This document shows, piece after piece, positions 1 to 35,171 of a stretch of DNA of 35,171 nucleotides; positions within the stretch are counted from its first letter, which is position 1, and every line of letters starts with the position of its first letter. This stretch comes from Candidatus Gorgyraea atricola (GTDB lineage Bacteria > Omnitrophota > Gorgyraeia > Gorgyraeales > Gorgyraeaceae). Both the position numbers and the translations under genes were made by a program. Under the pieces are notes generated by a model, which saw nothing but the letters and a program-made list of their open reading frames with translations, made no database searches and was not told the origin of the DNA. The stretch is taken from assembly GCA_030765235.1 (NCBI GenBank), contig JAVCCW010000001.1:1-35171 (forward strand). The letters run 5' to 3'.

Positions 1-1005
1 ATATCCAATTAAAAGCCACTCCCTGCAATTCTTTTTATGCTCTTCTGAGGCCATTGCTTCACAATGGCGGTATATAAACTCATTTGCCTGGCATTTCCTG
101 TATTTAGATACTATGCCTATGAGCTTACTTAGCTCGTTCTTTCCTCCTGCATTGCCAAAACTTATTATCCAAAGTGGAAATTTTTCAGACTGTGCCAATA
201 AAGCATCCAGGATATTCATTCCATCATCTGCTGAAAATTTACTCTTTGGCTTAGTATCTTCTAATATCCTATCCAATACTTTATATTCGCTCTCATAAGA
301 AAGAGTTCCTGAATAAGGCGGGTCTAAATATAATAAGTCTCCTTCCACGCTGTTTATAAAATCAAACACGTCTTTCCTATAGACCTCGTTCTTATAGCCA
401 TTGGAGAATACGCCTTTGTTCACTCTTTGTTTCACAAGCCTCAGAATAGCCAATGGGGTCTTTAGATTATCCTTTATGTGTTTGGTATAGGTTCGTTTTA
501 TCTCATCAAAGCGCCCTTCTTCCATTGGTCTATTAAATGCATTAGGAGAGCTGAATTTTGAATAGGGCCTGACACAGAAAATATACTTGAGCAATAAATA
601 TATATCTATCAGCCTCTTAGCATTGGCAAAGGCATTATCCAAAAACAAGGCGTGTCTTTTGGTAAAGACATCTGGCACAAACTCCTGTTCAATAAAATGA
701 GTGTTCTCTGGATTAGGCATAAATAATCTATGAATATCGGATTCCGCAAGAAGTGTATTATTGTTTTCTATCAGGGCCTTACCTGCGATATAACTTCTCT
801 TTGCAATATCATTGGCAATCACTTTAAACCCTTGTGCCTTTGCATATAAACTTACAGCGCCGCTCCCAAGAAAAGCATCTACAAAAATCGCTCCCTGCCA
901 TTTCTCTCTCGGCAGATATTTAGAGATGTGTCTGAATATCACAGGACATAGTTTTCGTTTACCTCCGAAATATGGCAACAAGGCATTAAACATTCTCAAT
1001 CGCAT
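1..1005 (-). CDS. D12-class DNA adenine (N6) methyltransferase, 3' end off window
   Basis: This is a Dam-like enzyme that would transfer a methyl group from SAM to adenine N6 in DNA. The ATG at 1005 follows a GGAGG ribosome site. The frame is open for 335 codons and runs off the left edge without a stop. Visible motifs are PYFGGKRKL at residues 11-19 (the N-terminal D12 signature), FLGSGA at 45-50 (SAM-binding motif I) and LDPPYSG at 227-233 (catalytic motif IV). An NPENTHF segment and a WIISFGNAGG stretch follow. Motif I before motif IV is the alpha-class order. Known Dam enzymes are about 270-300 residues, so this one is rather long. No restriction partner is visible, so it may be a solitary methylase or belong to a mobile region to the left. 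Confidence 0.93.
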   Translation of the reverse strand, partial: MRLRMFNALLPYFGGKRKLCPVIFRHISKYLPREKWQGAIFVDAFLGSGAVSLYAKAQGFKVIANDIAKRSYIAGKALIENNNTLLAESDIHRLFMPNPENTHFIEQEFVPDVFTKRHALFLDNAFANAKRLIDIYLLLKYIFCVRPYSKFSSPNAFNRPMEEGRFDEIKRTYTKHIKDNLKTPLAILRLVKQRVNKGVFSNGYKNEVYRKDVFDFINSVEGDLLYLDPPYSGTLSYESEYKVLDRILEDTKPKSKFSADDGMNILDALLAQSEKFPLWIISFGNAGGKNELSKLIGIVSKYRKCQANEFIYRHCEAMASEEHKKNCREWLLIGY

Positions 1006-1187
1006 AGTGCCCTCCAAATAAAAAAATCACGTTTTCGTCACGTTTTTGACCTAAATGGGCACACCCTATCTGTGACGATATGTGAGCATACGTGCTGATA
1101 AGTGTTTTTGTATGTCTTAGGGAAATATAGGGTTTGGAGAGTTTTTGGAAATTTCGTAAGGGATTTTGGCAATCCCTAACATTAGGG

Positions 1188-1263
1188 TGGTGCCGAGGCC
1201 CAGAATCGAACTGGGGACGCACGGATTTTCAGTCCGTCGCTCTACCTGCTGAGCTACCTCGGC
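1188..1263 (-). tRNA. tRNA-Phe (GAA)
   Basis: The full cloverleaf can be drawn. It has a 7-bp acceptor GCCGAGG/CCTCGGC, D-arm GCTC/GAGC, anticodon stem ACGGA/TCCGT with loop CTGAAAA (anticodon GAA), a 5-nt variable loop, T-arm CCCAG/CTGGG, discriminator A and an encoded CCA. A 29-bp piece of the gene (1225-1253) recurs at 6443-6471. Confidence 0.97.
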
Positions 1264-1280
1264 AAATTTAACTTTAGTTT

Positions 1281-1308
1281 ATTTTATCAGACCCGCCCAT
1301 TATGTCAA
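1281..1308 (-). promoter_or_regulatory. sigma-70-type promoter of tRNA-Phe
   Basis: TTGACA (1303-1308) and TAAAAT (1281-1286) are separated by 16 bp on the minus strand. Transcription would start about 10 nt before the mature 5' end of tRNA-Phe. Confidence 0.75.
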
Positions 1309-1323
1309 TAAGAATATAGAATA

Positions 1324-2055
1324 TAGACGTCCTATTTGGGTACACCCTACTATTAGTATTCATACAATCTTAAATTCCTTATCCATGATCTCTTCATAGG
1401 GTCGCGATGTTGAAACATATTCTTTATATGCACGCTGTCGCTCTTTTAGATTTTTGCCAAAACCCTCATAAAGAGGGTTTTCTGTTATTATATTATTTTC
1501 TTTGCCAGATGTATAATGAATGCAGCTTGACCATCTGTATTCATCAGGGCTTTTGACTATTCCAGCTCTTACAGGATTACGTTCAATATAGCGGCCGCAT
1601 TCTGATAGATATTCATCTCTTGAAACCCACTTAGTTCTGTATCTGCTTTGGTATAAATAACCTTTATAGGCATATTTCCTCCTATAATAAAACCTATAAG
1701 ATTGCAATAACGCCTGCATAAATTTTGCCAACACCTCTTTATTGAATATCTTAAGCAATAAATGCGGATGGGTAGACATAAGGCAATAATGATAAATTTT
1801 AAGCCTGAACTTACGTAAATACCTCCTTACAATTGATAAAAACATCTCAAAATCTTCATCATCCTTGAACAACTTTAAGCCATTATTCCCCTTCTGGATA
1901 ACATGATACATAGAATCATCATATACCAACCTTTTACTCGTAGGCATAATAAAACCCCCCTTTCTGTCTTACTATATAAGACACAACAAGGGGGCCAAAT
2001 TCTTTCAAATTTTTTATATTATTTCAAAGTAGGGTGTACCCAAATAGGACGTCTA
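1324..2055 (-). mobile_element. RAYT/IS200-like unit bounded by 28-bp inverted repeats
   Basis: The 28 bp at 1324-1351 and at 2028-2055 are perfect inverted copies. Each contains a small hairpin-forming core, GGGTGTACCC. They flank a single Y1-type transposase gene, as REP sequences flank RAYT genes in other bacteria. A solo copy of the same repeat with one mismatch lies at 28264-28290 between two V-ATPase genes, so the repeat is dispersed. Confidence 0.8.
1360..1947 (-). CDS. REP-associated tyrosine transposase (RAYT, Y1_Tnp/HUH)
   Basis: A 195-aa single-strand DNA transposase-like protein of the IS200/RAYT superfamily. It starts with VYDDSMYHVIQKGN, typical of RAYTs. The HUH metal-binding motif is HPH at residues 60-62. 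The candidate nucleophile is Tyr120 in GRYIERNPVRAGI, the most conserved RAYT block, followed by DEYRWSSCIHY. The length fits an intact RAYT. The ATG is preceded by a strong AGGGGGG ribosome site. RAYTs process REP-type hairpins in single-stranded DNA; here the likely substrates are the 28-bp inverted repeats on both sides. HPH is slightly unlike the more usual HVH, but both histidines are kept. It looks intact and domesticated or recently active. Confidence 0.92.
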   Translation of the reverse strand: MPTSKRLVYDDSMYHVIQKGNNGLKLFKDDEDFEMFLSIVRRYLRKFRLKIYHYCLMSTHPHLLLKIFNKEVLAKFMQALLQSYRFYYRRKYAYKGYLYQSRYRTKWVSRDEYLSECGRYIERNPVRAGIVKSPDEYRWSSCIHYTSGKENNIITENPLYEGFGKNLKERQRAYKEYVSTSRPYEEIMDKEFKIV

Positions 2056-2094
2056 CTATCGACTCCTATCGACTCCTTTTTTGGTGATCACATA

Positions 2095-2913
2095 TTAAAC
2101 TTTAGATTTCTGTTGCCCCGGCATTTTCTCTATTGGGTAACCACCTTTCACAAGACCTTCTTGTATATCTAATAAAATAGCATACTTATTCATTGTAAAT
2201 TGCGACAAATTCATAATTAGTTTTTCAAAAAAATCTTTTATTTGAGTTAATTCACCCAAATTTTTCAATGGCGATTGATTTTTATGGACCACATCGTGTC
2301 TTTTGTCAAAGATTTCACTCAGCTTCTCAAGATCATAAGCAGCAAGTATCCCATCTGTAAAAGAAGAAAAATCAAATATATTCTCTATATCGGGCATAAT
2401 TTTTTTATATGTTTTAAATTTCTCTTTTAGACCTTGCCTTGAAAAATGCTCTAATATTTTCATCCTAAAGCCCTCTATTACAGAATCATAGTCTTTAAGC
2501 TCCAAAATTCGTTCGAGAGAAACATTTTTATCCTGTGCTAATCCTAATATAGCTCTCGAATCCTTAATCATAATCGACTGTAAAACATGCAGAAAAAACG
2601 TCTCCATGATCGTACACAACATTACGAGATTCTGATTTATTAATATAGGAGTATATTCTTTTACTTTTCTCATATTAAGGATTTCCAAATCCTGAACAAC
2701 TCTTTCTTTAATTTCCTTAATTTTTTTAGGGCTAACCTCATTAAAAACATTTTTATCTAAAAGCTCTTGAATCATTCGATCGGATCCTTGTGTCATTGTA
2801 TTCACTATAAAACCTTGAACATCACCTCGTTTAATTATGCTCAAGGTATTATAAACTACTAAATAGGCATCTCCCAACTTAGATATAAAATCCATCATTT
2901 TTATAGTTATCAT
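2095..2913 (-). CDS. HEPN-like hypothetical protein
   Basis: I do not recognise a named family for this 272-aa, largely helical, soluble protein. It has no signal peptide or membrane segment. Near the C-terminus, residues 205-210 read RHDVVH, matching the R-x4-H motif of HEPN domains, within a helix-rich FDKRHDVVHKN context. HEPN domains are often metal-independent RNases in toxin-antitoxin, abortive infection and CRISPR systems, so an RNase role is possible but unproven. I chose the ATG at 2913 because AGGGG lies 7 nt upstream; a TTG at 2952 would add 13 residues. No antitoxin-like partner such as an MNT-fold nucleotidyltransferase is next to it. Confidence 0.6.
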   Translation of the reverse strand: MITIKMMDFISKLGDAYLVVYNTLSIIKRGDVQGFIVNTMTQGSDRMIQELLDKNVFNEVSPKKIKEIKERVVQDLEILNMRKVKEYTPILINQNLVMLCTIMETFFLHVLQSIMIKDSRAILGLAQDKNVSLERILELKDYDSVIEGFRMKILEHFSRQGLKEKFKTYKKIMPDIENIFDFSSFTDGILAAYDLEKLSEIFDKRHDVVHKNQSPLKNLGELTQIKDFFEKLIMNLSQFTMNKYAILLDIQEGLVKGGYPIEKMPGQQKSKV

Positions 2914-3007
2914 TTTATGTCCCCTATCAATATCCCTTTTCTTTCTCGCCAACCCCTCTCCAAACCACCCTTTTAACAGCCTCTGCCCTCGCCTTGCCCC
3001 TAAAACA

Positions 3008-3043
3008 CAAAAAAGGCAACCCCAACATTACGCCAAGATTGCC
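3008..3043 (-). terminator. rho-independent terminator after the small lipoprotein gene
   Basis: On the minus strand GGCAATC (3043-3037) pairs with GGTTGCC (3021-3015), followed by a run of T (3014-3008). It closes the 3924-3044 two-gene unit. Confidence 0.65.
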
Positions 3044-3190
3044 TCAATTCTCTCTAGGCATAGGGATGCTTACTTCACCGCTACCTCTAACATCCCCAAC
3101 CTTTCCACTGCCACCTACATGGATAGTGCTACAGCCAGAGATGCAAAGGATTGAAATTAATATTATTACTATTAATTGTTTTTTATTCAT
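3044..3190 (-). CDS. small lipoprotein, 48 aa
   Basis: A short gene with a clear lipoprotein signal: MNKK, a hydrophobic stretch (QLIVIILISILCIS) and a lipobox ending in SGC with the modified Cys at about residue 20. The mature part is a glycine-rich peptide with GGSGKVGDVRGSG and ends in PREN. Its ATG overlaps the stop of the upstream membrane-protein gene by 4 bp (ATGA), which implies translational coupling and a joint role. The terminator hairpin begins at its stop. No family is recognised. It probably resides at the inner face of the outer membrane or on the inner membrane. Confidence 0.75.
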   Translation of the reverse strand: MNKKQLIVIILISILCISGCSTIHVGGSGKVGDVRGSGEVSIPMPREN

Positions 3191-3924
3191 TTCTCTCTCA
3201 ATGTCTTAATTGCCCAGATGATGAATCTAATGAGTAAATAGACAGGATAACCATACACTGCTACAAGTCTACCAAAATTCAATATTTGTACCATTAAAGC
3301 ATATTTAAACAATATAGCTGCATCTGTATCTTTGAATAGACTAATAGTAAGTTTTACTGGAATAAACTTTGTAGAATAGCCAAACAATATAATAAGAATC
3401 CCAACTGCTATAATTCCCAACAGAATAAGCCATTCTCTTGCTATAATCCTTACAACTTTGTTTCTTTCTAATCCTAACATATGTAAAAATTCTGTTAATG
3501 TAAACCTAGTGCTATCTTTTATATCCTTGCGCATTCTTGATATAATACCAATTGCTTCTTTCTTTATGCTTTCTAACATCCCCCCTACCTTATCTCGACC
3601 TAGTTTCCCCCATTCGGTTCTATACAATTTCTCATTCAGTGTATTTGTATCTTCAAGCAATTTTTCATCTTTGGTAATTAAGACCATCTCTCCTAAAAAT
3701 GTTTGAGAGCTTCCATACATCTCATCAAATTTAGAATCTACTGCAGGATTTCCTGGAATTTTACTCCATATGAAATTACGCATTCTTACCCAATGAGCAA
3801 TAATTGAATCGCATACTTTAATTTTATTCTCTATGGTTCGTTGTTTAAAATTCAACCTGACTAAAAAAACGTTGGAACCAAAACCAACAATAAACCCTAT
3901 GATTATCATAAACAATTCTTTCAT
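3187..3924 (-). CDS. membrane protein of unknown function, 245 aa
   Basis: An N-terminal transmembrane helix (about residues 4-24) is followed by a roughly 125-residue soluble, charged segment with helical character. Two further hydrophobic stretches follow, at about 165-185 (LILLGIIAVGILIILFGY) and 205-235. The layout suggests a soluble domain held between membrane anchors. A strong AGGAGG lies before the ATG. The 3' end overlaps a small lipoprotein gene by ATGA, so the pair is probably co-translated. No family or catalytic motif is recognised. Confidence 0.75.
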   Translation of the reverse strand: MKELFMIIIGFIVGFGSNVFLVRLNFKQRTIENKIKVCDSIIAHWVRMRNFIWSKIPGNPAVDSKFDEMYGSSQTFLGEMVLITKDEKLLEDTNTLNEKLYRTEWGKLGRDKVGGMLESIKKEAIGIISRMRKDIKDSTRFTLTEFLHMLGLERNKVVRIIAREWLILLGIIAVGILIILFGYSTKFIPVKLTISLFKDTDAAILFKYALMVQILNFGRLVAVYGYPVYLLIRFIIWAIKTLREK

Positions 3925-3943
3925 TTATACTTCCTCCTTAACA

Positions 3944-3976
3944 CAAAAAACCAACCCAGATTAACTCCAGATTGGC
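3944..3976 (-). terminator. terminator downstream of the DUF2007 gene
   Basis: CCAATC (3975-3970) can pair with GGTTGG (3956-3951), followed by six T residues. It lies 4 bp past the end of the DUF2007 gene. Confidence 0.55.
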
Positions 3977-3979
3977 TTA

Positions 3980-4192
3980 TTATTTACTGTCTACAGCCTT
4001 TATGATTTCAGTGGCTCGCTCAGCATCTTTTTCATCTACTACAAGCTTATAGCCACCTGTAAAAAGAACAAGCGATGGTCCCATGCCACCGCCGTCATCA
4101 GCAACTATATTTGCATTGATATGATTGGACTTGAGAAGGCCTAATACAATATTAGCATCAGCCTCAGTTAGGTATGTTGCAACTGTCTTCAT
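3980..4192 (-). CDS. DUF2007-type small protein (putative signal-transducing protein)
   Basis: A 70-aa cytoplasmic protein. The pattern is typical of DUF2007: YLTEADANIVLGLLKSNHI (helix after a first strand), then a glycine-rich turn DDGGGMGPS, then YKLVVDEKDAERATEII. The family folds as a small ferredoxin-like domain with no known enzyme activity; a ligand- or protein-binding role has been suggested. I used the ATG at 4192, with AAAGG 8 nt upstream; a start at 4222 would add ten unlikely residues (MPPLTTKVWH). It stands alone, with a terminator just after it. Confidence 0.8.
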   Translation of the reverse strand: MKTVATYLTEADANIVLGLLKSNHINANIVADDGGGMGPSLVLFTGGYKLVVDEKDAERATEIIKAVDSK

Positions 4193-4245
4193 ATGCCACA
4201 CCTTTGTGGTTAATGGAGGCATTATACTCCTTCTGGGCCATTAAA

Positions 4246-4407
4246 TCAAGATTTCTTCCTCCAATTCATCTTAAACAACTGCTTTAGCCCCACTCTTTTC
4301 TCTAACGGCCTCTCTACCACGTACCAGAGCCCATCCTTAGCCATAATAGCATAGACTACTCCCTTACCCTTCCAGAAGAACAGAAGATCATCGTAGTTAC
4401 TGGACAT
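4246..4407 (-). CDS. possible small ORF or gene remnant, 53 aa
   Basis: The frame reads MSSNYDDLLFFWKGKG, then VVYAIMAKDGLWYVVERPL, and ends basic (MNWRKKS). Composition is protein-like and the frame is clean from ATG to TGA, but there is no ribosome site and I know no homologue. It sits beside a repeat element (4459-4558), so it may be a remnant of a larger gene cut by that element. Confidence 0.3.
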   Translation of the reverse strand: MSSNYDDLLFFWKGKGVVYAIMAKDGLWYVVERPLEKRVGLKQLFKMNWRKKS

Positions 4408-4458
4408 GGTATTATGATAGAGGGATTGGGTGAGTTAGTCCATAGACTGTGGGGCGTG

Positions 4459-4558
4459 CCCCGTTCCAAATTCTTAAAGCTCATCGAACAATCCATAAGA
4501 ATTGCACGCAAGTAGTTCCAAAAGATAAATCGCGTATCACTCAGAATTTGGAATGGGG
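4459..4558. repeat. 100-bp element with inverted ends, also found at 28297-28315
   Basis: The 16 bp at 4459-4474 are an inverted copy, with one mismatch, of 4543-4558 (AGAATTTGGAATGGGG). A 19-bp identical copy of the right arm occurs at 28297-28315 inside the V-ATPase operon. This suggests a small non-coding mobile unit (MITE- or REPIN-like). Confidence 0.6.
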
Positions 4559-4590
4559 CAGGAAATTGTGGCTGGGGGGGGCAACAGGAC

Positions 4591-6213
4591 TTAAATACCT
4601 GTTAGTGTGTCCTCGGAAGGAAATTTGTCAGTTATGCTGGATTGGGAAAATTCATCGAGGTATTTTACATACTGGTTAGCTTTCTCGACTACTTTGTTTT
4701 TAATAGCTATTACATCGCTATCCGTTGCTTTTATAAAAAAGTATCCTACAATAGTTGTCCCAGAAGATTTTTTATTTTCCCAGGCAGTCGGTTTGGAATA
4801 TTTTTTAATCTCACTGCTACCTGGTATATGAACTGCTAAAATGTCTGTAAACGTTAAAGTCACTGGTAAGCCCAACCCTTCACCTTTACCTCTTCCTGGA
4901 CTTTCTCCGTGTGTAAACGCTCTTTCGATTGATACTTTATTGCCTTCTTTATCAATAAAACCTGTGCCGTTATCAATAACTGATACTTCTGAATAAGTAG
5001 CTCCTGTTTCTAGCATTTCTATCTGTTTTACTACTAAAGCGACTCCATCCTTTACATGTTGATAAATATTGTCTAATGTATGTCTTAAAAACGAGTCGTC
5101 AAAGTCATCATATTCAAAATTAACTTTAGATAAATGTTTTTTTGCCTCACGTTGATCGACCCTCTTCAATAAACGACTGTCAATATTAACTTCTTTATTT
5201 ATGAATTTTGGACCAGCCACAACTATAACTTGAATATCCTTTCTACCCTTAAGCTCCTCTACTATCTTATTAAATCTAGGCCAATCGTGTTGAAGCATAG
5301 ACAGTTCTGCTTGTAGTATTAACTGGTCAACAGATAAGTCGGCTAAATTCTCCCCCGACGCAAGATTCCCTTCAACTTTGATAATTAAGTCAAATTTCGC
5401 CAAATCCTCTTTATCATATTTAAAATCGTCAGGTCGGACTAATTTAACCCTAGCTCCCAACTCCCGCAATACTCCAGGTATGGAGTTCATACCACGTCCA
5501 CCTAACCAAATAGAACTAATCTTCGGTACCACATGGTTTCTCCCTACCCTTAATAAGACAGGATCGTTCGAATATTTTTTTCGTCCTTCCAAAAGTTTCT
5601 GCGCCATGTCTCTATTAGACTGTTCGATTACATCTATATCTGTACCCAACCCGCCGCGGCGCTGACTATTAATATCATCAATAAGAATAACAGGTATATT
5701 GAAGCGCTTAAGAGTGCTCAACAACCGTAATAGATAAGGTCCCCGTATTTCTCTATCCGCCCTTGCAAGTTCAACAGAATTTTTGGCGGATAAAAGCTTA
5801 TAATATTCATCCAGGAAATCTTCTACTGAAACAGAAGGATCATTAAGTTTATCCTCAAGTTGATGAGGTAACTCCAAGGCAACCGAAAAATTCATAGAGA
5901 GTTCCCCTAGTTGTTCAACATAATTAAGAAAAAGTTCACGATCCCAAATTTCATCATCTTGAGGCATTTGTTCTCCGCGATGCATATCTCCAACAATCAC
6001 AATTTCACCAGCTCTGAGACAATCCGCAATTATGGACAATGCTTCGCTTGCTTCAGCAAGCTTACTAGCTGCCTTTGAATTCTGGAAAATAGACGGGACT
6101 CTTAACGCATCCCCATCAACAGGACAGGAATAAAGGATGTTATTACATAAGAATGCAATACCTAGCATTAATACTATAATTTTTAAACTATACCCTTTTC
6201 CAATCTTCCTCAT
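4591..6213 (-). CDS. leader-LRVP protein: ChaN/EreA-like domain plus GHKL ATPase domain
   Basis: A 540-aa two-domain protein. Residues 1-30 form a basic, hydrophobic leader ending at Cys30; LRVP is at 37-40. Residues about 70-290 resemble the haem-binding/erythromycin-esterase-like fold (ChaN/EreA): IVIVGDMHRGE at 72-82, ALELP at 113-117 and RVGRNH at 223-228. The assignment is from pattern only. Residues about 370-500 carry a histidine-kinase/Hsp90-type ATP site: an N-box-like LDNIYQHV (381-388), DNGTGF (415-420), a lid GRGKGEGLGL (441-450) and SSGTTI (484-489). No phospho-acceptor histidine domain is visible. A signal-like leader before an ATP-dependent domain is odd: either the leader is only an anchor or the ATPase is not cytoplasmic. 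A promoter and hairpin leader precede it (6225-6270). Confidence 0.75.
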   Translation of the reverse strand: MRKIGKGYSLKIIVLMLGIAFLCNNILYSCPVDGDALRVPSIFQNSKAASKLAEASEALSIIADCLRAGEIVIVGDMHRGEQMPQDDEIWDRELFLNYVEQLGELSMNFSVALELPHQLEDKLNDPSVSVEDFLDEYYKLLSAKNSVELARADREIRGPYLLRLLSTLKRFNIPVILIDDINSQRRGGLGTDIDVIEQSNRDMAQKLLEGRKKYSNDPVLLRVGRNHVVPKISSIWLGGRGMNSIPGVLRELGARVKLVRPDDFKYDKEDLAKFDLIIKVEGNLASGENLADLSVDQLILQAELSMLQHDWPRFNKIVEELKGRKDIQVIVVAGPKFINKEVNIDSRLLKRVDQREAKKHLSKVNFEYDDFDDSFLRHTLDNIYQHVKDGVALVVKQIEMLETGATYSEVSVIDNGTGFIDKEGNKVSIERAFTHGESPGRGKGEGLGLPVTLTFTDILAVHIPGSSEIKKYSKPTAWENKKSSGTTIVGYFFIKATDSDVIAIKNKVVEKANQYVKYLDEFSQSSITDKFPSEDTLTGI

Positions 6214-6224
6214 AATTCACCCAT

Positions 6225-6270
6225 AAAAATAGCCCTGTAAGGCTATATTGCTCCTATGTAAGTAATTATA
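6225..6270 (-). promoter_or_regulatory. promoter -10 and terminator-like leader hairpin of the 6213 gene
   Basis: TATAAT lies at 6265-6270; TTCCCA, 17 bp upstream of it, is a weak -35. The short leader contains ATAGCC/GGCTAT (6246-6241 with 6234-6229), followed by a run of T directly before the ribosome site. The other two leader-LR(V/I)P genes have the same arrangement. Confidence 0.6.
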
Positions 6271-6327
6271 TCATATAAATAGGGGTTTGGGAAGGGATTT
6301 CTTGTGCCCAAAATGTGCCCATGAGAG

Positions 6328-6377
6328 AGCCTAATTGAGCCGGTTAGAGCCGGAGTGAGCCAGAGTGAGCCGGTTAG
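6328..6377. repeat. five phased 10-bp repeats (AGCC-type)
   Basis: Five consecutive 10-bp units start AGCC: AGCCTAATTG, AGCCGGTTAG, AGCCGGAGTG, AGCCAGAGTG and AGCCGGTTAG. Spacing equals one helical turn, as at sites for cooperative protein binding. They lie 65 bp from the tRNA-Phe fragment. Confidence 0.7.
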
Positions 6378-6442
6378 GCTAACTCTAAGTGTTATTTACA
6401 ATTACAGCAATTTCAAGGGGTTATGGAAAATCTTGGGAAGGT

Positions 6443-6471
6443 ATTTTCAGTCCGTCGCTCTACCTGCTGAG
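6443..6471 (-). other. 29-bp fragment of tRNA-Phe (possible att remnant)
   Basis: Identical in sequence and orientation to 1225-1253 (anticodon loop to D-arm of tRNA-Phe). Identity stops abruptly on both sides. It may be the far attachment scar of an island starting at tRNA-Phe, or a dead tRNA piece. Confidence 0.7.
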
Positions 6472-6490
6472 ATTTTGAACTTATCCACAA

Positions 6491-6520
6491 TCGTAGGGGA
6501 CACTTAAGTGTCCCCTACGA
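6491..6520. repeat. 30-bp perfect palindrome
   Basis: The centre is GGGGACACTTAAGTGTCCCC and the symmetry extends five bases further on each side. It lies 10 bp past the stop of the 6877-6530 gene, so it could end that transcript, but no T-run follows. A similar but shorter palindrome is at 31140-31157. Confidence 0.75.
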
Positions 6521-6529
6521 CTACTACGG

Positions 6530-6877
6530 CTACGGCTTTGAGAATGCCAAGTATCCTGGTATAAAAATACCCACTAAGGGAATAAGCATGAGTAATCCTA
6601 CCCAACTAGGTTTTCCTCTAACTTCTGCAAGTGCCATCCAAACAACGATATTTATGACAATGCCTACTAAAGGAACAAAGAATAACAAAATCCACCACCC
6701 TGGCTTGCCAGCTATCTTACATACTAGATACATATTAATTATTGGAATCCAAGCCATCCATAAACTTTGAGCTCCAACCTTACTGCCTATCACCTGAAGG
6801 CAAATAGCAAAGTAAACATGGGCAACTGCTATTAAAAACAATGTCAATCTAGGATTCATCCCTAATGCCTCTTCCAT
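6530..6877 (-). CDS. DUF5684-type small membrane protein
   Basis: A 115-aa protein with four hydrophobic segments. The pattern is that of the DUF5684 family: AWIPIINMYLVCKIAGKPGWW, then FFVPLVGIVINIVVWM, then RGKPSW and LIPLVGIFIPGYLAF. The repeated PIIN/PLVG turns with nearby GKP-W are diagnostic. Family members are inner-membrane proteins, often near signal peptidase genes, without a known activity. AAGGAGG lies just before the ATG. Another small membrane-protein gene lies 26 bp upstream on the same strand, so the two probably form one transcript. Confidence 0.75.
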   Translation of the reverse strand: MEEALGMNPRLTLFLIAVAHVYFAICLQVIGSKVGAQSLWMAWIPIINMYLVCKIAGKPGWWILLFFVPLVGIVINIVVWMALAEVRGKPSWVGLLMLIPLVGIFIPGYLAFSKP

Positions 6878-6903
6878 GTCTCCCTCCTTTCATGAGTTAT
6901 AAC

Positions 6904-7251
6904 CTATAATTGTTTTTTTGATTCGCTTAATACAATCATTGGAATTATAATATCTCCTACTAAAGGAGAAATAAAAATGCAAAATTGAAATAGATTTATA
7001 AGCCAGATACCTTTACCCATAGCCTGACATACATATCTTATCCTAAAGATTATGATAATCTTTATAATAACAAGGCTAACAAAAAAAATAGGCACTACTA
7101 TTGTAAGAAAGATATTCTTTAAAAACATAAAAAGCAACGTCGTCCACATCAAAGCTGCAAAACTAAATAAATAACTCAAAAAAGCTCTCTCGAAACTTTT
7201 TCTAGCAGAAGTTATCTTATTTTTATCAAGATTCGAAGCATGCATAATCAT
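6904..7251 (-). CDS. small membrane protein, 115 aa
   Basis: After a charged N-terminus (NLDKNKITSARKSFERA), three or four hydrophobic helices cover about residues 27-110: LSYLFSFAALMWTTLLFMFL, IFLTIVVPIFFVSLVIIKI and a last one containing FQFCIFISPLVGDIIIPMIV. No family is recognised, though the PLVGDIIIPM turn resembles the downstream DUF5684 protein. Start ATGs exist at 7251 and 7245 and the ribosome site is weak. It probably shares a transcript with the next gene. Confidence 0.6.
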   Translation of the reverse strand: MIMHASNLDKNKITSARKSFERAFLSYLFSFAALMWTTLLFMFLKNIFLTIVVPIFFVSLVIIKIIIIFRIRYVCQAMGKGIWLINLFQFCIFISPLVGDIIIPMIVLSESKKQL

Positions 7252-7346
7252 TCTCTAGGACTCCCCTCTTACCGTCCTAAAGTATACCCCAAATACCTCA
7301 AAATTTCAATTTTTGTGCAAAATAAGCCTTTGAGAAGAGAGTTAAG

Positions 7347-7377
7347 TTTACATTTAAAGCAAGACCTTAAATGTAAA
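7347..7377. repeat. 11-bp inverted repeat between apbE and a membrane-protein gene
   Basis: TTTACATTTAA (7347-7357) and TTAAATGTAAA (7367-7377) are perfect inverted copies with a 9-nt loop. It lies 2 bp after the apbE stop. It may act as a transcript end or an mRNA-protecting hairpin, but there is no clear T-run. Confidence 0.5.
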
Positions 7378-7378
7378 G

Positions 7379-8176
7379 TTATTGATAGATGTAGGTTTCG
7401 ATATCGTCAAGGTCAAGGGGTTTGCCTGTTACAAAGGCTGCTGTGGAGAGGGCGTCGGCTTGTTCTGCTGAAGGGGCTACGATGGTTACGCTACCTATGT
7501 CTTTGGCTGGGTTTCCAGTTATTGGGTTGATTATATGTGAGGGTCTTTCGTAGTTGGCTGATGTGGAGATAGCCTTGTCTTTAATATCCAGCTTATGTAT
7601 GATTTTGCTTTTATCCTTTGGATCTCGTATGCCTATGCGCCAAGGCAAAGATCCAAGACCAAATATATTGCCGCCAAGATTTACAAGGGCTCTCTCGATA
7701 CCGTGGTTACGTAAAACTTGTGTAGCTCTATCAACTGCGTATCCCTTTGCTATGCCACCTAAATCTATTTTTATATCACTATCTGCAAAACGTATGGATA
7801 ATTTGTCTTTATCCAACATTATATCTCTGTACTTGCCTTCCTTAGTCACATCAAAAGCGCCCTGCGTCAAGTTGCTATAATAAATAGAACGGCTTATAAG
7901 CTCAAGTAGCTCTTCGCTTACAACTACTTCTTCCTGCCCTGCCAGATCATTTACTTTTGAGAGTTCGCTCTCTTTATCAAACTTGCTGCAAAGCCTTTCT
8001 ACGCGCTCTATTTCTGCAAAAGCTGCTTTTATAGCAGTCTTATCCTGCGAATAACATGAAATCTCGCAGAATGTATCCATTAAGATTTTAGTCTCTTTAA
8101 ATAATCCAGGCTGGCTACAAGCTGAAATACCGACTATAAGGAAAAAATACAAACAGAAATATCTCAAGATTTTCAT
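7379..8176 (-). CDS. apbE: FAD:protein FMN transferase, ApbE family lipoprotein
   Basis: A 265-aa enzyme that would attach FMN to Ser/Thr of target proteins such as Rnf/Nqr subunits, using FAD and Mg2+, outside the cytoplasm. The N-terminus is a lipoprotein signal ending GISAC with Cys20 as the lipid site. ApbE motifs are MDTFCEISCY (about 33-42), DLGGIAKGYAVDRA (about 138-151), NLGGNIFGLG and HIINPITGNP. The C-terminal metal-binding block is ADALSTAAFVTG. The protein is short at the C-terminus compared with typical 300-340-residue members, but the core is complete. No Rnf or Nqr genes are in the window, so its substrate is not evident. The ribosome site before the ATG is poor. Confidence 0.92.
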   Translation of the reverse strand: MKILRYFCLYFFLIVGISACSQPGLFKETKILMDTFCEISCYSQDKTAIKAAFAEIERVERLCSKFDKESELSKVNDLAGQEEVVVSEELLELISRSIYYSNLTQGAFDVTKEGKYRDIMLDKDKLSIRFADSDIKIDLGGIAKGYAVDRATQVLRNHGIERALVNLGGNIFGLGSLPWRIGIRDPKDKSKIIHKLDIKDKAISTSANYERPSHIINPITGNPAKDIGSVTIVAPSAEQADALSTAAFVTGKPLDLDDIETYIYQ

Positions 8177-8194
8177 AAATAGGGTAGGATTATT

Positions 8195-8325
8195 ACCCGC
8201 CTTCGCTCAAATAAAGCGAATCTTCGAAGTATGCTTTGGCGGGTTAATTCGCACAGTGACTTATGTTCACTTACGGAGTTTACCCTCCGAAGCTTTAGCG
8301 AAGGAGGGTTCGTTCCATAAGTCAC
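8195..8325. repeat. cluster of nested palindromic repeats between apbE and the decarboxylase gene
   Basis: Three inverted repeats are visible: ACCCGCC/GGCGGGT; an outer GTGACTTAT/ATAAGTCAC; and inside it ACCCTCC/GGAGGGT. The left part shares the string CGAAGTATGCT with 23901-23911 between two tRNA genes, so it is a dispersed intergenic repeat family. No gene is seen here. Confidence 0.6.
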
Positions 8326-8332
8326 GTGCTCA

Positions 8333-8974
8333 TTAAAATAAAAATACAGCTGCTGCTACTACAGTCGACCAGTTGCCTGCAGGATCTACTATTGTGGACT
8401 GAGTTATATTGCCTGTCTTAACTATCTTATCGCTGATCTTATACTCTTTTTTTACCTCGTCCCAGTCTTTGGAATCATCAAAGTCTGAAAGCCCGAGCGT
8501 TGATGAAAGCATCCTGGCCGCTAGCTCCTCCGCATAATCACCTGCAGTCTCATCTGTCTGGCCATACGCGTGATGTTCACTTAAATATCCATATGCGCTA
8601 TCGCCTGCTGGGATCGCGCTTCCTACAGACGCGGCTATGAGCCTCCTGGATTCATTAGAACTGCAGCGCGCCAGCACGCAATACGTTATGAGGCCCGGCA
8701 CCAGCTCTTTCATGCCTTCATTTCGTGAAATGATCTTACATCCTGGAGGAAAGATGCTCGAGACCTGCACGATATTACATTTCTCAATGCCTGCGTCTCT
8801 AAGCGCGAGCTCGTACGAGCGAAGTTCTTCTCTGTGAGTGCCTACACCTTTAGTAAAAAATATCTTTGTTGGCACCAGCTTAACCGGACTAATCACTGGC
8901 TGCTGCACTGCCGGCGCTGGCTGCTGTTGAACTGGCTGCTGTTGAGCTGGCTGCTGTTGAGCATTATTGTTCAT
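8333..8974 (-). CDS. pdaD: pyruvoyl-dependent arginine decarboxylase (PvlArgDC)
   Basis: Makes agmatine from arginine, the first step of polyamine synthesis by the agmatine route, or serves in acid resistance. The proenzyme cleaves itself to form a pyruvoyl group. The cleavage motif [11 protein letters not shown] is at residues 70-80, with Ser73 expected to become the pyruvoyl. Other family features are [20 protein letters not shown], the S/G-rich [22 protein letters not shown] and AEELAARML. Unusually, about 27 N-terminal residues are Q- and P-rich repeats ([13 protein letters not shown]), a disordered tail absent from typical members. It starts 3 bp after an acidic exported-protein gene and uses a GAGG inside the end of that gene, so the two are co-transcribed. 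No speB or speE neighbour is visible. Confidence 0.92.
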
Positions 8975-8977
8975 ATC

Positions 8978-9406
8978 TTATTCCTCTATGACTGTTTCTT
9001 CTTCAGCGCCTAATTCTACCTCTAAAGGAGCTATTTCTTCTTCTACCAAAACATCCACCCAGCTCGCAATAAGTGTTCCGCTCTCATCAGTATAATAACC
9101 GACCTCTGCCTCTTCGCCTGTCTTTACGTCAGAAATTTCTATGTCTTCAATGCCCCTCCACAGGATAGTCTCACCATCAACTACAGAAAATTCCCTTGTA
9201 ACGCCATCAGCTGTCTTCACGCTTATCACGCCTGTCGATGCGTCAATAGATACAACATCACCTGTAATCACGCCTTCGTCTGCTTCATCGATTAATTCAA
9301 TATCTTCTCCAGCTATCACTGCGTCCTCTACTGCATCCTGAGCAAAAACCGGCACTGCCAGAAATAACATAAGAAATAAAATAGCTAATAATTTGAGCTC
9401 TCTCAT
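8978..9406 (-). CDS. acidic exported protein, 142 aa
   Basis: A cleavable signal peptide (ELKLLAILFLMLFLAVPVFA, then QDAVE) leads a very acidic mature protein. The middle has a short beta-rich block, GVITGDVVSIDASTGVISVK, followed by REFSVVDGETILWRG, resembling small OB-like domains of secreted proteins such as DUF5666-type (tentative). The last part is dominated by Glu (EEEIAPLEVELGAEEETVIEE is only partly ordered-looking). Function is unknown. It is first in an operon with pdaD, with its own promoter (9444-9471) and an AGGAGGAGGAG ribosome site, so strong expression is likely. Confidence 0.75.
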   Translation of the reverse strand: MRELKLLAILFLMLFLAVPVFAQDAVEDAVIAGEDIELIDEADEGVITGDVVSIDASTGVISVKTADGVTREFSVVDGETILWRGIEDIEISDVKTGEEAEVGYYTDESGTLIASWVDVLVEEEIAPLEVELGAEEETVIEE

Positions 9407-9443
9407 ATTCTCCTCCTCCTTTTTATTTTAAATCCTTAGAGAA

Positions 9444-9471
9444 ATTATAGCACAAAACTTATTTTTTTCAA
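9444..9471 (-). promoter_or_regulatory. sigma-70 promoter of the exported protein-pdaD operon
   Basis: TTGAAA (9466-9471), a 16-bp spacer and TATAAT (9444-9449), with a TG just upstream of the -10. The -35 overlaps the stop codon of the cupin gene. Confidence 0.75.
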
Positions 9472-9800
9472 TTAAAAACATCAGCAGTCACAAAAATGTA
9501 CTCGAGCTCCACACTGCTGTTATTCTTAACATCGTGATCTGTCCTTGGTGGAATATACAAAACTACATCTTTTTCGAGCTTGAAAATACTATCCTTGCCT
9601 ACTTTTGCCTCGCCATTTCCCTTTAAAACAATTATCACCTCTTCGCGTTCGCCTGTTGTATGCGCGCCAACGCTCTGGCCCGGCTGCAATATCACATGAC
9701 CAGCCTTAATCCCAGCCGTACCTGAATCTTTACTAAATAGTCTCTGGTATTTTTCCATCGATTCTAATTTTATTAATCGTGCTTGGGTATTTTTAGCCAT
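9468..9800 (-). CDS. cupin-domain protein
   Basis: A single-domain cupin of 110 aa. Motif 1 reads GQSVGAHTTGEREEVIIVLKG, with one histidine of the usual HxH replaced by Thr but the Glu kept. Motif 2 is PPRTDHDVKN. Small cupins bind a metal or a sugar-like ligand; the substrate cannot be told. I chose the ATG at 9800, with GAGGTG upstream; it overlaps the end of the usher-like gene by 28 bp, so it is translated as the last gene of the fibre operon. Its link to fibre assembly is unclear and could be only positional. Confidence 0.8.
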   Translation of the reverse strand: MAKNTQARLIKLESMEKYQRLFSKDSGTAGIKAGHVILQPGQSVGAHTTGEREEVIIVLKGNGEAKVGKDSIFKLEKDVVLYIPPRTDHDVKNNSSVELEYIFVTADVFN

Positions 9801-12633
9801 CTTTGCCACCACCTCTCTCTTGGTTTTTGCTTTTTCTCTGATTTCTCTGGATGAATAACTTCTACCTTTGGCGCAGTATATGTCTTAATAATCTTTTTCT
9901 CTTTCTCAATAGAACCAAAATCTATATCTAATATCTCCTGGCCAGGTTTTAACTCAACCGCGTATGCAGCTACAGTTGTAAGTCTATGTCTATACGGCAA
10001 CCAGACTTCATCTATGCTAACATGATATTTGCCAGGCAAGATCCCGCTAAAACCATATTTACCGTCAATGTCTGAAAATGTATCTCTGTATATCTCCCCA
10101 TCCTTTATAAGCAACACCCTTACTAGAGACAGTCCCTTTTCTTCTTCGTCCATCGTAACGTTTTTATTCTTATCTTCGAAGATCCTGCCCCTGACTTTAG
10201 AAACCCTGACAAGGGGTATGGTTATGCCGCTCAGTCTTCCCCTGGGCACCTTTAATGCGTAAGGCAATGAGATCTTTGGCGTCAAGCCTACGGGGATAGA
10301 AGAGATGTCTATATCTAGTTCATATTCGCCCGGCACTATAGATGGGAATCTAAATCTACCTTTTTTATTAGTAGGCGCTCGACTCTCATCGAGAATAAAC
10401 ATTATTCCAGCAATCCCCTTTTCCCCTTTATCAGCTGTACCGTTATTATTTTCATCAATAAATACATTCCCATCTACTGAGCCTCTTATTTTTATAAATG
10501 GCAGGAGTATATCAAAGCTCTTCCTTGCGCTGAGCCAGAACTCCCATTCGTTAGTAACATCTGTGCGATTATTCCTCATCTCCCCTTCCACAGAAAGTGA
10601 AAAATCAGTCGTGGGATCATAAGTGATGTCAAATGACAGGATGTCACTCGCCTCTTCCCCTTTTGTGCCCTCTTGAGAAAAACTAACAGAGGAATAAAGT
10701 TTATGCGAAGGGTGATATATCAAACCAAGCTCTTTCCTTAATACCGCCTCCTCATCTCCCGCGATATCTTCTTCCAGATTATAACTATACGCAACCCATC
10801 CGCTGATCTTCTGCCATCGCTTATACGCCCGGCCAGTATATTCCAGCACTTTGGTGTCGACCAATTTTATATCATCCTTTGTCTTGCTGTATTTAGAATC
10901 AAAAGAAACCGATAGCGTGCCAAATGATTCATTTGCCCTGAACGCGACTGCTTCTTCTTTAGAGTCAGAAAGAAGCACCTGCTGCGTGCTCTGGCCCTTA
11001 TTTATTTCATAAGAAAGAGAAAAAAATGGAAAATTCTTTTTAGAAAAAGAGGTCCCGAGCTCGATCCTGTCTGTATCATCAGTGGCCCTGGCAGGATCGC
11101 CTTCCAGATTATTGGTGCTTTGATTTTTATGGACCCACACCCATAATGGTTTAAAAAAACGATAGCTTGCGTATGTCCTGTAACCATCTGTATCTTTTCT
11201 TCGGCCAGGATAATCAGAACCTGCGCGGATATATTCAGCGCTTAGATAAACGCGTTCTCTTTTTAATATAGAGTTTACCCACCAGGCTGCATCTTTTTCT
11301 TCGCCGCTTCCGTTATCAAAGCGGCCGCCAGCATATTCACCCTGTATGAGAAAATTTTGCGCCTTGTGGATCGCGAAAACACTCGCCATCTCTTTTTGCT
11401 CGGCAGAACGTGAAGCAGCCGGGTCAAGTTTATCCTCATCTGACTGGAAATAGTTAATCCCTACCTCAGTAGTCCCGTCGATCTTACCTGCGACCCTACC
11501 GCCTAAAAAATCCTCTCTAAAACTAGTATCCTCTTTTTCCATGTCGAAAAATGTAAAGTTCATAGGGCCTTTGTCAAAGCGAACCCTCGCGCCTTCCTCT
11601 GAAAGCGAGCTTATAGTAAGCTCACTCAGGCTAGCCGAGACATCTCCCAGTCCTATATCCCAATTCTCACCCCCAAATTCTAACGCGATCTCCTCCTGGC
11701 TAAATCCCCTATAATTCTTTTTATCTTTATGATAAGGCCCTCTGTATGTAAAATCCATCCAGTATTTATCATCGAGCTCGCCACCTATAGTAAAATCCAC
11801 ATTTACTCCACGAGACTCGTCTGTTCCTAATCCAGACAGGTAAACTGTTAACTGCGCGGGTAAAGTCTTATACATGCCCTGCTCTTTGGCGCCCCTTCTC
11901 TCTAAGATAGAAGTATAGACAACCCTTTTATCAAAAACACCTTGCTCAAGAAGCATGGACTCCACTTTTAATGTCAAAACGTGTTTTGTTCCCGTAGATA
12001 CATCCAAAGGAATATGTATAGTAGCGATCACCTCAGCCTGCTCTCCCACTCCCAACTCTACTGTATCCATAGAAAGGGCTACCTTCTCCTTATGGGCTGA
12101 TGAGGCAGTGATCTCGAATTTATCTCTTCCATTCCCTAGATTTAAAATAGTAAACGAATAACTAAGGCCCTGACCAGGCCTGCCTTTAGCGTCTTTAGGT
12201 GGACCAATAAGTTTTATGCGGGCATGGGGCAGTATCTTGACGTTCACTCTAGCACTATCGCTTATTTGCGGATTAAGCTGAGAGGCTGCGGAAAGGACTA
12301 TTTCATAAGGGGCATCCGCTAAAGCAGTAACAGGAACAGATACAGTCAGAGGCAGCGCCTTGGTTTGTTTTGGCAAAAGCGAGATAGATTTTAGCGAACT
12401 TATGATATGCCATCCCTCAGGCACGCTAGACTCAAGATCATAAGTGTCTTCTCCTGTCCCAGAATTAGTAATGGTAAAAACAGAGGTTAAAAGACTTTTA
12501 GGAGAGATGATCCTCTCTGAGGCTGAGCTAAGTCCTACTTCTACACTTAGCCCCTCTTCAGCAAAAACAGTCCCGGCGGGAAAAATCAGCGCGAAGACAA
12601 AAATTAAAGAAAAAAAAAGATCTCAAAGCTCAT
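9773..12633 (-). CDS. large outer-membrane beta-barrel (usher-like) protein with Ig-like and SdrD-like domains; frame broken at T9 tract
   Basis: About 950 residues. Order: signal peptide (SLIFVFALIFPAGTVFA, then EEG); NEW3/Ig-like repeats built on phrases such as ITNSGTGEDTYDL and ILNLGNGRDKFEI; a long region of alternating aromatic beta-strands (from about AQLTVYLSGLG to WEFWLSARKSF), typical of an outer-membrane barrel; and two SdrD/carboxypeptidase-like domains with NVFIDENNNGTADKGEKGI and RIFEDKNKNVTMDEEEKG. The tail is basic. The neighbours (pilin-like genes, chaperone-like gene) suggest an usher, but I cannot assign it to FimD by motif. The ATG at 12633 leads after eight codons to TAA. 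The signal-peptide frame continues only if the T9 run (12610-12618) gains one T or a -1 slip occurs. Without it the first usable start is a GTG at 12424, which removes the signal peptide. Confidence 0.65.
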
Positions 12634-12637
12634 TCCT

Positions 12638-13111
12638 CTATTGGGTAGTCAATGTATATACGAGTGTAATATCATAATTGCCAGGGATATCCCGCGCCCA
12701 TGAAAGAGCTATTTTGTAATCTGTAAATATATCCAGTTTCTTAGCGCTCCTGGAACCCCTTGCCACCTCTACATCATAATTAGTAATACTTGTATACCTG
12801 ATCTGTGTAGCATGAGAGCCTTTTGCCTTCCAGGAAAAATCATCTATGGGCTTAATATAACCGTTGATACTACCCATATCACTGTCATTCGTCTTTACCG
12901 TGAGCTTCCAGTCGTTAGCCGTGTCCCTTAGCCTTATGAGACTGCCGGAGATCTTTTCCTTGCATCCGTTTTCATAATCATCAGCATTTATAATACCCAT
13001 ATTCAGCAACTTCGGCCTGATCTTTAAAAAAGTACTGGCCGCGTAAACTAATTGCGCTGAAATAACTAAGCATATGGAAACTAAAATAAAAAGTGTCGCT
13101 CTATTCTTCAT
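12638..13111 (-). CDS. pilin-like exported protein, minor or tip subunit candidate
   Basis: A 157-aa exported protein with signal peptide (FILVSICLVISAQLVYA, then AS). It shares the end of the neighbouring pilin-like proteins (WARDIPGNYDITLVYTLTTQ) and the middle NDWKLTV block, but the start of the mature region differs (KIRPKLLNMGIINADDY). This fits a divergent subunit, perhaps tip or anchor. The ATG overlaps the stop of the chaperone-like gene by 4 bp (ATGA), and the usher-like gene starts 4 bp after its stop, so the three are tightly coupled. It has one cysteine in the mature part, so no internal disulfide. Confidence 0.7.
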   Translation of the reverse strand: MKNRATLFILVSICLVISAQLVYAASTFLKIRPKLLNMGIINADDYENGCKEKISGSLIRLRDTANDWKLTVKTNDSDMGSINGYIKPIDDFSWKAKGSHATQIRYTSITNYDVEVARGSRSAKKLDIFTDYKIALSWARDIPGNYDITLVYTLTTQ

Positions 13112-13920
13112 TTCACCTCAAATACTGCTTCACCTGCCACAAGATATTCTTCGCCATAATCCAGGACCGCCAGCGCGGTATATTGTCCAGGCGCCAATTC
13201 TTCCTTGAGCAATGTCGTTCTTGTCCTGGCTGCCTTGGGATAAGAATTAAATTCCTGCACTTCCATGCTAGTAACCGTTTCGCCTGTAAGATCCTTGATA
13301 TCTATCGTACCCTTGCACTTGAGCAGCGTCTCTCCTTCATTTTCAAATACCAGATCTATCTTGAGAAGTTCATCATCCTCGCTCCAGCTCACATTGACTT
13401 CTTTGATCTTGCCGTCACTTTTTTCTGCACCCGGGGCATTTTCAAACACCCTTACCCCGACTCTTTGAAAAGACAGTATGCTAAATTGATGCTCTCCTTT
13501 TTTAGCGCTTTTTATTGTGGGTTTGGTTGTCTGTTCCACAAATACCATCCCCCAATAAGTACCTCTTTTTTCTGGAGGAACGCTCATCTTAAACCTTATT
13601 GCCCTGCTTTCATCAGGCCCTAACTCTAATTCTTCAGGCGTAACCTCTAACCACGTCGCGCAGCTGCGCTCAACCTCTCCTGGATCAAGAAACACCTCTT
13701 TGCCATCCACCTGGATCCAGAAATCCCCTGTATAGACCTTGAGTGCTATTGTCTCGTCTCCTCTATTCCTGACATAAAAGGTGTAAGTGGCCTCTTCTCC
13801 ACTAGCCACATCTGTATGAAACTCCATGGGAGTAGCGACAAACGCGGCAAAGGCCATACCCGTCACTAACAGAAAACTCGCTGTAAACATAGCCGTAATC
13901 ACAAATATCTTTTTACTCAT
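13108..13920 (-). CDS. periplasmic chaperone-like protein with two Ig-type domains
   Basis: A 270-aa exported protein. After the signal peptide (FLLVTGMAFA, then AFVATP) comes an N-terminal domain with TYTFYVRNRGDETIALKVYTG, LELGPDESRAIRFKMSVPP and TYWGMVFVEQ. This is the strand pattern of PapD-like fimbrial chaperones and also of DUF916 of WxL-binding proteins. The C-terminal half (NVSWSEDDELLKIDLVFENEG and GQYTALAVLDYG) is a second Ig-like domain. The canonical PapD Arg/Lys pair cannot be fixed by eye. Its place between pilin-like genes and an usher-like barrel supports a subunit-chaperone role. A good AGGAG lies 5 nt before the ATG. Confidence 0.65.
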   Translation of the reverse strand: MSKKIFVITAMFTASFLLVTGMAFAAFVATPMEFHTDVASGEEATYTFYVRNRGDETIALKVYTGDFWIQVDGKEVFLDPGEVERSCATWLEVTPEELELGPDESRAIRFKMSVPPEKRGTYWGMVFVEQTTKPTIKSAKKGEHQFSILSFQRVGVRVFENAPGAEKSDGKIKEVNVSWSEDDELLKIDLVFENEGETLLKCKGTIDIKDLTGETVTSMEVQEFNSYPKAARTRTTLLKEELAPGQYTALAVLDYGEEYLVAGEAVFEVK

Positions 13921-13938
13921 ACTAGCTCCTTTTTGAAC

Positions 13939-14484
13939 TTAAAATGATTGTGTAGAAAGCGTGTATACAATAACTATGCTATAGCTACCGGGAATATCTT
14001 TTTCCCAGTCCAGTGCGACCCTATATCTACCTCTATAAACATCATCATTTACACCTGCGTCATAACTGGCAATTTCCTGGTCATCCAAAGAAAGTGAGGT
14101 GAATTTTTTAAAGCCTGTTTGATGTCCGGTCTTTGATGTGATCTTAAGTTCAATATCTCCTGTGGCCTTTTTATAACTACCCGCGGCACTCCAATCAGAG
14201 CTCACTTTTACGCCAAGCTTCCAGTTCGTATTGGAATCTACCACCAGCTTAGGAGATTTCTTTTTGCCTTTTGCGTATCCTGCCTCATATGCCGCTTCAC
14301 CTGACGCGTCCTTTAATAGATTCATAGTCTGGTTCGAGTTGTCGATCAGAAGTTTACATATCGAAGGGACCAACATGGTAATCGCGGCTGTATCATTCTC
14401 ATCCGCAAAGACAGATCCTGAAAAAAATAAAACCCCCGATAGCAATATGACTAAAAAACTATTTAAGGCCATAGAGATCTTCAT
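13939..14484 (-). CDS. pilin-like exported protein 2
   Basis: 181 aa with signal peptide (SFLVILLSGVLFFSGSVFA). The mature protein follows the paralog plan: a short acidic start (DENDTAAITMLVPSICKLLI), a helix/turn block with AAYEAGYAKGKK, VDSNTNWKLGVKVSS, a DQEIASYDAGVNDDV block, and the conserved end YRVALDWEKDIPGSYSIVIVYTLSTQSF. It lacks the HPCQY motif of its siblings. The beta-rich pattern with a conserved Gly 14-16 residues from the C-terminus recalls chaperone-usher subunits. It lies 10 bp after the previous pilin-like gene. Confidence 0.7.
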   Translation of the reverse strand: MKISMALNSFLVILLSGVLFFSGSVFADENDTAAITMLVPSICKLLIDNSNQTMNLLKDASGEAAYEAGYAKGKKKSPKLVVDSNTNWKLGVKVSSDWSAAGSYKKATGDIELKITSKTGHQTGFKKFTSLSLDDQEIASYDAGVNDDVYRGRYRVALDWEKDIPGSYSIVIVYTLSTQSF

Positions 14485-14494
14485 ATGCTACTAT

Positions 14495-15028
14495 TCATCC
14501 TCCATTAGCAACTAGCGTGAATGTTACAACCGTCTCATAAGTCCCTGGAAGATCCTTTTCGTAATCCAAGAGAACCTTGTATTGACAAGGGTGATCTTCT
14601 CTAGTCGTACCTGAAGAACTGGCGGCAAACTCTTGATCTTCCGCAGAAAGCGCTTTGTAATCTCCGAATCCATTTTCAACATTTGCAGTTGCCCTGTCTC
14701 TCAAATGAAGATCTGTTATTGCCTTATCATATGGGCCGCTAAAGCCGCTGCTTTTAGCGCTGATCTTCCATGTTTTATTGGCAGAAATTCTCAAGATAGG
14801 CTTATCAGATGCAAACTCCACAAAGCCTTCATCAAATGCAGTGTATGTTTCTGGATTATTGGTAAGTATCTCTGAAACAGCTTGATCGCTAATACCCAGA
14901 TTAAAGGATGGCTCAATGATCAGTGTGACTGTGGAAACCCCATCATCTGCATCTTCTGCTGCCTGCAAGAAAGGTGCGATGATAAGGAAAAATCCTAGAC
15001 ATAAGATCAAAACCTTGTGTACGCTCAC
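14495..15028 (-). CDS. pilin-like exported protein 3
   Basis: 177 aa with GTG start and signal peptide (LILCLGFFLIIAPFLQA, then AEDADDG). Paralog features: VSTVTLIIEPSFNLGIS, FDEGFVEFASDKPILRISANKTWKISAKSSGFSGPY, HLRDRATANVENGFGDYKALSAEDQEFA and HPCQYKVLLDYEKDLPGTYETVVTFTL. It is most like the 15613-15074 protein. The ribosome site before the GTG is weak, so it may depend on coupling from the gene 45 bp upstream. Both are downstream of the c-di-GMP riboswitch. Confidence 0.7.
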   Translation of the reverse strand: MSVHKVLILCLGFFLIIAPFLQAAEDADDGVSTVTLIIEPSFNLGISDQAVSEILTNNPETYTAFDEGFVEFASDKPILRISANKTWKISAKSSGFSGPYDKAITDLHLRDRATANVENGFGDYKALSAEDQEFAASSSGTTREDHPCQYKVLLDYEKDLPGTYETVVTFTLVANGG

Positions 15029-15073
15029 AACGATATTCTAAATGGTTAAGTCACAAAAGGCAAGAAAATATTC

Positions 15074-15613
15074 TTACGCACCCGAGGTGGAGAGTGTATA
15101 GGTCACTGTGGCAGTGTATTCGCCTGGTATGTCATTTTCATAGTCCAGGAGGACCTTGTACTGGCAGGGATGAGACTCGTTCTTAACACCTTTATTATGA
15201 GAGGCTATTTCCTGGTCAGATGCAGAGAGGGCCTTATAATCACTGAACCCATTGCTTGCATGGCCAACGTTATCATTTTTTAGCATAAGATCCGCGGTTG
15301 ACTTGGAATAAGGCCCGTTAAAGCCACTGCTCCTCACGCTAAGCTTCCAGTCTTGGTTTGAACTGATCTGTAGTGTGGGCTTATCAGGTAAGAATTCTAC
15401 GTAGCCAGCGCTAAACGCGCCTTCAGCGCTTGAATCCTTTACAAGCGTCTCTGACACATTTTCATCAGTAATAGTTAAATGGCAGGCAGGCTTTATGATC
15501 AGTGTAACTGTGGACACGGCCTCATCTGAATCTTCGCCTGCTTGGCCATATTTATAAGGTATAAGCACGGCCAGTATAAGACACAAGATTAAGATCAGTC
15601 GCCTTTTTTTCAT
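15074..15613 (-). CDS. pilin-like exported protein 4, first gene after the riboswitch
   Basis: 179 aa. The ATG at 15613 follows the riboswitch terminator; a longer frame reaching 15676 would run through the riboswitch and is rejected. Signal peptide: KKRRLILILCLILAVLIPY, then KYGQA. Mature features: VSTVTLIIKPACHLTIT, FSAGYVEFLPDKPTLQISSNQDWKLSVRSSGF, GHASNGFSDYKALSASDQEIA and HPCQYKVLLDYENDIPGEY. Two cysteines (PACH and HPCQ) could form a disulfide. Expression should depend on c-di-GMP. The downstream genes 15028 to 9468 are co-directional with small gaps and probably share this control. Confidence 0.78.
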   Translation of the reverse strand: MKKRRLILILCLILAVLIPYKYGQAGEDSDEAVSTVTLIIKPACHLTITDENVSETLVKDSSAEGAFSAGYVEFLPDKPTLQISSNQDWKLSVRSSGFNGPYSKSTADLMLKNDNVGHASNGFSDYKALSASDQEIASHNKGVKNESHPCQYKVLLDYENDIPGEYTATVTYTLSTSGA

Positions 15614-15627
15614 TTCAGCACCCAAAT

Positions 15628-15659
15628 AAAAAAACCTATCCCCTTGAAAGAGAATAGGT
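15628..15659 (-). terminator. intrinsic terminator of the c-di-GMP riboswitch
   Basis: The minus strand can form a 10-bp stem (ACCTATTCTC with GGGGATAGGT, one to two G-U pairs), loop TTTCAA, then a run of seven T. Ten bases in it (CTCTTTCAAG, 15643-15652) are fully complementary to CTTGAAAGAG in the aptamer (15732-15741). Confidence 0.85.
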
Positions 15660-15663
15660 CTTA

Positions 15664-15756
15664 ATGGTTTCGGCAACCCAGCCGCCCTTGCCCCTTTTAC
15701 AGGACTGTAGGCCTGTTGGCTTTGCGTCCCACTCTTTCAAGTGGTTTGCTATTATC
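15664..15756 (-). promoter_or_regulatory. class-I cyclic-di-GMP riboswitch (GEMM-I)
   Basis: Reading the minus strand from about 15750: AGCAAACC, a hairpin CCACT-TGAAAG-AGTGG with a GAAA-type loop, GACGCAAAGCC, GGCCTA, a variable arm, and GGGTTGCCGA. This is the conserved order of the GEMM-I aptamer. The expression platform is the terminator at 15659-15628. The aptamer hairpin and terminator arm are mutually exclusive partners, which suggests that ligand binding frees the terminator and turns expression off (inference). It precedes a pilin-like gene. Confidence 0.88.
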
Positions 15757-15775
15757 GTACCTTAATTACATTATA

Positions 15776-15803
15776 AGTATACCATAAAATCATTGCTTTT
15801 CAA
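15776..15803 (-). promoter_or_regulatory. promoter of the riboswitch transcript
   Basis: TTGAAA (15798-15803), 16-bp spacer, TATACT (15776-15781) with TGG just upstream. Transcription would begin near 15769, just before the aptamer. The same -35/-10 set is reused at the 21624 and 31851 genes. Confidence 0.75.
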
Positions 15804-15815
15804 GGGGTTGTATTA

Positions 15816-16364
15816 TTATGAGGCATCTGTGGAAAGCGTGTAGGTCACTGTAGCAGTGTATTCGCCTGGTATGTCATTTTCATAGTCCAGTAGGATCTTA
15901 TATTGGCAAGGGTGGTCTTCATTCTTAACGCCTCCTGAATATGTGGCTATGTCCTGATCCACTGCTGAAAGCGACTTATAGTCATTAAAGCCATTGGTCA
16001 CATGTGCTGAGCCAGCATCCTTAAGCTGCAGATCGCCTATGTCCTTAGTATAGCTGCCATTAACAGTAAAACCACTGCTCCTGGCGCTTAATTTCCAGTT
16101 CTTATTGGCGGAGACCTTTAGACTGGGTTTACCAGCATCGAGCTCTGCGTAGCCATCATTAAAAGCCTGTTCAGCATCCACATCCTGGTCAAGTGTTATT
16201 GAAGAATCAGGCTGGCTAATAACAAGTCGGCATACATGAGGAATGGTGAGGCTTACTACTGAGGTCTGTGTATCAGTATCGTCCTGTGCTGCAAAAACTA
16301 TACTATATCTACCAGCAATAACTAAAACTAAAATTAATATTAATATTGTCTTTATTGATTTCAT
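15816..16364 (-). CDS. pilin-like exported protein 5
   Basis: 182 aa with signal peptide (TILILILVLVIAGRYSIVFA, then AQDD). Mature part: TSVVSLTIPHVCRLVIS (a candidate N-terminal donor strand of alternating hydrophobics), a FNDGYAELDAGKPSLKVS block with NKNWKLSARSSGF, a HVTNGFNDYKSLSAVDQDIA segment, and HPCQYKILLDYENDIPGEY near the end. Two cysteines (HVCR and HPCQ) may pair. AAGGA lies 7 nt before the ATG. It is separated from the upstream paralog by a strong hairpin and lies upstream of the riboswitch, so it is not under that switch. Confidence 0.75.
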   Translation of the reverse strand: MKSIKTILILILVLVIAGRYSIVFAAQDDTDTQTSVVSLTIPHVCRLVISQPDSSITLDQDVDAEQAFNDGYAELDAGKPSLKVSANKNWKLSARSSGFTVNGSYTKDIGDLQLKDAGSAHVTNGFNDYKSLSAVDQDIATYSGGVKNEDHPCQYKILLDYENDIPGEYTATVTYTLSTDAS

Positions 16365-16384
16365 GGTTGAGTCCTTGTGGATGC

Positions 16385-16415
16385 TGCCGGGCAGGCTTTA
16401 AAAGCTTGCCCGGCA
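16385..16415. other. strong intergenic RNA hairpin between two pilin-like genes
   Basis: TGCCGGGCA and TGCCCGGCA pair perfectly, with three further pairs and a 7-nt loop. No T-run follows on the minus strand. It could protect the 3' end of the first pilin mRNA or reduce read-through, so that the first subunit is made in excess. Confidence 0.65.
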
Positions 16416-16436
16416 AGGCAAACTAATCTTTTAAAA

Positions 16437-16970
16437 TTACGACTGTGTAGCCAATGTGTAAGTCACTGTAGCAGTATATTCACCTGGTACATCCTTTGTA
16501 TAGTCCAGAAGAATTCTGTACTGACAGTCATAGTTTTCATTCTTTACACCTATAGCATTAGTAGCAATGGACTGATCTATTAGAGCTAGCCCTGTAAAAC
16601 TGTCAAATCCTCCTGCTACATAACTGCCTGTATGTAGAAGCTGCAGGTCTCCAACTAACTTATCATAGGTACCAACAGTTGCGAAGCCACTGCTCTTAGC
16701 AGACAATACCCAGTTCTTATTTGCAGAAACCTTTAAATTAGGCTTGCCAGCATCAAGATCCGTGTACCCTGTATCAAAATCTGTCTCAGCATCGCTATCC
16801 TGCACAAGCGTCTTTGAGGAAGCTGACTGACTGATGACCAGTTTTGCGGCATGCGGAATAGTAAGGCTGACAGCGGATGTCTCTACATCACTATCTTCAC
16901 CAACTGCGTAAACAGCGCTTGAACCCACTACCAAAAGACCTACCATTAACATTATCATTAATTTCTTCAT
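16437..16970 (-). CDS. pilin-like exported protein 6, promoter-proximal (major subunit candidate)
   Basis: 177 aa. The ATG at 16970 has AGGAGG 6 nt upstream. Signal peptide: LMIMLMVGLLVVGSSAVYA, then VGED. Mature: TSAVSLTIPHAAKLVIS, FDTGYTDLDAGKPNLKVS with NKNWVLSAKSSGF, YDKLVGDLQLLH, a GGFDSFTGLALIDQSIA block, YDCQYRILLDYTKDVPGEY and the terminal TATVTYTLATQS. Only one cysteine. It is first in the series, has the best ribosome site and is followed by a stabilising hairpin, so it is the best candidate for the main fibre subunit. A possible 42-aa upstream ORF overlaps its start (ATGA). Confidence 0.78.
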   Translation of the reverse strand: MKKLMIMLMVGLLVVGSSAVYAVGEDSDVETSAVSLTIPHAAKLVISQSASSKTLVQDSDAETDFDTGYTDLDAGKPNLKVSANKNWVLSAKSSGFATVGTYDKLVGDLQLLHTGSYVAGGFDSFTGLALIDQSIATNAIGVKNENYDCQYRILLDYTKDVPGEYTATVTYTLATQS

Positions 16971-17095
16971 TTCCTGCCTCCTTTTTGTGTTTCCAGGTTT
17001 ATCTCTTTGTAACTCCTTAAAAGGCAAACTATCTTACTGACATCACCTCCCTTGTTCACCCTTGATTGCTTGATTGTCACTTTGTTCAAACTCAT
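16967..17095 (-). CDS. possible leader peptide ORF, 42 aa
   Basis: An ATG at 17095 with AAGGA upstream opens a frame beginning MSLNKVTIKQSRVNKGG and ending LETQKGGRK. Its TGA overlaps the ATG of pilin 6 by ATGA. It is basic, with no signal peptide. It could couple translation of the pilin to that of a leader, or be a chance frame in a 150-nt leader. Confidence 0.3.
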   Translation of the reverse strand: MSLNKVTIKQSRVNKGGDVSKIVCLLRSYKEINLETQKGGRK

Positions 17096-17124
17096 CTCTT
17101 GTTTTCCTTTCTGAACCCACTACA

Positions 17125-17167
17125 ACTATAGCACCCCCACATGAACTTTCCCTGAAGGAAATCTGAA
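17125..17167 (-). promoter_or_regulatory. candidate PhoB-type box and -10 of the pilin operon
   Basis: Three TTCA(G/T) half sites lie exactly 11 bp apart on the minus strand (17167-17163, 17156-17152, 17145-17141), the spacing bound by OmpR/PhoB dimers. TATAGT (17125-17130) follows and no good -35 is present, as in activator-dependent promoters. Confidence 0.55.
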
Positions 17168-17246
17168 GTTTTTATGAATTCTTTTCAGGTCTATTTTCTT
17201 ATTTTTTTGTGGATGGTTCTGATTGGTTTAAGGCGATTTTGGCAAG

Positions 17247-17284
17247 ATAAAGCCTTTGCGCAAATTTTGCGCATCTGGCTTTAT
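17247..17284. terminator. hairpin after the response-regulator gene
   Basis: ATAAAGCC/GGCTTTAT enclose an inner GCGCAAA/TTTGCGC pairing. A T-rich tail exists on the plus side and a weaker one on the minus side. It probably ends the regulator transcript before the pilin promoter. Confidence 0.55.
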
Positions 17285-17317
17285 TTTTAATAGATATTGT
17301 CCTGATTAGTAGATGTT

Positions 17318-18031
17318 TTAGGCCTGGAACTTATAACCTATGGTATGAAGAGTCTCTATACGCTTACCTTCTTTACCTAACTTCTTGCGAAGATTAGCGA
17401 TATGTTTATCAATGGTATGGCTTGTTTCAAAATACTCACGTTCCCAGATAGTGCCTGATAAAAAAACCCTATTTAGAACGCGGCCCTGCTTCTTAATAAA
17501 GAGATAAAGGAGCGCGAATTCCTTGGGGGTCAAATCTATCTGTTTTCCTTTAATATATGCCATATGTGTGGACATATTGATTACGATATTACCTGCTTTA
17601 ACTATCTCTTCCTCTGAGTTTTGCTTGTGGTTATTAGAACCAATAAAACAGCGGTGAAAAACCGCCTTTATCCTGGCAAGAAACAGCTCCCTCTTTAAAG
17701 GCTTGGCAATATAGTCATCCGCGCCTGAGTTCAAGGCCCGTATCTCATCATCTATGTTGGCAACCTTATCCATCATAATAAAGGGAATCCTGCTTGTAGG
17801 CTCGTTCTTCTTTAAGATTCCCAGGACATCCCAGCCGCTCAGATCTACAAGCTCTGTATTCACGATTATCATGTCTGGCTTCTTGCGCCATGCCAGCTCT
17901 ACTGCCACATCAGCTGTCCTGGCAGAGAGAACCTTGGCATGCTGCTGCTGAACAAGGACCTCCTTTATGAATTTAACTGTCTTAGAATCTGAATCAGCTA
18001 CTAAAATCTTTTGGCCGGTATTATTCTTCAT
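17318..18031 (-). CDS. OmpR/PhoB-family regulator with degenerate receiver
   Basis: A 237-aa two-domain DNA-binding regulator. The receiver (about 8-125) keeps the fold and the Lys (K110 in YIAKPL), but key sites are changed. The phospho-acceptor Asp is Asn58 (PDMIIVNTELVD), the second acidic-pocket residue is Ser14 (VADSD), and the usual Ser/Thr is Asp88 (FIMMDK). The C-terminal winged helix is intact: IDLTPKEFALLYLFIKKQG, VFLSGTIWE, and HTIDKHIANLRKKLG, ending ETLHTIGYKF. It therefore probably works without phosphorylation (a pseudo-receiver). No kinase gene is adjacent. It lies just upstream of the pilin operon and is the natural candidate to bind the 11-bp repeats there. Confidence 0.9.
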   Translation of the reverse strand: MKNNTGQKILVADSDSKTVKFIKEVLVQQQHAKVLSARTADVAVELAWRKKPDMIIVNTELVDLSGWDVLGILKKNEPTSRIPFIMMDKVANIDDEIRALNSGADDYIAKPLKRELFLARIKAVFHRCFIGSNNHKQNSEEEIVKAGNIVINMSTHMAYIKGKQIDLTPKEFALLYLFIKKQGRVLNRVFLSGTIWEREYFETSHTIDKHIANLRKKLGKEGKRIETLHTIGYKFQA

Positions 18032-18094
18032 GTCTTTCTATTCGCCTCCAAGCTTATTAAAAACTATTTAAATATAAACTAAAACCCTAAGATA

Positions 18095-18123
18095 AATATA
18101 GCATAACAAATCTTTTGTGTCAA
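18095..18123 (-). promoter_or_regulatory. promoter of the response-regulator gene
   Basis: TTGACA (18118-18123), 17-bp spacer, TATATT (18095-18100). It would give a leader of about 57 nt. Confidence 0.75.
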
Positions 18124-18168
18124 GGGGAAACTATTAGGAAAGAAATAAAACTGGGTTAGATTTAGGTG

Positions 18169-18185
18169 TGGCGGGGACGACGGGG
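18169..18185. other. distal attachment site (17-bp copy of the tRNA-Asp 3' end)
   Basis: TGGCGGGGACGACGGGG is identical to 23800-23816. Identity ends sharply on both sides. Confidence 0.85.
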
Positions 18186-18239
18186 GATTAACCCTCGTTA
18201 GCCATTTATCGTCGGTAAAATCGTCAATTTTTAAAAGAA

Positions 18240-18257
18240 CGTAACAGAATCGTAACA
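18240..18257 (+). repeat. CGTAACA pair (integrase arm-type site candidate), left end
   Basis: CGTAACA at 18240-18246 and 18251-18257. The same pair is at 23676-23682 and 23686-23692 near the other end, in the same orientation. Confidence 0.65.
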
Positions 18258-18259
18258 AA

Positions 18260-19342
18260 CTACCTGTCCAACCGCTCTAATTTCTTAATCTTCCTATTAG
18301 CCTCTGGCCTAAATATATGAGCATAACCTTCTGTAGTCCTTAACTCAGTATGCCTCATCTGCTCCATTATTTCTTTTGTATTCAATCCTGCGTTAAATAA
18401 GAGGCTGCAATGTGTATGCCTAAGTTCATGTATGGTGCTTATACCAGTGATATTTGCCTTCTTTAGTATCTCTTTTAGTCTCCTTATGATTTTTCTTGTC
18501 CTAATGCCAAAAGGTATTCCATCTTCTGTAGTAAAGACATATTCACTCCTACTTTTCTTTTTAAGTCCATCTAAGACCTTTATAAGCCCATCATGCATAC
18601 TGATATAGTCGGGTTTTTTCTTGCATTTTGGCTGCATAACCCATAAGACCTTGTTCTCAAAGTCAATATCCTGCCACTTTAGCTTAATAAGCTCAGTAAA
18701 TCTAAGCCCTGTATGAATGAATGTATAATAAATAGGGAAGTAGAAGAGATACATTTTCTTTGTGGCTGCCATAAAGGCCTGATACTCGAGAGGAGAGAGG
18801 GCGCTTTTCTGCTTTGCATCATTTACCTCAACCTTTTTACAGCCCTTAGCCGGATTATCCTTTACTAAATTATGCCTTATTGCAAAATTAAACTGCGTAC
18901 AGAGATTTTTTAAATGGTTATTGCAGGTGTTAGCCCTGTTTCCTTTAGATTCTCTTAGATATGTAATGTATTTATCTATTACTGCAGTTGTAATTTCAGA
19001 CAGGAGATTCAGGCCAACAAGGTCTAAGAACCTCATAAACTCATTTATACAGCTTCTATGGGATTTAAAAGTCTCGTAAGGATAGCGCGCCTTATAGTGT
19101 TTTAGAAACTCCTCTGCGAAATGTAAATACGGCATATCGCTAACAGCTTTTTCACCTGTACGTAGTGCCTGATGTTCTGTAAGTCGGGTTAAAAGCTTTC
19201 TCCTTGCCAATTCCTTATCGTCAGTCTTAGTGCTCTCCTGGCGGCGCTTACCCTTAGCGTCATAATACCACATCCACCATACAGAGCTATCTTTCCGCCT
19301 ATATAGATCACCAAACTTTTTCGCTGTCATTGCCTTTACCAT
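18260..19342 (-). CDS. int: tyrosine recombinase / integrase
   Basis: A 360-aa site-specific recombinase. The N-terminal segment (WMWYYDAKGKRRQESTKT) is the arm-DNA-binding type of phage and island integrases. A SAM-like core-binding domain covers about 70-165. The catalytic set is complete: Arg214 (HTGLRFTEL), a Lys near 241-243, His305 and Arg308 (HELRHTH), His331 (MRHTELRTTEGY) and the nucleophile Tyr340. The gene ends 75 bp from the left attachment site. Its start overlaps the end of the xis-like gene by 35 bp, so the two are co-translated. The length matches P4-like/ICE integrases. Confidence 0.96.
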   Translation of the reverse strand: MVKAMTAKKFGDLYRRKDSSVWWMWYYDAKGKRRQESTKTDDKELARRKLLTRLTEHQALRTGEKAVSDMPYLHFAEEFLKHYKARYPYETFKSHRSCINEFMRFLDLVGLNLLSEITTAVIDKYITYLRESKGNRANTCNNHLKNLCTQFNFAIRHNLVKDNPAKGCKKVEVNDAKQKSALSPLEYQAFMAATKKMYLFYFPIYYTFIHTGLRFTELIKLKWQDIDFENKVLWVMQPKCKKKPDYISMHDGLIKVLDGLKKKSRSEYVFTTEDGIPFGIRTRKIIRRLKEILKKANITGISTIHELRHTHCSLLFNAGLNTKEIMEQMRHTELRTTEGYAHIFRPEANRKIKKLERLDR

Positions 19343-19499
19343 TCCCTCTTATTGCCCTATCAACCTCTGCAAGAACAAATCTGGGCTTTCCATTAAACTT
19401 ATAATGAGGTATCTTTGCCGTGCTTACATAATAGTAAATCGTCCCTGTGGGCAACCCTATAAACTCAGCAATCTCTTTTACGCCTACATATTTTTTCAT
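19308..19499 (-). CDS. excisionase-like MerR/HTH_17 protein
   Basis: A 63-aa DNA-binding protein from the ATG at 19499, with AGGGGGTG before it. KKYVGVKEIAEFIGLPTGTIYYYVSTAKIPHYKFNGKPRF is the winged-helix pattern of the HTH_17/excisionase family. It would help the integrase excise the element or bind its promoter. Operator-like GACAATTGTC (19531-19540) overlaps its candidate -35 (TTGACA), pointing to control by the 59-aa repressor upstream. Confidence 0.88.
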   Translation of the reverse strand: MKKYVGVKEIAEFIGLPTGTIYYYVSTAKIPHYKFNGKPRFVLAEVDRAIRGNGKGNDSEKVW

Positions 19500-19526
19500 A
19501 TTCACCCCCTTGCTACTGACCAACTG

Positions 19527-19545
19527 ACTGGACAATTGTCAAGAT
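19527..19545. promoter_or_regulatory. operator 2 upstream of xis-int
   Basis: A perfect 10-bp palindrome, GACAATTGTC, with TTGACA on the minus strand as a -35. The -10 (17 bp on) is weak. The same palindrome is at 19768-19777. Confidence 0.6.
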
Positions 19546-19562
19546 TTTGATTAAAAAAATAT

Positions 19563-19742
19563 CTAAATAACCCCTTCTTTCTTCAGAAGCTTTAAATAGG
19601 CCTTTGAGATATTTGATCTTCCTCTAAGCCACCTATTTAGCGTGCCATCAGGAACCCCGATTTTCTTCGCGAATTCCCATTGACGGAGGTTATGTTTTCG
19701 CATGTAATCCTGAATCTTCGCAAGTATTTCCCGTTCCGTCAT
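19563..19742 (-). CDS. Cro/CI-like HTH repressor, 59 aa
   Basis: Starts MTEREILAKIQDYMRKHN. The HTH reads LRQWEFAKKIGVPDGTLNRWL, where QWEFAKKIG and GTLNRWL are the helix 2 and helix 3 signatures of the XRE family. The C-terminus is a short basic helix (KAYLKLLKKEGVI). It lacks the cleavable dimerisation domain of large CI repressors, so it is Cro-sized. The ATG lies 8 nt after the -10 of its promoter (leaderless). It likely represses itself and xis-int through the two identical palindromes. Confidence 0.85.
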   Translation of the reverse strand: MTEREILAKIQDYMRKHNLRQWEFAKKIGVPDGTLNRWLRGRSNISKAYLKLLKKEGVI

Positions 19743-19750
19743 CTAAGGGA

Positions 19751-19781
19751 AGTATACCCTGTGACTTGACAATTGTCAAGT
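19751..19781 (-). promoter_or_regulatory. promoter and operator 1 of the repressor gene
   Basis: TTGACA (19774-19779), exact 17-bp spacer, TATACT (19751-19756). The 18-bp perfect palindrome ACTTGACAATTGTCAAGT (19764-19781) overlaps the -35, as for an autoregulated promoter. The start codon is where transcription would begin, so the mRNA is probably leaderless. Confidence 0.8.
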
Positions 19782-19800
19782 CTTTCTTTGTGAAAAAATA

Positions 19801-21624
19801 TTAAAGAAAAGTTTGGTTAACAGCGGGTATCTCTATTGGTTTCACATCTTGATCTGAGATACTATTGTGTAATGCATCGAGCTCTTGGATGCGCCTTAAT
19901 GGAAGAGCGCTAAACTTCGAATTAAACAATTTCCGTAAAGACTCGGCTTCTTTCTCTTGAAAATGTGGATTATTTACAGGCTTGAGTTCTGGCATATTAA
20001 AATAAGAGCTGATATTGTTTATTAACCAGTTTATTTCCGTGGAACGTAAATATAAAGGTAGTCCTTCAGATAAACTCTTACCTTTACTTCTTATATAAAG
20101 ACAAAAATCCATAATGTAAAAATAAAAACAACTGCGTAAATCATCATCTAAAGTATCAATAAAAGTCTTTAGATAAAGAATTTCTATGTCTCCATAGATC
20201 TCCTTGGATGTAAATTCATTACAGCGTAGAAGTGCCTCGTTCCAACTGCGTATTACATCAAATCCATGTGAGACATCTCCGGAGAAAATATAAAAAGGCC
20301 AAAATAACTCTTCGCCATCTAGAGTATACATATATGCAAAACGTATGTCCCCTTTTTCTAATTCCGATTCTTCATTATTTGCATTAAACCCGGATTCTCT
20401 TATGACGTCTTGAACAAATTCACTCGGATTGCTAAGATGATGAAAATCTGCCAATTCATTTAATTTGTAATTTTGTTTTGTCATTTGCGAGAAATTCATG
20501 CCGTGATTGACAAATTCTGCAGCTAGTCCAGCGACAAATTTTGGAAAATATATCCATGCACCAAATTCATCACCATCTTCATGCAAATAAGGTATTTTAA
20601 GTAACATTGTTTTAGTAGCTTTCCAAATTTCGCATTCACGTTTAAACAATGCAGAATTTTCATCATACCAGTCAGGATGTTTTGAGCGTTCAAGTGCTGT
20701 CTCTATCTCATCAATGCGCGGCAAAGTAGAATGATGTAATGTAACAACTGCAGCACATTCCTTGTATTCTCTTCTCTTTTTAACTGACGATAGAGTATGA
20801 TATTGGCCATTTGAATCCACATATCCCTGAACATCAAAAAGAAAAATATTTCTTGCTAAGTATTTGTCAAATCCTGCATCCCAAGCCTTTTTACAATTAG
20901 GCATTTCTCTGTTGGCCATGGTTCTTTTTCTCGCTAGACCTGCGTCTCTTGTATAATAACCTAATTCATACCTATCATCAAGGGGTGGCCCATATTCTAT
21001 TCTGTCAGGACCAAAACGTTCACTAAATCTAACAGTTTCATTTGAGTTATATTCTTTATCCAGTCTTGCCTGTTCTGAAATACCCAGCCCTCTAACCTGA
21101 ATCACATAGAAAGTTTCTCCATCAAGAACAACACCTTTTTTTATTGGAAAGAATATGGCTCGGAGACTAGACCTAAAAGAAAAAGCTATTCTTGCTTTTT
21201 TCTTTAGGTCTGGATTTTGTTCTATAGTTTGCTCGGGGACCGAAAATACACTAAATAAATCTATAGCTTCTTTTTCACTAATACCCAATTGTTCTAAGAA
21301 CTCATGTCCTACTTCAAGCTTGAGAGATGGCGTGGGCAGTACCCATTGTGGAATCAGGTAATTAGCTCCCATAGATTTCAAATATGCCCTAGCTTCTTCT
21401 ATTGTCCTAAAACTCATTGCCTCAAGAATAGCTTTTTTATTCTTTTTAGCTTGTATTGAATCTATAATTTGTTTTCCTCTTCCATTGGTGACAGGTATTC
21501 GCAGTGAACAATCTGAAATAGGACCAGAACAAACTTCTTGGTTAAATATGAATAAACACAAGAATACCGTGCTTATTAGAGATAGTGCCATCTTAAAATT
21601 GCATGTTTTTCTAAACATTTTCAT
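19801..21624 (-). CDS. leader-LRIP protein of unknown function, 607 aa
   Basis: A large cargo protein of the integrative element. The N-terminus has a basic start and a hydrophobic run (MALSLISTVFLCLFIF), then LRIP at 41-44, matching the leader of two other proteins in the window. The rest is a globular region of mixed alpha/beta character. Recognisable phrases include GYYTRDAGLARKRTMANRE, HPDWYDENSALF, FGAWIYFPKFVAGLAAEF, and LDGEELFWPFYIFSGDVSHG. I do not recognise a domain. It has no visible catalytic motif, no repeats, and few cysteines. It has its own promoter and a leader hairpin. Confidence 0.7.
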   Translation of the reverse strand: MKMFRKTCNFKMALSLISTVFLCLFIFNQEVCSGPISDCSLRIPVTNGRGKQIIDSIQAKKNKKAILEAMSFRTIEEARAYLKSMGANYLIPQWVLPTPSLKLEVGHEFLEQLGISEKEAIDLFSVFSVPEQTIEQNPDLKKKARIAFSFRSSLRAIFFPIKKGVVLDGETFYVIQVRGLGISEQARLDKEYNSNETVRFSERFGPDRIEYGPPLDDRYELGYYTRDAGLARKRTMANREMPNCKKAWDAGFDKYLARNIFLFDVQGYVDSNGQYHTLSSVKKRREYKECAAVVTLHHSTLPRIDEIETALERSKHPDWYDENSALFKRECEIWKATKTMLLKIPYLHEDGDEFGAWIYFPKFVAGLAAEFVNHGMNFSQMTKQNYKLNELADFHHLSNPSEFVQDVIRESGFNANNEESELEKGDIRFAYMYTLDGEELFWPFYIFSGDVSHGFDVIRSWNEALLRCNEFTSKEIYGDIEILYLKTFIDTLDDDLRSCFYFYIMDFCLYIRSKGKSLSEGLPLYLRSTEINWLINNISSYFNMPELKPVNNPHFQEKEAESLRKLFNSKFSALPLRRIQELDALHNSISDQDVKPIEIPAVNQTFL

Positions 21625-21632
21625 AATCCAGG

Positions 21633-21723
21633 CAAAAAATAACCCTTTTATGGGGCTAATCTGGTTCTTTTAACTGCTATACTTTACATATATAAGTATG
21701 CCATAGAAATAGGGGATTTTCAA
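21633..21723 (-). promoter_or_regulatory. promoter and attenuator-like leader of the 21624 gene
   Basis: TTGAAA (21718-21723), 17-bp spacer, CATACT (21695-21700). The leader forms AGCCC/GGGTT (21657-21641) followed by ATTTTTT, then the ATG 9 bp later. It matches the design at 6213 and 31851. Confidence 0.7.
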
Positions 21724-21874
21724 GGAAATTTATGCTTTGTGGAAGTTGTTGTAACTTTAAGAAAAAGAAGGGGTTAAGTTGAACTAAAACCAAACTACAT
21801 AACCTTATGAGTTTACTGGTATTAAAAACCAGCGTATCTATATAATGCGATCTACTTTTTGATCTTTTATTCTA

Positions 21875-21923
21875 AGCGAGTTGTTATGCGTTTATTTGTA
21901 CATCTTGTATAACATCACTCGCT
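21875..21923. repeat. imperfect stem-loop after the FRG gene
   Basis: AGCGAGTTGTTAT (21875-21887) pairs with ATAACATCACTCGCT (21909-21923), leaving two unpaired bases and a loop of about 20 nt. It might end the FRG transcript; no T-run is seen. Confidence 0.45.
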
Positions 21924-21947
21924 GTATTGATTTGTCATAAATCTCTA

Positions 21948-22763
21948 TTATTTTTTTGTATTTCTTAATTTTAAAAGCTCATAAATCATGTTTTTAGTAT
22001 TTATTTCGCTCTTTGTTTTACCTCTTGGAAAAAGCAGAGAAACATCAGTTGCTACTTTCTTACAAACACTTTCAAGTGATGGAAAAAGTTGTATGGGTGT
22101 AATGTTCATTAACCCTAGTTCTCTCATCACTTGAGGTCGCTCTGTGCAAGAGATTCTGTATTTATATAGAAATTTTTGACTAAATTTTTTCTCATTTACT
22201 TCGATATGGCTTTCTATATTTTCTAAATTTGTATACAAAAACACGCCCTGCTGGAGGAGTTGCTTGGGGTTTCCGATAGATGAAGGCTGAAGTGCAGAGA
22301 CATGAGTATTTTTGTCTCGATAATCATATGATTGCTTAAATGTTTTTACCCAATTAGCCAGATCAAAACAATAAATGCAAACATAATCATTTTGAGGTGA
22401 ATAGTGATTTATTTCATCGAAAGCAAAAAAGGCAGCAATAAAAGGTGAGTATGTCCAATCGAGTAGCGGCGTAGGAAAACCATTGTGTCGAAGATATGCA
22501 ACAAATTGTGCAAGTTCAAGATTATTATTTAAATTACGCGCCCTGCCTTCCCATGTTGCTACTGTTTCGTGAGCATAGGGTATAATATGATCGAAATAAA
22601 ATTCGATATCTTCGGGAGTTTTAAACTGTTCTGTTCTATGTAGAGTCGTTTTCAAGTTCCATATACTGTTGGATTGACCACGATAAATATATTTTTTATC
22701 AATTAGAATCTGTTTTTCTACCTGATCTTTGAATTGTTTCCAACTTATATCAATAAAATTCAT
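21948..22763 (-). CDS. FRG-domain protein
   Basis: A 271-aa cytoplasmic protein. The FRG signature is clear: KYIYRGQSNSIWNLKTTLHR near the start and AQFVAYLRHNGFPTPLLDWT then SPFIAAFFAF. FRG proteins are often carried by phages and defence islands; the biochemical role is not established. It sits in the integrative element as cargo with its own promoter (22834-22861), like an accessory immunity or toxin gene (inference). I chose the ATG at 22763 with GGGAG 6 nt upstream; a TTG two codons earlier is possible. Confidence 0.9.
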   Translation of the reverse strand: MNFIDISWKQFKDQVEKQILIDKKYIYRGQSNSIWNLKTTLHRTEQFKTPEDIEFYFDHIIPYAHETVATWEGRARNLNNNLELAQFVAYLRHNGFPTPLLDWTYSPFIAAFFAFDEINHYSPQNDYVCIYCFDLANWVKTFKQSYDYRDKNTHVSALQPSSIGNPKQLLQQGVFLYTNLENIESHIEVNEKKFSQKFLYKYRISCTERPQVMRELGLMNITPIQLFPSLESVCKKVATDVSLLFPRGKTKSEINTKNMIYELLKLRNTKK

Positions 22764-22833
22764 TTTCAACTCCCTTGTTATAACAATTGATAGGCGAACT
22801 CCCAGTTTGTATTTATTGTTTCTTCCATTTATA

Positions 22834-22861
22834 ATTATAACAAATATATAGTGTTATGTAA
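22834..22861 (-). promoter_or_regulatory. promoter of the FRG gene
   Basis: TTACAT (22856-22861), 16-bp spacer, TATAAT (22834-22839). Confidence 0.6.
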
Positions 22862-22869
22862 ATTTGTTA

Positions 22870-23115
22870 TTATGAAACCTTTCTGGTCCAACAATGCTCA
22901 GATACTTTGATTTTTATAGAGATTGCTTTGTCGCTTTGCTCCTCGCAATGACTCTTGTGCTTAATCTTTGCAATCCACGCCTTGGGAAGCCAGATTTCTC
23001 TATCATCAAACTTGATCAGAATAGCTTTTTGGTTTTCTTTGATGAGAATGGCGTCTATCCATAAGTATGTCTTGGAGTTTAAGAGGTCTATCGTTATGAT
23101 CTTTGGGAGAGACAT
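22870..23115 (-). CDS. small protein with a repeat-derived tail, 81 aa
   Basis: The first 50 residues (MSLPKIITIDLLNSKTYLWI and on to DDREIWLPKAWIAKI) look like a small beta-rich domain, unknown to me. The following HCEEQSDKAI is the translation of a dispersed palindromic repeat (22922-22952), which therefore supplies the C-terminus of the protein. It begins 4 bp after the HTH gene, so the two are co-transcribed. Confidence 0.6.
   Translation of the reverse strand: MSLPKIITIDLLNSKTYLWIDAILIKENQKAILIKFDDREIWLPKAWIAKIKHKSHCEEQSDKAISIKIKVSEHCWTRKVS
22922..22952. repeat. 31-bp dispersed repeat, copy 1 (inside an ORF)
   Basis: Starts ATTGCTTTG and ends CCTCGCAATGAC; 27 of 31 bases match the copy at 23633-23663. 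ATTGC and GCAAT at its ends are inverted copies. Confidence 0.75.
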
Positions 23116-23119
23116 TGGG

Positions 23120-23575
23120 TTACAAAAGGCCTTTCTTTCTTAAAAATTCTCTATCTGCTTCGCTCATACCTTGGAATCGCTTGAAAGGTATTTTATCTTT
23201 ATTATTTTCATAACTCTTATATATGGAGTGGACATTATGTCCACTCCCAGGCTTTATTTTGTCCACTCTGAGGCGCTTTTTGTCCACTCTCTCTGGGGCC
23301 AGGACGCTGTCTAATATAAGGTATTGGGTGGGGGCTTGGCCTTTACCGCTTACAAAGTCTATGACGCCTTTCTCCTGTAGGGCGAGCCTGGATCTTTGGA
23401 GCATTTTGCGGTTTATGCCTAGGTCATCTGCAATGGTCTTGTCTTTCCATGTGAATATGTTGCCAAATCTGGAATAGAGGCCCCGGAGGTAGATTAGTAG
23501 GAGCATAGGGGTTTTGTTGATTTTGCGCTTGCGGCAGGTTGTGAAGAAAACGTAGTGAAGGTATTGGTAGTGCAT
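23120..23575 (-). CDS. HTH_36-like DNA-binding protein (replication-initiation type)
   Basis: 151 aa. LLLIYLRGLYSRFGNIFTWKDKTIADDLGINRKMLQRSRLALQEKGVIDFVSGKGQ is the pattern of HTH_36/RepA-N-like winged helices in plasmid and phage replication or host-takeover proteins. Only the DNA-binding part is clear; the last 50 residues are charged and perhaps disordered. It lies near the tRNA end of the element. AAGGA is found 4 nt before the ATG. It may bind the element's own DNA, for replication or regulation. Confidence 0.75.
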   Translation of the reverse strand: MHYQYLHYVFFTTCRKRKINKTPMLLLIYLRGLYSRFGNIFTWKDKTIADDLGINRKMLQRSRLALQEKGVIDFVSGKGQAPTQYLILDSVLAPERVDKKRLRVDKIKPGSGHNVHSIYKSYENNKDKIPFKRFQGMSEADREFLRKKGLL

Positions 23576-23632
23576 GAGTTCCTTATTTAGCTTCTCGACT
23601 CGGCCTTCGGCCTCGCTCGAAGAATATTAGAG

Positions 23633-23663
23633 ATTGCTTCGGCGCTTCGCGCCTCGCAATGAC
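23633..23663. repeat. 31-bp dispersed repeat, copy 2 (intergenic)
   Basis: ATTGCTTCG at the start, CCTCGCAATGAC at the end; see copy 1 at 22922-22952. Confidence 0.75.
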
Positions 23664-23675
23664 ACTGGTTGAAAA

Positions 23676-23692
23676 CGTAACAGAACGTAACA
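23676..23692 (+). repeat. CGTAACA pair (integrase arm-type site candidate), right end
   Basis: CGTAACA at 23676-23682 and 23686-23692, about 108 bp from the tRNA-Asp att core, matching the left end. Confidence 0.65.
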
Positions 23693-23729
23693 AAAATTGT
23701 CTAAAATTCAAGATTCTCAAGAAAATAAA

Positions 23730-23769
23730 AAAACCCTATTCACCGTCTCTCGACGATAAATAGGGTTTT
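23730..23769. terminator. terminator after the tRNA-Val/tRNA-Asp transcript
   Basis: AAAACCCTATT and AATAGGGTTTT form an 11-bp perfect stem. On the minus strand it is followed by at least six T. It lies just inside the integrative element. Confidence 0.8.
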
Positions 23770-23799
23770 AGTCGTAATCCTAATTATACTACAAAGTTA

Positions 23800-23877
23800 T
23801 GGCGGGGACGACGGGGCTCGAACCCGCGACCTCAAGATCGACAATCTTGCGTTCTATCCAAACTGAACTACGTCCCC
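23800..23877 (-). tRNA. tRNA-Asp (GTC)
   Basis: Acceptor GGGGACG/CGTCCCC, discriminator G, encoded CCA; anticodon stem CAAGA/TCTTG with loop TTGTCGA (GTC); T-arm GCGGG/CCCGT. The last 17 nt are the attachment site of the integrative element; integration has restored an intact gene. Confidence 0.97.
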
Positions 23878-23940
23878 TGATTTTCAAATGGCTTGCCATC
23901 CGAAGTATGCTACGAAGATTCGCCCTGTGTGAACGTAGGA

Positions 23941-24018
23941 TGGTGGGCGGTACAGGGCTCGAACCTGTGAAACCTCTTCGGTGTAAGCGAAGCGCTCTAC
24001 CAACTGAGCTAACCGCCC
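23941..24018 (-). tRNA. tRNA-Val (TAC)
   Basis: Acceptor GGGCGGT/ACCGCCC, discriminator A, encoded CCA; anticodon stem CTTCG/CGAAG with loop CTTACAC (TAC); T-arm ACAGG/CCTGT. It lies 63 bp upstream of tRNA-Asp, and the spacer holds a dispersed palindromic repeat containing CGAAGTATGCTACG. Confidence 0.97.
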
Positions 24019-24034
24019 TTTAAAGCGCTTTAAT

Positions 24035-24063
24035 AATATACAACATCACCCAATATTTTGCAA
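24035..24063 (-). promoter_or_regulatory. promoter of the tRNA-Val/tRNA-Asp pair
   Basis: TTGCAA (24058-24063), 17-bp spacer, TATATT (24035-24040); start near 24028. Confidence 0.7.
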
Positions 24064-24074
24064 GCACTAAAAAA

Positions 24075-24524
24075 TTATAGCTTTCCGGCGGCCATTAGGA
24101 TGAAGACCATTACAAAGAGGGCAACGGTTTCGATTATGCCTAGCACTATGAGGTAGTTACCGAATCCCTTGCCAGTTTCTGCCATTGCATCAGCTGCTGC
24201 TGCGCCTGCCTTGCCCTGCATCCATGCTGACATCCCCATTGCAATACCGCTAAGTATGCCTGCGCCAGACATGAATTGTCCCTTATTCGCAAGCTCTACA
24301 AAGGCATTCATTACGATCATGCCGTAGATGGTCTGGGAGAGCGGCGCGCCTACGAATACCGTGAGAATAAACGGCGCGTTCTTATTCTGCGCAAAGCATT
24401 TCTTCCATGAGCCTACTGCTGCCATGCCTGCTGCGCCTGCGCCAAGCGCAGAACCCATTGCAGCGAACGCAAGTGAACCTGCGACGCCAAGGTCTTTAAA
24501 TTGCAATAATACATTTGCATCCAT
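24075..24524 (-). CDS. ntpK: V-type ATPase subunit K (proteolipid ring)
   Basis: A 149-aa membrane rotor subunit made of two helical hairpins, each like an F-type c subunit. The ion-binding Glu132 is in the last helix (GIIETVALF). Gln64 (PLSQTIYG) and Gln103 (MQGKAG), with Ser63, correspond to Na+-ligand positions in the Enterococcus hirae ring, so Na+ coupling is plausible. The glycine-rich helices (GSALGAGAAGMAAVG) are typical. It is the last gene of the V-ATPase operon, with AGGAGG before the ATG. Confidence 0.95.
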   Translation of the reverse strand: MDANVLLQFKDLGVAGSLAFAAMGSALGAGAAGMAAVGSWKKCFAQNKNAPFILTVFVGAPLSQTIYGMIVMNAFVELANKGQFMSGAGILSGIAMGMSAWMQGKAGAAAADAMAETGKGFGNYLIVLGIIETVALFVMVFILMAAGKL

Positions 24525-24555
24525 CAGCCTACCTCCTTTGGGGTCAAATTCAGAC

Positions 24556-26340
24556 TCACAGCTTACCTCGACTTTCAGCCTCGGTAAGCTGTGTCTTCAT
24601 TTGAAATGGCGTATATTCCACGCCTGACCATTCCATGTTCATGTGGCTTGAAAACTCAAGCATGTTTAATCTCACGCCATGCACTAGAATAGCCATGGCG
24701 CCCAATAAAATATTCAATGTATGCCCGAATAAAAGCACAAACGCTGTTAGAAATCCGGCAAATATGTTTCCATAACCTATGCCTGAGGCCATTTGGTTAA
24801 ACGCGTCTGCCACTGCCACAGTTGCCGCGCCCACCGCAAACAGGCGTATATATGAAACAATATCTGTGAAACTATTAATTACATTGAGAAGAAGGCCTCC
24901 TATGCCAGAGCCGACTGTCTTAAATAAACTCTTACTAGGGTTCGTGCATAAAATAATGAGGCTAGCGCCTATTATTAAAAGCCACTTTGCGCTCTCAGCA
25001 AATGCCTCGCCTAAAATCAATGTCTTTGCTATAAAATATGCTGCCCACAGCATGCATATCCATCCTGCTTCAGAAAACGCCTTTATTGACGGCATTTTTC
25101 GGATAAATTTCCACAGATGCGCAATACTCAGGTGAATAGCGCCTATAAGAAAACAGAGTGCCTGGATAGTTTCCTCTTGCCTTAAAAGCGGGAGGAGCGG
25201 ATGAACTCTCTCTGGCAACCATGCCTGGCCAAAGAATGTACCTGTTAATAATCCCCACGTAATAGCGCAGAGACTTAAAAGATATGTAAGAAAAAATATA
25301 GACCTGTCCTTCACCTTGTTTCTAAATTTCACATGGCAGAATAGATTCAGAACAAAAAATATTGCGCCGTAACCAGCGTCACCTATAAGCATACCGAAAA
25401 ATATTGAAAAGAATACCAAAAACCACAGGCTTATATCTACTTCCCTGTAGCCAGGAATAGTGTTTATCATCTTAAAAAGAGGCCTGATCATCTCTATCCA
25501 TCGAGGATTCCTTATTAGGGTAGGGACATTGTCGCTCTCCAATGGATCCTCGACAATAAGGCCCCAGCTTTCTCTTTCTGCTATTTTTTCAATAGATTTT
25601 ACCTTGTCCCGAGGAGAGTACCCTATTAGATACGATAATTTCTCAAAGCTCCCAAGACCTGCAGATACCTTGTTAAACTCTATTAGCGAAGAAAGTTTTT
25701 TCCCGTATGAAAAAAGTGACTTTTTATATTTTGAAAGAACTGCCAGGCCATTTTCTATCTCGCGCAATTTCTCTTCTTCTCTTTTTAGGCTCGCTAACAT
25801 CTCTTCAAGGCCTTGTTCAGGTAATTGTATGACCTCAAAAGGCAATTTTATCTCTTCTCTTGAGATGGCTGCACAATAAAAGATGTTACCTTTATTAAAA
25901 AGCTCCTTTATTATTATGCCTTCTGGTATATTACGTAACTCTTTCTTTGTGAGCTTACAAAGCCTTACCCATACACCCTTTGCCTCGAGTTTGTAAATAA
26001 GTTCTGGGTCAAAATCTCCCCAGTCTTTCCATTTTTCTATAGCCTTCTTTATGTTCTTTATTCCCTCTGTAAGAACTTCTTCTTTATCTACGAAATTCAA
26101 GATCTCCTGCATTAGTTTATCTGGATGGCTATGTGTTTTTTGGAATCCAGGTGGATCAGGCAATGCATCTATGGCCTTAAAAAGAGAAAGATATTTTTCT
26201 TTGAGAAGGCTTATGTTTTCATTTTCTGGAGGCCTTTGGTGCTCGACATGCACAACGCCTGATCTTGCCAAGGCCTTGAGTGTCGCGTCAATATCCTTTG
26301 ACTGTACTATTATGCTCAGTTTTTTCATTGAAACTATCAT
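24556..26340 (-). CDS. ntpI: V-type ATPase subunit I (a-subunit, ion channel)
   Basis: 594 aa. The N-terminal half is a cytoplasmic coiled-coil stator part (KKLSIIVQSKDIDATLKALA, then a long helical region). The C-terminal half has about seven transmembrane segments. It includes GMLIGDAGYGAIFF and GGLLLNVINSFTDIVSYIRLFAVG, with the essential Arg in SYIRLFAVG. It ends HGVRLNMLEFSSHMNMEWSG, a strong family signature. The ATG overlaps the stop of subunit D by ATGA. Confidence 0.96.
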   Translation of the reverse strand: MIVSMKKLSIIVQSKDIDATLKALARSGVVHVEHQRPPENENISLLKEKYLSLFKAIDALPDPPGFQKTHSHPDKLMQEILNFVDKEEVLTEGIKNIKKAIEKWKDWGDFDPELIYKLEAKGVWVRLCKLTKKELRNIPEGIIIKELFNKGNIFYCAAISREEIKLPFEVIQLPEQGLEEMLASLKREEEKLREIENGLAVLSKYKKSLFSYGKKLSSLIEFNKVSAGLGSFEKLSYLIGYSPRDKVKSIEKIAERESWGLIVEDPLESDNVPTLIRNPRWIEMIRPLFKMINTIPGYREVDISLWFLVFFSIFFGMLIGDAGYGAIFFVLNLFCHVKFRNKVKDRSIFFLTYLLSLCAITWGLLTGTFFGQAWLPERVHPLLPLLRQEETIQALCFLIGAIHLSIAHLWKFIRKMPSIKAFSEAGWICMLWAAYFIAKTLILGEAFAESAKWLLIIGASLIILCTNPSKSLFKTVGSGIGGLLLNVINSFTDIVSYIRLFAVGAATVAVADAFNQMASGIGYGNIFAGFLTAFVLLFGHTLNILLGAMAILVHGVRLNMLEFSSHMNMEWSGVEYTPFQMKTQLTEAESRGKL

Positions 26341-26951
26341 GCTACACCTTCTAAAACCATTTCCTCGATCTTACTCTTTGCTATCTTTGAACGGCCCACT
26401 GCATTTGTCTGCTGGTCGCCTAGATATATCCTTATGAGGTGGATGTTTTCTTTGCACTCGGGTATCTTTATTTTTTCAAATAGATTAACGCGCTGCGTGG
26501 CTATTCTTAATTCATGCTCCAGGATTCGCATCTGCTGTTTGATTATTTTTTCCTCTTCTAAAAATACTACGAGCGTTCGTATTTTATTAATAGCAATGTC
26601 TGTCCACAAGGGCGTCAAAAACAGATCATACTCTGGCTCCTCAAAGTCCACGCGCTCAAAAACCGGGATATCCACGCCAGCAATGTTTGCCGCAACAGTA
26701 ACTACATTGCCCTCTCTCACCCATTTGGCAATGTGTTCAGTGCTTTCATTCAAGAGGCCTGCCCATTCACTGATTTCAGTCTCAAGGTTATCTATCTCCT
26801 GTATCTTTAATTTTAACCTGGCGTGCACCTGTTGTATTTCCAGCTGTAGCTGCTGTTTTTTTAACTGCAAAAAAGGCAGGAAATGCTCGAACTGCCTCAA
26901 CGCATCTCGCTGCCTCTTTAGTTCGCCTTTTGTAAATCGAACCTTTGGCAT
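26337..26951 (-). CDS. ntpD: V-type ATPase subunit D (central rotor)
   Basis: 204 aa of almost continuous heptad-like coiled coil (LKRQRDALRQFEHFLPFLQLKKQQL near the N-terminus, ATQRVNLFEKIKIPE near the C-terminus, a family landmark). It would form the shaft inside the A3B3 head. It begins 2 bp after the subunit B stop and overlaps subunit I. Confidence 0.94.
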   Translation of the reverse strand: MPKVRFTKGELKRQRDALRQFEHFLPFLQLKKQQLQLEIQQVHARLKLKIQEIDNLETEISEWAGLLNESTEHIAKWVREGNVVTVAANIAGVDIPVFERVDFEEPEYDLFLTPLWTDIAINKIRTLVVFLEEEKIIKQQMRILEHELRIATQRVNLFEKIKIPECKENIHLIRIYLGDQQTNAVGRSKIAKSKIEEMVLEGVA

Positions 26952-26953
26952 GA

Positions 26954-28249
26954 TTATTTTTTCGGCCAGAATTCTTCTATTAGTTCAGTCTTAATGCCTG
27001 TCTCAAATGGCTCGAAATTCTCTGCCATGATCTCCCAGCCTAGATCCAGGGCCTTTTCAAGTGGGATGTTCACAGAAAGATTCATCATCCTCTGCTCAAA
27101 ATTCTTTCCGTATTGCAAAAGTTTTTTGTCCCACTCGCTCATCTGGAAACCCATTGATTGTTTTTCCAAACTCGAGCGATAATCAGCAAACAGCTGGATC
27201 ATCCTGTCCATCACAGCGCGGTGGTCTTTTCTGGTCTTGCCATTTACCTGTTGCTTGAGACGACTGAGACTACCGAATGGCTCAATAGACTTATTCCTTA
27301 AATAGAGTTGGCCCTCTGTTATGTAGCCAGTATTGTCAGGCACTGGGTGAGTAACATCATCGCCTGGCATCGTAGTCACTGCCAGGATCGTAATAGAGCC
27401 GGCTGTATCAAAATCCACTGCCTTTTCATAGCGGCTAGCGAGCTGGCTGTATAGATCGCCTGGATAACCTCTATTAGATGGTATCTGTTCCATAGTGATC
27501 GAGATCTCTTTTAACGCGTCTGCAAAATTCGTCATATCTGTTAAAAGCACCAGCACGCGCTTTCCTTTAAGCGCAAACTCCTCTGCAACAGCCAGGCTTA
27601 TGTCAGGGACTAAAAGACATTCAACAGTAGGATCAGATGCTGTGTGTACAAAAAATATCGAGCGTGAAAGCGAGCCGTGTTTATCTAAGGCATCACGGAA
27701 AAAGAGATAGTCGTCGTATTTAAGGCCCATGCCTCCTAAGATAATCAGATCTACCTCTGCCTGCATTGCAATGCGCGCAAGTACCTCATTGTATGGCTCA
27801 CCAGGTACTGAAAAGATAGGAAGTTTTTGGGACTCGACAAGAGAATTAAACACATCTATCATCGGGATGCCAGTGCGGACCATTTTGTTGGGTATGATCC
27901 TCTTAGCAGGATTTACAGGCGGGCCTCCTATTTCTATCATATCTTCTTCAAGCCGTGGGCCATTGTCTCTGGGTAGGCCTGCGCCATTAAAAATGCGGCC
28001 TAAAAGATTTTTACCAAATGATATCCTCATTGCATGGCCCAGGAATCTTACTTTATCCCCTGTTGAGACACCCTGACTTCCTGCAAAGACCTGAAGATGT
28101 ATGCGCTCGTTGTCGATCCTTATAACCTGGGCAAGGGACTTACCTGCCCTTGAAGATATCTCTGCAAGGTCCTTGTATCCGATATCCTTTGCCTCGACTG
28201 TCACGACATTCCCAGCGATCTGAATTATGCGGTTATATATTTTCTGCAT
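26954..28249 (-). CDS. ntpB: V-type ATPase subunit B
   Basis: 431 aa, the non-catalytic nucleotide-binding head subunit. Landmarks: [15 protein letters not shown], the P-loop-equivalent segment [57 protein letters not shown], and [27 protein letters not shown] take the ATG at 28249; a longer frame to a GTG at 28285 runs into a REP-type repeat and adds residues unlike the family. That repeat separates B from A, breaking the otherwise overlapping arrangement. Confidence 0.96.
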
Positions 28250-28263
28250 ATATTTAGAACTTG

Positions 28264-28315
28264 TAGGCGTCCTATTTGGGTACACCCTACGATACTCTCA
28301 GAATTTGGAATGGGG
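28264..28315. repeat. solo REP-like repeat pair between V-ATPase A and B
   Basis: 28264-28290 matches the 28-bp RAYT end repeat (1324-1351) with one mismatch. 28297-28315 is a 19-bp identical copy of 4540-4558. Two dispersed repeats lie side by side in the 68-bp A-B gap. Confidence 0.85.
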
Positions 28316-28317
28316 TT

Positions 28318-30039
28318 CTATTTAAAGACCTTTGTCTTTATATCCTTTTCCTTCTCAAAAAATACATCTGTTTTCCACTCGATGGAATTCCACTCTATGA
28401 ACTTCTGTCTTAAGGTTTGAAAGAATTTCCTGGCAGAATCTTTGTCTTTGAGAGAAAATTCTTTCTCAAGGAATTCGTAAATCACGCCAAATATGTATTT
28501 TTGTCTCTCTTCTATAGTAGCCGCATCTACTTCATCAAATGCATTCTGCTGCAGATACACTGAATCTATAAACTCTGCCTTTAGATATATGATAAAATCC
28601 TCTAAAGACGTGCCTTCCTCACCTACTACCTTCATCATCTGACCTACTTCATTGCCTTTCTTAAGGATCTCCTGCGCGAGTTGTATCTGTTTCTCGTCTA
28701 TAAAGCTCTTGTATTTGCTCCAGCTCTCAAGGGGGTCTATTGCAGGATATTTTCTCGCGTTAGAGCGATCTCTTGAAAGGCCATGGAATGCGCCTACTAC
28801 CTTAAGCGTGGCCTGTGTCACAGGCTCTTCAAAGTTTCCACCAGCAGGACTTACTGTGCCGCCTATTGTTACTGAGCCAATGTTACCATCGCGTAGCTTC
28901 ATCAGTCCTGCCCTTTCATAAAACGAAGCAATCCTTGTCTCAAGGTACGCGGGGAACGCCTCTTCACCAGGGATTTCCTCCAGACGGCCTGACATCTCGC
29001 GCATTGCCTGTGCCCAGCGCGATGTAGAATCAGCCAGGAGCAATACATTGAGTCCCATCTGGCGATAATATTCAGCTATTGTAACAGCTGTATATACACT
29101 TGATTCTCTTGCAGCAACAGGCATTGAACTGGTGTTACAGATAATAACTGTGCGCTCTATTAAAGGTTTGTTTGTCTTAGGATCTATTAATTCAGGGAAT
29201 GTCCTGAGAGTCTCAACAACCTCTCCTGCCCTTTCACCGCATGCAGCTATGACTACAATATCTATCTCTGCGTGCTTGCTAATAAGCTGCTGCAATACAG
29301 TCTTGCCAGAACCAAAAGGACCTGGCACGCAATATGTGCCGCCCAATGCAACAGGCATCAGTGTATCCATGATCCTGATTTTAGTAACAATAGGTTTTTC
29401 AGGTTTTAATTTTTCATTATATGCGGTTATTGGAATTTTTACAGGCCAGATCTGCTGCATTGCAGCATCATGTAGTTTGCCTTGTTCATCTTTTAGCTTT
29501 GCAATTACATGCTTTAAATCATAATTACCTTTAGCTACAATACTGTCGAGCACTAATTCACCCTGCAGGCCAAATGGAACCATTATCCAATGCTTAAATA
29601 TGCCTTCTTTTACAAAACCAAGTTTTCCGCCTGAGCGCAATTTATCACCCTTTTTTGCAAAAGGCGTGAATTCCCATTTTACCTCATCAGGCAATGCCTC
29701 TAGATATACTCCGCGTTTTAAGAAAAATCCGCATTTTTCAGCAAGCTGCGGCAATGGATTCTGCAGTCCATCAAATATCTGACCTAAAAGCCCCGGGCCT
29801 AATTCAACTGATAGAAGTTCTTCTGTAAACTCAACCTTTTCCCCGGCCTTAAGACCCTTTGTATCCTCGTAGACCTGTAACTCTGCGCGGTTGCCCCTGA
29901 CGCGTATAACCTCTGCCTTTAGTCGTTCCGCGCCATGCAGAATATAGGCCACCTCATTCTGCACCACATAGTCGCTAAACTCCGCGATAACCATGTTTCC
30001 ATTTATGCCTACTATCTTCCCTTGTCTTTTATCGCTCAT
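28318..30039 (-). CDS. ntpA: V-type ATPase subunit A (catalytic)
   Basis: 573 aa. The Walker A motif is PGPFGSGKTVLQQ (about residue 235). Other family landmarks are ACGERAGEVVETLRTFPEL, the catalytic Glu in that segment, NTSSMPVAARESSVYTA, and the Walker-B-like LLLADSTSRWAQAMREMSGRL. A long nonhomologous insert (about 115-200) is normal for A subunits. It overlaps the DUF2764 gene upstream by 4 bp (ATGA). Confidence 0.97.
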   Translation of the reverse strand: MSDKRQGKIVGINGNMVIAEFSDYVVQNEVAYILHGAERLKAEVIRVRGNRAELQVYEDTKGLKAGEKVEFTEELLSVELGPGLLGQIFDGLQNPLPQLAEKCGFFLKRGVYLEALPDEVKWEFTPFAKKGDKLRSGGKLGFVKEGIFKHWIMVPFGLQGELVLDSIVAKGNYDLKHVIAKLKDEQGKLHDAAMQQIWPVKIPITAYNEKLKPEKPIVTKIRIMDTLMPVALGGTYCVPGPFGSGKTVLQQLISKHAEIDIVVIAACGERAGEVVETLRTFPELIDPKTNKPLIERTVIICNTSSMPVAARESSVYTAVTIAEYYRQMGLNVLLLADSTSRWAQAMREMSGRLEEIPGEEAFPAYLETRIASFYERAGLMKLRDGNIGSVTIGGTVSPAGGNFEEPVTQATLKVVGAFHGLSRDRSNARKYPAIDPLESWSKYKSFIDEKQIQLAQEILKKGNEVGQMMKVVGEEGTSLEDFIIYLKAEFIDSVYLQQNAFDEVDAATIEERQKYIFGVIYEFLEKEFSLKDKDSARKFFQTLRQKFIEWNSIEWKTDVFFEKEKDIKTKVFK

Positions 30040-30524
30040 ACTTTCACCAAAGTCTCTAAAACCTGCGTGCCGTCTTGAGAATTTATTGTTTGCCAGCGTT
30101 CTAAAATCTTTAGTTTCAATGCATATGTAACTAAAAAATCCATGTTAAAATAATGGCATTTTGATAATTCTTCTAATTTTTCCCATCTGAGCTGGTCAAG
30201 GAATCGCTCTGCCTCAAGAGGTGAATCCATATTCACAGCCCAATGCGCTGAGGAAATTAAAAGCGGATCGCGATTATCTTCGCCGTGGATATATTTGCTA
30301 GGATCCTTTGATCTTTTAGTAGCTCTAAAGACTGCAATTTCATTCCTGAGGGCTATACTAAACCTACCCCATTCTTTCCATTCTTCAGCTCTTTCTATAG
30401 TCTCCATGTCACTTGGGCTAAGCTGAGTCTTGCATGACTTTAGAAAATCTTCATAGGATATGGCTGGTTTTTCGCCGAACTCAAGCATTGGAAGGCTGGA
30501 AACTAAATAATAATATTTTCTCAT
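30036..30524 (-). CDS. DUF2764 protein, V-ATPase operon (C-like subunit candidate)
   Basis: 162 aa. YYYLVSSLPMLEFGEKPAISYEDFLKSC is the DUF2764 signature, a family found only in V-ATPase operons of Chlamydiae, spirochaetes and relatives. It occupies the place of subunit C and may perform that role (inference). ATGA overlaps join it to both E (upstream) and A (downstream). Confidence 0.88.
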   Translation of the reverse strand: MRKYYYLVSSLPMLEFGEKPAISYEDFLKSCKTQLSPSDMETIERAEEWKEWGRFSIALRNEIAVFRATKRSKDPSKYIHGEDNRDPLLISSAHWAVNMDSPLEAERFLDQLRWEKLEELSKCHYFNMDFLVTYALKLKILERWQTINSQDGTQVLETLVKV

Positions 30525-31123
30525 TTTAATAATTTCGTAAGTTCTGGATTAAGATACGCGCAAAGAGCCTGCGTAAGTCCTTCGTCTGTAAAATCAAAAA
30601 ATGATTTTCCCTTGTCAAAACTTATGGAGAAGCCTGCATTGATATTAGGTGATGCCTTAAACTCTATTCCTTCTTTAACCTTTTCTTTTAATTTTGATAG
30701 CATCGTCTTCTTAAGCTTTTCAAGGTCTTCTTTCTTTACCAAAACTGCTACGTCAGAACTGGCTCCGCCTTTTTTAATGTAATTTTCTATCAATTCTACT
30801 AACAAATTTACAATATCCTCGCTAGACACAGCCTTTGCAGTCTCTGAAGCAACAATTTTACTAAAGATCTTTCTGATCTCATCCTTTAGAGAAAGCATTA
30901 GATCTCTGGATGCCTGTTTAAGAGCGACCTCGCCTGTCTTTTTTGTTTTCTCAGCAATATCTTCGGCCTCCTCGATTATAGAGTGCGCCTTGTTCTTTGC
31001 GCTAGAGATGATCCTCTCAGCATTCTTTTTTGCCTGCAGCTCTATTACCTTGGCATTTTCCCCTGCCTGCTGCACACCCTCCTGATTGATCTTCTCAAGA
31101 AGCTCTTTTAATTTCTCGGACAT
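30521..31123 (-). CDS. ntpE: V-type ATPase subunit E (peripheral stalk)
   Basis: 200 aa. The N-terminal half is a long helix rich in Ala/Glu/Lys (KVIELQAKKNAERIISSAKNKA) for the stator coiled coil, and the C-terminal half is a compact alpha/beta domain that contacts the head (GIEFKASPNINAGFSISFD). The ATG at 31123 has GAGGTG 6 nt upstream; a longer frame to 31213 would overlap pyrE heavily and is rejected. It is first in the ATPase operon, 38 bp after pyrE. Confidence 0.93.
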   Translation of the reverse strand: MSEKLKELLEKINQEGVQQAGENAKVIELQAKKNAERIISSAKNKAHSIIEEAEDIAEKTKKTGEVALKQASRDLMLSLKDEIRKIFSKIVASETAKAVSSEDIVNLLVELIENYIKKGGASSDVAVLVKKEDLEKLKKTMLSKLKEKVKEGIEFKASPNINAGFSISFDKGKSFFDFTDEGLTQALCAYLNPELTKLLK

Positions 31124-31139
31124 GATCAACACCTCTTTT

Positions 31140-31157
31140 GGCACACTAAAGTGTGCC
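31140..31157. repeat. 18-bp palindrome between pyrE and the V-ATPase operon
   Basis: GGCACACT-AA-AGTGTGCC is perfect. On the minus strand it lies within GTAGGGCACACTTTAGTGTG, resembling the palindrome at 6491-6520. Confidence 0.7.
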
Positions 31158-31161
31158 CTAC

Positions 31162-31728
31162 CTAACGACTGCCTGGTTTTGTGATTTCTATGCCCTTTTT
31201 GCACAAAGGGCACTCTTCGGGGGGAAATACTGGGAGATCTAATTTTAATAGACTAATTGATTTTACACCAAAATCGATTTTCTTTCCACTTCTATCTATA
31301 ATACTACCTACGCCTACTATAGTAGCACTGAATGATTTTACAACCTCTAAAACCTCTTTTGTAGAAAGGCCCGTAGTAATAACATCCTCGACCACTAAGA
31401 CCCTATCTTCAGGCTTTATATCAAATCCTCGCCTTAAAACCATCTTGCCATCTTTACGCTCTGTAAACAAAGAGCGCACGCCAAGTGAGCGAGCCACTTC
31501 AGATGATACAACCACTCCTCCCAAGGCAGGCGCTACTACACAGGTAGGTTTATCCTTCTTAAAATTCTCTGCTAATTGGCTACATAATTTCCCTGCATAT
31601 TCAGGATGTTGTAACACAAGCGCACACTGCAGGTAGTCCCCACTATGCAGCCCACTGGAAAGCCTAAAATGCCCCTTCAAAAGTGCGCGAGTTTCCTCGA
31701 AAATCTTAAGAATTTCCTCTTTTTTCAT
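31162..31728 (-). CDS. pyrE: orotate phosphoribosyltransferase
   Basis: 188 aa. Joins orotate and PRPP to give OMP in pyrimidine synthesis. Landmarks: GHFRLSSGLHSGDYLQCA, VVAPALGGVVVSSEVAR, FTERKDGKMVLRRGFDIKPEDRVLVVED and the PRPP motif VLVVEDVITTGLS. It also has a C-terminal CPLCKK segment found in this subfamily. The ATG at 31728 resembles family starts (MKKEEILKIF); the in-frame ATG at 31740 would overlap the -10 (TATGAT, with TTGTTT 17 bp upstream), so a leaderless start is possible. It is split from pyrF by the oppositely oriented 31851 gene. Confidence 0.95.
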   Translation of the reverse strand: MKKEEILKIFEETRALLKGHFRLSSGLHSGDYLQCALVLQHPEYAGKLCSQLAENFKKDKPTCVVAPALGGVVVSSEVARSLGVRSLFTERKDGKMVLRRGFDIKPEDRVLVVEDVITTGLSTKEVLEVVKSFSATIVGVGSIIDRSGKKIDFGVKSISLLKLDLPVFPPEECPLCKKGIEITKPGSR

Positions 31729-31764
31729 TGAAATAATCATAACACAGCAAAGCTAAAAAAACAA

Positions 31765-31839
31765 TTGAAATAATGCTATTTTTGGTGTATACTTAATATA
31801 GATATAAGCAATGGCGTCAATCAAAAAAGGCGCCTTTTT
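31765..31839 (+). promoter_or_regulatory. promoter and attenuator-like leader of the 31851 gene
   Basis: TTGAAA (31765-31770), 17-bp spacer, TATACT (31788-31793). The leader pairs GGCGTC (31813-31818) with GGCGCC (31829-31834), then TTTTT, a terminator-like unit 11 bp before the ATG. Confidence 0.75.
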
Positions 31840-31850
31840 CTGTGCGGATT

Positions 31851-33569
31851 ATGAGAAAGATTAAAAAACAATTCCATGTTAAAATTATTTCATTAGCAAT
31901 AAGTATTCTCTTCTTATTCACTAGCACAGCATCTACCTGTCCTCTGCCTAGTAATACGCTAAGAGTTCCTATTGGAAATTACGAAAATATAATTAAAAAG
32001 ATGCAGTCCAAGTCAAAACAAGCAAAGGTGGAAATCTTTAATTTATTATGCGCTAACAACTGGCTTACTGTGGAAGAAATTAATAGAAATACAGGTCTTT
32101 CTAAAACAATCGTTCAAGAGAGTTTGGACTTTCTTTTAAGTGCAGGAGTCGTTATAGAAAAAAACGAGCATATCTATAAGATCAATCCAATATTGGAAAA
32201 TTTAAGCTTAGTAAATAAAACGCAAAGTGTGTTGAAAGATAGCCGAAGACATAACGAAGATAAGCTTAAACAAGATATTAAAAATCTCATACCAATTCAA
32301 GAGTTAGTCAAAAGATTAGCACTTCATAAATATCCTGGGGAATACATATATAATACAGAGCTTGCAATTCATGCAGTTAATACTTTAGGAAATCGAAAAG
32401 AAAAAGAGGCTATAGGGCCGCTTATTGATCTTTTAGATCAAGCTTTTCGTGGCGAATGGTATTCTCTCGTTATTAGCACTGTAAGGGCCTTGGGCAAAAT
32501 AGGCGCTAAGGAGGCAAAATATCCATTAGGTAGGCTATTGCAAAATAAACGCCCCGAATACAGAGCAACAGCAAGAGAGGCCCTTTTGCAAATAGACTCT
32601 CAGTTTTATTATGACTTACAAAAAAAGACAATATTGTCTGTACTTTCTGCTAAAGAATTAGAGCTTTTAATACAACGTTTGGGAGGAGGAGATTATGATA
32701 CTCAGGCTTTTGATAGATTACATAGTAAATTAGACAAAGTGTACGCATTTGATACAGTATACGTAGTTGTTAATAAAACAGGTGGGATTAAAGCATGGAA
32801 AGAGGCACCAAAAGAAAAGCGCAAAAATCTTGTATCGGAAATTAAAGAAGATTACGATGAGTATGAACATAGCGTTTCCAGAAAGCCTGGCATAAAAATA
32901 GCCCTTAGGTCTATTTTTGGAAAAGCAGTTCCTGCAGATATTATAAATAAAAAGAGTAAGGTTCTGCTTCTAGGAATAGGCGAAGGGATAACAGCTAATT
33001 TAGCTGTACAACAAGGCATAAAAACTATAGTTGGCCTAGACATCTCAGCTAAAATGCTTAAACTAGCTGAGAACAATCTTGAAAAACTTGAGAAGGATGT
33101 AGATATACGTCTAATAGAAGGTGACATGTTTGACATAGGAGAGTTGTTTAAGAATGAAAAATTCCCTATAATCACATTGAGCAATGTGCTCATATTCTAT
33201 CCATATGATGATAGAAAATATGTATTATCAGAAACGCTAAAATTATTAGAAGAAGGCGGGTATATCGCTATTTGTTATCGAAGCGCGGATGAAGAACATC
33301 ATGCTAAAAGGAATGAATGCCTAATGCAACCTGAAGATTATGTAGGTCTCCTAAAAGAAGAGTTGGGTTTTGATGATGCTGGTTATTATATTGGGGCTGT
33401 GGAGAGAGATGAAGATTCTAGCTCTGATGTTTCTACTGGTCCTAAAGAAGAAACAATATTAAGCCACACTTATATTGTCTGGGGGCGAAAAAAGCTAAAA
33501 GGTAAGTTAAAATCAAGAATCGGTTCTCAGCTAATAGGTAATATAAAAAATCTTAAGCGCCACTTATAA
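31851..33569 (+). CDS. leader-LRVP protein: winged helix, HEAT-like repeats and SAM methyltransferase
   Basis: 572 aa, the only sizable plus-strand gene. Leader of residues 1-30 with LRVP at 37-40, both at the same positions as in the 6213 gene. Residues about 58-112 are a winged-helix pattern (LLCANNWLTVEEINRNTGLSKTIVQESLDFLLSAG). About 165-250 are HEAT-like repeats (LGNRKEKEAIGPLIDLL, LGKIGAKEAKYPLGRLL). About 368-510 are a class I methyltransferase: VLLLGIGEG (motif I), VGLDISAKML with acidic D397, EGDMFD and TLSNVLIFYP, then LLEEGGYIAIC. The substrate is unknown. Cytoplasmic-type domains behind a signal-like leader are puzzling. The ATG at 31851 shares the GGATT context with the 21624 gene. 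Confidence 0.75.
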   Translation: MRKIKKQFHVKIISLAISILFLFTSTASTCPLPSNTLRVPIGNYENIIKKMQSKSKQAKVEIFNLLCANNWLTVEEINRNTGLSKTIVQESLDFLLSAGVVIEKNEHIYKINPILENLSLVNKTQSVLKDSRRHNEDKLKQDIKNLIPIQELVKRLALHKYPGEYIYNTELAIHAVNTLGNRKEKEAIGPLIDLLDQAFRGEWYSLVISTVRALGKIGAKEAKYPLGRLLQNKRPEYRATAREALLQIDSQFYYDLQKKTILSVLSAKELELLIQRLGGGDYDTQAFDRLHSKLDKVYAFDTVYVVVNKTGGIKAWKEAPKEKRKNLVSEIKEDYDEYEHSVSRKPGIKIALRSIFGKAVPADIINKKSKVLLLGIGEGITANLAVQQGIKTIVGLDISAKMLKLAENNLEKLEKDVDIRLIEGDMFDIGELFKNEKFPIITLSNVLIFYPYDDRKYVLSETLKLLEEGGYIAICYRSADEEHHAKRNECLMQPEDYVGLLKEELGFDDAGYYIGAVERDEDSSSDVSTGPKEETILSHTYIVWGRKKLKGKLKSRIGSQLIGNIKNLKRHL

Positions 33570-33575
33570 AAAGCA

Positions 33576-34265
33576 TCAACCGCTACCCTTCTCATAACCT
33601 GTAACAATATCCTGCAATGCCTTAGACGGGTCTTTCACTTTTGTGACTGGTCGGCCGATTACAATATAATCTGCGCCAGACTTAATAGCTTCTTGTGGCG
33701 TGGCAGTTCTTTTCTGGTCTTGTTTTGCGCTTCCTTCTGGTCTTATTCCTGGTGTGACGATTAGAAAATCTTTTCCTAATTCTTTTCTGATCTTGGCTGT
33801 TTCTTGAGGAGATGCTACGACGCCGTCAAGGCCAGACTGTTTTGCTGATTTAGCGAGATTTAACACTTGAGCTTCTGTGGCGTTAGCTATGCTTGTAAGA
33901 ACAGTCACGCCTAAAATTCTTGGTCTATCTACTCCTAACTTCTCACTTTCCTCTTCTGCGCCTTCAATAGCTGCCTTCATCATATCGCTGCCGCCTGAGG
34001 CATGGACATTAAACATGAATACGCCTAGCCGCGTAACAACTCTTGCAGAATTTTTGACTGTATTGGGAATATCGTGAAACTTTAGGTCTAGGAAGATTTC
34101 TTTATCATATTTTTTGATAATATCTATTACCTTTGGCCCGCAGGAATAAAATAACTCCATGCCTACCTTGAAGATACTTACGTGAGGACTAAGGATAGTT
34201 AGAAGTCGCTCTGTTTCTTTGATTGTACTCACATCCAACGCTATTATTATTTTTTCTTTGTCCAT
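33576..34265 (-). CDS. pyrF: orotidine-5'-phosphate decarboxylase
   Basis: 229 aa. Converts OMP to UMP. Catalytic motif DLKFHDIPNT (Lys in the middle), MFNVHASGGSDMM, GVTVLTS, TPGIRP and YIVIGRPVT at the phosphate site. It overlaps the end of pyrD by 19 bp. Downstream, the operon is interrupted by the convergent 31851 gene before pyrE. Confidence 0.96.
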   Translation of the reverse strand: MDKEKIIIALDVSTIKETERLLTILSPHVSIFKVGMELFYSCGPKVIDIIKKYDKEIFLDLKFHDIPNTVKNSARVVTRLGVFMFNVHASGGSDMMKAAIEGAEEESEKLGVDRPRILGVTVLTSIANATEAQVLNLAKSAKQSGLDGVVASPQETAKIRKELGKDFLIVTPGIRPEGSAKQDQKRTATPQEAIKSGADYIVIGRPVTKVKDPSKALQDIVTGYEKGSG

Positions 34266-35171
34266 GCCTCGATTCCTTTTATTATTTTTTCACACACACT
34301 TGGGTCTACAAAATTTGCTGTGCCGATCTGAACTGCTTTTGCGCCTGCCAGGAGAAATTCTATCGCGTCTTCTGAAGTCATTATACCACCCATACCTATG
34401 ACTGGCTTATTAATATTCTTCGCAACCTCCCAAACCATCCTTAGGGCAATTGGCTTTATAGCTGGCCCACTTAAACCACCTGTAATATTGCCAAGCTTTG
34501 GCTTTTCTGTCTCAATATCTATTGCCATTGCAAGAAATGTATTCACGAGACTCACTGCATCTGTACCACCCTTACATGCAGCCTTAGCAATCTCCACAAT
34601 ATCAGTAACATTCGGCGAGAGCTTTGTAATCAAAGTCTTATCTGTGACCTTCCTAACGCTTTTAACAACATCATAAGTCGATTCCGGACACTGCGCAACC
34701 AACCCTTGTCCCTTGCCTGCCCCGTACGAAATCTTTGATTCTCGTATGGGGTCCCTTGCCTGCCCCGTACGAAATCTTTGATTCTCGCATGGGGTCCCTT
34801 GTCCCTTAACATTTGGGCACGATATGTTAAGCTCAATACCATCCACAGCTTCTTCCTTATCAAGTCTCTTTGCTAGCTTTACAAAATCTCCTGATATGCT
34901 CACAATAATCGGAACGCCTATCTTTGCTAGATACGGCAATTTCTCGTCGATAAAATTCTCAACGCCCTCGTTCTGTAGGCCTATAGCATTAAGCATACCT
35001 GATGCAGTCTCACAAACCCTTGGCATAGGATTGCCATCTCTTGGCTTAAGCGTGATCGTCTTTGTAACAATCGCGCCAAGCTTCTTCAAATCCACCAGCT
35101 CTTCAAATTCCTTTGCATACCCAAAGGTACCTGACGCCACCATCACCGGATTCTTTAATTTAAGTTTTCCT
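34247..35171 (-). CDS. pyrD: dihydroorotate dehydrogenase (class 1B catalytic), 5' end off window, with insertion
   Basis: Oxidises dihydroorotate to orotate with FMN. The visible part starts at GKLKLKNPVMVASGTFGYAKEF, so only a few N-terminal residues are missing. Landmarks: NAIGLQNEGVENF, VSISGDF, ELNISCPNVKGQG, TKLSPNVTDI, GGLSGPAIKPIALRMV and IGMGGI. After NISCPNVKGQG comes a 31-residue insertion, then LVAQCPESTYDVVK resumes the family pattern; removal would restore it exactly. The insertion is a DNA repeat (see the finding), in frame. Confidence 0.95.
   Translation of the reverse strand, partial: GKLKLKNPVMVASGTFGYAKEFEELVDLKKLGAIVTKTITLKPRDGNPMPRVCETASGMLNAIGLQNEGVENFIDEKLPYLAKIGVPIIVSISGDFVKLAKRLDKEEAVDGIELNISCPNVKGQGTPCENQRFRTGQARDPIRESKISYGAGKGQGLVAQCPESTYDVVKSVRKVTDKTLITKLSPNVTDIVEIAKAACKGGTDAVSLVNTFLAMAIDIETEKPKLGNITGGLSGPAIKPIALRMVWEVAKNINKPVIGMGGIMTSEDAIEFLLAGAKAVQIGTANFVDPSVCEKIIKGIEAWTKKK
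34703..34807. repeat. 93-bp in-frame insertion in pyrD made of two tandem 43-bp units
   Basis: Units 34710-34752 and 34753-34795 differ at one base. Each contains CCCCGTACGA and the inverted TCGTATGGGG (or TCGCATGGGG). CCCTTGTCCCTT at 34703-34714 and 34796-34807 bounds the insertion, 93 bp (31 codons) apart. Confidence 0.85.

Follow-up and report, generated by a model that had tools for sequence, protein, structure and literature searches.

A distant relative of chaperone-usher fibre operons is the likely identity of a locus in Candidatus Gorgyraea atricola (Omnitrophota)

Relationship to described fibre systems

The described systems closest to the locus examined here are the alternate (alpha) chaperone-usher systems, CFA/I (CfaA-CfaB-CfaC-CfaE) and the E. 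coli common pilus (EcpA-EcpE), which have been described as confined to beta- and gamma-proteobacteria (PMC4654587). Further points of comparison are the classical and archaic chaperone-usher systems (type 1, P and Csu) and the Gram-positive WxL/WxLIP systems (DUF916-DUF3324), for which AlphaFold models are reported to show a hairpin strand of WxLIP inserted into WxL and completing its sandwich (PMC10599100). The pili listed so far for Omnitrophota are of the type IV and Tad kinds (PMC10066038), and the open-access literature that we searched held no paper joining Omnitrophota with chaperone-usher systems.

The locus lies within a 35,171 nucleotide stretch of the Ca. Gorgyraea atricola genome, referred to here as the window. 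We consider it likely (probability approximately 0.82) that it encodes a new, distantly related fibre of the chaperone-usher type, from a lineage missed by the family models now available. The first-pass annotation had proposed either an undescribed branch of chaperone-usher or an analogue of it. This proposal is supported, with agreement among chaperone homology, similarity in subunit fold, the missing G strand together with the N-terminal extensions, and gene order.

Like the alternate systems, the locus is an operon of subunits, chaperone and barrel, its chaperone family matches EcpB, and the three-domain subunits found in relatives resemble CfaE-CfaB in sequence and CfaB/CfaE fusions in fold. 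Its subunits likewise end at strand F and carry donor-type extensions, except on the tip candidate. It differs from the alternate systems in a barrel that neither the usher model nor comparison with EcpC recognises, in the domains at both ends of that barrel, in the lack of conservation of EcpB Arg89, in having three-domain tip candidates and in its c-di-GMP riboswitches. With the classical and archaic systems it shares the general logic, FimD and PapC as the first-ranked barrels in Foldseek, and the superfamily proline in most chaperones. Unlike them, it gives no match to PF00577 and none over cut-off to PF00345, shows no plug-sized insertion in a poor barrel model, and among 48 single-domain subunits yields only single weak matches to the SCPU and SEF14 models. 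The likeness to WxL/WxLIP lies in full-length homology of the chaperone to EfmWxLIP1 (1e-5), in the strand insertion proposed there too, and in clusters that hold both a small and a large kind of subunit; the differences are the absence of a WxL domain match, a window chaperone without a membrane helix, and an outer-membrane barrel. The pilin model of the Pam pilus of CPR bacteria (NCBIfam NF058581) was matched weakly by 2 of the 48 single-domain subunits (best 3.6e-4) and by nothing in a genome-wide search of 97 Omnitrophota genomes (0/97), in which it was also silent in every control. No paper on a Pam pilus system was found in the open-access literature searched.

Organisation of the locus

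The subunit, chaperone and barrel genes form one transcription unit, all on the minus strand, which runs p1-p2-p3-p4-p5-chaperone-p6-barrel. The first subunit gene, p1 (16437-16970), encodes 177 aa with a signal peptide, an N-terminal extension of approximately 19 residues and a C-terminal F strand; we infer that its body is Ig-like and that the extension is a candidate donor strand. It is followed by p2 (15816-16364; 182 aa, extension of approximately 19 residues), p3 (15074-15616; 180 aa, approximately 18), p4 (14495-15028; 177 aa, GTG start, approximately 18) and p5 (13939-14484; 181 aa, approximately 15). The chaperone-like protein (13108-13920; 270 aa) has a signal peptide and two Ig-like domains and lacks a C-terminal membrane helix. 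The last subunit, p6 (12638-13111; 157 aa), has only about 2 residues before strand A, and so no N-terminal extension. The barrel protein occupies a 949-codon open frame (9773-12622) with a signal peptide, two NEW3/Ig-like domains, approximately 25 barrel strands and two SdrD_B domains. The earlier identification held for the two-Ig chaperone-like protein, the barrel with SdrD-type domains and the six exported paralogs. These six are probably not equivalent, as five carry a donor-like extension and p6 does not.

Other parts of the first-pass annotation needed revision. ATGA couplings had been claimed in the plural; only one such overlap is present, between the chaperone gene and p6 (13108-13111), and the remaining subunit genes are spaced about 10-200 bp apart. 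The starts of p1 and p3 were corrected to internal ATGs at 16970 and 15616, the longer TTG starts being unlikely. A c-di-GMP-I riboswitch aptamer on the minus strand (15669-15760; Rfam RF01051, 73.5 bits, E 8.7e-13) had been missed. It lies in the gap between p2 and p3, ahead of p3; its presence is shown, and the direction of any c-di-GMP effect can only be inferred. The boundaries originally drawn, 9468-18031, also take in two genes that have not been shown to belong to the locus. One, a cupin gene (9468-9812), was judged unrelated to the fibre genes. The other, upstream of p1 on the minus strand, encodes an OmpR/PhoB-type response regulator (17318-18031; Pfam Response_reg 6e-16, Trans_reg_C 1e-21) that could possibly regulate the operon, an inference from position only.

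A further correction concerns the start of the barrel gene, for which the frame offers no usable start codon. The sole nearby ATG upstream (12633) is separated from the frame by a T9 homopolymer on the minus strand (12610-12618) and is out of frame across it; ten T in this run would bring the ATG into frame with the barrel. Phase variation, slippage and assembly error are each possible, and no cause has been established.

Chaperone, subunits and barrel compared with known families

Searches with single window proteins gave no informative Pfam match for either the subunits or the chaperone. For the chaperone, on which the Pfam scan found no chaperone family, a family profile compared with all PDB chains returned EcpB (6e-6) and EfmWxLIP1 (1e-5) and no other credible match, and a second alignment (A8, n=63) repeated the matches to EcpB (8e-5) and EfmWxLIP1. 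A profile built without the window protein found K-12 EcpB at 5e-7 (Z=5000), and the window chaperone matched the outside-genome profile at 1e-57. Homology to EcpB is thus shown by computation; contact between chaperone and subunit is inferred, and there are no contact data. In a residue comparison resting on PMC4654587 and PMC4133393, the superfamily-invariant proline of chaperone domain 1 (EcpB Pro60) was kept in 37/43 members, and in the window it is P95, aligned to the LTP of EcpB. An arginine in the G1-like strand is invariant (43/43) and corresponds to R153 of the window protein. EcpB Arg89 in strand F1, the non-classical anchor of the subunit carboxylate (PMC4654587), is not conserved, and the aligned position mostly holds a small residue. 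Across 117 Omnitrophota genomes neither the PF00345/PapD_N model nor Pfam WxLIP_PGBD scored over cut-off (0/117 for each), and the WxLIP Pfam domain was matched weakly in 14/43 and 5/8 chaperone members. Relatives from Actinomycetota have a subunit and a membrane-anchored chaperone, with a visible C-terminal membrane helix, and no barrel. As a profile made from these chaperones alone found no solved relative, only weak Pfam matches and architecture connect them to WxLIP.

The six window subunits can be aligned end to end, 17 columns being invariant and column identity averaging 55%; W68, P143, G144 and Y146 (p6 numbering) are invariant. A profile built from them (A1) matched these six alone in the 1.74 Mb genome, with no seventh copy elsewhere; that it finds its own members is by construction. 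A subunit profile containing no window sequence recovered five of the six, and nothing else above background, at E values (for a search space of 5,000 sequences, Z=5000) between 6e-7, for p2, and 1e-4. As p6 scored only E 1.2 against this profile, it is tied to the family through its paralogs alone. Pfam matches of window proteins such as those to Cep192, TBPIP_N and HYDIN were discounted as background that Ig domains in general produce. Profile searches of the PDB with the six paralogs, or with a mixed single-domain set, gave nothing credible, and hhalign comparison of the paralogs with the three-domain family was weak (14%, C-terminal match only), leaving the two linked only via the single-domain family.

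Evidence for the subunit fold comes from relatives. The three-domain subunit profile had one credible match in the PDB, the CfaE-CfaB fusion 3f83 (2.7e-4). We used a three-domain protein from Ca. Velamenicoccus archaeovorus, chosen for its deeper alignment in place of a window paralog, for structure prediction. Its AlphaFold model (pLDDT 90.6) placed the CfaB trimer fusion 3f85 (2.9e-14), CfaE-CfaB 3f83 and CfaB-CfaB 3f84 at Foldseek ranks 1 to 3. These three entries are donor-strand-complemented CfaB/CfaE fusions. In the model each inter-domain linker is a strand immediately after strand F. The donor-strand completion suggested at the outset is seen solely as this strand layout, in the predicted structure of one relative. 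Single-domain subunits terminate at strand F, and 121/135 subunits have a conserved glycine 13-15 residues before the C-terminus. That the subunits lack the G strand and end at strand F is shown by computation, with the fold itself shown in relatives. Neither the 48 single-domain nor the 25 three-domain subunits gave a WxL domain match at E<=0.5.

Extension lengths are bimodal (about 1 versus about 16 residues), and exactly one extension-less subunit is present in 48/55 loci, several of the seven exceptions looking like miscalled cleavage sites. The window fits this pattern, with 15-19 residues in p1-p5 and 2 in p6. A role for p6 at the tip is likely, though inferred. In most relatives the extension-less subunit is a three-domain protein.

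The window barrel protein matched the outside-genome profile at 2e-53. Its predicted structure is poor (pLDDT 61, pTM 0.42, TM-scores 0.2-0.3, residues 12-271 unmodelled), with approximately 25 strands and no gap between strands longer than about 25 residues, hence no plug-sized insertion seen. In Foldseek the FimD and PapC ushers nevertheless ranked first among barrels (1e-13); the best barrel of another kind was LptD (3e-5). Any barrel followed by C-terminal Ig domains might account for some of this similarity to ushers. The curated usher model PF00577 found nothing in 145 Omnitrophota genomes (0/145; E. coli control positive), comparison of the barrel profile with EcpC (hhalign) gave no alignment (probability 0.3%), and CooC-family models had no match in a Pfam scan of 34 barrels. 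The N-terminus carries NEW3/Ig domains in the window and a pilus-formation N domain with TPR in relatives, T2SS-T3SS_pil_N being found in 23/34 of these. A secretin identity was rejected, as the window barrel has no T2SS-T3SS_pil_N match and Foldseek favours ushers. The large barrel had been assigned to the assembly system in the first pass. Its identity as an usher has weak support from the model and none from sequence; membership is unproven and the role inferred.

Chaperone relatives were found with one query in 85/237 Omnitrophota genomes. The order subunit, chaperone, barrel, which the synteny search suggested in the first pass was meant to examine, recurs in the phylum: a subunit precedes the chaperone at 64/65 testable places and a barrel follows it at 57/62.

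Proposed assembly, alternatives and wider relationships

In the assembly that we propose, subunits would reach the periplasm as Ig-like domains lacking the last (G) strand. The two-Ig protein would bind each of them, its G1 strand filling the gap and its invariant arginine holding the subunit C-terminus, and would hand them to the outer-membrane barrel. There the chaperone strand would give way to the extension at the N-terminus of the next subunit (donor-strand exchange), and the growing fibre would leave via the barrel. The extension-less subunit, p6 here and the three-domain protein in most relatives, would be added first and form the tip, and cyclic-di-GMP, acting on the riboswitch, may tune some of the genes of the operon. 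The computed results are the riboswitch, the gene order, the homology of the chaperone, the fold of the subunits (in relatives), the domain ends and the pattern of extensions; donor-strand exchange, the arginine anchor, export, the tip position and the usher role of the barrel are inferred.

Three other explanations were weighed. The locus could be a Gram-negative counterpart of WxL/WxLIP, in which the two-Ig protein does not shuttle but is a permanent partner that both completes WxL-like subunits and displays them; the barrel would then serve to anchor or expose this complex without extruding a polymer. Whole-length alignment of the chaperone profile with EfmWxLIP1, the weak WxLIP Pfam matches, the strand insertion reported for WxLIP (PMC10599100) and the barrel-less Actinomycetota relatives with anchored chaperones speak for it. 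Against it, no subunit matches the WxL domain, the window chaperone has no membrane helix, and an extension on all but one subunit per locus suits polymerisation and not a fixed complex; we regard it as unlikely. The decay or silencing of the locus in this genome, with the barrel frameshifted at T9 and no fibre made, is also improbable, and would be compatible with the chaperone-usher reading for relatives. The out-of-frame ATG across T9 and the window chaperone branch, the longest on the chaperone tree (2.29), are consistent with it. However, the 949-codon frame is otherwise intact, as are the chaperone and all six paralogs, and an error is possible in this multi-contig assembly. Homopolymer tracts can also slip reversibly.

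Least likely of all is convergence, by which generic Ig and barrel domains were joined independently of chaperone-usher systems for some other secretion or surface-layer function. In its favour are the commonness of Ig-like and SdrD domains, the lack of any match to the curated usher model, and the modest E values to known families. Against this, separate parts searched separately all point to the same pathway (EcpB, CfaE-CfaB, CfaB trimer, FimD/PapC), and the distribution of extensions mirrors the logic of chaperone-usher systems.

If the chaperone-usher reading is correct, donor-strand-exchange fibres are widespread in Omnitrophota, where the standard usher model, tested there, finds none, and occur also in Elusimicrobia, Margulisiibacteria and others. 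Their range would then extend past proteobacteria and the small number of further phyla in which the archaic clade is described, and they would be candidates, beyond the known type IV and Tad pili, for the means by which these cells, tiny and in part predatory or attached to hosts, hold their partners. Where chaperone-usher systems come from would also become a testable question, through a link to Gram-positive WxL/WxLIP via intermediates with and without a barrel.

A bolder reading, which as one joint claim we lean slightly against, is that an ancestral module of a strand-less Ig subunit and a two-Ig donor gave rise both to barrel-less, membrane-anchored systems of single-membrane cells (WxL/WxLIP, Actinomycetota) and to the chaperone-usher systems of double-membrane cells. 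A separate usher-like barrel would have been added in the Omnitrophota-type branch, and its members related to this locus would also have gained a c-di-GMP-controlled, convergent small protein consisting of a donor strand only, which would cap or anchor the fibre base. A convergent small donor-strand-like gene is present in relatives, and the best match in the Ca. Gorgyraea atricola genome to the profile of its product (A9) is the N-terminus of p1 (E 0.06).

Conservation and gene order

The locus is likely to work like a chaperone-usher pilus (probability roughly 0.82, on computational evidence). We regard it as a new and distantly related variant rather than a member of the described chaperone-usher family, because it fails the curated usher model test for that family and, for the alternate clade, both that clade's usher test and the Arg89 test. 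The chaperone-usher-like fibre proposed in the first-pass annotation is retained as a distant variant; an usher identity of its barrel has only weak support, from a model.

In transcription order on the minus strand, the subunit paralogs p1 (16970-16437) and p2 (16364-15816) are followed by a c-di-GMP-I riboswitch (15760-15669; 73.5 bits), p3 (15616-15074), p4 (15028-14495), p5 (14484-13939), the 270 aa two-Ig chaperone-like protein (13920-13108), p6 (13111-12638), which overlaps the stop of the preceding gene in an ATGA, and the 949-codon barrel frame (12622-9773). The six paralogs can be aligned along their length, with 17 invariant columns, and no seventh copy was found in the genome.

Of the 237 genomes from the phylum, 85 carry a relative of the chaperone. 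Among sampled genomes of the window's own family only one other has it, and the distribution is therefore patchy. A second, named collection comprised 75 loci, for the most part from Omnitrophota and including Ca. Velamenicoccus archaeovorus (L106), with others in bins of Elusimicrobia, Margulisiibacteria, Planctomycetales, Acidobacteriota and Actinomycetota. The gene order from which a single assembly system had been inferred recurs across relatives: with Actinomycetota-type loci excluded, the chaperone has a barrel relative downstream at 57 of the 62 sites that leave space for one, and has a relative of the subunits upstream at 64 of 65. Among the window's frames, profiles built without any window sequence recovered the chaperone (1e-57), the barrel (2e-53) and, at 6e-7 to 1e-4, five of the six paralogs. 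These genes form a conserved system and did not come together by chance.

Chaperone and subunits

When a profile of 43 chaperone relatives was compared with 177,635 distinct PDB sequences, three credible matches were returned, EcpB, the E. coli alternate-pathway chaperone (6e-6), and two enterococcal WxL-interacting protein (WxLIP) sequences, matched over their full length (1e-5). A second alignment (n=63) returned the identical three. Pro60 of EcpB is the sole residue invariant across the entire chaperone superfamily (PMC4654587), and its equivalent is found in 37 of the 43 relatives, including the window protein (P95). All 43 carry an arginine in the G1-equivalent strand, and both EcpB and WxLIP have an arginine at the aligned position. 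In classical chaperones the lysine that binds the subunit sits in G1 (PMC4133393), and the arginine could be its counterpart, on alignment only. Arg89, the non-classical anchor, is not conserved in the relatives. Additional C-terminal Ig repeats extend the chaperones of L079 (6944-8056), L082 (6998-8704) and L083 (4499-5599) to 366-568 aa.

Eight loci, the Actinomycetota-type bins L088, L098, L099, L107, L111, L117 and L125 together with L135, lack a barrel and have a related chaperone, here bearing a membrane helix at its C-terminus; most also have a subunit gene. Those labelled Actinomycetota form one clade in the chaperone tree. Their layout is that of WxL/WxLIP clusters, and WxLIP_PGBD matched weakly in five of the eight. 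According to an AlphaFold-based report (PMC10599100), which does not mention chaperones, a hairpin strand of WxLIP completes the WxL sandwich.

Many relatives encode, alongside single-domain subunits, a protein of approximately 470 aa with three subunit-type domains, and the sole credible PDB match to its profile was the CFA/I fimbrial fusion CfaE-CfaB (2.7e-4). The model that AlphaFold gives for the Velamenicoccus protein (pLDDT 90.6) matched, by Foldseek against PDB, a donor-strand-complemented CfaB trimer fusion, then CfaE-CfaB and CfaB-CfaB (2.9e-14 to 9e-11), with generic multi-Ig proteins ranked below. In its domains 1 and 2 the final strand is followed immediately by another, from the inter-domain linker, while in domain 3, as in single-domain subunits, the chain ends at the final strand. 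The strand partners in this predicted model are inferred from strand order and fold match, without inspection of coordinates. In 121 of 135 subunits, 13-15 residues separate the C-terminus from the glycine that opens the final strand. NCBIfam NF058581, the pilin model of the CPR 'Pam pilus system', weakly matched two single-domain subunits in our alignment of these (A4), and kinship with that pilin is possible on those two matches.

The distance from the predicted signal-peptide cut, called by a simple self-made rule, to strand A is bimodal, at approximately 1 or 16 residues. Among the 55 loci in which two or more subunits were scored, 48 have exactly one that lacks this N-terminal extension, and the cleavage site appears miscalled in several of the seven exceptions. 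The extension-less member is either the three-domain protein or a single-domain subunit adjoining the chaperone. Of the window subunits, p1-p5 have extensions of 15-19 residues that include a stretch of alternating hydrophobic residues (e.g. SAVSLTIP), and p6 has 2. In chaperone-usher pili the tip subunit alone is without a donor strand; by analogy, and on predicted cleavage sites, these loci would follow that rule.

The barrel and a small convergent protein

The barrel frame opens with what resembles a signal peptide; two Ig/NEW3-like domains follow, then the barrel region, and two SdrD_B domains come last. We term it usher-like, a model prediction, and do not call it an usher because the curated usher model is negative (no match in 145 genomes; the E. 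coli control was detected), the AlphaFold model is weak (pLDDT 61, pTM 0.42), no plug-sized insertion is visible in that model, and the N-terminus is variable (the window has NEW3/Ig; among 34 relatives, a pilus-formation N domain in 23 and TPR in 19). In the model, residues 257-701 form approximately 25 successive strands. Its top barrel matches were ushers, FimD and PapC (1e-13, or 1e-6 for the barrel of PapC by itself), ahead of LptD (3e-5), though this lead may come partly from C-terminal Ig domains. The PapD_N model gave nothing over cut-off in 117 genomes. The barrel gene has no start codon in frame: a minus-strand T9 run (12610-12618) separates it from ATG 12633, which is in another frame. 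Phase variation, slippage and assembly error are each possible and indistinguishable here.

Immediately after the barrel, an automatic rule called a short secreted frame, encoded on the other strand, in 36 of 41 loci, and 31 were accepted. These conserved 74-115 aa proteins are convergent with the barrel gene and have no Ig domain; minus-strand examples are in L082 (11705-12052), L104 (9401-9715), L110 (11208-11468) and L143 (6221-6469). Their mature N-termini resemble the subunit donor extension. A strict motif is present in 20 of the 31 and in 21/95 extension-bearing subunits, compared with 0/54 extension-less subunits, 2/214 control frames and 1.9% of shuffles. As the motif was composed after viewing the sequences, these counts are descriptive only. 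The small protein is absent from the window locus, and in the window genome its profile scored best, though weakly, on the p1 N-terminus (E 0.06) and the p2 N-terminus (E 0.08). A donor-strand-only fibre cap or anchor is a possible role, and no more than a guess.

Regulatory and flanking features

The window riboswitch lies within the operon, ahead of p3. In 23 relative loci (290 kb), 15 c-di-GMP-I-type riboswitches were found, spread over 13 loci. RF01051 alone accounts for eight, roughly elevenfold above the expectation of approximately 2.5 per Mb (150 matches in approximately 60 Mb, 39 related genomes). At least seven loci have a riboswitch within approximately 340 bp upstream of the small-protein gene. 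A tie between this regulation and surface attachment is a plausible inference.

Upstream of p1 (17120-17175, minus strand), TTCA repeats approximately 11 bp apart (TTCAGATTTCC TTCAGGGAAAG TTCATG) resemble a PhoB-type box, and a PhoB/OmpR regulator gene (17318-18031) adjoins them. A tyrosine recombinase of the phage integrase family (18260-19342; 1.8e-24) lies beside the fibre locus. This recombinase, with the patchy chaperone distribution in the window's family, raises the possibility that the region is an acquired island. Genes for a pyruvoyl-dependent arginine decarboxylase (8333-8974), an FRG-domain protein (21948-22769) and V-type ATPase subunits (24075-26340) are also in the window.
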